A stretch of DNA of 42,313 bases from a virus, in IMG/VR virus record IMGVR_UViG_3300042691_011096, positions 1 to 42,313 of that record; one strand, 5' to 3'. Below, one piece after another: positions 1 through 42,313 of the stretch (positions are counted from its first letter, which is position 1; each line of letters begins with the position of its first letter). The notes beneath the pieces are model-generated. The model was not told the DNA's origin and did no database searches. It saw only the letters and a program-made list of their open reading frames with translations. The position numbers and the translations under genes were made by a program.

Positions 1-2
1 TC

Positions 3-875
3 ACTACATCAGCAGGAGAACGCGCCCGCATCGACAGCTCCGGCAGGTTGTTAGTTGGCACGTCTACTGCTCCTAGCACAGGTGGCTGGAACCAGTACGC
101 AAAGATTGTCAATCAGGGCAATACTGGTGGGGCAACAAATGGTGGCGTGTTGGCAATGAACCGTGGCATTGCAGCCACGTCTATGGTTGCCGACCAACAG
201 TTAGGTGTTATTTCTTTTGGCGATAGCTCTGGGAATGAGTTCGGAACAATTATTTGCTCTGCAGATGCGCAGCCTGGAAGTGGTGACTACCCAGGGAGAT
301 TAACGTTCTCCACTACTGCCGACGGAGCGAGCAGCCCAACGGAGCGGATGATGATTATATCCACCGGTCAAACAGGAATCAAAAGTGTATCTGGCTCGGA
401 TACATTATTTCTAACAAACGGAGGATCGGCTGGAACAACCAACAGGCTCATTCGAGGCGCGTATGGTTCTGCCACTATGTTCGATGGAGTCGGCGTTTTT
501 AATGTTTTCACCAACGGAGACGTAACAAACACCAACAACTCTTACGGGGCCATCTCTGACATCAAGCTGAAGGAGAACATCGTTGATGCAAACTCCCAGT
601 GGGACGACCTGAAAGCTCTACAGGTTCGCAACTACAACTTTAAGGAAGGTCAGACCCACACCCAGATCGGTCTGGTTGCCCAAGAGGTTGAACTCATCTC
701 CCCTGGTCTCGTCAGCGAATCCCCTGACCGCGACGAAGAAGGCAACGACCTTGGCACCGTCACCAAGAGCGTCAACTATTCGGTGCTCTACATGAAGGCA
801 GTGAAGGCGCTGCAGGAAGCAATGGAGCGCATCGAAACCCTTGAGGCCAAAGTTGCAGCCCTTGAGGGCGTGTAA
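3..875 (+). CDS. Tail fibre C-terminal part with S74 chaperone (5' end missing)
   Basis: The frame is open from position 3 with no start, so this is the distal part of a fibre or tailspike (290 residues). The N-terminal half carries the fibre repeat ERARIDSSGRLLVGTS, which also occurs in the gene at the other window end. The last ~110 residues look like a peptidase S74 intramolecular chaperone. They hold SDIKLKENI at about nt 556, with the Ser/Lys pair known for self-cleavage in that family, then LVAQEVE and a C-terminal coiled coil (ALQEAMERIETLEAKVAALE). In this family the domain trimerises the fibre and is then cut off. It is probably the end of the gene starting at 41528 on a circular map, although a direct join is out of frame. 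Confidence 0.85.
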   Translation, partial: TTSAGERARIDSSGRLLVGTSTAPSTGGWNQYAKIVNQGNTGGATNGGVLAMNRGIAATSMVADQQLGVISFGDSSGNEFGTIICSADAQPGSGDYPGRLTFSTTADGASSPTERMMIISTGQTGIKSVSGSDTLFLTNGGSAGTTNRLIRGAYGSATMFDGVGVFNVFTNGDVTNTNNSYGAISDIKLKENIVDANSQWDDLKALQVRNYNFKEGQTHTQIGLVAQEVELISPGLVSESPDRDEEGNDLGTVTKSVNYSVLYMKAVKALQEAMERIETLEAKVAALEGV

Positions 876-889
876 CCCTACTCACTGCG

Positions 890-988
890 ATGCCTCACGC
901 TTCTTACTGCTGCCAGCGTTGCGGTGAACAGATCGGGTGGGTCGGGAGATTCTTCCAGCTCATCCGAATTCCTTTGCACCGTTGTTAG
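890..988 (+). CDS. Possible 32-residue Cys-rich peptide
   Basis: This short ATG frame begins 15 nt after the fibre stop. It encodes a peptide with a CCQRCG cluster that could form half of a zinc ribbon. There is no clear ribosome binding site and no second CxxC pair, so it may be chance. It fills most of the gap between the fibre and the next gene. Confidence 0.25.
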   Translation: MPHASYCCQRCGEQIGWVGRFFQLIRIPLHRC

Positions 989-1049
989 GGCATAATGGTG
1001 GGGCAGCGAGTTTGCACCTCCTGCCCCTGGCCACGATCCCCTGGAGACC

Positions 1050-1235
1050 ATGACCCAAGAAGATTACCCGATTCCATCGGACGACGAGCTGCGAGCCTTC
1101 GCCGTTGACTGGTGGCAGCATTTCGGTTTTGTCGCAGATCCACGCCACGAAAAGGCAACGTACGTCAACGATGTGATCCACGCAGATCATTTCGCTTCAT
1201 TTGCCCGCGACCTACTCGCTAAGTACGCCAAGTAG
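1050..1235 (+). CDS. Small hypothetical protein (61 aa)
   Basis: The ATG is preceded by a GGAG Shine-Dalgarno sequence about 8 nt upstream. The product is acidic, rich in aromatic residues (DWWQHFGF) and has no membrane segment or recognisable domain. It begins a run of small plus-strand genes after the tail fibre. A Synechococcus-phage-type small protein is likely from composition only, and its function is unknown. Confidence 0.75.
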   Translation: MTQEDYPIPSDDELRAFAVDWWQHFGFVADPRHEKATYVNDVIHADHFASFARDLLAKYAK

Positions 1236-1249
1236 TCATTACCACTTCT

Positions 1250-1474
1250 ATGTCTGAACTTTCACCCCAAGCTCAAGAGGTGTTCTGGGCGTTTAACCAA
1301 GCAGCCAGCGGCAAGCCTGATGACTGGCACTATCTGCCTGCCATTGCCGCCGCCCTGCGAGCTGCTGCAGATCACTGCCATTCTCAGGAAATTCGCGAAG
1401 CGGACCATACAACACGGCGATGGATCTGCGTTGACGATCTGCTTGCTACCGCCTCCGAGCTTGAAGCCCAGTAG
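1250..1474 (+). CDS. Small hypothetical protein (74 aa)
   Basis: This is a helical, Ala-rich soluble protein (IAAALRAAADHCHSQEI) beginning 14 nt after the preceding gene, so the two are probably co-transcribed. No known motif is seen. The 128 nt after it contain a direct repeat (AGTCACCTTCT at about 1473 and 1485) and short palindromes around 1548-1564 and 1578-1587, but no convincing promoter. Confidence 0.7.
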   Translation: MSELSPQAQEVFWAFNQAASGKPDDWHYLPAIAAALRAAADHCHSQEIREADHTTRRWICVDDLLATASELEAQ

Positions 1475-1602
1475 TCACCTTCTCTAGTCACCTTCTAATT
1501 TGACTCAAATTTGAAGTTGGCCAGGGCACGTCACTAAGGCGGGCAACCGGCCTGTTCAACAGGTTGCACCACTCTTAGCCTTAAGGCACCGCCACACCAG
1601 CT

Positions 1603-1932
1603 ATGGCAACCACCTTCACCTGGAACATCGCCCAAATGGAGCGCACCGTCAGTGACGGAATTGTCCACACGGTCCACTACACCGTGGATGCCAAGGACGA
1701 CACCTATTCGGCTGGCGCCTATGGCTCGATTGGCCTTGAGCCTCCTGCCCCTGACGACACCATCCCCTACAACGCTCTCTTCCCTGAGCTGTGCATTGAG
1801 TGGGTCAAGCACAAGCTGACTGGAGAGAAGGTGGCCGAGATCGAGGCGGCCCTGCAGCAGCAGATCGACGAGCAGCGTTCGCCTTCTGTTGCTTCTGGTC
1901 TGCCCTGGGCGGCAGCACCTGCCGCTGCTTAG
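1603..1932 (+). CDS. Conserved cyanophage-type hypothetical protein (109 aa)
   Basis: The sequence begins MATTFTWNIAQMERTVSDG and contains VHYTVDAKDD, a beta-strand-rich pattern. I associate it with a small protein family common in marine cyanophages, but I cannot name a proven function. The C-terminus is Ala/Pro-rich. It is followed 13 nt later by a strong intrinsic terminator, so it closes the fibre-proximal transcription unit. Confidence 0.75.
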   Translation: MATTFTWNIAQMERTVSDGIVHTVHYTVDAKDDTYSAGAYGSIGLEPPAPDDTIPYNALFPELCIEWVKHKLTGEKVAEIEAALQQQIDEQRSPSVASGLPWAAAPAAA

Positions 1933-1945
1933 TTCACCGTCTAGC

Positions 1946-1984
1946 AAGCTGCCTTGAGCTCGGTACGCTTGAGGCAGCTTTTTT
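1946..1984 (+). terminator. Rho-independent terminator
   Basis: AAGCTGCCT (1946-1954) pairs with AGGCAGCTT (1972-1980). The stem extends inward through TGAGC/GCTTG with two wobble pairs around a seven-base loop, and a run of six T ends at 1984. The next reading frame uses a GTG exactly at 1985, directly against the T-tract. Confidence 0.9.
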
Positions 1985-2218
1985 GTGGCCGTGCTTGAGG
2001 TTGCGTCAGTCGTCGGTGTTGCCGCCACTGGCGCACTGTGGAAGATGGCCGTTGAGCACGGCTCAATGAAGCGTGGAATGGACGCGATCCTCAACGAGGT
2101 GAGACTGCTCAGATCAGAGCTGCAGAAGGACATTCACTTGGTAGAAGACGACCTGCGTGATCATGAGGTCCGCATCCGCAGGTTGGAACAGGGTTCCTTG
2201 CCATCAGGCAAGAGTTGA
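1985..2218 (+). CDS. Small membrane-anchored coiled-coil protein, possible holin or spanin-like
   Basis: A hydrophobic N-terminus (residues ~2-20, VLEVASVVGVAATGALWKM) is followed by a heptad-like charged helix (LLRSELQKDIHLVEDDLRDHEVRIRRLEQ). This resembles small phage lysis or membrane proteins that combine one transmembrane segment with a coiled coil. The GTG start at 1985 abuts a terminator T-tract and has no Shine-Dalgarno sequence, so a downstream start is possible. Its stop overlaps the start of the next gene (TTGA). The lysis role is inferred from topology and from the neighbouring second membrane protein. The endolysin gene lies close by on the other strand. Confidence 0.65.
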   Translation: MAVLEVASVVGVAATGALWKMAVEHGSMKRGMDAILNEVRLLRSELQKDIHLVEDDLRDHEVRIRRLEQGSLPSGKS

Positions 2219-2433
2219 GTAGGTTTGATCCAGACGCACTGATTTGCGTGGATCGGATCGCTGACTACGTTGCACTGGCGGTGGCAATTCATGGTGTTGC
2301 CCTTGTCATCGTCAACATGACTCCAACGCCCAAGGACAACGAGGCGTTGAGCAACTACCGCCGTCTTGCCATCAAGCTGTACCGCGCCATCGAGGTGCTG
2401 GCTGGCATCGTCTCGCCGTTGGTCAAGAGATAA
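2215..2433 (+). CDS. Small transmembrane protein, candidate holin
   Basis: The start is a TTG overlapping the previous stop (TTGA), which suggests translational coupling. Residues ~16-34 (YVALAVAIHGVALVIVNM) form one membrane span. They are followed by the pattern TPTPKDNEALSNYRR and an amphipathic helix ending in basic residues. Span-then-TPTP architecture fits small phage holin-like proteins, but I rely on topology, not on a certain family match. Paired membrane genes next to a lysin are typical of lysis cassettes. Confidence 0.65.
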   Translation: MSRFDPDALICVDRIADYVALAVAIHGVALVIVNMTPTPKDNEALSNYRRLAIKLYRAIEVLAGIVSPLVKR

Positions 2434-2436
2434 GCC

Positions 2437-2655
2437 ATGCAGCCCTTCATCATTGGACAGGAGCTGCAATTCAGGCAGGAGGCAACCAAGCGAACCCTGT
2501 TTGATCTGCACGAATCTGGAGACCATGAAGGGCTCCTCAACGCAGCAATGCTGCTGAACAGCCTCTGGCATCAACAAACTGCCATTGCGCGGTGGTTCGC
2601 CCAAGAAGCAGCAGAGAACTTGGGCGAGGCCTGGCAAGCGACTAGGGCTAAATGA
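2437..2655 (+). CDS. Small hypothetical protein (72 aa)
   Basis: The ATG lies 3 nt after the preceding stop with AAGAGA as a weak ribosome binding site. The product is helical and Gln/Ala-rich (RQEATKRTLFDLHESGDH, LWHQQTAIARWFAQEA). It has no membrane segment and no recognised domain. It is the last plus-strand gene. Its last 8 nt overlap the end of the convergent minus-strand gene, so transcription from the two arms meets here without a visible terminator. Confidence 0.7.
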   Translation: MQPFIIGQELQFRQEATKRTLFDLHESGDHEGLLNAAMLLNSLWHQQTAIARWFAQEAAENLGEAWQATRAK

Positions 2656-2986
2656 CCGTGCGGGTTTGGTGGTTCGGATCGCTTTCGTCTAAGGCGTGAA
2701 CCTCCGGCCCGAACCCGGTGGCCAGAAGCTCGTCAGTCAAGCCCTCCTCAACGGGTTGAGCCTTCTTGCCGCGTGCGGCATCGGCTGCCTCCAGTGAAGC
2801 AATCCAGCTGTCGAATGCCTCGCGCATGGGGATCTTGGGCGGCAGCTTCAAGAACCGACGAACCTCCTTGGGGCAGCGACGGAAGACCGCAGCGCCGTTG
2901 TTGTAGACGATGTAAAAGCGACCGTTCCAGTCACGGCCTGTCTCGATGTTGGTGTGGATGGACAGGTGGAGTCGTTCGCGTTTCAT
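2648..2986 (-). CDS. Hypothetical protein at the end of the lysin operon (112 aa)
   Basis: I choose the ATG at 2986 because it overlaps the endolysin stop as ATGA; a longer upstream frame would run inside the endolysin gene. The N-terminal part (LHLSIHTNIETGRDWNGRFYIVYNNG) looks like beta strands, followed by a basic stretch and an acidic C-terminus. The function is unknown. It is the last gene of the left arm and is tail-to-tail with a plus-strand gene. Confidence 0.7.
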   Translation of the reverse strand: MKRERLHLSIHTNIETGRDWNGRFYIVYNNGAAVFRRCPKEVRRFLKLPPKIPMREAFDSWIASLEAADAARGKKAQPVEEGLTDELLATGFGPEVHALDESDPNHQTRTVI

Positions 2987-4119
2987 GGCTTGCAGGTGAG
3001 ATACCAGCCGCCGGAGCCGCCAGGCATCCAGCGGGGATTCCAGTTCTTGCGGCTGTAGATCACGCCAGAGCCTTTGGTGTTGTTGGTGTAGCCACCGTTG
3101 ACCAAGGAGGCTTCGCCGTTCGGATCGTTGTGGATCCAGGCAATGTCGGTGTAGCCGATGACTACGGACCAGTGGCCGCTGCCGCTTGGCGCAGATGCTG
3201 GCCCCTTGTGCAGCCAACCCACAGCAACAGGCCGCCCAGCGTCGATCTCCTGCTCAAGCACTTTGGGGTTGCCATCTGTGTGAAAGTCCGCCTGAAGGCC
3301 CAGGGAGCGCAGGGCTGCTAGCTGTGCCTGTGCACTGGTGGTGTCGCCGTACTTCTGGCGGATGGCGTTGTAGGCGTCATCGCCAACGACCTTGCCCCAG
3401 AACATGGCGAGCATGGCAGCAGAGCTACTGAAGCACTCGCGGTAGCCGGTTCCACTCCTGTTGTCGTTCTGGCTCTGCCAGCGGACATTCAGTGGATTGC
3501 GGGTGACGGCCTCGCCCTGCACAGGGCGAGGCTCGCGCATCAGGGCGATCAAGCGATCTGCATACCCTGGGTTGGTCGCATAGCCCTGGCGCTGTAACTC
3601 CCGTGCTGCGGTCTCCCTATTGCTGGAGTGGTTGACCCCCTTGTAGGCCTTGCCGTTGGCGGTGAAGTCCCTGTACCAGCGGTCAACGAGATACTCAACG
3701 CACTCGCTGAGGCTGCGAAAGTTCAGGAACTCGTCGGTGATGGTGATGGTCTTGCCGTTCACCACCTCTTGGGTTTTGTGCGAAGTCCCAGGCCCCTTCA
3801 CGCCGAAGTAGTTATGGCGCCCACTGGTGTGCTTACCCCAGCCGCTCTCCAGGGCCCACTGGGCAGCAACCAGTTCAGGGAACTTGGCGCCTGAGGTCTT
3901 GGCGGCAAGTTCCACTCCCTCCCAGGTATTGGGTACATCGATGATCGGCGTGCGCCAGACCTGCACCCAGTCCGCCGATTCCGTCAGCAGGCAGGGGTCT
4001 GATTCATTGATGTGCTGACCCAGCTTGCGGATCGCTGCAATCTGATGCTCCTGGCCCTTGTAGTTGTCCCAGAACTGGAGCCACCGCTCAGACGTGAACT
4101 GCACTTCTTTGATCCCCAT
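2983..4119 (-). CDS. Two-domain endolysin: glucosaminidase plus papain-like peptidase
   Basis: This is a predicted peptidoglycan hydrolase for host lysis. Residues ~65-195 resemble the FlgJ-type N-acetylglucosaminidase fold, with the catalytic-Glu motif ALESGWG (E91) followed by HNYFGVKG. Residues ~220-340 look like a C39-like cysteine peptidase, with CFSSSAAMLAMFWG (C229), GHWSVVIGY (H316) and HNDP (N331/D332) as a plausible Cys/His/Asn-Asp triad. No signal peptide is seen, so export would rely on a holin. The gene is preceded by an intrinsic terminator whose T-tract ends 5 nt before the ATG. Both domain calls rest on motifs only; cleavage specificity is unknown. Confidence 0.85.
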   Translation of the reverse strand: MGIKEVQFTSERWLQFWDNYKGQEHQIAAIRKLGQHINESDPCLLTESADWVQVWRTPIIDVPNTWEGVELAAKTSGAKFPELVAAQWALESGWGKHTSGRHNYFGVKGPGTSHKTQEVVNGKTITITDEFLNFRSLSECVEYLVDRWYRDFTANGKAYKGVNHSSNRETAARELQRQGYATNPGYADRLIALMREPRPVQGEAVTRNPLNVRWQSQNDNRSGTGYRECFSSSAAMLAMFWGKVVGDDAYNAIRQKYGDTTSAQAQLAALRSLGLQADFHTDGNPKVLEQEIDAGRPVAVGWLHKGPASAPSGSGHWSVVIGYTDIAWIHNDPNGEASLVNGGYTNNTKGSGVIYSRKNWNPRWMPGGSGGWYLTCKP

Positions 4120-4124
4120 GGCAC

Positions 4125-4151
4125 AAAAAAGAGGGGTCTCTGCAACCCCTC
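4125..4151 (-). terminator. Rho-independent terminator before the endolysin
   Basis: On the minus strand, GAGGGGT (4151-4145) pairs with ACCCCTC (4137-4131) around a seven-base loop, followed by six T (4130-4125). It ends the transcript of the structural and cyAbrB-like genes. Because it sits 5 nt before the endolysin start codon, the lysin would be made mainly from read-through RNA. Confidence 0.88.
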
Positions 4152-4173
4152 CACGATCTCCCCTTTGTTGAGG

Positions 4174-4569
4174 CTAGGCAATGCTTGCCAATGTGGCAGC
4201 AGGGGGAACTGGGGTTGTTGAGGCGTCTTCGGGTTCGAGAATGACGCAGCCATCTTCAACGAGAACCTTTACGAAGGTTCCCGGTTTCATGTTGCATTGC
4301 TCGGTATAAGCCCGGCCAACGGGGACCAGGCCCTTGGGCCCAACCTTCAGGCGGAAAGTGGGCTCCTTCCCAGGGCGCTCGTCGGGCACAGGGTCGCCAA
4401 TGACAAGACCATTTGCCTGGCTAATCGCGCGGTAGAACTTGGTGCGCTGCAGGTTGAGCTTGCCGTTGCGATAGCCGTAGTAGCCAGCACCCTGGATGAT
4501 GGCACCCTCATCAGTACCGGCACGCTCCTGGATGTAAGCAAGCAATTCTTGCCCTTTCAGCTTCGCCAT
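4174..4569 (-). CDS. cyAbrB-like transcription regulator
   Basis: The protein has the architecture of cyanobacterial AbrB (cyAbrB). The N-terminal part (residues ~4-55, KGQELLAYIQERAG ... GYYGYRNGKLNLQRTKFYRA) matches the conserved cyanobacterial module. The C-terminal part (~72-113, FRLKVGPKGLVPVG ... MKPGTFVKVLVEDGCVIL) is an AbrB/SpoVT swapped-hairpin DNA-binding domain. In cyanobacteria these dimeric regulators affect nitrogen and carbon genes. Here it sits between an internal virion protein and the endolysin, 30 nt after the former. That suggests late expression, either to act on host transcription or to be packaged. A host origin is likely, and which host genes it affects is unknown. 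Confidence 0.85.
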   Translation of the reverse strand: MAKLKGQELLAYIQERAGTDEGAIIQGAGYYGYRNGKLNLQRTKFYRAISQANGLVIGDPVPDERPGKEPTFRLKVGPKGLVPVGRAYTEQCNMKPGTFVKVLVEDGCVILEPEDASTTPVPPAATLASIA

Positions 4570-4599
4570 GAGAACAACAGTTGTACGCTGTCAAGCTTA

Positions 4600-5739
4600 C
4601 TACTTAAACCACGTCTTGGGATCACTGAACGTTGCAGCAGTGGAGACACCACTCAGAATGGCGTTGCCGATGACGGACCCTGCGCTAGGGCCTGCAATCG
4701 CTGTAGGAGCGATGTACTTCGGACGCAGGCCTGCAACAGGCTTCAGCGGATCGAAGAAGGTCTGCTCCCGGTACTTCGTTGTTGCTTCATCAAACGCCTG
4801 ACGTGTCTGCAGTTGCAGGCTCTTGAGCTCGCGTCCGTACTGCTTCTCTGCCAGCTGGAAGCTGGGGATGGTCAGCGACTGCATCTGGCTCTTGGCCAGG
4901 CCGTAGTCAGAGATGTACCTGGCGTTGGTGTACTTGATCTTCTCAGTCTCATCCTGCATTGTCAGCGCGTACTGGCTGAGCTGACGGGACACGTCGTTCT
5001 TCATCGTGCTGTTCAACAGGCCGAGCTTCACGTCACGACTGGTGGCCCGCTGATCAAGCTCAGCCCATGTGCGGCCCAACTGCTGCGCAGCCTGTACTGC
5101 CAGCTTCCTGGAGGTGTTGCTGCCTCCCTGGCGAGCGCTGGCTACGGCCTTGACTTCGCTGTCCTTGGCCGCGGCCGAGAGCACGTTGAGCTGCCAGCCC
5201 AGGTAATCTCGCTGCTCTTCCAGCGCCAGGCTGGCCAACAGCTCCTGCGTGTCGGTCGTCAACTTGGCAACCGTGGCGTTGCTTTGCAGCGCCGTCTGGT
5301 TGATGTTCTGCATGTACTGGCGCACCGCCTCGGTGCTGTCGGCTGCCAGCTTGCTCGTGGTGTACTGGTAGTCCATGCCAACCTGAGTGGCACGCAGCCG
5401 TTCCTCGGTCACGAACTTGTCGTAGAGGGCCTGACTGTTGATGGCCAGGTTCTCGGTAGCCGAGGAGATCAGCTTGGCGCCGTAGGTGGCCTGATCTAGA
5501 GCGGTCTGCTTTTCGTTGAAGCGCAGTTGCTCAATGCGAGCACGATCCCAGTACCACTGAGTCATGTCTCGCTGCTTCTGGATTTGATACTCCTGAAGGG
5601 ATCTCTTGTACTGAGCCTTGGCGATCCGCTCTTGCTCGGCGTTCTGAGCATCAGCTGCAGCTTTCTGACTGGCACCGCCAAGGATGGATTGACCAATACC
5701 AAGGATTCCACCAACAACAGCAGCTACGGGGAATGCCAT
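4600..5739 (-). CDS. Internal virion protein (T7 gp14-like position)
   Basis: The N-terminus is a Gly-rich hydrophobic segment (AAVVGGILGIGQSILGGASQ) followed by long Ala/Gln-rich helices, a feature of T7-like internal core proteins that leave the capsid to form the ejection channel. It starts 1 nt into the stop of tail tube B (TGATG type) and is the last of the head-tail block. T7 gp14 is 196 residues; this protein is about twice as long, as in several cyanopodoviruses. The assignment relies on position and composition. Confidence 0.75.
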   Translation of the reverse strand: MAFPVAAVVGGILGIGQSILGGASQKAAADAQNAEQERIAKAQYKRSLQEYQIQKQRDMTQWYWDRARIEQLRFNEKQTALDQATYGAKLISSATENLAINSQALYDKFVTEERLRATQVGMDYQYTTSKLAADSTEAVRQYMQNINQTALQSNATVAKLTTDTQELLASLALEEQRDYLGWQLNVLSAAAKDSEVKAVASARQGGSNTSRKLAVQAAQQLGRTWAELDQRATSRDVKLGLLNSTMKNDVSRQLSQYALTMQDETEKIKYTNARYISDYGLAKSQMQSLTIPSFQLAEKQYGRELKSLQLQTRQAFDEATTKYREQTFFDPLKPVAGLRPKYIAPTAIAGPSAGSVIGNAILSGVSTAATFSDPKTWFK

Positions 5740-8330
5740 CAGTTCAGACTCCGACTGCGATTAGTGTAATTGCCTTCCCATGAAGCACCAGTGATGGTCA
5801 CTGGCAACCAGCTATCACTCTCAATAGTGATGCTGCATTGCGTGTTCTTTGAGTAAACCGGCACGCGGAACCTGCCATTCTCAAGCACGCTTGTTTCTGT
5901 CCCGATCACGTTGTTGGCCACATTCAGCCTGCGGCTGCGGAACTGCTGGCGGCTGTCGCTGCTCCTGTTAAGTCGCTTCACGACCACCTCGTACTCGCCA
6001 GTGTCCTGGTGGTGGGCGGTCCAGGTTGCAACTTGCAGGCGGCCATCCAGGTCGCCAATGATCCGACTCCTGGCCTGATCCTTCTCGACAGTGTATGGCG
6101 TGCTGAACTCGTACTCCATCGTGTAGGTGCGGCCAAAGGAGATCTTGTCCGCGGTGTAGTTGCCGCGCTCTGTGCAGACGAGGCTTGTCCCACTGGACGC
6201 CTTGCCTAACTGCAGACCCTTGAGCCGGCTGTTGTCGAACCGGATCACAGCCTTTGTCTCACCCTGCATCTGGTAGGGCAACGTGAAGGTCGTCAGGTTG
6301 GCGCTGGAGTCGTATGTGGCGGTGATGTTGTCCGTGATCGCTGCGTTTGCATTGCACTCAGGGAACTGAAGCCGGCGATCCAGCAAGATTTCAGGAGTTA
6401 GCGCATCGCGGAGCTCATCAATGGAGATGGTGCAGGTATAAGTCCCATCGGCGTAGGTCATCACAAGCCACAGATCACCATCAAGGAACCGGAGGAAGCG
6501 AATGTCGCCGTCAAAGGTCCACTCGCTCCAGCTCGCCTGGGACTTGGCCGTGCCCCCGCCAGTCGCCTGGTAGAGGTACTTGTAGACAAACAGCTTCTTC
6601 CGATCATCTGGCGAGCTGCACAGGAAGTAGTCCAGGCTTTCGTCAACATCCCAATGCGTTGCAATTCCCTTGATGTACTTGGGTGCGTGCAAACTGATGT
6701 TGAGACTGCTCCCCAGGTTCAAGCCCAGCCTGCGCTGCTGGTTATCAACAAACTGGTATTCCCGGAAGTTGGTGTACCCAGCCTCTTTGGTAGAGAAGAT
6801 GATCGTCGGACCAGCGATCTTTGGTCGCAGGTACGGGTTCATCTCGATGTTGGTCAGGCGCAGGATCGTGGCCGTCTTGGGCGTCAACACGTCAACGTCA
6901 GCAGCCCTCACTTGGAACTGACTCGACTGGCTGAAGGCCAGCAGTGACTCATCGATGGGCAGCAGCCAGTTCAACTCCTCGCCTCGTTCAGAGCTGGCCC
7001 GCACGTCGAACGCATCGGTATCCAGGAGTTGCGTCGAGGTCTTCTGAAAGAACCGGAAGGGCTCGTCAGTCGCGCTGAACATGACCGTCTGGCCAGCGCA
7101 AACCGCATAGCGGCCGCGGAACAGCACATGGTCCCTGATCTTCTGCCCAACAAAGGCTGGCGTTTCAACCGTGGTCGAGTTGCCCGTGTCCCTCTCAGAC
7201 CACTTGGGGAACGTGAAGCTATAGGTCGTCGGCCCAACCGTCAGCGTGCGGGTAGCGCCATCAGCCGGTCCCACGAACACCACGTTGGTGTCCCTGCGGT
7301 AGATCACCAGCGGCATGGTGTCCACATTCAGCCTGTACTGCTGGCCGGGCTGCGTCACCTCCTGCCAGTTACCAGGCCCGATGTTGACGGTGGGGTCATC
7401 CGTGGCGAACTGGACCCAGTAGTCATCCAGGTTGTCCCCAGGGTTGGAGTCCACCTGCAGGATCATCCCGTTGTACGCCTGGGTGGGCAGCTGGCTCACG
7501 GTGGAGACCTTGCCCTTGATCGCCCTAGCCAGCGTGTTGCTGCGGCCGTCGTCGATGCTGATGGTGAAGTCGCTGCCGTCCGTCTTCTTCACGTAGACAA
7601 TCGGGCCCACCTGGGTCACGGTGAATCCGCTCACGGCCCCGATGGTGCTAGCCAGGTTGTTGGCAACCAACGTGGTGCTGATCGTGTTCGGCGTCGCCGT
7701 AGCTGCCGGCGTGGTGTACGCAGTCAGAGCTGTGCCGTTCAGCGTCACCCGATAGGTGATCTCATAGGCGACGCCTTGGATGAACAGCATGGCCTCGTTG
7801 ACCTTGGCTGCCTTGGTGGCGCCGTCCATCGCCGCCACTTTCTCCCTGTTCAACAGCAGGCCCAGTGGGCCACTGTTGATGAAGGCGTACTTGTCACTGA
7901 ACTCCGAGCCGGCGTTGTAGAGATAGCCCGTGTTGGCAACGTCGATAGCGCCAGGCGAGGCAGACACACTCAGCCCGGTGCCATGAACGTCCAGCGCAGG
8001 AGCTGCACCGTTGTTCATTAACTGCAGCCTCATGCCTGCACCGCTGGGGTACAGCATCAAGCTGTAGGTCTCCCCTGAGACCACCTGCATGAACTCCATG
8101 AAGAAGTCCGTGACCGGGCTGGAGTTGACCCTGGCCACGTACTTCGTCGGCCTGCGCTTGGTCAGGCCTTCAACCGGAGAGCTCCAGGCGTTCACCTGCT
8201 TCTCGGCCTGACCCACCTGGCGCAAGTGAGCAGGCTGCTGGCTGATGCCCTGGGTCAACGAATCAACGTTGGCCTGCACCAGGCTTGCTGCCACCTCGCG
8301 TCGAGGGGTCAGCCGAGACTTGGAACGCAT
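5739..8330 (-). CDS. Tail tubular protein B (T7 gp12-like)
   Basis: This large beta-rich protein (863 aa; T7 gp12 is 794) directly follows the gp11-like gene. Its N-terminus has the gp12-type pattern QGISQQPAHLRQVGQAEKQ, then WSSPVEGLTKRRPTKYVARV. Further in are NVVFVGPADGATRTLTVG and QLLDTDAFDVRASSERG, typical of tail nozzle proteins. It should form the hexameric nozzle below the gp11 ring where the fibres attach. It overlaps both neighbours by one base, indicating coupled translation. Confidence 0.93.
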   Translation of the reverse strand: MRSKSRLTPRREVAASLVQANVDSLTQGISQQPAHLRQVGQAEKQVNAWSSPVEGLTKRRPTKYVARVNSSPVTDFFMEFMQVVSGETYSLMLYPSGAGMRLQLMNNGAAPALDVHGTGLSVSASPGAIDVANTGYLYNAGSEFSDKYAFINSGPLGLLLNREKVAAMDGATKAAKVNEAMLFIQGVAYEITYRVTLNGTALTAYTTPAATATPNTISTTLVANNLASTIGAVSGFTVTQVGPIVYVKKTDGSDFTISIDDGRSNTLARAIKGKVSTVSQLPTQAYNGMILQVDSNPGDNLDDYWVQFATDDPTVNIGPGNWQEVTQPGQQYRLNVDTMPLVIYRRDTNVVFVGPADGATRTLTVGPTTYSFTFPKWSERDTGNSTTVETPAFVGQKIRDHVLFRGRYAVCAGQTVMFSATDEPFRFFQKTSTQLLDTDAFDVRASSERGEELNWLLPIDESLLAFSQSSQFQVRAADVDVLTPKTATILRLTNIEMNPYLRPKIAGPTIIFSTKEAGYTNFREYQFVDNQQRRLGLNLGSSLNISLHAPKYIKGIATHWDVDESLDYFLCSSPDDRKKLFVYKYLYQATGGGTAKSQASWSEWTFDGDIRFLRFLDGDLWLVMTYADGTYTCTISIDELRDALTPEILLDRRLQFPECNANAAITDNITATYDSSANLTTFTLPYQMQGETKAVIRFDNSRLKGLQLGKASSGTSLVCTERGNYTADKISFGRTYTMEYEFSTPYTVEKDQARSRIIGDLDGRLQVATWTAHHQDTGEYEVVVKRLNRSSDSRQQFRSRRLNVANNVIGTETSVLENGRFRVPVYSKNTQCSITIESDSWLPVTITGASWEGNYTNRSRSLN

Positions 8331-8956
8331 CAGACTCTCCGGTAGTTGACACCCTCAGCAGGGATGTAGCCAAGGCCCTGACCAGCTCCCCGGTCATTGC
8401 CCCAAAGCAGGTTGTTGTTCAGCTGCCGCTCCTCATCCCTGATCAACATGGCGCGGGCGTACTCCTCGTCTTGGACGGTGTACGCGTAGATCGCGTTGCT
8501 GTTCAGGTAGCGGTCTGCATAGATCCGGGCGGCTCGGATCGTGATGTACTGCTGCGCTGCATGAGGCAGTTCATCCCAGGTCAGCCTGGTGACGATCCGG
8601 TCCACATACAGCGGTGACATGCCTGTCACCCCAAAATCAAACTTGCGTTGCAGCCTGTCGTACACACGGTTGCCCCGTGCCACGAACTGCATGTTGGGGT
8701 AACGGGCTGGTGAGAACTGGACCGACAACGCGCTGCTGCTGATGGGGAACTCATTGGTTGAGTTCATCTGCAGCGGCACATCGCTGTCGGTGTTCCACGA
8801 CCAGCCCTCCGCCTGGACATCACGTTCAACTTCACCCAGCACCTTGCGGGCTAGGGCGCTATCCGTGATCTCGTTGACGCTGATGTCACTGAGGCGATCA
8901 ATGGGCGCCTCCCCGATGACGGACAGCAGCGTGTTGATCGCCTCCAGTTCAGTCAT
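8330..8956 (-). CDS. Tail tubular protein A (T7 gp11-like)
   Basis: The sequence opens MTELEAINTLLSVIGEAPIDRL, characteristic of gp11 gatekeeper proteins. It continues with VERDVQAEGWSWNTD and a C-terminal helix with IRAARIYADRYLNS. At 208 residues it is close to T7 gp11 (196). It should form the dodecameric ring between portal and nozzle. Its stop and the tail tube B start share one base. Confidence 0.93.
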   Translation of the reverse strand: MTELEAINTLLSVIGEAPIDRLSDISVNEITDSALARKVLGEVERDVQAEGWSWNTDSDVPLQMNSTNEFPISSSALSVQFSPARYPNMQFVARGNRVYDRLQRKFDFGVTGMSPLYVDRIVTRLTWDELPHAAQQYITIRAARIYADRYLNSNAIYAYTVQDEEYARAMLIRDEERQLNNNLLWGNDRGAGQGLGYIPAEGVNYRRV

Positions 8957-9441
8957 CAGCTCACTCGCAGCAGTACGTCATCGGCAGTGCCAGCGACGGT
9001 GGAGGTCACGCGCACCACGTCACCAGCTCGGTAGCCAGTACCTGCAGCATTCACAGCAGCAGAGGCAAACACACCGCTGCTGGCGGTCAGGTTCACAGTC
9101 AGGCCACTGCCGCTGCCGCCGGTGGTCGCGGCTGCTGTCTTGTTGGTGGCGCCACTGGTGCCGTTGTTGATCACAGCCACCGCGCTTGCGGTGATCGCTG
9201 CACCGGGCACGCCGCCATTGGCTTGCCAGCCGCCGGGGCCAACAATGCCATTCACGCCGGTCACTCGATACACCTGGGCGGTGGTCGCAGAACCATCGGC
9301 GCGGGTGCCGGTAGCCAAGCCTGCGGCCAGGGTCACTACCGCTTGAGGGCCAAGAGGATCAATGGACTGTTGATCTTGCCAGTTCCAATCCAGTGCAGTG
9401 ACTGTGCTGGGTGGATTAATTGTGGTGATTGTCGTTGCCAT
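8956..9441 (-). CDS. Small virion-associated protein between capsid and tail tube A
   Basis: The ATG at 9441 gives 161 residues starting MATTITTINPPSTVT. Longer frames (ATG at 9468 or within the hairpin) would read through the terminator. The C-terminal half is Gly/Ala/Thr-rich with AAGTGYRAGDVVRVTST, a beta pattern seen in decoration or fibre-like proteins. Position suggests a head decoration or adaptor component. It lies right after an intrinsic terminator and has no good Shine-Dalgarno sequence, so expression should depend on read-through and coupling. Confidence 0.7.
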   Translation of the reverse strand: MATTITTINPPSTVTALDWNWQDQQSIDPLGPQAVVTLAAGLATGTRADGSATTAQVYRVTGVNGIVGPGGWQANGGVPGAAITASAVAVINNGTSGATNKTAAATTGGSGSGLTVNLTASSGVFASAAVNAAGTGYRAGDVVRVTSTVAGTADDVLLRVS

Positions 9442-9442
9442 G

Positions 9443-9466
9443 AAAAAAGGGGGCATCGCTGCCCCC
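9443..9466 (-). terminator. Rho-independent terminator after the capsid gene
   Basis: Reading the minus strand, GGGGGC (9466-9461), loop AGCGAT, GCCCCC (9454-9449), then six T (9448-9443). This is the place of the T7 late terminator between genes 10 and 11, which lets the capsid protein be made in excess. The T-tract touches the start codon of the next gene. Confidence 0.92.
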
Positions 9467-9490
9467 ATCCTGCCAACAACTTGACCGAAC

Positions 9491-10528
9491 TCAACCGTTG
9501 TGGATTTCAACCACAGCTTCAGGACGCAGGGGACCTGCGCCATAAGCCATCTTGGACACCATCAGGGTGGCCTGGTGAGTCACGTTGTAGTCGTTGCCGG
9601 TCATCTGCATGGTCAGATCACGCAGCTTCACGACACCAACTGCGCCCTTCTGGAACGCAAGCATCTTGGTGGTGCTCATGTTTACGGAAGACAGCACGGT
9701 GTCCACGCCACCGAAGGTGTAGCCCTGCTCGCCGGTGGGAGCAGTGACGTTGCCTTGCTGGATGTGGTTGCTGCTCAGGATGTTGAAGCCAGCCAGCTTG
9801 GAGATTTGGCCAGTGGCATAGCTGCCGTTGGCGCCAGGCTGGTTGAAGTCGAAGTTCACAGCACGGCTGGACTGGATCAGCGTGTAGTAAACGTCGGGCG
9901 AGCAGACCAGGACGCGGCCATCAGCAGGGATGTCCTTCTGATCCAGCGCCTGAGCAGCGGCAAACACCGAAGCAACAAGGTCATCCGGGGTAGGAGTGGC
10001 CTTGTTGATGTTGATGCGGGTGCCGACGCGGTACGGATCGTCAGGGGACAGACCCGAGGGCAGGTTGGCGGTGAGGTCGCTGGTGCTGGTGCGAGCAGCC
10101 AGGGTCAACACGCGAGCCAGGCGCTTGTCATAGCTCCGGGCCATGGCCCGTCCCAGCTCAACCGAGTAGATCGAGCGAATGTCGTAGTGATTCTTGGCCT
10201 CGTCGAGGTCAAAGATCGAAGCATCTGCAATCAGCAGATCATCAATCTTGATCACCACTTCGTTCTGGGCCATGTTGCCCTGACCGGTGAGCATTTCACC
10301 GGGGGTCATGTACCGAGACTTGAAACGCCCTGTCACTGGGAACTGGGCGCTTTTGCCGTTTTGGATGGTCCGGGTTTGCACCAGGCCATCAAAGATGCAG
10401 TTCCGCTCAAAGCTGGTCAGAACCTCTCCTGAAAAGACCTTCAGGAAAAGTGCGTTGTCTTGTGTCCACGTGCCCGTGGTGTTGTTAATGGCACCAGGCC
10501 GTGAAAGTGTTGCGTCAGGTGCGGGCAT
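9491..10528 (-). CDS. Major capsid protein (T7 gp10-like)
   Basis: A protein of 345 residues (T7 gp10A 344) in the expected place between scaffold and tail genes. The pattern LFLKVFSGEVLTSFERNCIF, followed by FPVTGRFKSRYMTPGE and later KMLAFQKGAVGVVKLRD, is typical of T7-like HK97-fold capsid proteins. GGAGC(A) lies upstream of the ATG as ribosome binding site. The 143 nt leader to the scaffold gene holds a long perfect hairpin, and a terminator follows the gene, fitting very high expression. Confidence 0.95.
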   Translation of the reverse strand: MPAPDATLSRPGAINNTTGTWTQDNALFLKVFSGEVLTSFERNCIFDGLVQTRTIQNGKSAQFPVTGRFKSRYMTPGEMLTGQGNMAQNEVVIKIDDLLIADASIFDLDEAKNHYDIRSIYSVELGRAMARSYDKRLARVLTLAARTSTSDLTANLPSGLSPDDPYRVGTRININKATPTPDDLVASVFAAAQALDQKDIPADGRVLVCSPDVYYTLIQSSRAVNFDFNQPGANGSYATGQISKLAGFNILSSNHIQQGNVTAPTGEQGYTFGGVDTVLSSVNMSTTKMLAFQKGAVGVVKLRDLTMQMTGNDYNVTHQATLMVSKMAYGAGPLRPEAVVEIHNG

Positions 10529-10628
10529 GATGTTGCTCCTAGCTGATGGAAGGTGTGCGGCTGATTAACCACTGAGGCGTCTCGCCTTCACCAACGTCGC
10601 GTCTCTGGGGTGTCGGCGCACCGGCCCA

Positions 10629-10660
10629 GGAGCAGATCACTTGGTTGGTTGATCTGCTCC
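10629..10660 (-). promoter_or_regulatory. 11-bp perfect hairpin in the capsid leader
   Basis: GGAGCAGATCA (10629-10639) and TGATCTGCTCC (10650-10660) form a perfect stem with a ten-base loop. No T-run follows on the minus strand, so it is not a terminator for the scaffold transcript. A sequence CTATAAATGG lies just upstream on the minus strand and could belong to a phage promoter. An RNase III-type processing site or a stabilising 5' hairpin for capsid mRNA is plausible. Confidence 0.6.
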
Positions 10661-10671
10661 ATTTATAGCCC

Positions 10672-11382
10672 CTAACGCTGGAATCCGAAAATGGAATCCG
10701 GTGATGCAGCTATACGCCGCTCCACCTCTTGTCGATACCCAGAGTCCTTTTCATAACGCGGGTCGGCCATTGCCTCTGTCACTTGGTAACGAGAGCTGTA
10801 GCCACGTACTTCATTCGCAGGAGCACGTCCCCCGGTCAACTTGGGTTCGTACCCGTTCTGCATCATGTAGTCGTACTGCAGGCCCTTGAGACTGTTGATG
10901 ATTGCAGCCTGATCCCCGGAGGCAAGCGCAGTGTTGTACGCTTCCGTCCGCTCAGGCGGCAGGTTGTTTACAGCCCAAGCGGATAGGCGTTGATACTCAG
11001 CCTCGCCGCCGGCCTGCTCAAGGACTGAGGTGCGGATGGCGGCGGCGGCGGCTGGGTCAATCCCCCCTTGATCAGCACCATCCTCGGAGCCGCTGTCGTC
11101 TCCGTCGTACTGATCAGCCTCTTGCTGCTGGGGTGCGGGATCACCTGGCTGCTGTCCATTCTTGACGCGGCTGTACTCCCTCTGCAGGTTCTGATACGCC
11201 TGGGCAAGATCATCGACTGACTGGTATTTCCCCAGAATCAGCCCTTGCCCTTGCGCTCCAGCCTGCTCGTCGTATAGCTCGGCCCTTGCGGCTTCGACCT
11301 TGGCTGACTCTTCGGCAACAGCACTCTGTTCAGAGGGGCTGCCGGAGTCACCCGTGAATGCAACCTCAGACATTGAAACCAT
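10672..11382 (-). CDS. Scaffolding / capsid assembly protein (T7 gp9-like)
   Basis: An acidic, Gln/Asp-rich helical protein (236 aa from ATG 11382, 233 from ATG 11373) between portal and capsid, the gp9 position. It holds LILGKYQSVDDLAQAYQNLQREYS, a pattern common in phage scaffolds, a disordered acidic middle, and a basic C-terminal end (YRQEVERRIAASPDSIFGFQR) that would bind the shell. It guides procapsid assembly and is absent from mature virions in T7. Confidence 0.9.
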   Translation of the reverse strand: MVSMSEVAFTGDSGSPSEQSAVAEESAKVEAARAELYDEQAGAQGQGLILGKYQSVDDLAQAYQNLQREYSRVKNGQQPGDPAPQQQEADQYDGDDSGSEDGADQGGIDPAAAAAIRTSVLEQAGGEAEYQRLSAWAVNNLPPERTEAYNTALASGDQAAIINSLKGLQYDYMMQNGYEPKLTGGRAPANEVRGYSSRYQVTEAMADPRYEKDSGYRQEVERRIAASPDSIFGFQR

Positions 11383-11626
11383 CCTGGATGATCATGTGAC
11401 CGCCATCAGGCAGGGGCTGCACGTGCATCCCCTTGCCTGGTGTCAAGGTTTTGTCACTAGGAGTTGAGGCTTCAGACTGCGACTGCTCCTTGATCAGCTC
11501 CGACAGCTGTTCCTCCGCTGGGTTGCGGCGTCGCCGTTGCTCCACTCTGGATCGCTCCTTGTGCGAGTTGTTGTGCCAACATAGCCTGCTGTTGTTGTGC
11601 TTGCTCAGCCTGTAGTTCCTGGTCAT
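11366..11626 (-). CDS. Overlapping frame between portal and scaffold, uncertain
   Basis: This frame overlaps the portal 3' end in another frame and ends just inside the scaffold start. Its last third (GKGMHVQPLPDGGHMIIQDG) covers the ~90 nt between portal stop and scaffold start and looks protein-like. A start could be the ATG inside that stretch, preceded by AAGGGG, giving only 19 residues, or an earlier codon. It could also be a frameshift extension of the portal. I cannot decide between these. Confidence 0.35.
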   Translation of the reverse strand: MTRNYRLSKHNNSRLCWHNNSHKERSRVEQRRRRNPAEEQLSELIKEQSQSEASTPSDKTLTPGKGMHVQPLPDGGHMIIQDGFNV

Positions 11627-13067
11627 TCTTCACCAGGCCAGCAGTGTCAATGCCGTCCGCCGCAGCGAAACGACGGATCAACTCACTGGGGTTGATGTAC
11701 TGCAGAAACTGCTCAGGGCCAATCGATGCCGCAACTGTCTGCAGGAAGGTGGTCAGTCGCTGCTTGTCATTGCCGCGGCCAATCGCCTCAAGGCCGGTAG
11801 TCACTTGAGGCTCGACCAATCCCTTAGGCACCGGAGGGATGTCTCCCTCTCGCTCCATTAGGTGCATCACCCTGCGGATCAAGGGCAGCTGCAATTCTGC
11901 GCTGAGCATGGAGTAAACCCCGGCGAGACCACGTTCCAAAGACTCGGCCATCAGCCTGATCTCTTCGGCAGTCACGCGCTCCGCGTCACGTTGGATTGCC
12001 TCATCAGCAAGGAACGTGTAGCTCAGTCTGCGCTCCAGTAACTGCATGGCCTGCAGGGCAACCGACATGTCGGATGACTTCTGCACCTGCAGCGCTTCCA
12101 CGTCAGCAGCGTTGCCGGCAACGATGGCTCCGTTCTCAGCTCGGGCCAGCACGTCGGCCCTGGTGGTGCCATTGGGATTGACCAGGAACAACGCCTTGGC
12201 GCTGATCAGCGCACCCTGGACCACCGCCTTGCTCAGCGATTCCAAGCTCTGAAGATCACCCAGCACCTCCTCGACCAAGCCCCGCCCATAGCTCTCTCCG
12301 GCCACCTTTCGGAGCCTGAGGACCACCCAGGGGCTGGTCTCGATAGAGCTGAAACCAGCGGTGCCGGCCAGCTTCTCGCCGTCGTACTCCTGATACCACT
12401 CAACCCGATCACGCTGTGGATCGATGTTGATGTGGGTGTACACGTCCTCCCGGTCATCGCTCTCTTCCTTGCTTTCGCCAGGCTCCCTGGGCTCACGCCT
12501 TGGCATGTAGCGCTCGGCCACCTGCTCACGCACAACGATCTCGGTGACGTTCCCCTCGGGGTCACGATCAACGCAGAAGGAGCGCAGGGTGTGCATGCGA
12601 ATCGACTCGGCGCCGATGTACAGCAGGGCGTTGCCGCCAACGATCAGGTGCTTGACGGCCTCGAACAGGGCAGAGCGTGCCTGGAGTTGATCAAGGCGAC
12701 GCAGCACCTGTCGTTCCAGATCAGACAGAGCCTGGTCCAACTGGCTGAGCAGTTGCTCCTCTTGCCCGCCGCGTTGCTCCAGATACTGCTGGACCTTCCC
12801 CTTATCGATGGTCAACCGAAAGAAGGGTTGACTCGGAGGCATGAGAGCAAGAAGCAGCTTGGCGCTGAGACTGCTGACGCCCCTGGCGCCCGCCCCTTGG
12901 TACAGGCTGGGGATGCTGTTGTACCGGCTGCCAGCCCAGCTGTCGTTCTGATCTGATTCAGGGATCAGCGTTGGGATGGTCAGCTTGCTGGCATCAATCG
13001 CACGCCGGAGGTAGAGACTCCGGTACGGCTCAAGATCCTTCCACCGTGATTGAGCAGTGTTGTTCAT
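11472..13067 (-). CDS. Portal / head-tail connector (T7 gp8-like)
   Basis: 531 residues (T7 gp8 536). The N-terminus (RWKDLEPYRSLYLRRAIDASKLTIPTL) and the pattern GARGVSSLSAKLLLALMPPSQPFFRL are hallmarks of T7-family portals. It forms the dodecameric DNA gate of the head. A Gln-rich C-terminus follows NPSELIRRFAAADGID. The first 4 nt overlap the end of the Gly-rich virion gene (ATGA). Confidence 0.95.
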   Translation of the reverse strand: MNNTAQSRWKDLEPYRSLYLRRAIDASKLTIPTLIPESDQNDSWAGSRYNSIPSLYQGAGARGVSSLSAKLLLALMPPSQPFFRLTIDKGKVQQYLEQRGGQEEQLLSQLDQALSDLERQVLRRLDQLQARSALFEAVKHLIVGGNALLYIGAESIRMHTLRSFCVDRDPEGNVTEIVVREQVAERYMPRREPREPGESKEESDDREDVYTHINIDPQRDRVEWYQEYDGEKLAGTAGFSSIETSPWVVLRLRKVAGESYGRGLVEEVLGDLQSLESLSKAVVQGALISAKALFLVNPNGTTRADVLARAENGAIVAGNAADVEALQVQKSSDMSVALQAMQLLERRLSYTFLADEAIQRDAERVTAEEIRLMAESLERGLAGVYSMLSAELQLPLIRRVMHLMEREGDIPPVPKGLVEPQVTTGLEAIGRGNDKQRLTTFLQTVAASIGPEQFLQYINPSELIRRFAAADGIDTAGLVKNDQELQAEQAQQQQAMLAQQLAQGAIQSGATATPQPSGGTAVGADQGAVAV

Positions 13068-14224
13068 GCGATTTGCAGACCGGCGAGGTAAGGCGAAACG
13101 GAGCTAGCTGGCGAGAGCATGGTGAGGCTGGACAGCAGGTTGGTGTCCTCCTGTTTCCTGTTGCTGCCGTAGGTGAGGTTGGAAGCGGTGGGCTCCATGT
13201 TCGGGACATATGCCCGAGCCAGAGCCTCGGCTTGCCGGCGCTGCTCCTCGTAGGCGGATTGCGCGGCAGCTGCCTGTTGCTGCTGCATTTGATTGGCCTG
13301 CTGGAACTGCTGTTCCTGCTGCATCATCAAGCCCTGCAGTCCAGCGATCTGTTCATCGGCTGAGCTTTGAGTTGCAGCAAGCTGATCATTGAACGTCGCC
13401 ATGATGTCGGCAACGTTCTGATCATTCCTTGTTTGGAGGTCTGTGATCTGCTGGGCGAGAATTCCCTGCCCAGAGGTCAACGTGTCGATCGTAGTTTGAG
13501 CCCAATCCTTGTAGGCATCGAACTGCCTATCGATGTAGCCCTGGGTGCCCTGTCTGCCACCACCACCACCACCGCCGCCAGCGCCGCCGCCAGCGCCACC
13601 TGCGCCACCACCGCCCATTCCGCCACCCGCGGCTGCACCACCGGCCCCGCCACTCACGCCGCCAATAGCGGTGTTGCGTGGCAGGACGATGGGGTTGTAG
13701 GTGGTACTGGCTGGCGTGTAGGTGCCACCTCCGTTGACTGTGCTTGTATCGCGTGCCGGCGTGGTGGTGGTGCTGTAGCCGGCATAGGCAGTGCCGGGAT
13801 TCATCCGCAAGCCTTGCAGTGCCTGCAGTTGAGTTAGCGCTTGGGCTGTCCTGTCGTTGACCCCAATGGGAATAGGGGTGTTCCCAATGCTGGTGTTGAG
13901 GTTGCTGAGATTGGGGCCAGCCTTCCCACTGTTGAACTGGTTGACCAGGCCAGACCCAAGGGCAACCCCTTTGTCTTGAGCCTTGGCCATGACCTGGGCC
14001 ACGGTCTTGTCCTGGGCCTTGGCGATGCTTGCGGCTTCGCTCTTGGAGAGAACGTTGCCCGCAGCAGCTACTGATGCAACTGTGGCCGAAGCCCTAGATG
14101 CACCCATCGGGTTTGGCCCGGCGTTGGTTTGAGTTGGCTTCCCGCCACCACCGCCACCGCCACCACCGGATGAAGCTCTGGATCCACCACCTTTGCGGTT
14201 GTATTCAATGCGCCCTCTAGTCAT
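13064..14224 (-). CDS. Gly-rich putative virion-associated protein
   Basis: A 386-residue protein directly upstream of the portal. Two poly-glycine tracts are visible (residues ~19-28 and ~190-225) with Ala/Gly-rich linkers, then a Gln-rich helical region (MMQQEQQFQQANQMQQQQ). Low complexity prevents domain recognition. Cyanopodoviruses often have an extra structural gene here; a virion role is inferred from position. The Gly tract corresponds to a GC-rich triplet run at about 13556-13625 that may be unstable in length. Confidence 0.7.
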   Translation of the reverse strand: MTRGRIEYNRKGGGSRASSGGGGGGGGGKPTQTNAGPNPMGASRASATVASVAAAGNVLSKSEAASIAKAQDKTVAQVMAKAQDKGVALGSGLVNQFNSGKAGPNLSNLNTSIGNTPIPIGVNDRTAQALTQLQALQGLRMNPGTAYAGYSTTTTPARDTSTVNGGGTYTPASTTYNPIVLPRNTAIGGVSGGAGGAAAGGGMGGGGAGGAGGGAGGGGGGGGRQGTQGYIDRQFDAYKDWAQTTIDTLTSGQGILAQQITDLQTRNDQNVADIMATFNDQLAATQSSADEQIAGLQGLMMQQEQQFQQANQMQQQQAAAAQSAYEEQRRQAEALARAYVPNMEPTASNLTYGSNRKQEDTNLLSSLTMLSPASSVSPYLAGLQIA

Positions 14225-14399
14225 CAGTGAGCCCCCTTAGAAAGCGAATGACAGATCTCTGACCAGAAGCGTACCGAATCTGATCAACAGAGTCATTTAG
14301 CTCAGGAGTTCTTTCAGGGAACAACTGATCAAGCGCATCCACCAGCTCATCATTCAGATGCCTGGCAATGATGCGCTTCAGCGTGTCGGGGGATTCCAT
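14217..14399 (-). CDS. Small hypothetical protein (60 aa)
   Basis: A helical, charged protein (MESPDTLKRIIARHLNDELVDALDQLF) overlapping the end of the exonuclease gene by 22 nt and the next gene by 8 nt. Similar small ORFs sit between the exonuclease and structural genes in T7-like cyanophages. No motif or membrane segment is seen. Confidence 0.65.
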   Translation of the reverse strand: MESPDTLKRIIARHLNDELVDALDQLFPERTPELNDSVDQIRYASGQRSVIRFLRGLTDD

Positions 14400-15214
14400 A
14401 GCTTGACCGTGTGGTTGCTGAAGTCATATTCGCCATGGCGCAAGACGCGAGCTAGTCGCGCTTGCTGCGTGGCGTAGTCGGATGCGTTGTGTAGATCAAG
14501 CTTTTTCTTGCTCTGTGCCTTCTCATACGCCCGAACAACCGCTTCCCAGCAATCCAGAGGTCGTGAGATGTCGAGCTCTTTGACGAGACGCGCTGCTCCG
14601 ACAGGCCCCAGGCCAGGGCAGCCTGGGATTCCATCGGTCGAGTCGCCCGATAGGTACTGCTGGTACGTGAAGCGTTCGGCGTGTTCTGGCGTGTTGGTCT
14701 GGATGACGTTGCCATTGACGCGTTGAACCACAAGTCCATCTTGATCCTCCACGTCTTGCCCCTCGTCCATCCAGATGTGGATGCCAGGGATTTGCATTAG
14801 GTCTTTGTCGCGTGCCGCGATGACAACAGGGTCATCCTGCGCCTCCGGCATGGTGGCGAAGATACCGATCAGGTCGTCCGCCTCGATCTGGTGGAAGCAG
14901 AACGCTGTCGGCTCCCCCATGACCTCCGCCTTCAGTTGCTTATAGCCAATGGGCTTGGGCTTGCCTTTGCGGTTGGCCTTGTAGCCGGGGTAGATCTCCT
15001 TGCGGAAGGCGCTGGCCTCGGTGAAGCAGTGCCACACATCGTCGAGGGTGATCTCGAACTGTGAGCACCAGGCCTCGACCTGCTGCCAGTACATCTCCCT
15101 GGCTTGGGGCAGCTCACTGTGCCGGGTCCACACGTCGTCACCCAGCTGCACCTCCACCTCGCTGGCTGCTGCAGCGCGGAACAGCAGCATGTCTGAGTCG
15201 AGGAGAATCCTCAC
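14378..15214 (-). CDS. 5'-3' exonuclease (T7 gp6-like)
   Basis: A flap/exonuclease-family protein of 278 residues. It has an N-terminal Asp motif (LLDSDMLLFRAA), FRKEIYPGYKANRKGK, the metal-binding EADDLIG and AARDKDLMQI motifs, and the helix-hairpin-like GDSTDGIPGCPGLGPVGAA. In T7 gp6 removes RNA primers and degrades host DNA. The gene that normally precedes it in T7-like phages, DNA polymerase, is missing; five small genes occupy the gap. Confidence 0.95.
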   Translation of the reverse strand: MRILLDSDMLLFRAAAASEVEVQLGDDVWTRHSELPQAREMYWQQVEAWCSQFEITLDDVWHCFTEASAFRKEIYPGYKANRKGKPKPIGYKQLKAEVMGEPTAFCFHQIEADDLIGIFATMPEAQDDPVVIAARDKDLMQIPGIHIWMDEGQDVEDQDGLVVQRVNGNVIQTNTPEHAERFTYQQYLSGDSTDGIPGCPGLGPVGAARLVKELDISRPLDCWEAVVRAYEKAQSKKKLDLHNASDYATQQARLARVLRHGEYDFSNHTVKLWNPPTR

Positions 15215-15471
15215 TTTGCGGCCCTCCCTTTACGGGGTGTGTCGTACACCTTGATCACCTTGGGGATGGTTGCTCTCCCGTTGGTGCCAGACACCCATTT
15301 CACGTCAACAACCTCCTCTCGCAACTGCCTGGTGTAGAAGCGGTGATCGCAATAGTGGCAGTGGCGACGCCTGATCAACTCTTCGCATGTGGTGTCAGCC
15401 TTGGTAAGGATGACCTTGGTGATCCAGGCCCCGCATGAGGGGCAGTCAGGTCCTGTAGCAGTTAGTCCCAT
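15211..15471 (-). CDS. NrdR-like zinc-ribbon protein
   Basis: 86 residues with CPSCG near the N-terminus, then RRRHCHYCDHRFYTRQ, the four-Cys ribbon pattern seen in NrdR-type repressors (CPxCG ... RRRxCxxCxxRF). The ATP-cone of true NrdR is absent, and the tail is basic. It probably binds nucleic acid, perhaps as a small replication or transcription factor. It overlaps the exonuclease start (ATGA) and so is co-translated with it. Confidence 0.7.
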   Translation of the reverse strand: MGLTATGPDCPSCGAWITKVILTKADTTCEELIRRRHCHYCDHRFYTRQLREEVVDVKWVSGTNGRATIPKVIKVYDTPRKGRAAK

Positions 15472-15713
15472 CAGCCAGCTCCTTCGTTGGAAAGGTGTTC
15501 TAAGTACATCCAGACAGGATCATCGGCATCAATTCCATGCTCGATGAACCATTGAGAAAGGTCATGCAGGCTGTAGAAAACAATCGACTGGTTGCCAACA
15601 CCACCGATGTACAGGTCACTCACCCCATCTCGGATGATGTGCTGTGCATGAACGGTGTCGCTAAGCCAGCTCTCTTCCACAGCCATCGGAGAGGAACTAG
15701 ACATTTGTTGCAT
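15471..15713 (-). CDS. Hypothetical protein (80 aa)
   Basis: I choose the ATG at 15713, or 15704 four codons in, over the longer frame from 15884. The upstream part would run inside the neighbouring gene and has shadow-like composition. The body (MAVEESWLSDTVHAQHIIRD ... FYSLHDLSQWFIEHGID) is acidic and soluble with no known motif. The stop abuts the zinc-ribbon gene start. Confidence 0.6.
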   Translation of the reverse strand: MQQMSSSSPMAVEESWLSDTVHAQHIIRDGVSDLYIGGVGNQSIVFYSLHDLSQWFIEHGIDADDPVWMYLEHLSNEGAG

Positions 15714-15987
15714 CTCTGAGCCGTTCCGCCACCCCATGTAGAGCAAGGGCAACGAGCTCCGCTCCCTTCTCCTGGCACTCGGTTGACCATTGATCAACCT
15801 CGTCGGCAATGACCTTGAGGGCTGCCGCCATGCGCACCGAATCAGATAGCGCATACCGCGAATCAGGAAACCAATAAGCGTCATTGCACCTTTGGATTAA
15901 CGGGATAGCTCCTAATGGTGTTTCTAAGGATTCCGGCTGCGACTCCGTAACCGTTCCAGAAGGCTTTGGCGAACGACGTTTGGGCAT
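15697..15987 (-). CDS. Hypothetical protein (96 aa)
   Basis: From the ATG at 15987 the product starts with a basic MPKRRSPKPSG stretch. A predicted helical part with CNDAYWFPDSRYALSDSV and IADEVDQWSTECQEKGAEL follows. An upstream in-frame ATG at 16032 would add 15 residues inside the preceding frame. Function unknown. Confidence 0.6.
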   Translation of the reverse strand: MPKRRSPKPSGTVTESQPESLETPLGAIPLIQRCNDAYWFPDSRYALSDSVRMAAALKVIADEVDQWSTECQEKGAELVALALHGVAERLRDATNV

Positions 15988-16228
15988 GATCAGGATTGGG
16001 TGCGTTGTTAAAGTTCTCAATGGCAAGGTCACACATCGTGTTGATGTATGAGCCCCAGATTCGGTACTCAGTGTCCGGGTCTAGCGGCGCACAGGAGTAG
16101 CCATAAGCAAGGAGATGTCTGACTCCGGGTACTTGGTCTTGGCGTACTGGATCGCTGCCGCTTTGGTCGGGGCTTTGATCAACTCCACCATCGGTTTGGC
16201 TGTCGGGAACTTGACTTGGATCTTCCAT
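15881..16228 (-). CDS. Hypothetical protein, start uncertain
   Basis: The C-terminal half (MCDLAIENFNNAPNPDHAQTS, FAKAFWNGYGVAAGILRNTI) looks like a real helical protein. The first ~50 codons lie inside the 16081-16311 gene in another frame and have a disordered, shadow-like composition, so translation probably begins later, perhaps at ATG 16036 (51 aa) or at a non-ATG codon. No motif recognised. Confidence 0.5.
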   Translation of the reverse strand: MEDPSQVPDSQTDGGVDQSPDQSGSDPVRQDQVPGVRHLLAYGYSCAPLDPDTEYRIWGSYINTMCDLAIENFNNAPNPDHAQTSFAKAFWNGYGVAAGILRNTIRSYPVNPKVQ

Positions 16229-16311
16229 AGGGGGTGCTTTGGGTCATCGGAAAAAGTGCGGCCGCGGTTGATTGGGTTGTACCCCTCCGCGCTGACGATG
16301 GAGCTACGCAT
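16081..16311 (-). CDS. Hypothetical protein (76 aa) after primase-helicase
   Basis: The ATG overlaps the end of the primase-helicase gene by 8 nt. The product has a small alpha-beta pattern (WKIQVKFPTAKPMVELIKA, KAAAIQYAKTKYPESDISLL), suggesting a folded small domain. It stands where DNA polymerase would be expected but is far too short to be one. Confidence 0.65.
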   Translation of the reverse strand: MRSSIVSAEGYNPINRGRTFSDDPKHPLWKIQVKFPTAKPMVELIKAPTKAAAIQYAKTKYPESDISLLMATPVRR

Positions 16312-17962
16312 CGATCTCCTGGAATCGACAGAAGCTGTTCAGGTACTTGAGCTTGCACATGGGGCCAAGCTCACCCTTGACCCGGTTCTTTTTCAACCAA
16401 CAGGTGGTGGTGTTGGCCTCCTCTTTGTTCTCAGCGCGGGGATTACGCTGCAACATCACAACGAAATCTGGGATCTGGGCTAGGGAATGAGATCCTCGTA
16501 GTTCGGCAAGCGACGGCTCTCCGCCCTCTTCGTGCGAAGGACCAATGCCACCCGAGCGAGAAAGGTGGCAGACGACGACCATCGTGAAGTTGAGCTCAAC
16601 GCAGAGCGTCTTAAGATCCTTGATGCAACGATCAATAGCGCGACGCTGATCAGCATTGAGGGCAATGCCATCCGCGAGGAGGGAGAAGTGATCAAGGACA
16701 ACAACTTGGCATTGCTCTCCAAGGACATAATGTTTAACGGTGGCAACAAAAGAGTCGAAGTCGTCACTGCCAAACTTGTCGAGCAGGAACAGGTTGTTGG
16801 CAAAAGTGTCCATCGCTGATCGGATGGTCCCTGGCTCCCGAGCCGCCCGCTCCTCTGGCTTGTCCAGGTGAAGGGGGACACCCATCTGTTCAGAGAGCAT
16901 CCGCTCCAGGCTGGTTTCGCAGCTTTCCTCAAGGCCGATGTAGGCAACCTTGACCTTGTGATCTCGGCAGAGATGCAAGGCGATGCTGCGGGTGAACAGG
17001 CTCTTCCCGATCCCGGTGCCGCCGGACACCATCACCAGCTGCCCCGGCTTCATGCCCTCGGTCATCCGGTTCCACCCGGCCCAGGGGTATGGCAAGCCAA
17101 AGCGGTGCTCAGGCTTGAGGACTTTCTCAAGGAGATCGGGTGCGTGGACAATCGCCTCCGGCCGGTGGCGTCTGGCGTTGTTGATGGCTTCAAGGATGGC
17201 GTTGTAGTCATCCGCCAGCCAGGCCTCGTTGGCGTCCTTGTAAGGGAAGCCTCCTGCGATAGCAGCAGTAGGGCCAATAAGTGCAGCCAGATCAGCAGCA
17301 GCCTTGCGGCCGGGCTCGTCGGTGTCCATGAAGACGACGACCCGCCTGAACCCCAGGATGTAACTGAGCTGATCAGTGCATGACTTTTTGGCCGAGGCTG
17401 CTCCATCGGGAATTGAGGCAACAACAAACTTGTTCTGGTGACGGTGCTTGTACAAGCACTCGTAGACGGACATGGCATCGATCTCCCCCTCGGTGAGGAT
17501 GAGGGTGCCATCGGTGCCGAGGTGCTGGCCAAAGAGCTGGATCTTCAGGCCCTTCTCCCGGCCGAGCCAGGCAAACTGCTTCTCGCCGTACCGGATGTGC
17601 TGAGCGACGGTGAGCCCGTTCTCGTCCCGGTAGTTGGCGATCTGTGCTTGCTGCCCCCGGTAGGTGGCAGCGTCATAGCCAAACAGGCGGCAGGTCCGCT
17701 CAGTGATCTTGCGTGCCGGGATGCCTGCAGCTTTGCCAACCAGCAGGCTGGCTTTGGCGGTAACTGAATCAGTGCGTGGCAGGCCGGAGAAGGCCCGCTT
17801 TGCAGTCGCGTTCATTGACTGTTTCCAAGGTTGTCCATCAGGGGTGAATCGCTGTTGACAGGAGAAGCAGTAAATAGAACCGTCTGGGTACTCGGTCGCT
17901 GCGTCCGAGCTTCCACATTCTTCGTTGGGACATGGAATGTGGGTCGCGCTCCCTCTTGCCAT
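16304..17962 (-). CDS. Primase-helicase (T7 gp4-like)
   Basis: 552 residues (T7 gp4A 566). An N-terminal zinc motif (C11, C16, C32, C35) is followed by a TOPRIM primase with LTEGEIDAMSV (E158) and FMDTDEPGRK (D213, D215). The C-terminal RecA-like ring helicase has Walker A SGGTGIGKS (~313-321), Walker B QVVVLDHFSLL and a VVCHLSR motif. In T7 it unwinds the fork and primes the lagging strand together with phage DNA polymerase. Here the polymerase is missing, so it must work with a host enzyme. The first 151 nt overlap the endonuclease gene in another frame. Confidence 0.97.
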   Translation of the reverse strand: MARGSATHIPCPNEECGSSDAATEYPDGSIYCFSCQQRFTPDGQPWKQSMNATAKRAFSGLPRTDSVTAKASLLVGKAAGIPARKITERTCRLFGYDAATYRGQQAQIANYRDENGLTVAQHIRYGEKQFAWLGREKGLKIQLFGQHLGTDGTLILTEGEIDAMSVYECLYKHRHQNKFVVASIPDGAASAKKSCTDQLSYILGFRRVVVFMDTDEPGRKAAADLAALIGPTAAIAGGFPYKDANEAWLADDYNAILEAINNARRHRPEAIVHAPDLLEKVLKPEHRFGLPYPWAGWNRMTEGMKPGQLVMVSGGTGIGKSLFTRSIALHLCRDHKVKVAYIGLEESCETSLERMLSEQMGVPLHLDKPEERAAREPGTIRSAMDTFANNLFLLDKFGSDDFDSFVATVKHYVLGEQCQVVVLDHFSLLADGIALNADQRRAIDRCIKDLKTLCVELNFTMVVVCHLSRSGGIGPSHEEGGEPSLAELRGSHSLAQIPDFVVMLQRNPRAENKEEANTTTCWLKKNRVKGELGPMCKLKYLNSFCRFQEIDA

Positions 17963-18351
17963 TGCTTCATGAAGTCAGGTGGGATGGGGATGGGACACCA
18001 AGCAATGCCGTGCTTTGAGCACCACTCTGCATAGGTGGTTTTGCTTTGCTTGTTGAGCGTCAACGACGGACGCTGCAACGCCACAAAGATCGGCAGGCCA
18101 GGGTTGTTCAAGATCACCGCCAGGAACTTGGATCGTTCAGCCGGTGGCCACCAACCCTTCACCTCCACGTACACGTTGCCCACCTTGAAGTCGGGGCGGT
18201 ACTTGCGGTGCAAGACGTAGGAGAATCTTTCGCTCTCGTACTGAGGCGAGTAGCCCTGATTGATCAGGGCTTGCTCCACCTCGTCCTCAAGCTTGGAGCG
18301 ACGCTCCTTATCGCCCTTGCTTCGTACTCGCCGGTTGTACCGGTCAAGCAT
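17812..18351 (-). CDS. Endonuclease I / Holliday junction resolvase (T7 gp3-like)
   Basis: From ATG 18351 the protein has 179 residues (T7 gp3 149). The active site is clear: an N-terminal Glu in LEDEVEQAL (22-26), then YRPDFKVGNVYVEVKGWW with D54, E63 and K65, matching the T7 D55-E65-K67 spacing. It resolves branched phage DNA and breaks down host DNA. The extra ~50 C-terminal residues overlap the zinc-finger coding part of the primase gene. The start overlaps the SSB stop by 8 nt. Confidence 0.93.
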   Translation of the reverse strand: MLDRYNRRVRSKGDKERRSKLEDEVEQALINQGYSPQYESERFSYVLHRKYRPDFKVGNVYVEVKGWWPPAERSKFLAVILNNPGLPIFVALQRPSLTLNKQSKTTYAEWCSKHGIAWCPIPIPPDFMKQWQEGARPTFHVPTKNVEARTQRPSTQTVLFTASPVNSDSPLMDNLGNSQ

Positions 18352-18937
18352 CGCCAGCCAGAGCGGCGGCAATGTCGTCGATCTCATCCGGCACCCAGCC
18401 GCCTTCAATCGGGGCCAGGTCGGTCTCGATCTTCTTCATCTCTGCGATCTGAAAGCCCACGATCTGCAGTGACACGCCCTTGGCGCCGGGCATGTCGTAC
18501 ACGTAGATGTCGTAGACCACCTTGCCCGTGGTGCCAGAAGGCACGCGGTCAATAGTGCCGGTGACTAGGCGGCCGAGGCTGTCGTACAGGGCAGGGGGAG
18601 TGTTCTGCTTGATCTCCCCGGTCTTGGTCTGGTAGTTGGCATTGCGCTTGAAGTTCCAGAGCAGGTTGTCGGGGTCCATCTCCTTCTCGCCTTCCTCGTT
18701 GCGGCGCTGTGAGGGGCGGTAGGGGAACTTCAGCTTGTCGTCGGTCTGAGGGAACTTGGGATTGGCTGCACGCTTGGCTGCAACAGCAGCGGCCATGTTC
18801 TCCATGATGCTGTTGGAGTCCTCCAGGCTGAGGACAAAGCCGAGATTCCACTCGACCTTGCCGCTGTTGGGGTTCTCGCGTGGTTCGACAATGCTGCCGA
18901 ACACCATGGCTCCGATGGGAGACACAAACTTGGGCAC
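18344..18937 (-). CDS. Single-stranded DNA-binding protein (T7 gp2.5-like)
   Basis: 197 residues. The order (RNA polymerase, this gene, endonuclease, primase-helicase) and the features fit gp2.5: an OB-type beta-rich body and a strongly acidic C-terminus (PDEIDDIAAALAGDA) that contacts replication partners. The start is GTG at 18937, supported by AGGAG six bases upstream. The gene lies just downstream of a consensus promoter and is the first of the replication operon. Confidence 0.85.
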   Translation of the reverse strand: MPKFVSPIGAMVFGSIVEPRENPNSGKVEWNLGFVLSLEDSNSIMENMAAAVAAKRAANPKFPQTDDKLKFPYRPSQRRNEEGEKEMDPDNLLWNFKRNANYQTKTGEIKQNTPPALYDSLGRLVTGTIDRVPSGTTGKVVYDIYVYDMPGAKGVSLQIVGFQIAEMKKIETDLAPIEGGWVPDEIDDIAAALAGDA

Positions 18938-19017
18938 GAATTACTCCTGATGAGACGTGGATGGGCGGGTCTTACACAGCAGCGCCTTGGCGCAGCTACT
19001 GATGCCCGCTGAGCAAG

Positions 19018-19046
19018 ATGATAGAGGCAATGTTGAATGGTGTCAA
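19018..19046 (-). promoter_or_regulatory. Sigma70-type promoter for the replication operon
   Basis: The minus strand reads TTGACA (19046-19041), 17 nt, then TATCAT (19023-19018), matching 11 of 12 consensus bases with ideal spacing. It starts in the 116-nt gap after RNA polymerase and points at SSB. A near-perfect short hairpin (GCTGCGCC/GGCGCTGC) lies about 20-40 nt downstream. This suggests that host polymerase, not only phage polymerase, reads the replication genes. Confidence 0.7.
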
Positions 19047-19053
19047 CAATGCG

Positions 19054-21438
19054 TCAGCCAAACAAGTAGCGGTTCTCGCCGATGCGGCTGCGGTCCAGCG
19101 TGCCCACCATCGGTGGGTCAGGGACTTCCGCCCCAAGCAGAACCTCAACCATCTCCTTGTGTTTACGCAGGTGGTCCACTGAGTAGAACCGATGCCACTG
19201 ATCGTTCAGCTCCGAGCGCAACGTCTCTACGTGCTCCAGCGTTGTACCGAAACAGTCATGGATCGTTGCAATCGGATGGTTGTACGTTCCCCAGTGCGCA
19301 ACAAACCGCTGCAGGTACGCAGCGTCCATGCTGTGGATGAAATCAGGCACCAACTTGCGGGCCGTCTTGCGCTTGTCTGGCTTGCAACCAGTGCTGTCGT
19401 TGAGGCTGACCCTGATCGTCCGCTTGGCCAGGTTCAACTCGATGTTGTCCCGTTTGGTTGCCGACTGGTAGCACTCAATCGCCAGTCCATTGGGCGTGAA
19501 CCAGTAGGGGCGCAAGCCTGCATCAATCTGAAGGTTGCTCAGCGTCACCAGCCACCGGCTCAGGTCTTTCACATGAGGCAAGGCCTCATTGACCACGTTG
19601 TTCACGGTGGTGGCCAGGGTCAGAGCCAGGTCCAACACCCGCAGCCCTTCATCGGTGAGGAAGTCCCCGACCTCATCTCGCAGGTACATCTTGATCTCCT
19701 CGGCCAAGCTCAAGTAGCTGCGCCCATAGATCACGGGCATCAGCACCTTCTTCCACAGTGACCTGGGGATCTGGTGGTTGCGCCACCACTCAAAGGCCTT
19801 TTGCTTTCGCTCCGGGTGCTCCTGCTCGCACTGCCAACGGATCCGAGTGTTGACCAGCTTCCCGATGCCTAGGTACAGGTCGGCCGGCTTGGTCCCGATC
19901 ACGTTGGTGTACTGGGCCAGCGTGCCGTCACCAGTCAGGCAGGCCACATGCCCCCAGCCTGAGCAGGTCTGATCCAACCAGTGGATTGTTCCGCTGCAGT
20001 AGCCGGGGTCCTCTAGGTATTGATGCCAGTCCCGGCAGAGCTGGATGAGCCGCCACGGCTCCTTGGCCCGCTCCCAATAGCCGATGTTGCCCAGCGGATC
20101 GCCGCCCACCCGGCCCACCACCGTGGACATGAGCTCCAGGTAGCCCAGCCTGTCTGCCGGATGCGGTGGCGTACCGAGGGCTTCGCCAAGGCTCCAAGCA
20201 AAAGCCTTCTCGTGACCCCTGATCGGGCTGCGCTCGTGGAAGTGGGTCATGCTCCGCAGGTGGTCAGGACCCTGGATGTTCAGCTGGGCTCCCCTGCTGT
20301 ACAGCCGGCCGCGGTGATCCATGTGCCAGACGAACCAGATCGCAGGCGCCTCCTCCAGCCGGCGGTATGCAATCAGTGCATTGATGAAGCGGGAACGCTG
20401 GCCGTCCTTGCGCTGGTCACTCTTCCACTTCCACACCGCCTTCCAGTAGGCAGAAGGACCTAGGCCCTGCTCCTTGAACTCAGCATCGACGGGTTCAGCC
20501 ACCCGCTCACGCTTGGGCAGACTCCCCATCTCGTGGCCCAGGTTCCAGCACGCTTCGGCCAACGCCGCCTGCGCATGGTCCAGCTCGTAGGCCTGCGCCT
20601 GCAGCAGGTTGATGCTGTCCAGCACGCAGGGCAGCATCCGCTTGCTGACCTCAGGCCAGCGCTCCCATCCGACCGTGGACACGGTTGAGCCGATGCTCAG
20701 GTATCCGCCACCGGTGTGGCCAGACCATGGCCGCGGCGGCTGGATCATTGGCATGTACAGCGGCCGGAACAGGGTGGCCGCCTCCCTCCAGCGCTTCAAG
20801 AAGTTCCAGTACAGCGGGGTGTAGCGGACCATCCGGGTCTTGCGACGGTGCTTCACCTGCACGAACACCTCCAGCATCTGGGTGCTCATGGCCACGCACT
20901 CGACAAAGAAAGCGCCCAGGGCAGCACGTTCAACGTGCTTGAGCTCCCGGTAGGCCGCGGCCTTGCGGAATCCCTTGTCACGGAGCCGCTTGCGGATCAG
21001 CCCCATCGAGAGGTCGTTGTTGCTGGCCAGCCGCAAGCCCTGCAGATGGAGGCCGCGGCCCCATGAGGGATGAGTCAGCCAGAGGACGTACTCAGCCCGT
21101 TTCCCGATAATCCCGCAAATCTGGTTGTAAGGGCGCTCGTCGTTGAGGTTGCCGAGCAAGTAAGTGAGGCTTTCCAGGGCAACATGCCGGACAGCCTCAC
21201 GGCTGTGCATCAATGCCCAAATGTGATGTTGTCGGCCAGGAGAGAGCTTCGATTTGTCATAGATCTCCAGGACTTTTTCGAGATAAAGAGATGCCAACCG
21301 TTGGACGATTGTTCCACTTGCTCCCTTCTGCCATCCATCCCTCAGGACGCGGCTTGCACTCGTAGATCTGCACCACTCCTCCAGCTCTAGCTGTGGTTGC
21401 AGTGGTTGCTTGACAGCGTTTGACTGTTGTTCGGACAT
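19054..21438 (-). CDS. T7-like single-subunit RNA polymerase
   Basis: I use ATG 21438 (794 aa); an in-frame GTG at 21501 would add 21 residues but touches the tRNA-like att core. Catalytic motifs are present: HMDHRGRLYS, the motif A region LDQTCSGWGH (Asp), motif B KKVLMPVIYG (Lys and Tyr) and motif C IHDCFGT (Asp 66 residues from the end), equivalent to T7 D537, K631, Y639 and D812. T7 RNAP has 883 residues; the N-terminal promoter-recognition part is shorter here, as in cyanopodoviruses. It transcribes late genes. The target promoter sequence is unknown. Confidence 0.97.
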   Translation of the reverse strand: MSEQQSNAVKQPLQPQLELEEWCRSTSASRVLRDGWQKGASGTIVQRLASLYLEKVLEIYDKSKLSPGRQHHIWALMHSREAVRHVALESLTYLLGNLNDERPYNQICGIIGKRAEYVLWLTHPSWGRGLHLQGLRLASNNDLSMGLIRKRLRDKGFRKAAAYRELKHVERAALGAFFVECVAMSTQMLEVFVQVKHRRKTRMVRYTPLYWNFLKRWREAATLFRPLYMPMIQPPRPWSGHTGGGYLSIGSTVSTVGWERWPEVSKRMLPCVLDSINLLQAQAYELDHAQAALAEACWNLGHEMGSLPKRERVAEPVDAEFKEQGLGPSAYWKAVWKWKSDQRKDGQRSRFINALIAYRRLEEAPAIWFVWHMDHRGRLYSRGAQLNIQGPDHLRSMTHFHERSPIRGHEKAFAWSLGEALGTPPHPADRLGYLELMSTVVGRVGGDPLGNIGYWERAKEPWRLIQLCRDWHQYLEDPGYCSGTIHWLDQTCSGWGHVACLTGDGTLAQYTNVIGTKPADLYLGIGKLVNTRIRWQCEQEHPERKQKAFEWWRNHQIPRSLWKKVLMPVIYGRSYLSLAEEIKMYLRDEVGDFLTDEGLRVLDLALTLATTVNNVVNEALPHVKDLSRWLVTLSNLQIDAGLRPYWFTPNGLAIECYQSATKRDNIELNLAKRTIRVSLNDSTGCKPDKRKTARKLVPDFIHSMDAAYLQRFVAHWGTYNHPIATIHDCFGTTLEHVETLRSELNDQWHRFYSVDHLRKHKEMVEVLLGAEVPDPPMVGTLDRSRIGENRYLFG

Positions 21439-21502
21439 TCTCAGGGATCTCAGTGGGAATCCCTGTTCTGGCCTGGGTTCTTGAGCGGTGGCAATCTTCA
21501 CA

Positions 21503-21547
21503 CGGATTTTAAGTCCGCTGCGTCTACCAATTCCGCCATGCTCCCGC
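21503..21547 (-). other. Putative attP core: 5' half of tRNA-Leu(UAA)
   Basis: The minus strand from 21547 to 21503 reads as the 5' half of a tRNA-Leu: acceptor GCGGGAG, the D-arm with GAATTGGTAGACGC, and the anticodon arm GGACTTAAAATCC with anticodon TAA. It stops right after the anticodon stem; there is no variable arm, T-arm or 3' acceptor strand, so it is not a functional tRNA. It lies between int and RNA polymerase. The Prochlorococcus podovirus P-SSP7 is known to carry a 42-bp tRNA-Leu match by its int gene. A -10-like TAGGAT (21561-21556) sits 8 nt before the tRNA 5' end, with a TTGAAA 15 nt further upstream. Confidence 0.85.
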
Positions 21548-21591
21548 GGGGTCAGATCCTAGGCCAGGACAGGGTTTTTCAAATCAAGCTT

Positions 21592-21626
21592 GGTTGCTTG
21601 GTTGCATTTCTGGTTGCTCTGGTTGC
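21592..21626 (+). repeat. Four GGTTGC repeats next to attP
   Basis: GGTTGC occurs at 21592, 21600, 21612 and 21621 in 35 bp. Further copies lie at 21670 in the int 3' end and at 21395 and 21404 on the other side of the att core. Such short direct repeats on both flanks of a core resemble arm-type integrase binding sites, but the same hexamer also recurs elsewhere in 24-26.4 kb. Confidence 0.5.
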
Positions 21627-21653
21627 AACCAATTCTCACGCATTAGACACCGT

Positions 21654-22682
21654 TCAACAGTTGACCATTGGTTGCAGATTGATGCCCGCGCCGTGGATGT
21701 AGCGCTGGGTTACTGCAAGGCACTTGTGCCCCGCCCACTGCTGGATGGCCGGTGCCTGGTGGCCCTGGCTGGCCAGCTCGGTGATCCGGGTGTGCCGAAG
21801 GGTGTGGATGACCCATTCCTTCCGCACGGTGTCACCAAGGCCCAGGGCGTCGCACGCGTCGTGTTTCGCATCTGAGTAGTGGGTGAGGTAAGTCCAGTAG
21901 CGGATCGGGAAGACGCGCTGGGTCTTCCGGGCCTTCATCGCCTTGAGGATGGAGAGCACCTCCTCAGATGCAGGCAGACGGCGAGGCATGGAGCCCTTGG
22001 TCTTCACGAACTGGACCCAGCCCTGCTTCATGTCAATCCGATCCCAGGTCAGGTTGAGGGCCTCGCCCACACGGCATCCCATGTGGCGCAGGAACAGGGT
22101 GATGGCGATGGACAGGCGCTGCTCGCGCTTCTCCATGCCGTCCAACAGGGCCGCGAACCACTCGTCTGGGATGACCAGATCACGCGGCTCAGGTGTGCGC
22201 AGGGTGCGCTTCTCGGGCAGCAGCGGCGGCTGATCGATGTAGCCCAGCCGGGTGGCCCGCTTGAGCATGATCGAGGCGGCGCTGATGTACTTGAGGATTG
22301 TGGTGTTGCTCAGGGGCTCGCCCTTGGGGCCAGCAACCCGCAGCTCAGCCACCAGATCGTCAAGGCGGCGCATGGTGAGCTCCCTGATGTGGGTGTCAGG
22401 GCCAAGCATCCGCACCAAGCGGTGGGCGTTCTTCATCTGGGAGTCATCCTTCCCAGCCCAATCGATCTGCTCGCACACCCGAACCAGCTGACCCAGGGAG
22501 CCTTCACTGGTGGCCGAGAACGGCCGCTCGTGTGCTTTGACCTTGGGAGCCATGGCAGAGAGGGCCAGAGCCTCCCATTCAGTTGCCTCCGTTTCAGTGT
22601 CAAACGACTTGGAGATTCGACCGGTTTCAGTGGTGATCTGGGCGAACCACTTTTTGCGGTCATTCCTGAACCGTACTGCCAT
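21654..22682 (-). CDS. int: Tyrosine-family integrase
   Basis: 342 residues with the complete catalytic set: R204 (HMGCRVGEALNL), K229 (VKTKGS), H293 and R296 (HTLRHTR), H319 (GHK) and Y328 (TQRYIH). Residues ~60-150 form the SAM-like core-binding domain, and the first ~50 (VRFRNDRKKWFAQITTETGR) look like an arm-binding domain. It should integrate the genome at a host tRNA-Leu. The ATG is preceded by GGAG and lies inside the last 23 nt of the MarR-like gene, so the two are translationally coupled. The attP core follows at ~110 nt. Confidence 0.96.
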   Translation of the reverse strand: MAVRFRNDRKKWFAQITTETGRISKSFDTETEATEWEALALSAMAPKVKAHERPFSATSEGSLGQLVRVCEQIDWAGKDDSQMKNAHRLVRMLGPDTHIRELTMRRLDDLVAELRVAGPKGEPLSNTTILKYISAASIMLKRATRLGYIDQPPLLPEKRTLRTPEPRDLVIPDEWFAALLDGMEKREQRLSIAITLFLRHMGCRVGEALNLTWDRIDMKQGWVQFVKTKGSMPRRLPASEEVLSILKAMKARKTQRVFPIRYWTYLTHYSDAKHDACDALGLGDTVRKEWVIHTLRHTRITELASQGHQAPAIQQWAGHKCLAVTQRYIHGAGINLQPMVNC

Positions 22683-23010
22683 AAGTAATCATCTCCAATA
22701 AGTGAAGGAATTCGGAGCCCTTTTGTGTCAAATAGACCTGCTTGATCCGCTCGTCGTGCGGGTTGTCGCGTGTTTCCACCCATTGCATGGCCACTTGACC
22801 CTTGTTGTCGCTGCGGCCTTTTGAGCCCATAACGTCAACCGCTCGGGAGACGGCTGAAAGGGTCAAGCTGCATTCATTGGCAAGCTCTGACTGGGTTTGG
22901 CCAGGCCTGAGATGGATGGCTAGAAGCAGCTCCAGCTGGCTTGCGCGCAGCTGGGCGTGCTCACGACGGCAAAACCGCATTGCCGCGTGGAGCTTGGGCA
23001 GGCTTGACAT
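22660..23010 (-). CDS. MarR-like winged-helix regulator
   Basis: From ATG 23010 it has 116 residues. A helix-turn-helix (TQSELANECSLTLSAVSRAV) and a beta wing followed by the family pattern (DERIKQVYLTQKGSEFLHLL) indicate MarR-type DNA binding. An upstream TTG at 23034 is less likely. The start codon lies in one arm of a 10-bp palindrome pair, suggesting autoregulation. It overlaps int and is the best candidate for a lysogeny or early-gene repressor in this phage. No ligand is predicted. Confidence 0.82.
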   Translation of the reverse strand: MSSLPKLHAAMRFCRREHAQLRASQLELLLAIHLRPGQTQSELANECSLTLSAVSRAVDVMGSKGRSDNKGQVAMQWVETRDNPHDERIKQVYLTQKGSEFLHLLEMITYGSTVQE

Positions 23011-23072
23011 TGCAATGTGCTCTCGCAATGTCAACGTACGTCAAGCATTGACAAGATGGAACATTGCTTGAC
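23004..23072. promoter_or_regulatory. Palindromic operator cluster at the MarR-like gene
   Basis: TTGACATTGC (23004-23013) and GCAATGTCAA (23025-23034) are a perfect inverted pair with an 11-nt spacer. The palindrome CATTGCAATG overlaps the first arm. GTCAAGCA (23040-23047) and TGCTTGAC (23065-23072) make a second perfect pair with a 17-nt spacer, and ACGTACGT lies between. All share GTCAA/TTGAC half-sites. The cluster covers the start codon and leader of the regulator gene. Confidence 0.65.
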
Positions 23073-23177
23073 TGCATTCAAGCTGCTTATCTGCGGAAGA
23101 CTTGATTAAGCCTGATGAGCGAAAAATCAACGATTAGACAAAAGTGCAGCAGAATGCAGCACTCAATCCGCACCGCT

Positions 23178-23387
23178 TTAGTAACCCCACTGTGGAACAC
23201 CACGGTCGGCACCTCCAGCGAGCGTGTACGGCTCCTTGAGAGGCTCAGGTAGAAGTCGACCGGGATCCAGATGCTCATGCCAGATTTCAGCGTGTTCAAC
23301 AGTGAAGAAAGAAGGGTCACCAAGAGTTATCGAAAGGCCAGCAACAGCTAAGCCCATTGCGATACCAAAGCCGTTCCAGCGATTCAT
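23178..23387 (-). CDS. Small membrane or exported protein (69 aa)
   Basis: The N-terminus (MNRWNGFGIAMGLAVAGLSITLG) is one hydrophobic segment, either an anchor or an uncleaved signal. It is followed by a polar part. The start overlaps the preceding stop as TAATG. It ends the small-gene operon; 167 nt separate it from the regulator. It could modify the host envelope, but that is a guess. Confidence 0.6.
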   Translation of the reverse strand: MNRWNGFGIAMGLAVAGLSITLGDPSFFTVEHAEIWHEHLDPGRLLPEPLKEPYTLAGGADRGVPQWGY

Positions 23388-23554
23388 TAACTTTTCTCTG
23401 GTGGATGGTTAATTGATTCTTGTGAGAGCTTTTGACAGTTGAATGCAGTCACCCTTTTGGCGCAAAAAGTGGGCACCAGGCCGCGGCCTTCCCATCGCCA
23501 GCCAAGGCCGATTAAGGCCTCGACATGGTGCGCAACCAAGGTATCCGTATCCAT
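23387..23554 (-). CDS. Small hypothetical protein (55 aa)
   Basis: I choose ATG 23554, which overlaps the preceding stop as TGATG; the longer frame upstream would lie inside that gene. The product (MDTDTLVAHHVEALIGLGWRW ... LVPTFCAKRVTAFNCQKL) is soluble with two Cys and no known motif. Confidence 0.6.
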   Translation of the reverse strand: MDTDTLVAHHVEALIGLGWRWEGRGLVPTFCAKRVTAFNCQKLSQESINHPPEKS

Positions 23555-23799
23555 CACCAGCCCCCCTTGTCCCAGCCGCAATAGGTGGATTTGCTGTTCA
23601 CGCAGTTCTTCATCCGTTGATCTTGAATGCTGTAGATCTGCTGCTGAAGGCTGTTGATCTGCTGCTGCTGGGATTGGCCCCATGGCTGCCCATAAGGCGT
23701 CACAGGCTGGCCGTATCCGCTAGTTGGCGGATAGGCCCCGGCAGGAGCCGGAAGAAAGGCGGCCAGTACGGCCGCCATGGTGCAAAGGTGCTGCGTCAT
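23554..23799 (-). CDS. Small secreted Gln-rich protein (81 aa)
   Basis: A likely signal peptide (LCTMAAVLAAFLPAPAGA, predicted cleavage after AGA near residue 22) precedes a Pro/Gly/Tyr/Gln-rich mature part with QQQQINSLQQQIYSIQ and two Cys. Proteins of this kind are common in cyanobacterial genomes, so it could be host-derived. The ATG overlaps the ribbon-helix-helix gene stop (ATGA). Confidence 0.65.
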   Translation of the reverse strand: MTQHLCTMAAVLAAFLPAPAGAYPPTSGYGQPVTPYGQPWGQSQQQQINSLQQQIYSIQDQRMKNCVNSKSTYCGWDKGGW

Positions 23800-23954
23800 T
23801 GCGTGTCTGGTTTGTGACGCTCTAAAGCGTTCTCAAGTAGGTGTGCAACTAGATTAGACATACTCCGGCCCTGTTGAGTAGATAGGCGCATAACGCGATC
23901 AAATACAGCAGGCGGCAGCACAACGGTCAGCCGCGGGTTTGCTCTGGTGTGCAT
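23796..23954 (-). CDS. Ribbon-helix-helix DNA-binding protein (52 aa)
   Basis: The sequence PRLTVVLPPAVFDRVMRLSTQQGRSMSNLVAHLLENALER has the strand-helix-helix pattern of the CopG/Arc family. I choose ATG 23954, not 24044. It lies about 8-16 nt after the ACCTTGCA box of the repeat element, as do the starts of the two other genes behind full copies, and the longer frame would run through the repeat. It probably regulates early genes or its own operon. Confidence 0.75.
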   Translation of the reverse strand: MHTRANPRLTVVLPPAVFDRVMRLSTQQGRSMSNLVAHLLENALERHKPDTQ

Positions 23955-23962
23955 GTTGAGAA

Positions 23963-24032
23963 TGCAAGGTGCAACAGGGAGCCCAATGAGGCCCCTAGAG
24001 AAGCCCCGAAGGGCCTCCGTAGGAGCGTCAGG
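23963..24032 (-). repeat. Intercistronic two-hairpin repeat, copy 1 (diverged)
   Basis: Spans from TGCAAGGT to GGAGCGTCAGG. The first stem GGAGCC/GGCCCC and the second GAAGCCC/GGGCCTC each carry a mismatch compared with the other copies. It contains the stop codon of the upstream gene (24028-24030) and ends shortly before the start of the ribbon-helix-helix gene. Confidence 0.75.
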
Positions 24033-24288
24033 CAAGCGCTTCAATCTCAGCCTGCATTACATCCCGCTCGATTAATCGCAAGGCGCCAGCAGTCCAGCGC
24101 CGCTCGACTGGGTGGCCGGCTACGTCATGCAGTTCTTGCACCCAGTAGTCGGCGTGATCCGTTGCGCCTAGGGCATCAAGCGTGCGGATCCCGGCCCGTA
24201 TGTCAGCCATCAGCTGAGCGCTAGGAGCGGTTTCGACCGGCCAAAGTCGCACTGGCGTTGCGGTTGGGATAGCGGTGAGTTTCGGCAT
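24028..24288 (-). CDS. Hypothetical protein (86 aa)
   Basis: A soluble helical protein (LMADIRAGIRTLDALGATDHADYWVQELHDVAG, then ALRLIERDVMQAEIEAL). Its stop lies in repeat copy 1. Composition and length resemble small early or plasmid-type accessory proteins of cyanobacteria. No function can be assigned. Confidence 0.65.
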   Translation of the reverse strand: MPKLTAIPTATPVRLWPVETAPSAQLMADIRAGIRTLDALGATDHADYWVQELHDVAGHPVERRWTAGALRLIERDVMQAEIEALA

Positions 24289-24322
24289 GATTCAGCAGTT
24301 ACAAAGTGTGCGGCGTGGTTGA

Positions 24323-24595
24323 TCAGCGGATTGATGCGGTAGCGGTGAAAAGTGCACGGCCGGTGATCCGCGATTCGTGGCAGGTGATAGTGCCGATGAG
24401 GCCTTCGCGCTGCAGTTCTTGCGCAGCCTGCAGCAGGTCACCAACGCGGGAGAACATGCCCGAGAACCCGGCCTCTCCCTTCTCAGCCAGGCAGGCCAAC
24501 ACGTAGGACTGAGAAGGGCTGTGGTTGCAGCGGCGGGTTGATTCGGCCAGCAGGTGACGGGCTGTGATGCTGGCGTCAGTGGTTGCGGTGTTCAT
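24323..24595 (-). CDS. Hypothetical protein, possible winged helix (90 aa)
   Basis: The part PSQSYVLACLAEKGEAGFSGMFSRVGDLLQAAQELQREGLIG could form helices like those of a winged-helix regulator, followed by strand-like ITCHESRITGRALFTA. The start follows the ACCTTGCAACC box of repeat copy 2 by about 11 nt. The family is not certain. Confidence 0.6.
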   Translation of the reverse strand: MNTATTDASITARHLLAESTRRCNHSPSQSYVLACLAEKGEAGFSGMFSRVGDLLQAAQELQREGLIGTITCHESRITGRALFTATASIR

Positions 24596-24606
24596 TGATC
24601 TGTGGT

Positions 24607-24676
24607 TGCAAGGTTTACGTCAGGAGCCGGGAGAGGCTCCTAGGGAGGCCGCCAGGGCCTCTGAAGGAGCTTCAGG
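24607..24676 (-). repeat. Intercistronic two-hairpin repeat, copy 2
   Basis: GGAGCC/GGCTCC forms one perfect stem, and GCTCCT/AGGAGC with inner GAGGCC/GGCCTC forms a second that shares the middle GGCTCC segment. The two stems therefore exclude each other in part. It lies between the 24725 and 24595 genes, with the ACCTTGCA box at the downstream end. Confidence 0.8.
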
Positions 24677-24679
24677 AGA

Positions 24680-24710
24680 TTGCCTGCGCTCAGCTATTGA
24701 GCGCAGGCAA
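24680..24710 (-). terminator. 13-bp perfect hairpin, terminator-like without U-tract
   Basis: TTGCCTGCGCTCA (24680-24692) and TGAGCGCAGGCAA (24698-24710) pair fully around a 5-nt loop. It comes 14 nt after the stop of the 219-residue gene. No T-run follows on the minus strand, so it may instead stabilise the 3' end of that mRNA or pause transcription. Confidence 0.55.
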
Positions 24711-24724
24711 CAGAAGGGCAGCAT

Positions 24725-25384
24725 TCACCCGTAGAAAGGATCGGCAGGTTGCAGGCGAACGGCAAAGTTCACGTCCCGAAGCCTGGCCACGTAGCAGCCG
24801 AGCCGCTCACTCCAGGTGGGCTCAGTGTTGGGCCACAGAAGCTCCCGGATATGGCTGGTGGGATGCGAGCTCCAACCCTGGCCCATCTCATCGTTTGCAC
24901 GTTGAAGCTCGGGGTCCTCAAGCTTCGCCAGGTAATCCACAGAGTCTGGGTTGATCGGCTCAGCCCACCAGCCCACAACCCAATCCAGGAAGCCGGTCTC
25001 GGCCACGTTGTCAACACGGAACACCTGAAACGGGCCGTAGTTACCCCGGACGTCACCACCTAGGTGGGTTTCAACAACAATGAACACGTCATTGCAGTAG
25101 AGCCACTCACTGCGATCAACAGGAGCAAACACACTAAACACAAAGTTTTCAGAGAAGTCATTCTCAGAGTTGTAGGTATTGTCTCTGGTGACGTGCTCGT
25201 ATTGCTGGTGGGTCAGTCGGGCAAACCAGCGGCAAAGCGCATCTTCCTGTTCAGTGGCCCACCCGTCAGCTGCTAGGTGCTCTGGAAGCTGCAGGGGCTG
25301 GCCTAGGGATTGCTCCAGGTGTTGCGCGGTGTCAAGGGTTGGGCAATCCCAGAAGCGCGGATCAGCGGCAGCAATGGCAGTCAT
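24725..25384 (-). CDS. Hypothetical protein (219 aa)
   Basis: The largest early gene. It is acidic and Trp/Tyr-rich (DRSEWLYCNDVFIVVETHLGG, FLDWVVGWWAEPIN) with alternating strands and helices, suggesting one globular alpha-beta domain. I do not recognise the family; similar proteins occur on cyanobacterial mobile elements as far as I can judge from style only. It is framed by repeat copies 3 and 2. Confidence 0.7.
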   Translation of the reverse strand: MTAIAAADPRFWDCPTLDTAQHLEQSLGQPLQLPEHLAADGWATEQEDALCRWFARLTHQQYEHVTRDNTYNSENDFSENFVFSVFAPVDRSEWLYCNDVFIVVETHLGGDVRGNYGPFQVFRVDNVAETGFLDWVVGWWAEPINPDSVDYLAKLEDPELQRANDEMGQGWSSHPTSHIRELLWPNTEPTWSERLGCYVARLRDVNFAVRLQPADPFYG

Positions 25385-25393
25385 GGTCTCAAA

Positions 25394-25462
25394 TGCAAGG
25401 TTTCACGTTGGGAGCCGTAGAGGCTCCTAGAGAGGCCATGTGGCCTCAGTAGGAGCTTCAGG
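25394..25462 (-). repeat. Intercistronic two-hairpin repeat, copy 3 (best preserved)
   Basis: On the minus strand GCTCCTA, GAGGCC, GGCCTC and TAGGAGC form a nested stem with a small internal loop. Alternatively GGAGCC pairs with the later GGCTCC. The upstream gene's stop (25458-25460) lies within it, and ACCTTGCA stands 10 nt before the next ATG. Confidence 0.82.
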
Positions 25463-25691
25463 CCCGATCAGCCATCAGGTCAGCGCAGCTGAGCGCATAA
25501 CGAGCCAGGGCGTTGCCCTTAGATGAATGACCCCAGTTCTGCCTGGTGAAGATCGCCAGCGAGTCGCGCTTCTCATCAGGGGTGAACAGAGCCCAGATTT
25601 CATCGGCCTTGGCTGCCATGCCCTCAGTGATCGATCCAGCCACCACGGCTGCGTCAACCAGTTGATCCCATGTCTCTTGTGTGGTGTTCAT
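25458..25691 (-). CDS. First early gene of the left arm (77 aa)
   Basis: A soluble helical protein (WDQLVDAAVVAGSITEGMAAKADEIWALFTPDEKRDSLAIF). It is the first gene behind the promoter at 25741-25769. Its leader carries a shortened version of the repeat with the ACCTTGCA box. The first early genes of T7-like phages often inhibit host functions; nothing in the sequence tells which. Confidence 0.7.
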   Translation of the reverse strand: MNTTQETWDQLVDAAVVAGSITEGMAAKADEIWALFTPDEKRDSLAIFTRQNWGHSSKGNALARYALSCADLMADRA

Positions 25692-25700
25692 CGCTCAGGT

Positions 25701-25732
25701 TGCAAGGTCTCATCACGAGGCAACAGCGCCTC
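25701..25732 (-). repeat. Partial intercistronic repeat in the early leader
   Basis: It contains TGCAAGGT and a single small stem GAGGC/GCCTC, i.e. the downstream part of the repeat family. It makes up most of the 5' leader of the early transcript. A diverged further copy may lie at 25826-25865 (stem GAGGC..GCCTC then AGGAGC). Confidence 0.55.
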
Positions 25733-25740
25733 ATCCCTCA

Positions 25741-25769
25741 ATGAGATCACACCACTTGCCTCCTGTCAA
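25741..25769 (-). promoter_or_regulatory. Candidate early promoter of the left arm
   Basis: The minus strand carries TTGACA (25769-25764), 17 nt, then TCTCAT (25746-25741). The -35 is perfect and the -10 matches 4 of 6. The predicted start of RNA is ~43 nt before the first early gene. No better sigma70 site is seen upstream of this operon. Confidence 0.55.
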
Positions 25770-25997
25770 CCATGCACACCCCTCAACCTCTCCATAGGTG
25801 CCGAGCGCCGCGGATGGCCGTCCCGGAGGCGGCCGCCCTAGCGGCCGGCCTCAGGCCAGGAGCAAGCGAGCTCACCTCCTTCATTCCCTCCCTTCCCTCT
25901 CCCCTTGGTTGCATTTCCACCGGATCGCTCAATCTCACCCGCTCACACCACGCACCAGCTCTCTCTCGCCTCACCTCAAACCACACACCAAACCATT

Positions 25998-26041
25998 GAG
26001 TAACTCCTAAGTAACTCTTGAGTCACTCCTAAGTAAGACAG
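25998..26041. repeat. Four tandem 11-bp repeats
   Basis: GAGTAACTCCT, AAGTAACTCTT, GAGTCACTCCT and AAGTAAGACAG follow each other without gaps. The 11-bp period places each copy on the same DNA face, as for iterons or PhoB-type tandem operators. A hairpin (26037-26051) overlaps the end of the last copy. Confidence 0.8.
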
Positions 26042-26250
26042 CTTTGCTGTCATTAACAACAGCAAATCACTCTCCTCTCAAACTCATCTCATCCCCATAG
26101 GTGAGCTCGCTCGCTTCGGGCCTGATCGTGCGCTACTCGCGCACTCTCCAAGACGGCCCTCTCGCTCACTCGGCACCTCCCTATTCACCTCCCCCTCACC
26201 TCCTCTTTCACCTCCACTCCCCCTCTCCGGGTCGGGCGGGCGAGTGAAGG

Positions 26251-26286
26251 ATCTGTGCACCCATCTGTGCACTTGAGAGTGCACCT
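26251..26286. repeat. Three tandem 12-bp repeats with GTGCAC
   Basis: ATCTGTGCACCC, ATCTGTGCACTT and GAGAGTGCACCT are adjacent. The palindrome GTGCAC recurs at 26255, 26267 and 26279, exactly 12 bp apart, which suggests binding of several dimers side by side. Confidence 0.75.
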
Positions 26287-26679
26287 ATCCCCCTCCCAAT
26301 CCTTTGGTTGCAAACCCAACGGACTGGTGATCCTCTGAGAACCCTGTGCGCCACTGGCTGGTTGCAAGTGCTCCCAGGTGTTCAACAGCGCACCCCCTAG
26401 GGGGGAAGCACGTGAGTGCGTGGATGCGTTCACCCGCTCAGGGATTAGGAACGGGAGTCGGGGTTGGGGACGAAGAAGTGGACACACCTCGGACCCCCCC
26501 TCCCCCTTTTTGCTCCGGGGGAGCCCCTCTTTGAGTAGCAGGATACCAGGGTGGTCAAGCTTAAATGTGACGGATGAGAAATTGACCCCCAACAGATGAG
26601 TAGAGTCAATGGTTGAGCGGTGTTAATGTGATGGGCAAATGCGGGTGGAGCTGGGATGAGGTGGGGAGGAGTTGAGCAG

Positions 26680-26970
26680 ATGAGCATGAGTAAGGCGATG
26701 TATGAGCTGAACAAGGCCGTACCGGAGATGAACTTGAGTGAGGTTGATGCGTGTTTGCATTGGATGAACACGGAGATGGATGGGGACTGGAAGGGGGCGC
26801 AGAGGAAGTTATGGGGGAGGTTGAAGAGGAGGCAGGAGGAGTTGCTGGGGAAGGGGATAGGGAGTGGGCTTGTGAGACAGGGGAAGGTGAAGGTGATGAC
26901 ACCGGAGGAGGCGAAGCTTCTGGATGAGGTGAGGAAGCTGAGGGCGGAGCTGAGGAGGCGGGGTGGTTGA
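26680..26970 (+). CDS. Small basic protein at the head of the right arm (96 aa)
   Basis: ATG 26680 has AGGAG about 9 nt upstream; an in-frame ATG at 26656 has a weaker context. The product is helical and Lys/Arg/Glu-rich (QRKLWGRLKRRQEELLGKG, TPEEAKLLDEVRKLRAELRRRG). Arg is mostly AGG and the DNA is strongly G-rich, unlike neighbouring genes. Position before terminase could suggest a packaging partner, but the 30288 gene is an equal candidate. Confidence 0.65.
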   Translation: MSMSKAMYELNKAVPEMNLSEVDACLHWMNTEMDGDWKGAQRKLWGRLKRRQEELLGKGIGSGLVRQGKVKVMTPEEAKLLDEVRKLRAELRRRGG

Positions 26971-27110
26971 ACTGGACAGAGATCTTGAGGAGAGGAGGGG
27001 TTCCTGAGGCGCCTGGGTACCAGGAGCTGTTGGCGCAGATCAGGGAGGAAAAGGCGTGTCAAGCTGTTGACACCGTTCCACAGAAGAAGAAGAGGCGTAA
27101 GAAGAAGTGA
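26967..27110 (+). CDS. Short Lys-rich protein before terminase (47 aa)
   Basis: It starts with TTG overlapping the previous stop (TTGA), and its stop overlaps the terminase GTG (GTGA). The product has a conserved-looking middle (LRRGGVPEAPGYQELLAQI) and ends in a basic tail (QKKKRRKKK). Double overlap with both neighbours strongly suggests a real coupled gene. Confidence 0.7.
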   Translation: MNWTEILRRGGVPEAPGYQELLAQIREEKACQAVDTVPQKKKRRKKK

Positions 27111-28825
27111 CGCAAGCCCTACCCCTACCCCAGTTCATCACGTTGTTAATGCGTGAGTTGAACATGGCAGATGCACCGACGCCGGTACAGCTGCAGATCA
27201 GTGACTACCTGGAGAATGGGCCGAAGAGGCGGGTGATCGCAGCGTTCCGTGGATGTGGCAAGAGCACCTTGAGTGCCATGTACTTGTTGTGGAAGCTGTA
27301 TCACGATCCTGATGAGAAGTGCTTGGTGATCAGTGCATCGATGGCCAGGTCAGAGGCCATGACGGCCTGGCTGTTGCAGACCATTGGGCGGGTGCCCTGG
27401 TTGAAGCACATGCAGCCCGACAGTCATGACGGGCGGTACAGCCGGATCAACTTTGACGTTGGCACCTGCAAGAACATCGAGCAGAGCCCGAGTGTCCGCG
27501 CTGCGGGAATCACGGGGCAGATCACCGGCTCCCGTGCCAGCACGATCCTTGTTGACGACTGCGAAACACCGCAGACCTGCTTGACGCAGGTGCAACGGGA
27601 GAAGCTGAGGAACTCGTTGAACGAGCTGGAGGCGATCCTCAAGCCAGGGGAGGGGCCAGAGATCGTCTACCTGGGTACACCCCATAGCTCAACGGACAGC
27701 ATCTACTTCGCGTTGCAGCGTGACCTGAACTACGACATGCGGATGTGGCCAGCTCGGGTGCCAGCTGACCCCACCCCATACCGCGGTGCGTTGGCTCCCC
27801 TGATCCAGAAAAGGGTGGGCATCTCCGATGGCAGGCCTACAGACACTCGTTTCTCGGAGGATGAGCTGCTGCAACGGGAGCTGAGCATGAGCCCCATGCA
27901 GTGGAAGCTGCAGTTCCTGCTGGATGCCACCCTCAGTGACATTGAGCGCTACCCGCTGCGTTGCGCTGACCTGATGGTGATGACCATCGATGGCCACTTG
28001 CCAGAGGTGCTCACCCACGAGAAGGCGAAGTACCTGGCGTTGGATGACCTGCCCTGCGTTGGCATGGCCCATGACCCGAGGTTCTACCGCCCAGCCCAAG
28101 TAGAAGGCACAGTGCCTGTTGGGGAGGTCCCCACCGTCATGGCCCTGGACCCCAGTGGTGGGGGCAGTGACGAGTTCGCCTGGGCAATCGTCAAGGCATG
28201 GGCTGGCAACTACTACCTGATGGAATCCGGTGGACGCCTGGGGGGCGTTGGCGAGAGCTTGTGGGAGAAGATCGCCTCCCTGGCCAAACAGCACCGGGTC
28301 AACGAGATCTTGGTGGAGACCAACTTCGGCGGCCTGGAGATCTACGCCCAGTTGATCAAGCCGTATCTGGTCAAGGCCGGGGCCAACTGCCGGGTGGAGC
28401 CGATCCGCTCCAATCAGCGAAAGGAGCTACGGATCATCGACACCCTGGCCCCGGTGATGCAGACGCACCGGATGGTGGTGGACCGACGCGTTGTTGAAGC
28501 AGATGCTGAGCTGCTCAGGGCTGCGGTGGAGGACAAGGACAGCTCCTACAGCCTCTTCTATCAAATGACGCGTCTTACAGCAGACCGCGGCTCACTGCTG
28601 CACGATGACCGCCTGGATGCCTGGGCGATGTGCGTTCAGTGGTTCCAGGAGCAAGCTGCGCAGGATCAGCTGGTGCGGCGTGAAGCACGCAGCGTCGAAA
28701 TGCTGGAGGCCATGCTCGCTGATTGGAACGGCCACGTCGTCATGACACCAGACCGCATGGCCATGGGCATGAGCTTGGAGCAGGCGCGTGTGGCTGACGC
28801 TGGCCAAGGCACCAGCTGGATCTGA
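27107..28825 (+). CDS. Terminase large subunit (T7 gp19-like)
   Basis: 572 residues (T7 gp19 586). ATPase: Walker A FRGCGKST (~47-54), Walker B STILVDDCE near 145. RNase H-like nuclease: MALDPSGGGSDEFAW near 345 and HDDRLDAWA near 505 supply the metal-binding Asp residues. It drives DNA into the prohead and cuts concatemers. Start GTG at 27107 overlaps the preceding stop. It lies on the opposite strand from portal and capsid, which is unusual for a T7-like phage. Confidence 0.96.
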   Translation: MTQALPLPQFITLLMRELNMADAPTPVQLQISDYLENGPKRRVIAAFRGCGKSTLSAMYLLWKLYHDPDEKCLVISASMARSEAMTAWLLQTIGRVPWLKHMQPDSHDGRYSRINFDVGTCKNIEQSPSVRAAGITGQITGSRASTILVDDCETPQTCLTQVQREKLRNSLNELEAILKPGEGPEIVYLGTPHSSTDSIYFALQRDLNYDMRMWPARVPADPTPYRGALAPLIQKRVGISDGRPTDTRFSEDELLQRELSMSPMQWKLQFLLDATLSDIERYPLRCADLMVMTIDGHLPEVLTHEKAKYLALDDLPCVGMAHDPRFYRPAQVEGTVPVGEVPTVMALDPSGGGSDEFAWAIVKAWAGNYYLMESGGRLGGVGESLWEKIASLAKQHRVNEILVETNFGGLEIYAQLIKPYLVKAGANCRVEPIRSNQRKELRIIDTLAPVMQTHRMVVDRRVVEADAELLRAAVEDKDSSYSLFYQMTRLTADRGSLLHDDRLDAWAMCVQWFQEQAAQDQLVRREARSVEMLEAMLADWNGHVVMTPDRMAMGMSLEQARVADAGQGTSWI

Positions 28826-29073
28826 TGGCTGATCTCGTCAACCACCCGCCGCACTACACCGCTGGTCGGATCGAGACCATCGACTACATCGAGGACTGCG
28901 TGCAGCACGCTCCTGATGCGGTCCTGGGCGGCCTGCAGTGGCAGGTGCTCAAGTATCTCGGGAGCAGGCTGTGGCTTAAGGGCAGCACCTTGCAGGACGC
29001 CAAGAAGGCCCGCTTCTACCTCGACCGTTTGATCGCCAAACTGGAAGGCGATCAGTTGAACGGTGGCAAGTGA
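28825..29073 (+). CDS. DUF3310-type small protein
   Basis: 82 residues with VNHPPHYTAGRIETIDYIED at the N-terminus and LKYLGSRLWLKG plus ARFYLDRLI at the C-terminus, the pattern of the DUF3310 family found in many phages, often near replication or nucleotide genes. Its biochemical role is unknown to me. It shares one base with the terminase stop (TGATG). Confidence 0.88.
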   Translation: MADLVNHPPHYTAGRIETIDYIEDCVQHAPDAVLGGLQWQVLKYLGSRLWLKGSTLQDAKKARFYLDRLIAKLEGDQLNGGK

Positions 29074-29231
29074 CCTACGACCCGAAGTGGCGCGTTGAGG
29101 ATGAGCGCCGCCTGGAGTGGCTCGACAAGCTGTACCGCTTGGACGGAAGGCAGCACAAGTGCCATCCCAGCCACGGGCTGTTTACTGGGCTGGTGAGCAA
29201 GTGGGGCCCTGTGCCCTGGAAAGTGAACTGA
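29070..29231 (+). CDS. Small hypothetical protein (53 aa)
   Basis: GTG start overlapping the previous stop (GTGA). The product (MTYDPKWRVEDERRLEWLDK, then HPSHGLFTGLVSKWG) is compact and polar, of a type common in T7-like cyanophages. Its stop directly abuts the stop of the convergent minus-strand gene. Confidence 0.72.
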   Translation: MTYDPKWRVEDERRLEWLDKLYRLDGRQHKCHPSHGLFTGLVSKWGPVPWKVN

Positions 29232-29990
29232 TCAGATGCCGCGAATCGTGTCGCGGCGAATCTCCAGCATGTCCAGCGTTCCTTCGCGGAGCTGCCGGGC
29301 GCGACGAGCATTCCACTCGTACAGCATGTCGTTGCTCAGCTTTGGGAAACGACCTTCCATCCATGTAGGCAAGTCTTGCCTGGTCGCCTTGTCGCGCCCA
29401 CTGGCTCTCTTGTCTAGGTAGGAAAAGATGGCTGACTTCGCGGCGCTGCGTTCCTGTTGCGTCAGGAAGTCGCTCTTGTCGCTTTTGTATCGCACATCTT
29501 GCTGGGCGTAGTACGCCTTGTTGTATTCAGAGCCGCTTAGGCCCTGGTTCCTGAGATCATCCTGAAAAGCGCCGCGCATCCTGTCGGATGCTGTTTCTTC
29601 CAGTTGCTGGAAGAACTTGATCGTCGTCTTGTCGTCTGGAGTGGATGGTTTGGACCTGGGGTTGGGATTGGTGTTGTTGAGGCGCTGCTTGTTCTCGGCC
29701 TCAATGGGGTCCCAGTTCTCGATGGTCCGCTGGTTTCGCTGGTTCCGCTGGATCGTCAGGTCATGCAGAGCGGGATCCACCTTCAGGGATTTGTTCTTCC
29801 CATACCAAAAGCCGCCTTCGCGTTGGGTCTCGGATTGGCCGCGCGCCTTTGGTGACATGAGCCGCCCGGCCTGCTGAATCATCCGGCTCAAGGGCAGCGG
29901 CTGCAGGCCGGCTTGATCGCCCAGGTCCTGTTCCAGCTTGCTGGTGTCAACCGCCTGAGGCTCAACCTGGTCAATGAACGTCAGTGCCAT
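29232..29990 (-). CDS. Hypothetical protein of the minus-strand island (252 aa)
   Basis: ATG 29990 with GGGAG upstream. The protein is hydrophilic, rich in Gln, Asn and Arg (TIQRNQRNQRTIENWDP, NTNPNPRSKPSTPDDKT), with a helical C-terminus (RARQLREGTLDMLEIRRDTI). Likely largely disordered in the middle. A virion-associated or packaging-related role is possible given its neighbours, but nothing proves it. Confidence 0.7.
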   Translation of the reverse strand: MALTFIDQVEPQAVDTSKLEQDLGDQAGLQPLPLSRMIQQAGRLMSPKARGQSETQREGGFWYGKNKSLKVDPALHDLTIQRNQRNQRTIENWDPIEAENKQRLNNTNPNPRSKPSTPDDKTTIKFFQQLEETASDRMRGAFQDDLRNQGLSGSEYNKAYYAQQDVRYKSDKSDFLTQQERSAAKSAIFSYLDKRASGRDKATRQDLPTWMEGRFPKLSNDMLYEWNARRARQLREGTLDMLEIRRDTIRGI

Positions 29991-29992
29991 GA

Positions 29993-30127
29993 CTATCTCC
30001 CTTGGCCGCGATAGGACTTCTTGCCGGGCTTCGGCTTGCTGCCGCGGCCTGAGCCCTGAGTGGTCTTGTGATGAACCGGTGCCTTGCGCTGGACTGCGCC
30101 GGTGCCGGTCTTGGAGCGGACAGCCAT
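29993..30127 (-). CDS. Short basic Lys/Gly-rich protein (44 aa)
   Basis: Highly basic with no acidic residue visible (MAVRSKTGTGAVQRKAPVHH ... KKSYRGQGR), so probably nucleic-acid binding and unstructured. Its ATG overlaps the preceding stop (TAATG). Similar tiny basic proteins are frequent in cyanophages. Confidence 0.68.
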   Translation of the reverse strand: MAVRSKTGTGAVQRKAPVHHKTTQGSGRGSKPKPGKKSYRGQGR

Positions 30128-30288
30128 TACTGAAGTGCCTCCAAGGCGTCACGAAGGTTGGCGTTGCGGAGCTGCTGTTCTTTCTCCGTGGCCAGGTGAT
30201 GGCTGGTGACGAAGCAGCAGTTGGTGAAACCGTCTTCTGTCAGGCAGACCTGGATCAGCTCGGGTTCGATGCAGTTGATGGTGAGCAT
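30127..30288 (-). CDS. Small hypothetical protein (53 aa)
   Basis: ATG overlaps the upstream stop (TAATG) and the stop overlaps the next start. The product (MLTINCIEPELIQVCLTEDG, TEKEQQLRNANLRDALEAL) has a strand-rich first half with a Cys pair (NCCF) and a helical end. No known family. Confidence 0.62.
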   Translation of the reverse strand: MLTINCIEPELIQVCLTEDGFTNCCFVTSHHLATEKEQQLRNANLRDALEALQ

Positions 30289-30569
30289 TAGTCCGGCGTC
30301 ATGGTCATCAGGCGCTCCAGCTCTTCTGGAGTAGGCATTGCTGCTTGTATCTGTTGAAGCGGCACTGATGCTTCAACCGTTGCAGTGATGCTGTTGTCCT
30401 TGAGGAAACGCATCGCACGGTCCAGCCCTGCAACGCGCTCTCGTGGATCATCCGAGTGCAGCAACGACACAATCTCTTGACCAACTAGGCCATGGATTTG
30501 CGCGAGTAGTGCTTCCGAAGCCCGTGACACGGCGGTACTCTGATGCTGTAGTTGACACCATTCAAGCAA
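30288..30569 (-). CDS. Candidate terminase small subunit
   Basis: From TTG 30569 (93 aa) or more likely GTG 30530 (80 aa). The pattern GLDRAMRFLKDNSITATVEA followed by a Pro/Glu-rich tail (PTPEELERLMTMTPD) resembles phage small terminase proteins that end with KDNxI-type helices. If correct it would recognise packaging DNA for the large subunit, encoded 1.5 kb away on the opposite strand. The 26680 gene is the alternative. Confidence 0.55.
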   Translation of the reverse strand: MLEWCQLQHQSTAVSRASEALLAQIHGLVGQEIVSLLHSDDPRERVAGLDRAMRFLKDNSITATVEASVPLQQIQAAMPTPEELERLMTMTPD

Positions 30570-30628
30570 TGGCCGGCAAAGGATGTAAGGGCAAAGGCTC
30601 TAAAGGCGGTGGCAAAAAGAGCTACTGA
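30569..30628 (+). CDS. Possible 19-residue Lys/Gly peptide
   Basis: ATG frame MAGKGCKGKGSKGGGKKSY just before the large internal virion gene, head-to-head with the minus-strand island. Very short and low complexity; listed because tiny Gly/Lys peptides of this kind occur in cyanophages. TTGACA (30552-30557) lies upstream without a -10 box. Confidence 0.28.
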   Translation: MAGKGCKGKGSKGGGKKSY

Positions 30629-30634
30629 TCCCCA

Positions 30635-33580
30635 ATGACCTACAGCCGCCCTGGAACCAGCGAGGTCAACGCCTTCTTCCGCCCTGCGACTCCCAATCGG
30701 GTGTCGGGTGCGCCGGATCAACGCGTCAGCCTTGGGCCTTCAGGGCCGCTTCTCGACAATCGCAACGCTGCAGTTGCCGGGCGCAATGCGGGGCAAGGCT
30801 TGGCTGAAGTTGCCAGCTTCCTCGATCAGTTCACCAAGACCGCGGCTCCGATCTACAACGCTTACGCCGATGAGCAGGCGAAGAAACAGGTTGGTGAACT
30901 CTTCCAGACCACAGATGGGCAAGCGTTGCTGCGGAGCGGCGACGCCAATACGCGCCAAACCTTGCGGGCATTGAGCCCCAGGGCGCAAGAGCTGGCTTAC
31001 GAATCACTCGCTCAAGGCGCCGTGGCCAGCTACGGCCAGGCCCTTGCAGTGGAGGTGAACAACAACCAGCTGCTCAAGAACCCTCAGATTTCTTTCGAGG
31101 ATCGCTCCAAGGAGTTTGCCCGCATCCGGGCAAGCGTGGCCGAGCGCTCTGGGCTGACAACAGTTCCCCCTGAGTACGTCGCAGGGTTTGCACCGCAGGT
31201 GCTGCAAATCGAGGCGACGGTCAAAGGGCAGAGCTATGAGGGCCTGACCAAGAACATCGTCCAGGACCAAGACACCAATATCCGCCGCAAGCTGGGCACT
31301 GACCTGGAGGGCCTGACCGCGGTAAGGGAGCGGCTGATTGCGGAAACTCCCGATGGGGTTGCTGGCTTTGAGCAGCGTTCTCGGAAGTTCATCCAAGACA
31401 CCTACAAGACATACGCAGATCAAGGCATCTACACATCGCGGATGTTTGCAGGGCAGCTAGCCCAAAGTGTTGCTGAGCGGGTCGGTTTTTACACAAGCCG
31501 AGGCGACTTTGATAAGGCAGATGCAATGCTGCGCAGTCTTGCATCGTTGGGGGAGCAGGGGATTGTCTTAGGAGAAGGCACGGCTTCGCCGGTTGATCTG
31601 TATTCGTTGACCATCAATGACGCAGGAAAGACATTCGGCTCGTACATCTCTGATGCGCAGACCAACCTGAAGCCACTGGCGGAGGAGTACGAGCGCAAGC
31701 AGGCGTTAAACCAGGCATTGCCTCTGTTCACCCGAATGGCGCAGGGCGATGAAGAGGCCAGGACTCGGCTGGAAGCAATGCTGCCTCAACTAGCGACCAG
31801 CGCGGAAACGCTCTCCGCCCTGGTCTCCATGAGTGGTCAGATGCAGAGCTACGGCGAGCGTCCGAATCAAGCGCAGCTTGAGATGCAGCTTGACTTGGAG
31901 CAGGGCCTCAACGACCCCAATCGCAACCAAGGCGAGTTCGCTCAGCGCATCAGGGGCTCAAACCTGACGCTGCAGCAGAAGATCAGCCTGATGAACCGCA
32001 ACACGCAGCCGGCTGATTCCCGCATGGCGAACGTTGCTGTTGCTCGCAACGAAAGTGCCGATGAAATCGAGGAGGCAGCGCAACAGATCACCAGGGCTCA
32101 GTTGCGGCAGCCCCAGTTCCAAGGCGCTGATGCCAAAACGTTGCTGGAGGAGAACCGCCGCAAGCTGCGCATTCAGGCCACCAGGCAAACCGAAGAGCGC
32201 ATCACCAACTCTGACAAGCCCGTCAGCCGGGAGGACACGCTCAGCATTTTCCGCAATGAGTTGGAGGCGCTGCGCAACAGCCGCATGAAGAGTGCCGGCG
32301 AGACACCGCCTGAAGGCATCTCTTTTAACCAGCGCGTAATGAACGAGGTGAACGAGGTTCAAGTCAACATGCAGCGCATGGGTGGCGATGGCTATCAAAC
32401 GATCAAGGTCTTTCCCCAAAGTGTCATTGATGGCGCAAAAGCGCGTGGCGTGCCGTTGGATTATCGCAACGTCCAGAAGTATTTCCTGAATCGCATCGGC
32501 GCTGTCAAGAACAACAAGGGAGAGCAGGCGTTCCCCAACCCGCAGGAGACCTTCCGCCAGATGATCCAGAAGATTCCTCCCGTGCAGGGTCCGCGCACGA
32601 GGGGAACAGCTGGTCAGCAGCCCCTCAGTGTTCCCATGTCTGCGTTCAGCATGGGCATGGTTCAGCCGGGCAATACCCTGGCCAGCCTGACTTCACTGTT
32701 GGGCAAGGTCGGCATTGACCTTGGTGGCGGCTCTGCAACCCCACCTGCTGCTCGGCAGACGCCCAAGCCATCGTCTTCGCAGGGTGCAGTCAAGCCACAG
32801 CAACAGGCACAACCCGTTCGCCAGCAATCTCCTCAGCAAGAGCTGGCCAGGCAGGTCGTTGGTGGTGGATTAGCCGTGCTGGCCAGAGTCCCAGATGCTG
32901 CCCCCACTCCAGCCGCGGCCAAGCCAAACCTCGCGGACATGGTGATCAACTCCGAGAACCTGTCGGCCATGGCGTCGCTTTGGCGGAGCGAGCGGCCCAT
33001 GTCTGTACAGACCCCAGCTCTCCCTCAGGTTGTGGCGTCAGCTCCGGCCACTCCGGTGCCGTTGGCGATCAGCAGTGATCGTCACCCGATCATGGTGGCC
33101 ATTGGCATCAACGAAGGGACTCGGACGCCAGACGGTGGCTACACCAAGGCGTACTTCGGGCACCGCGACCCTGGTAACGGGAAGCTGAACATCGGCACCG
33201 TCTCTGGTCAGCAAGGTGGTTCGCCTCAGTCCAGTGACCGCCGATGGATGGGGATCCTCACCAACACCTCGGTCAAGGTGACTCCGTTGCTCCAGCGGAT
33301 GGGCATCCCCCAGAACAGCGTTGGGTTCAATCGCCTTCTCTTCAATGCGTTGGATCTGGCAGTGCAGGCACCGGCGGCGCTCCCTGACTTCTTGAAGCGG
33401 CTGCCTCGGATTGTCCAGGCAGGCGTGACCATCGAGGCCATCGCCAAGGCCAGGGCCGATTCGTTCTTCAACCCCGCCACTGGCCGCCTGGAAGCCGGCG
33501 GATTTGGCAACAACTACGCCCGACTGCTGGCTGACCAGAGATCCAGGGCCGGCACTTTCGATTACAGGAGGAGAGGCTGA
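30635..33580 (+). CDS. Internal virion protein with C-terminal lytic domain (T7 gp15-like position)
   Basis: 981 residues (T7 gp15 747). Long helical N-terminal two thirds, then a Pro/Gln/Ala linker (~700-800). The C-terminal domain with RHPIMVAIGINEGTRTPDGG (putative catalytic Glu about residue 827), AYFGHRDPGNGKLNIG and a helical end looks like a phage lysozyme or transglycosylase fold. It would be ejected with the DNA and open the peptidoglycan during entry. In T7 that activity is on gp16. The stop shares one base with the next start. Confidence 0.8.
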   Translation: MTYSRPGTSEVNAFFRPATPNRVSGAPDQRVSLGPSGPLLDNRNAAVAGRNAGQGLAEVASFLDQFTKTAAPIYNAYADEQAKKQVGELFQTTDGQALLRSGDANTRQTLRALSPRAQELAYESLAQGAVASYGQALAVEVNNNQLLKNPQISFEDRSKEFARIRASVAERSGLTTVPPEYVAGFAPQVLQIEATVKGQSYEGLTKNIVQDQDTNIRRKLGTDLEGLTAVRERLIAETPDGVAGFEQRSRKFIQDTYKTYADQGIYTSRMFAGQLAQSVAERVGFYTSRGDFDKADAMLRSLASLGEQGIVLGEGTASPVDLYSLTINDAGKTFGSYISDAQTNLKPLAEEYERKQALNQALPLFTRMAQGDEEARTRLEAMLPQLATSAETLSALVSMSGQMQSYGERPNQAQLEMQLDLEQGLNDPNRNQGEFAQRIRGSNLTLQQKISLMNRNTQPADSRMANVAVARNESADEIEEAAQQITRAQLRQPQFQGADAKTLLEENRRKLRIQATRQTEERITNSDKPVSREDTLSIFRNELEALRNSRMKSAGETPPEGISFNQRVMNEVNEVQVNMQRMGGDGYQTIKVFPQSVIDGAKARGVPLDYRNVQKYFLNRIGAVKNNKGEQAFPNPQETFRQMIQKIPPVQGPRTRGTAGQQPLSVPMSAFSMGMVQPGNTLASLTSLLGKVGIDLGGGSATPPAARQTPKPSSSQGAVKPQQQAQPVRQQSPQQELARQVVGGGLAVLARVPDAAPTPAAAKPNLADMVINSENLSAMASLWRSERPMSVQTPALPQVVASAPATPVPLAISSDRHPIMVAIGINEGTRTPDGGYTKAYFGHRDPGNGKLNIGTVSGQQGGSPQSSDRRWMGILTNTSVKVTPLLQRMGIPQNSVGFNRLLFNALDLAVQAPAALPDFLKRLPRIVQAGVTIEAIAKARADSFFNPATGRLEAGGFGNNYARLLADQRSRAGTFDYRRRG

Positions 33581-36500
33581 TGGCTGCTCGTTGGGACTCG
33601 CAAAAGCAGCAGTGGGTATTTGACGACGAGACCTCTGCGCCAACTGCCGTCATGGCTCCGCCCCAGGGGCTGGACTATGCAGGCGAGGTTGCTTGGGCCA
33701 ACCAGCAACAGCAGAAGGATGAGCTCAAGGCTGCCGAGATGGCAGTGCAGCAGGGCGGCGATCAGCGGCCGGTCATGGCCGAAAACGCCGGGCAGTTCTT
33801 TGGCGACCTGGGGAAGATCGCAGCCAACGCTGTGGTGGGCCTCGGCACCGACTTCTTTGACTTGGGAGCCGGTGTTGCGGATGTAGTTCGCCAGACCGGC
33901 AGCCTCATGGCTACCGGCGAGTTCGATCCCAACGTCAACGTCTTTGATGACAGCGACAACCCTTGGACGCAGTGGCGCCGCGAGACGTTCCGCACTGAAA
34001 CCCAAGCCGGCCAGGCGGTCAGCAACTTGGTGCGTCTGGGCACCATGGTCACCTCGCTGCCCAAGTTGGCGATCAGCGTCCCCGCTCAAGCACTGGGTCT
34101 AGCGGGCAAGGTCAAAGTGCTGGGTGGCGTGGCTGATGTAGCGGCCGGCGCCAGCAGCTGGCTGACCAAGCTGGACGATCTGGCCAACGCCAAGAAAGTC
34201 ACCACTGCAGCCACGGCATTGGGACAGGTTGAGAAGACCTTCCAGAAAGGCACTGCTGCTCAGCGTGCTGCCAGCCGAGCGATTCGCAACGACTGGCTGG
34301 CCTTGACCTACCAAGACGTAGCCAAGTCAGTCCCCGAAGTGGGGGGCTGGATGGACGACGTGCGGCAGTCCGCCAAGGCGTGGACTCAGTTGAGCAAGGG
34401 GACCCCTGGTGCACGCATTCGCACTGTTGGCCAAGCCCTCGCGTGGGATGCCTTTGCGGCGTTCAACGTCTACGGCGAGGGCGACGCCGAGTTCGACGAG
34501 ACGTTCGGAGACATGCTCTCCTCGACGGGGATCCCGTGGCTACAGGGGATTGGCAACACCACGGCTACCTACGCGGAAGACAGTGCTCTGACCCGCAAGG
34601 CCAAGCAGATGCTGGAGGGTCTGGTCATGGCCCCGGTGCTGAACGGAATCATCGACCAGTACCGCGTCTACAAGTACGCCAAGAACTTCCGCACGGCGGG
34701 CGATGGGGAGCGCCGACTGATCGTTGAAGCGCTGAACGCCAGCAGCCAGGAGATCGGGGACAGCATCGGCCGCACCCTGGTGGCCCAGGGCCGAGTGTCC
34801 GGCGTGCGGATGCCGGGAGCGATGAGCGACCTGCAGTTCCAGGTTGATCAGGCCCGTCGTTCGCAGGAGGCAAAGAACCAGTTCCTGCAGGACATGCAGC
34901 AGGCGCAGGTCCGGCAGGTGCAGACCGAGCCCGGCGGCGCAATGGTGTCGTTCGATCAACGGCCGATGCCCCCAACTGAAGGGGTGCCAGCTGATATGGC
35001 CAGCCCGGTGCAGAACCGGTTGGCACAAATGGAAGGCCTGGCCAGCCAGCTGAATGACGACCCGCTCTACCAGCAATGGCTGATGGAGAAGGCCCCGGCT
35101 GAGCAGTTCATGCCGCCGCAGGCTGATGGCAACCCGGCGCTGCAGCAGTTTGCGGCGCAAGGCGCAATGCCTGCCCCATCCACTCAGGGCGGACCGGATG
35201 ACCTGCAGGCCTACAAGGCGTGGCTGGAGGAGAAGGCCCGGCTGCCGGACGCGGAGCTCAACCCACAGGTTCAACAATCACTGCGCCGACTGGAAGGCAT
35301 TGGCGAGCTGGCCCCGGTGCAGCCCGGCCCGCAAGGCATGGCTCAGTTCCCCGCAGCTGCAGCTGTCGAGCCAGCTCAGATTGTTGACCTTGGCCCCCGG
35401 CCGCCAGAGGCAACCGTCACTCCGCAAACGATTCGCAGTGCGTTTGAGCGGGATGCCTACAAGGCATTCATGGAGGCGCAGGAGCTGACCTTTGAGGAAG
35501 GCCCTGACGGCATCATGCGCTCCATGGCTGAGCTGCAGCAGCAGGTTCGACAGCTCATGCCGCGCACCAGGGTTGATGCCCTGGAGTACCTCAACAGCTT
35601 CCGCCCTGCCGCCAACAAGTACGGCGTGGTGCCGGCTTCTGATTCGGTCTGGATGAACTTCCTCTATGAGCGCGGGCTCAACGAGGGCTGGGCATCTATC
35701 GATCCAGACACCATGGGAGTCCGGTTCAACCGGAAGGCTGCGGCTGATCTGGACCGCGGTGATCTGGTGATCGATCAGGCCACCAAGATCGACGAGGCCA
35801 CTCGCTACGAGGAGTGGCTTTGGAACAAGGAGCTGGTCAACGGCAATCCGCAGATGCGTCCTGAGGTGCAGGACAACCTGGCTGCCAAGGAAGCTCGGGA
35901 TGCCTACGACAACTGGGAAGCTCAGCAAGCTGCTCTGCCGCCTGAGCTGAAGGTGGATCAAGCCACGGTGGCGGCTCAAGAGGAGGCGATCCGTGCTGGT
36001 CAGAACCTCAACCAGTTCGACACCGCCGAGGAGCTACGACTCAGCGCTGCAGATACCCAAGGGCTGCAGGGGCTGATGGATGACCAGACGGTTGTGCGCG
36101 AAATGCTGGGCACAACCCTTGACACCGTTCCAGTTCCTGAGGTGCGCAAGGCAGAGATAGGCCGTGGCTGGGAAGTGTTCGATGAGAATGGTGAGCTCAT
36201 CGGACGCACCACCACCAAGCGCCAGGCTGATCAACTGGCGCAACAGCAACTACAGCAGAACCGCGATGCAGTGCTGGCTAGGGCGCGGCAGATGGAGGCA
36301 GACGCCACCGATGAAATGATGAACGTGACCATCGGCAATCCGGTGTACGACTCCGACATTGTTGGCAAGGTCAAGCTCACCGATGCGCAGATCCGCGCTG
36401 TACAAGGCATCTTGCCCAGCCTGGACGACAAGCTCGATGAAGCCTGGAAGATGCGCCGTGGTGAGAGCGCATTCTTCAACATCAATGAGCTAGGTCCTCA

Positions 36501-36750
36501 GAAGCGCACGTTTGAGCTGTCCCAAGGCGACATGCTCGCGTTGCAGAACGGCATCCGTGATGTGCTGCAAGAAGCAGGTGACATCAAGGGCAGCCCCAAG
36601 CTGCGTGCATTGCGCAACTTGGCCGACAAACTGGACACAGAAATGAAGCTGCTTGAGCCTCAGGCAAGAGCGCAGCGATTCGTTGATGGCCTTGTCAACG
36701 ACACCAGAACCACCCTGGATAACGGTGGACTGCATTGTGAGGATCTCTGA
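33580..36750 (+). CDS. Large internal virion / ejection protein (gp16-like, first part)
   Basis: 1056 residues. A hydrophobic-amphipathic stretch near 70-110 (FFGDLGKIAANAVVGLGTDF), further ones at ~170-200, and a Gln/Pro/Ala-rich middle with repeated YQQWLMEKA / YKAWLEEKA / YKAFMEAQ / YEEWLWNKE segments (about 490-760). It is followed within one base by a second giant gene, so the pair may equal one T7 gp16 (1318 aa) in two chains. The exact role is inferred from position and size. Confidence 0.75.
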   Translation: MAARWDSQKQQWVFDDETSAPTAVMAPPQGLDYAGEVAWANQQQQKDELKAAEMAVQQGGDQRPVMAENAGQFFGDLGKIAANAVVGLGTDFFDLGAGVADVVRQTGSLMATGEFDPNVNVFDDSDNPWTQWRRETFRTETQAGQAVSNLVRLGTMVTSLPKLAISVPAQALGLAGKVKVLGGVADVAAGASSWLTKLDDLANAKKVTTAATALGQVEKTFQKGTAAQRAASRAIRNDWLALTYQDVAKSVPEVGGWMDDVRQSAKAWTQLSKGTPGARIRTVGQALAWDAFAAFNVYGEGDAEFDETFGDMLSSTGIPWLQGIGNTTATYAEDSALTRKAKQMLEGLVMAPVLNGIIDQYRVYKYAKNFRTAGDGERRLIVEALNASSQEIGDSIGRTLVAQGRVSGVRMPGAMSDLQFQVDQARRSQEAKNQFLQDMQQAQVRQVQTEPGGAMVSFDQRPMPPTEGVPADMASPVQNRLAQMEGLASQLNDDPLYQQWLMEKAPAEQFMPPQADGNPALQQFAAQGAMPAPSTQGGPDDLQAYKAWLEEKARLPDAELNPQVQQSLRRLEGIGELAPVQPGPQGMAQFPAAAAVEPAQIVDLGPRPPEATVTPQTIRSAFERDAYKAFMEAQELTFEEGPDGIMRSMAELQQQVRQLMPRTRVDALEYLNSFRPAANKYGVVPASDSVWMNFLYERGLNEGWASIDPDTMGVRFNRKAAADLDRGDLVIDQATKIDEATRYEEWLWNKELVNGNPQMRPEVQDNLAAKEARDAYDNWEAQQAALPPELKVDQATVAAQEEAIRAGQNLNQFDTAEELRLSAADTQGLQGLMDDQTVVREMLGTTLDTVPVPEVRKAEIGRGWEVFDENGELIGRTTTKRQADQLAQQQLQQNRDAVLARARQMEADATDEMMNVTIGNPVYDSDIVGKVKLTDAQIRAVQGILPSLDDKLDEAWKMRRGESAFFNINELGPQKRTFELSQGDMLALQNGIRDVLQEAGDIKGSPKLRALRNLADKLDTEMKLLEPQARAQRFVDGLVNDTRTTLDNGGLHCEDL

Positions 36751-39611
36751 TGGCCCGCGTCGCATGTGCCAACCCCAGCCCCTACGCAACTCCGCGGTTC
36801 ATCGAGCGTTCAGAAGCGGCCGACCGTGGTGAGTTCTTTGTTGGTGCGCTGCGTGCAGCGGAAGCATCAGGCATCTACACCAAGCAGCGCGAGGGTTTTG
36901 ATGAAGCCACCACTCGCAAAATGGTGAAGCATCTGCAGCAAATGCTGCCGATGGAGTGGAGCGAATTGACGGCCTACTACCGGAAGATGGGCTGGCTTCG
37001 CGTTGACAAGAAGGCGACTGAAGAAGCCGCTAAGGCCGGCGCTAGAGATGTGGTGTACAAGGCCGCCATGGTGGGCGGCGAAGAGGAAGGCCTGGCTGCA
37101 GCTGTCACCAAGACCTATCTGGAATCCACGGCCGGGGCCATCAAGCAGGCAGGGGAGAACTTCCTCCGCCAGGTTGATGCCGGTCAAAACGCCACGACTG
37201 AAGGGCTGATCTTTGCCCAGCAGATGCAGCACCTCTCCCGCTTTGGCGGCTACGTGCTCGGTTGGGACCAGAGCTACGGCCGCGGCTTGCGCACTCAGGG
37301 GTTGCGGCGTGGACTGCCCAACGCCACCCGCGATGCAGACCGCTTCCTGCAGGAAACGGCTGATCGCCTTGGCAACGCTGGTCAGTACCAAGACAAGTTC
37401 AAGGAGATTGCCGCCAAGCTCCAGGGTGACGGCCAGCAGAAGGTCGATGGAATCAATGAGCTGATCAACCTGGCGAAGCGGGTCAAGTTCCTCGATGACC
37501 CACTCAAGATCGCCAAGTCGTCGATGAGCTTGGAGATTGCTGGCAACGCCTGGACGGAGGTGTTCATCAACGGGCTGCTGTCCGCTCCTGGCACCTTCGT
37601 CACCAACGCGGCAGGTGTTGTCTGGTCCGTGGCCCGGCCAATGCTGCAGCTGGGTGCTGCCAGCGCTTACGCAGCGACGGGTATGGCTGGCCGGCAGATG
37701 GCAGAGCAGGCCGCGACTGAGGCTGCCGCGGCCCTGTCTGCAATGCGCGTGGCTTGGCGTGATGCTTTGGAGTTGGGCTGGCACGCGGCGCGGACAGAGA
37801 CCACCCTCTACCAGGCCGGTGCCGAGACAGGTATCGAGGCTGCGATCACCGGTGCCAAGTTCGAGGAGCTGATGGGCCGGCGAGGTGTCGAGGTTGGTGA
37901 CGGTCTGAAGGACACGGTGGACACCTTGGGCCAGGTGCTCCGTCTTCCCTCTAGAGCGCTGCTCGGTACTGACGAGTTCGCCAAGCACTTGGTGATCCGC
38001 GGTGAGGTGGCGGCTCGCGCTGTGCAACGTGCTGCACGGGAGGGCGTGGACCTTAAGGACAAGGCGGCACTGGAGACATTCATCCAGAAGGAAGCGAATG
38101 CAGCGTTCAACCTGCACAAGCCAGAGCTCTGGGAGAAGTACAAGCTCGACAGCGCCTACAACCTGATGAATGGGATCTCGGTTGAAGCTGACCGGGCGAC
38201 GTTCCAGGAGCTGAACCCACTAGCGCAGAAGGTCAACAACCTGCTGCAGACAGCTCCGTACCTGCGGCCTTTTGTCCCATTCGTTCGCACTCCGCTGAAC
38301 ATTCTGAAGCAGGGCTTTGTTGAGTCCACCGGTTTTGGGGCAGTGATGAATGCCAGCAAGGCCATTGCCGGCGCTGGGTTCAACCCCACTGCTTCAGTGC
38401 TGGCAATCCAGCAGGAGCTACTCAAGGATCCGGGCGAGACCTTCCGAGTGGCTGGTCAGATCGCCTTCACCACCACGGTGGCCGCGGCGTTCTATGGCAT
38501 GGCCATGGACGGCCAGATCGTTGGCGGTGGCCCTGGCCGCTGGTCCGCTGGCGGTCGCGGCAGTGCTGCGCAGACGGCATGGGAGAAGGCAGGCAACCGC
38601 CCCTATGTGTTGAAGCTGGGCGACACGGAGATCCCCTTCGACCGCTTCGGGGAACCAGTTGCTGGCGTCCTGCGAATGGCGGCAGACATGGGCCAGTACA
38701 GCGCCTATGTGCCCCAGGCCGCTCAGGAGGAATGGATCGCCGCCATGGCGGGAATCATGGTGAGCGGCTTGTATCAGGCAACGTTCTTGCGTGGCATCAA
38801 CGATGTGATGGACACGTTGAGTGACAAGAACCTTGTGCTGGGCACCAAGGGCGCTCGCCTTCTGCAGAACTACGCAGCAACGCAGACGCCTTTCGGCGGC
38901 CTGCTCAACTACGTGGACAAGATCGTTGATCCCTACAAGCACGCCTACCAGGGCGCGACGTTTGCCGAGGTGATGCGCGTCCATGAGGACACGTTTGGCA
39001 CCGGGATCTTCGCCAGGTTGACCGACCGGATTCCTGGAGCGGGCGGCGCAACTCCACTGTTGATTGATCAGATCACTGGCGAGCCCGTGCCCACCTACCC
39101 CGGCGAAGGGCCTGGCGGTTTAAACCCGCTGCAGATGGCAATTCCGTTCCTGCCCCGCGGCAAGCGAGAAGCTGATGCTGCGTGGCAGGCGATCTTTGAG
39201 ATCAAGGGGAGCTACACGGAGAAAAGCCCCTCTCGTTCTGGCCTGAAGGTCACGGTGCGTGAGCAGCAGGAGCTGAACCAGGAGATGGCATCGATCCGCA
39301 TTGGCGGTCAGACGTTGCGTCAGGCAGTCCTGGAGTACCGCAACCGGCCCGAGGTTCGGGCGTATGTGGACAAGCGCGGCGCAGCGTTCATGGATGTTCG
39401 CACCAAGATTGAGCAAGGCCTCGACAGCATCATCAACGACTACTACGACGCTGCATCCAACAGGGTGATCCAAAGTAACGCTGGCCTGCGTGAGCGTTAC
39501 ATGCTTCTTGAGGGGAGCCGCAATGCTGCAATGGCAAATAATGCAAGTGAAGCGTCAACAATTAACCAACAGATTGACGCCTTGTACGAACGTGCTCGAC
39601 GCGGTTACTAG
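36750..39611 (+). CDS. Large internal virion / ejection protein (gp16-like, second part)
   Basis: 953 residues. The segment FINGLLSAPGTFVTNAAG (~272-289) matches a motif found in T7-like gp16 proteins of marine phages, followed by hydrophobic helices (~290-325). RPFVPFVRTPLNILKQ and the Gly-rich ends GAGGATPLLIDQITGEP near 760 support the call. It should line the channel that carries DNA through the cell envelope. The start shares a base with the preceding stop (TGATG). Confidence 0.8.
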   Translation: MARVACANPSPYATPRFIERSEAADRGEFFVGALRAAEASGIYTKQREGFDEATTRKMVKHLQQMLPMEWSELTAYYRKMGWLRVDKKATEEAAKAGARDVVYKAAMVGGEEEGLAAAVTKTYLESTAGAIKQAGENFLRQVDAGQNATTEGLIFAQQMQHLSRFGGYVLGWDQSYGRGLRTQGLRRGLPNATRDADRFLQETADRLGNAGQYQDKFKEIAAKLQGDGQQKVDGINELINLAKRVKFLDDPLKIAKSSMSLEIAGNAWTEVFINGLLSAPGTFVTNAAGVVWSVARPMLQLGAASAYAATGMAGRQMAEQAATEAAAALSAMRVAWRDALELGWHAARTETTLYQAGAETGIEAAITGAKFEELMGRRGVEVGDGLKDTVDTLGQVLRLPSRALLGTDEFAKHLVIRGEVAARAVQRAAREGVDLKDKAALETFIQKEANAAFNLHKPELWEKYKLDSAYNLMNGISVEADRATFQELNPLAQKVNNLLQTAPYLRPFVPFVRTPLNILKQGFVESTGFGAVMNASKAIAGAGFNPTASVLAIQQELLKDPGETFRVAGQIAFTTTVAAAFYGMAMDGQIVGGGPGRWSAGGRGSAAQTAWEKAGNRPYVLKLGDTEIPFDRFGEPVAGVLRMAADMGQYSAYVPQAAQEEWIAAMAGIMVSGLYQATFLRGINDVMDTLSDKNLVLGTKGARLLQNYAATQTPFGGLLNYVDKIVDPYKHAYQGATFAEVMRVHEDTFGTGIFARLTDRIPGAGGATPLLIDQITGEPVPTYPGEGPGGLNPLQMAIPFLPRGKREADAAWQAIFEIKGSYTEKSPSRSGLKVTVREQQELNQEMASIRIGGQTLRQAVLEYRNRPEVRAYVDKRGAAFMDVRTKIEQGLDSIINDYYDAASNRVIQSNAGLRERYMLLEGSRNAAMANNASEASTINQQIDALYERARRGY

Positions 39612-39644
39612 CTGTAGGCTTGCGTTATGTGCTAGGTCGAGCCA

Positions 39645-41528
39645 GTGACCGCTCCTTCCTTTACTTACAGCGGAAACGTCTATACAGCGGCTTCGGCTGG
39701 CTCCGTCAACTTTGCTCTGACTTCGACCTCTGGCAATCCGATTGCCTACCTGGAGCGAGCTCATATCCACGTCTACAAAAGCGCCAATTCAGGCGTGACG
39801 TGGACTGAGCTCAGCAGACCGTCGCAGTGGGATTTTGTCAGCAGTGGCACTGTGGCCCGGCTTGCTGCTGGAATATCGGCAGGCGAATGGGTAAAGGTCC
39901 AGCGGATCACTCCGTCCGGCGCCGCCTACGTCACGTTCCAGTCGTCTGCGTTGCTGACGGCGGAGCAGTTGAACGACGACACGCTCTTCAACACGTATCT
40001 CAATCAGGAGATTGAGGACTTGTCGCGGCAGACCGTAGCCACGGCAGACGCGGCAGTCGTGACGGCGAACACGGCATCAACCAACGCAAGCAATGCAGTA
40101 ATCACAGCGAACGCTGCAAGTGCCGCTGTGGCCAGCAAGCTGAATAAAGCTGGCGACTCAATGACTGGCGCTCTGGATATGGGCGGCAACAAGGTCATAG
40201 GCGTCGGGGCACCGACTAATGCTGATGACGTTGCGACGAAGAGCTACGTCGATGGCTTCGTCTCCCAGACAGCCAACATCGCCAATAGCGCTGTCACCAC
40301 AGCCAAGATCGCGGACGCCAATGTCACCACCGGCAAGGTGGCAGATGGCGCCATCACATCAGCCAAGATCGCTGACGGCACAATCGCCACTGGCGATATT
40401 GGCAACCTCCAGATCACTAACGCGAAGATCGCCGACAGCACGATTACGTCAGCAAAGCTCACACCAGAGACTGTTGTTACCAGCTCTGAGCTGGCGGGGC
40501 TGACACCGGACAATGCCAGCTTCTACACAACGCTCGCGTCGGACAACCGCTACTTCCGGCAGGACAGTAGCGAGACGATCAACAGTGGGTTGCCCTGGAG
40601 TGGGAGTGACTCCTTCATCGCAACCACTGCCGCCATCGACGCCAGGATCATCGACCTGGTGGACGACGTTGGCGGGTTTGTCCCCATCGCCAGTGAGACA
40701 AGCTTCCCTCTCACTAACCCGGACATTAACAATCCAGACGGGGCGGGGACGATCATCAGCGTCAAGGAGATTGTCACCACAAGGACGCCCTCGTCCGGCA
40801 CGGTGACGATTGCGAACGGAGCAGGCAGCAATACCGTCACCATCACTGGCTGCGGCTCCACTGTCCTGGCGTCCGGCTTTGGCGTGCTGGTTGAAACAAC
40901 CTCGACCCTGCATACCTACACCTTCCACCGCCTGGTGCCGAAGGCCACGGAGGTGACAACCGTTGCCAGCATCAGCGGGAACGTCACAACGGTTGCTGGG
41001 ATCAGCGCAAACGTCACAACTGTTGCCGGGAACAACAGCAATGTCACCACTGTCGCGGCAAACATCGCTGACGTTCAGACAGTCGCCGCAGATCTGAACG
41101 AGCCAGTCAGCGAGATCGACACTGTTGCCACCAACATCGGCAACGTCAACACCGTTGGCACCAACATCAGCAGCGTCAACACCGTTGCTGGGTCAAATGC
41201 AAACGTCGGCACGGTGGCGACCAGCATTGCCAACGTGAACACGGTTGCGGGCTCGATTGGCAGCGTTAATACCAGCGCCGCCAACATCGCCAACATCAAC
41301 ACGGTTGCGACCAACAACTCAAACGTCACCACCTGCGCAACCAACATGGCGGCAATCTTGGCCGCACCAACCCAGGCGGCTAACGCGGCCACATCGGCCA
41401 CAAATGCCGCAAATAGCGCCTCCGCGGCGTCGAGTTTGGTGACGACCATCACCAATCTCTCCTACCTCCTCAACTGGGGCCTGATTACTGAGGCCGCAGG
41501 TACCTCATCTGATTACGGAGCCCTCTGA
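39645..41528 (+). CDS. Tail fibre with T7 gp17-type N-terminus
   Basis: GTG start at 39645. The first ~125 residues (IAYLERAHIHVYKSANSGVTW, TELSRPSQWDF, ALLTAEQLNDDTLFN) match the T7 gp17 anchor that binds the tail nozzle. A coiled or beta shaft follows with KLNKAGDSMTGALDMGGNKV and repeats TSAKIADGTI. Between residues ~435 and 565 there are over ten NVTTVAG-type repeats, coded by diverged tandem DNA repeats. There is no S74 domain, so the tip is probably the next gene's product. Confidence 0.92.
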   Translation: MTAPSFTYSGNVYTAASAGSVNFALTSTSGNPIAYLERAHIHVYKSANSGVTWTELSRPSQWDFVSSGTVARLAAGISAGEWVKVQRITPSGAAYVTFQSSALLTAEQLNDDTLFNTYLNQEIEDLSRQTVATADAAVVTANTASTNASNAVITANAASAAVASKLNKAGDSMTGALDMGGNKVIGVGAPTNADDVATKSYVDGFVSQTANIANSAVTTAKIADANVTTGKVADGAITSAKIADGTIATGDIGNLQITNAKIADSTITSAKLTPETVVTSSELAGLTPDNASFYTTLASDNRYFRQDSSETINSGLPWSGSDSFIATTAAIDARIIDLVDDVGGFVPIASETSFPLTNPDINNPDGAGTIISVKEIVTTRTPSSGTVTIANGAGSNTVTITGCGSTVLASGFGVLVETTSTLHTYTFHRLVPKATEVTTVASISGNVTTVAGISANVTTVAGNNSNVTTVAANIADVQTVAADLNEPVSEIDTVATNIGNVNTVGTNISSVNTVAGSNANVGTVATSIANVNTVAGSIGSVNTSAANIANINTVATNNSNVTTCATNMAAILAAPTQAANAATSATNAANSASAASSLVTTITNLSYLLNWGLITEAAGTSSDYGAL

Positions 41529-42313
41529 TGTCCACCGCAGTACAGCGTCGTCGCGGCACTACCGCGCAGCACTCCAGCTTCGCCGGCCTCAATGGTGAGC
41601 TGACAGTCGATACCGACAAGGAAGTCGTTGTCGTTCACGACGGGGCCACCGCTGGTGGCTACCCGATGATGCGTGAGAACGGCAGCAACAGCGCCCTGGC
41701 CCTAGGTAGCGCCGCTAGCCCCAGCCTCAAGTTCTCCGGCGACACAAACACCGGCATTTACTCCCCCGGCGCAGATCAAGTAGCCATCTCGACTAATGCA
41801 GTTGAGCGTTTGCGTATTGATTCAAACGGCGATTTGCTTTCTGGGACTACCGGAAGCCTGGGCTATGGTGGGCGAAACATAATTCTCAAAAGCGGTCAAG
41901 GCTACGCTGGTATTGCTTCACTAACCACAGAATCTCGCTTCTTTAGCACTTGGGATAGTTCTGCTATTCCAATGACATTTTATCAGGGTGGCTCCGAACG
42001 CATGCGCCTGGACTCCAGTGGCCGATTAGGTCTGGGGACTAGTTCGCCTGGGTATTTGCTTGACTGCTACGGGACAGGTTCAATCCTTGCACAATTCAAA
42101 CGAAACAATACGGGTACGGCGAGTGGCGGTATTGCATTTGGCAATAACGACAGAACCTTTACTTGGTTTGGCGACTCTTCTGTCGCCCAGTTATATGACA
42201 ACACTGCGGCGGCCACGCGACTTGTTGTTGACTCCTCAGGCCGTGTAGGGATTGGCACTACGAGTCCTGCAACTAGATTAAACGTCTTTGAAAGCACAGG
42301 CGCCAGCTTGTTT
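41528..42313 (+). CDS. Distal tail fibre / receptor-binding protein, 3' end cut by window
   Basis: 262 residues are visible from ATG 41528, which shares a base with the previous stop (TGATG). The N-terminus RRRGTTAQHSSFAGLNGELT then VDTDKEVVVVHDGATAGG resembles the N-terminal module of Mtd-like and cyanophage fibres. It is followed by repeats ERLRIDSNGD, ERMRLDSSGRLGLGTSSP and RLVVDSSGRVGIGTTSP. The frame is open to the last base. The S74-ending fragment at 3-875 carries the same repeat and is most likely its C-terminus. Confidence 0.88.
   Translation, partial: MSTAVQRRRGTTAQHSSFAGLNGELTVDTDKEVVVVHDGATAGGYPMMRENGSNSALALGSAASPSLKFSGDTNTGIYSPGADQVAISTNAVERLRIDSNGDLLSGTTGSLGYGGRNIILKSGQGYAGIASLTTESRFFSTWDSSAIPMTFYQGGSERMRLDSSGRLGLGTSSPGYLLDCYGTGSILAQFKRNNTGTASGGIAFGNNDRTFTWFGDSSVAQLYDNTAAATRLVVDSSGRVGIGTTSPATRLNVFESTGASLF

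Follow-up and report, generated by a model that had tools for sequence, protein, structure and literature searches.

A conserved structured RNA joint between the gene cassettes of a phage early operon

Successive small genes in a phage early operon are joined by a conserved structured RNA element, of which we found three full copies in the window, by which we mean the whole 42.3-kb stretch analyzed (42,313 nucleotides, a single virus record). The copies lie within a base of the positions given in the first-pass annotation and score 75 to 81 bits each with a covariance model (Table 1). Read on the minus strand, the window copies have the RNA layout CUGA-N-GCUCCU-N2-3-GAGGCC-loop-GGCCUC-N-CU-AGGRGCC-UC-N3-4-GGCUCC-N7-9-ACCUUGCA-N8-11-AUG, with small variations, and we refer to the sense-strand parts as S1 (GCUCCU), hairpin A (GAGGCC, a loop that is often UNCG, and GGCCUC), S2 (AGGRGCC), S3 (GGCUCC), and the box. 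The box, ACCUUGYA, follows S3 after 7 to 12 nt and precedes the AUG by 8 to 12 nt; a box ahead of each next ATG had been noted before and was found again, with a distance in the window of 8 to 11 nt instead of the 8 to 16 nt first given. Two copies hold the stop codon of the previous gene, as also noted, with a TGA in copy 1 (24030-24028) and in copy 3 (25460-25458); in copy 2 the equivalent place also holds a TGA, but the 219-aa gene ends ~50 nt earlier. Rather than a fourth copy, the supposed partial copy at 25701-25732 turned out to be a promoter leader, 5' of the first gene. With the element it has one hairpin, the linker, and the box in common, without the S1-A-S2-S3 fold, and its hairpin folds at the same place in relatives despite a different stem sequence.

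Table 1. Features of the early-gene array in the window; element parts are listed in reading direction
Feature	Position	Strand	Details
Sigma70-like early promoter, TTGACA-N17-TCTCAT	25741..25769	minus	Found by eye; many relatives have this layout ahead of their first early gene
Promoter-proximal leader	25701..25732	minus	Hairpin GAGGC..GCCTC and box ACCTTGCA
Early gene 1, 77 aa	25458..25691	minus	No family match; family c5, also in L051 and L031
Full element copy 3	25394..25461	minus	Read 25461->25394; covariance model 80 bits, folding, covariation
Parts of copy 3	S1 25456-25451; hairpin A 25447-25432; S2 25428-25422; S3 25416-25411; box 25401-25394
Early gene 2, 219 aa	24725..25384	minus	Weak match to phrog_11344 (unknown function), nothing else; family c2
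Hairpin Z, 12 bp	24680..24710	minus	3' region of the 219-aa gene, ahead of copy 2
Full element copy 2	24607..24675	minus	Read 24675->24607; covariance model 75 bits, folding
Parts of copy 2	S1 24670-24665; hairpin A 24661-24645; S2 24641-24635; S3 24628-24623; box 24614-24607
Early gene 3, 90 aa	24323..24595	minus	Family c9
Early gene 4, 86 aa	24028..24288	minus	MPKLT family c1; compact junction
Full element copy 1	23963..24031	minus	Read 24031->23963; covariance model 81 bits, folding
Parts of copy 1	S1 24026-24021; hairpin A (cUUCGg loop) 24018-23999; S2 23996-23990; S3 23983-23978; box 23970-23963
Early gene 5, 52 aa	23796..23954	minus	Ribbon-helix-helix (CopG/Arc-like); Pfam RHH_5, E 5e-12
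MarR-like winged-helix regulator gene, 116 aa	22672..23019	minus	Name from the MarR annotation at the same place in AP013549

Pairing of S1 with S2 lengthens hairpin A to a 16- to 17-bp rod with a 2x2 internal loop, and pairing of S2 with S3 is the alternative; since both pairings use S2, the stems are mutually exclusive. Such a choice for the central strand had been pointed out in copies 2 and 3, and we observed it in all three. In an alignment of 33 copies, 94% of the rod pairs were standard and 8 of the 16 pairs had changes on both sides; none of 500 shuffles did as well, and all measures dropped when the partner strand was slid. Because MAFFT misaligned S3, the S2:S3 pairing was tested by a position-free permutation, and after removal of near-identical sequences (35 copies left), permuted flanks never equaled the real ones for either S1:S2 or S2:S3 (0 of 20,000 each). 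The S2 strand occurs as AGGAGC, AGGGGC, GCAGCC, AGGAGG, GGGCGC, or AGGTGC, and S1 and S3 follow each variant, giving S1/S2/S3 sets such as GGCUGC/GCAGCC/GGCUGC (L031), CCUCCU/AGGAGG/CCUCCU (L058), and CCCC/GGGG/CCCC (L020). The early remark that the stems differ while their pairing is largely kept holds among relatives, and the concerted change of the three strands indicates that both alternative pairings are under selection. When the element alone was considered, the S1-A-S2 state was on average 2.8 kcal/mol better than hairpin A plus S2:S3, so that S2:S3 needs S1 to be removed. The mean fold z value was -3.2.

The loop of hairpin A is cUNCGg in 25 of 42 copies, and the sense-strand alignment holds 34 G-U cells against 9 A-C cells, with two columns carrying most of them. 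A functional DNA palindrome would not give an excess of G-U, so this excess and the loops point to a function at the RNA level. Action as an RNA element, which was one of the roles proposed at first, is therefore supported by the three-strand covariation, the tolerance of G-U on the sense strand, the UNCG loops, and the presence of the element in more than 20 related phage contigs.

The covariance model (R1) detected the element in the window and, of 32 records searched, in 24 related IMG/VR contigs. At E values below 1e-7 it gave more than 50 matches on the sense strand. Copies from the training set gave E values of 2e-17 to 7e-16, and a copy in L058, outside the training set, gave 7e-11 although its stem sequence differs; these values and the permutation tests exclude chance. 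It had been reasoned that absence of the element elsewhere and loss of pairing in relatives would point to recent simple duplication. If a neutral palindrome had recently been duplicated, its copies might be as alike as copies 2 and 3 (82% identity), but the pairing is kept by compensatory changes among the more than 50 copies, and this covariation already refutes duplication, to which we give practically no credence. The ~30 related contigs were gathered with a MarR alignment and with scans that used element patterns and the 219- and 77-aa proteins. The covariance model found no copy in the nearest named phage, and Rfam had no family at the gathering threshold; Rfam matches at relaxed thresholds were chance matches to unrelated families. 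A strict pattern scan of 84,980 species genomes gave two matches, in an archaeal metagenome-assembled genome and in Algoriphagus, and no cyanobacterial copy; both matches were taken as chance, the covariance model finding nothing at either locus.

Hairpins similar to hairpin Z of the window (GUUGCC...GGCAA) are present in L042, L043, L044, L045, L046, and L057, and hairpins of this type, with varying stem sequence, lie between the stop codon and S1 in ~14 junctions; their stems look compensated. In a distant relative (L061 3640-4480, MarR 46% identical), the ATG is preceded by a simple hairpin, the linker AACGTGA, and the box variant ACCTTACA, which suggests that the combination of hairpin and box predates the three-strand element.

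The array genes are on the minus strand, ahead of those for the MarR-like regulator, the integrase, and the RNA polymerase, and the array looks like a single operon. We infer that they are early genes from the gene layout behind the promoter-like site, which was missed by a sigma70 consensus scanner because TCTCAT is a weak -10 sequence. The genome codes for a T7-like terminase, a single-subunit RNA polymerase, a primase-helicase, and a tyrosine integrase. Among named records, the uncultured phage MedDCM-OCT-S39-C11 (Autographiviridae, Krakvirus; terminase 72% identical) comes closest and has the gene order MarR, integrase, RNA polymerase in common with the window, and the next nearest are Prochlorococcus podoviruses, at ~42%. 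Because of this kinship a cyanobacterial host is likely, and the name cyanophage, used in the first-pass annotation, probably applies. No match was found in named phages for the DNA of the array region or for the 219-aa protein. That a T7-like phage encoding an RNA polymerase of its own also has a tyrosine integrase gene (21654-22682) suggests a temperate life style. Elsewhere in the window, arrays of 30-bp repeats at 40965-41333 and 40269-40418 lie inside the last large ORF, which probably encodes a tail or fiber protein. The long gap between divergent operons contains tandem TAAGTAACTC/GAGTCACTC units at 25995-26040, with TAAGTAACTGC-like units in the corresponding gap of AP013549; these tandem units are possibly a replication origin or regulator sites.

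The second conserved feature of the array is the start box, ACCTTG(C/T)A, which begins 16 to 20 nt ahead of nearly all of 86 starts; essentially all of these starts belong to early genes, a few being chance matches outside the array. It has the form ACCTTGCA at 64 of these starts and ACCTTGTA at 17, and a G in a putative pairing partner (UGCAAGGU/URCAAGGU) would accommodate both C and T. None of the 86 boxed starts has a Shine-Dalgarno sequence, compared to 5 of the 29 other genes in the window. The box octamer occurs five times in the window, with ~1 expected, and four of these occurrences are at early starts. At gene 4 the box has decayed to ACTTTGTA, where orthologues show ACCTTGTA or ACCTTGCA. 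At the MarR-like gene the box directly abuts the ATG; several phages have a mutated form of it there, which in the window is ACATTGCA. A palindrome, TTGACATTGC...GCAATGTCAA or GTTGCATT...AATGCAAC, surrounds the box at this gene start (window 22985-23030, minus strand; L006, L007, L008, and L020) and is likely an autoregulatory operator. Element and box are separable, since the hairpin element is missing from about half of the junctions and no good box precedes the start codon at three or more elements (L007 2148-2211, L020 1329-1393, and L044 5650-5715). The AGGAGG form of S2 in L058 raised the idea of a standby Shine-Dalgarno sequence, which we set aside, the GCAGCC class having no such sequence.

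Among the 86 starts, 42 are preceded by the hairpin element, 23 by a compact junction, in which the stop codon usually lies 17 to 27 nt before the box, and 21 by a promoter leader. About 40 gene families occur behind these junctions, in an order that is ever different between contigs: the family of the 219-aa gene is found in six contigs with differing predecessors, and gene 3 is 89% identical to its counterpart in L046 over the first 90 nt, yet the junction in front of it differs. The ribbon-helix-helix family follows a full element in 10 of 10 contigs and is usually last in the array. Over 60 nt, some leaders are 87 to 100% identical and yet give way to unrelated genes just past the box (window/L042, L042/L030, and L021/L029), and conversely, genes that are 94 to 100% identical at their start lie behind unrelated upstream DNA, with identity stopping 0 to 4 nt before the box (L011/L021 and L042/L046). 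By these sequence comparisons the box is the usual exchange point, and the idea that the repeats are recombination boundaries has gained ground. Because each cassette starts at the same box, recombinants with breakpoints there stay functional, which accounts for the shuffling; a selected functional joint is enough, and a site-specific enzyme is not needed. Cassettes moved at the joint itself, as at attC or another site-specific site with the stems as folded single-stranded DNA, would fit the clear shuffling with its breakpoints at the box and the tyrosine integrase adjoining the array. We regard this as very unlikely, however, as attC boxes (R' GTTRRRY and R'' RYYYAAC) are absent on both strands, the breakpoints are at the box rather than in the stems and occur at stemless junctions as well, the G-U wobble and UNCG loops favor RNA, and the integrase matches ordinary phage integrase families.

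What the element does is addressed by a reading that we find plausible and put forward tentatively, in which the S1-A-S2 hairpin would be cut between cistrons, much as the RNase III sites of the T7 early region are, and S2 would then refold with S3. The cut would fall in the internal loop, at about UCU^AGG; the upstream message would end in hairpin A, its 3' cap, and S2, parted from S1, could pair with S3 as the 5' hairpin of the downstream message. This new hairpin would precede the linker and box in the layout of the promoter leaders, which hold a hairpin, linker, and box alone, and each cassette would thereby act as a first gene; the box, whose position is observed, is proposed to serve translation initiation without a Shine-Dalgarno sequence. 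Processing with refolding would account for both pairings, for their stability order, and for the leader layout, and T7 R1.1, folded for comparison, gave a lower stem, an internal loop, and an upper stem. RNase III processing needs no third strand, so the refolding is a guess to explain S3, and hairpin Z, at ~14 junctions, is left without explanation by the processing model. Further points against this model are a rod shorter than that of R1.1, with a symmetric internal loop, and the separability of element and box. It is possible, if doubtful, that the RNA family and start signal together form a standard cassette connector, in which processing and three-strand refolding would make each gene the equivalent of a first gene and ACCUUGYA would recruit ribosomes or a phage-encoded initiation factor.

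Attenuation or termination, suggested in the first-pass annotation, found no support, as there is no U-tract or terminator-like site at any copy, which makes termination unlikely, and no Rfam match. A terminator/antiterminator switch or an HK022 put-like antiterminator would share with the element its mutually exclusive stems or, in the case of putRNA, a length of ~70 nt with two stems (PMC9378689). But no T-run follows either stem, and putRNA occurs once per early transcript (putL and putR), while here up to four copies stand in series between genes; we consider an attenuator or antiterminator highly improbable.

Alternatively, a ribosome ending at the TGA might cover S1 and allow S2:S3, with S1-A-S2 forming otherwise, in a translation-sensing switch that would couple neighboring cassettes. 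In favor of such a switch, the upstream stop at about half of the junctions is 32 to 41 nt ahead of S2, inside the S1 side of the rod or immediately before it; the TGA itself pairs with UC(A) after S2; and the two states are separated by a few kcal/mol. At the other half, however, 64 to 86 nt separate the stop from S2, in most cases with a further hairpin in this interval, which is too far for a terminating ribosome to reach, and S1, S2, and S3 pair equally well there. The predicted folds also generally leave the box and AUG free in either state, and we think it unlikely that the element senses translation. The element and box might instead be bound by a phage or host regulator, for example in the lysis-lysogeny decision, with the stems as bound and free states and with the box right at the start of the MarR-like gene giving the opposite output there. 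Sequence is conserved beyond the needs of pairing (CUAC before hairpin A; CUAGG and CUC around S2), the box lies 8 to 12 nt before the early genes but touches the AUG of the MarR-like gene, and MarR, integrase, and ribbon-helix-helix genes adjoin the array, all in keeping with protein binding. Since no protein partner was found and the box of the MarR gene is mutated in several phages, the window included, we judge a binding role improbable.

Phage early genes are a main reservoir of small host-takeover proteins, and the array bears on how such genes can come and go while the operon stays intact. It shows a standard joint, with ~40 small gene families in more than 20 contigs sharing one connector and breakpoints at one 8-base box. 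The covariance model and the box provide a search handle for early-gene arrays of uncultivated phages. The three-strand RNA, with its strong covariation, is a test case for processing-coupled refolding, and the start motif is one that is not Shine-Dalgarno.

The closest known systems are the T7 intercistronic processing sites, the start-associated sequences (SAS/ESAS) of mycobacteriophages, and the promoter early stem-loops (PeSLs) of T4-like phages, and the element lacks a tested defining feature of SAS/ESAS and of PeSLs. PeSLs (Arbiol 2010; Comeau 2014) combine a stem-loop terminator with an early promoter and are regulatory stem-loop joints that accompany the shuffling of small early genes, as described in PMC4503421. 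Exchange at joints is seen here also, but the element differs, its copies having no terminator-like site and no sigma70 consensus site and the inner joints no promoter. The SAS of cluster K mycobacteriophages is a short, one-directional motif in the position of the ribosome-binding site of many nonstructural genes; inverted repeats (ESAS) precede a subset, upstream stops may overlap, and the motif is rare outside the phage group (PMC3203893). Like SAS, the box is directly upstream of starts in one orientation at the 86 starts, but the SAS consensus GGGATAGGAGCCC, which can pair with 16S rRNA, has the Shine-Dalgarno core AGGAG, which ACCTTGYA lacks. The ESAS repeats do not support RNA pairing according to their authors (PMC3203893), whereas pairing here is backed by covariation, and there is no sequence kinship. 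Integron arrays likewise have small genes, structured repeats (attC), and an adjacent tyrosine recombinase; here attC boxes are absent, the stems point to RNA, and breakpoints are at the start box. The HK022 putRNA of early phage transcripts binds the zinc-binding domain of RNA polymerase and antiterminates (PMC9378689), while our element is serial between genes, has mutually exclusive stems, and adjoins start codons. The T7 RNase III sites resemble the element in belonging to a T7-like phage, in placing a hairpin between successive early genes, and in the same stem-loop-stem plan, R1.1 consisting of a lower stem, an internal loop, and an upper stem (PMC6121014). Compared to R1.1, the element has a shorter rod, a symmetric internal loop, and a UNCG loop, and its cleavage is a prediction. 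To the T7 plan it adds S3 as a third strand in competition for S2, a start box at a fixed place downstream, and homologous copies at exchangeable joints.
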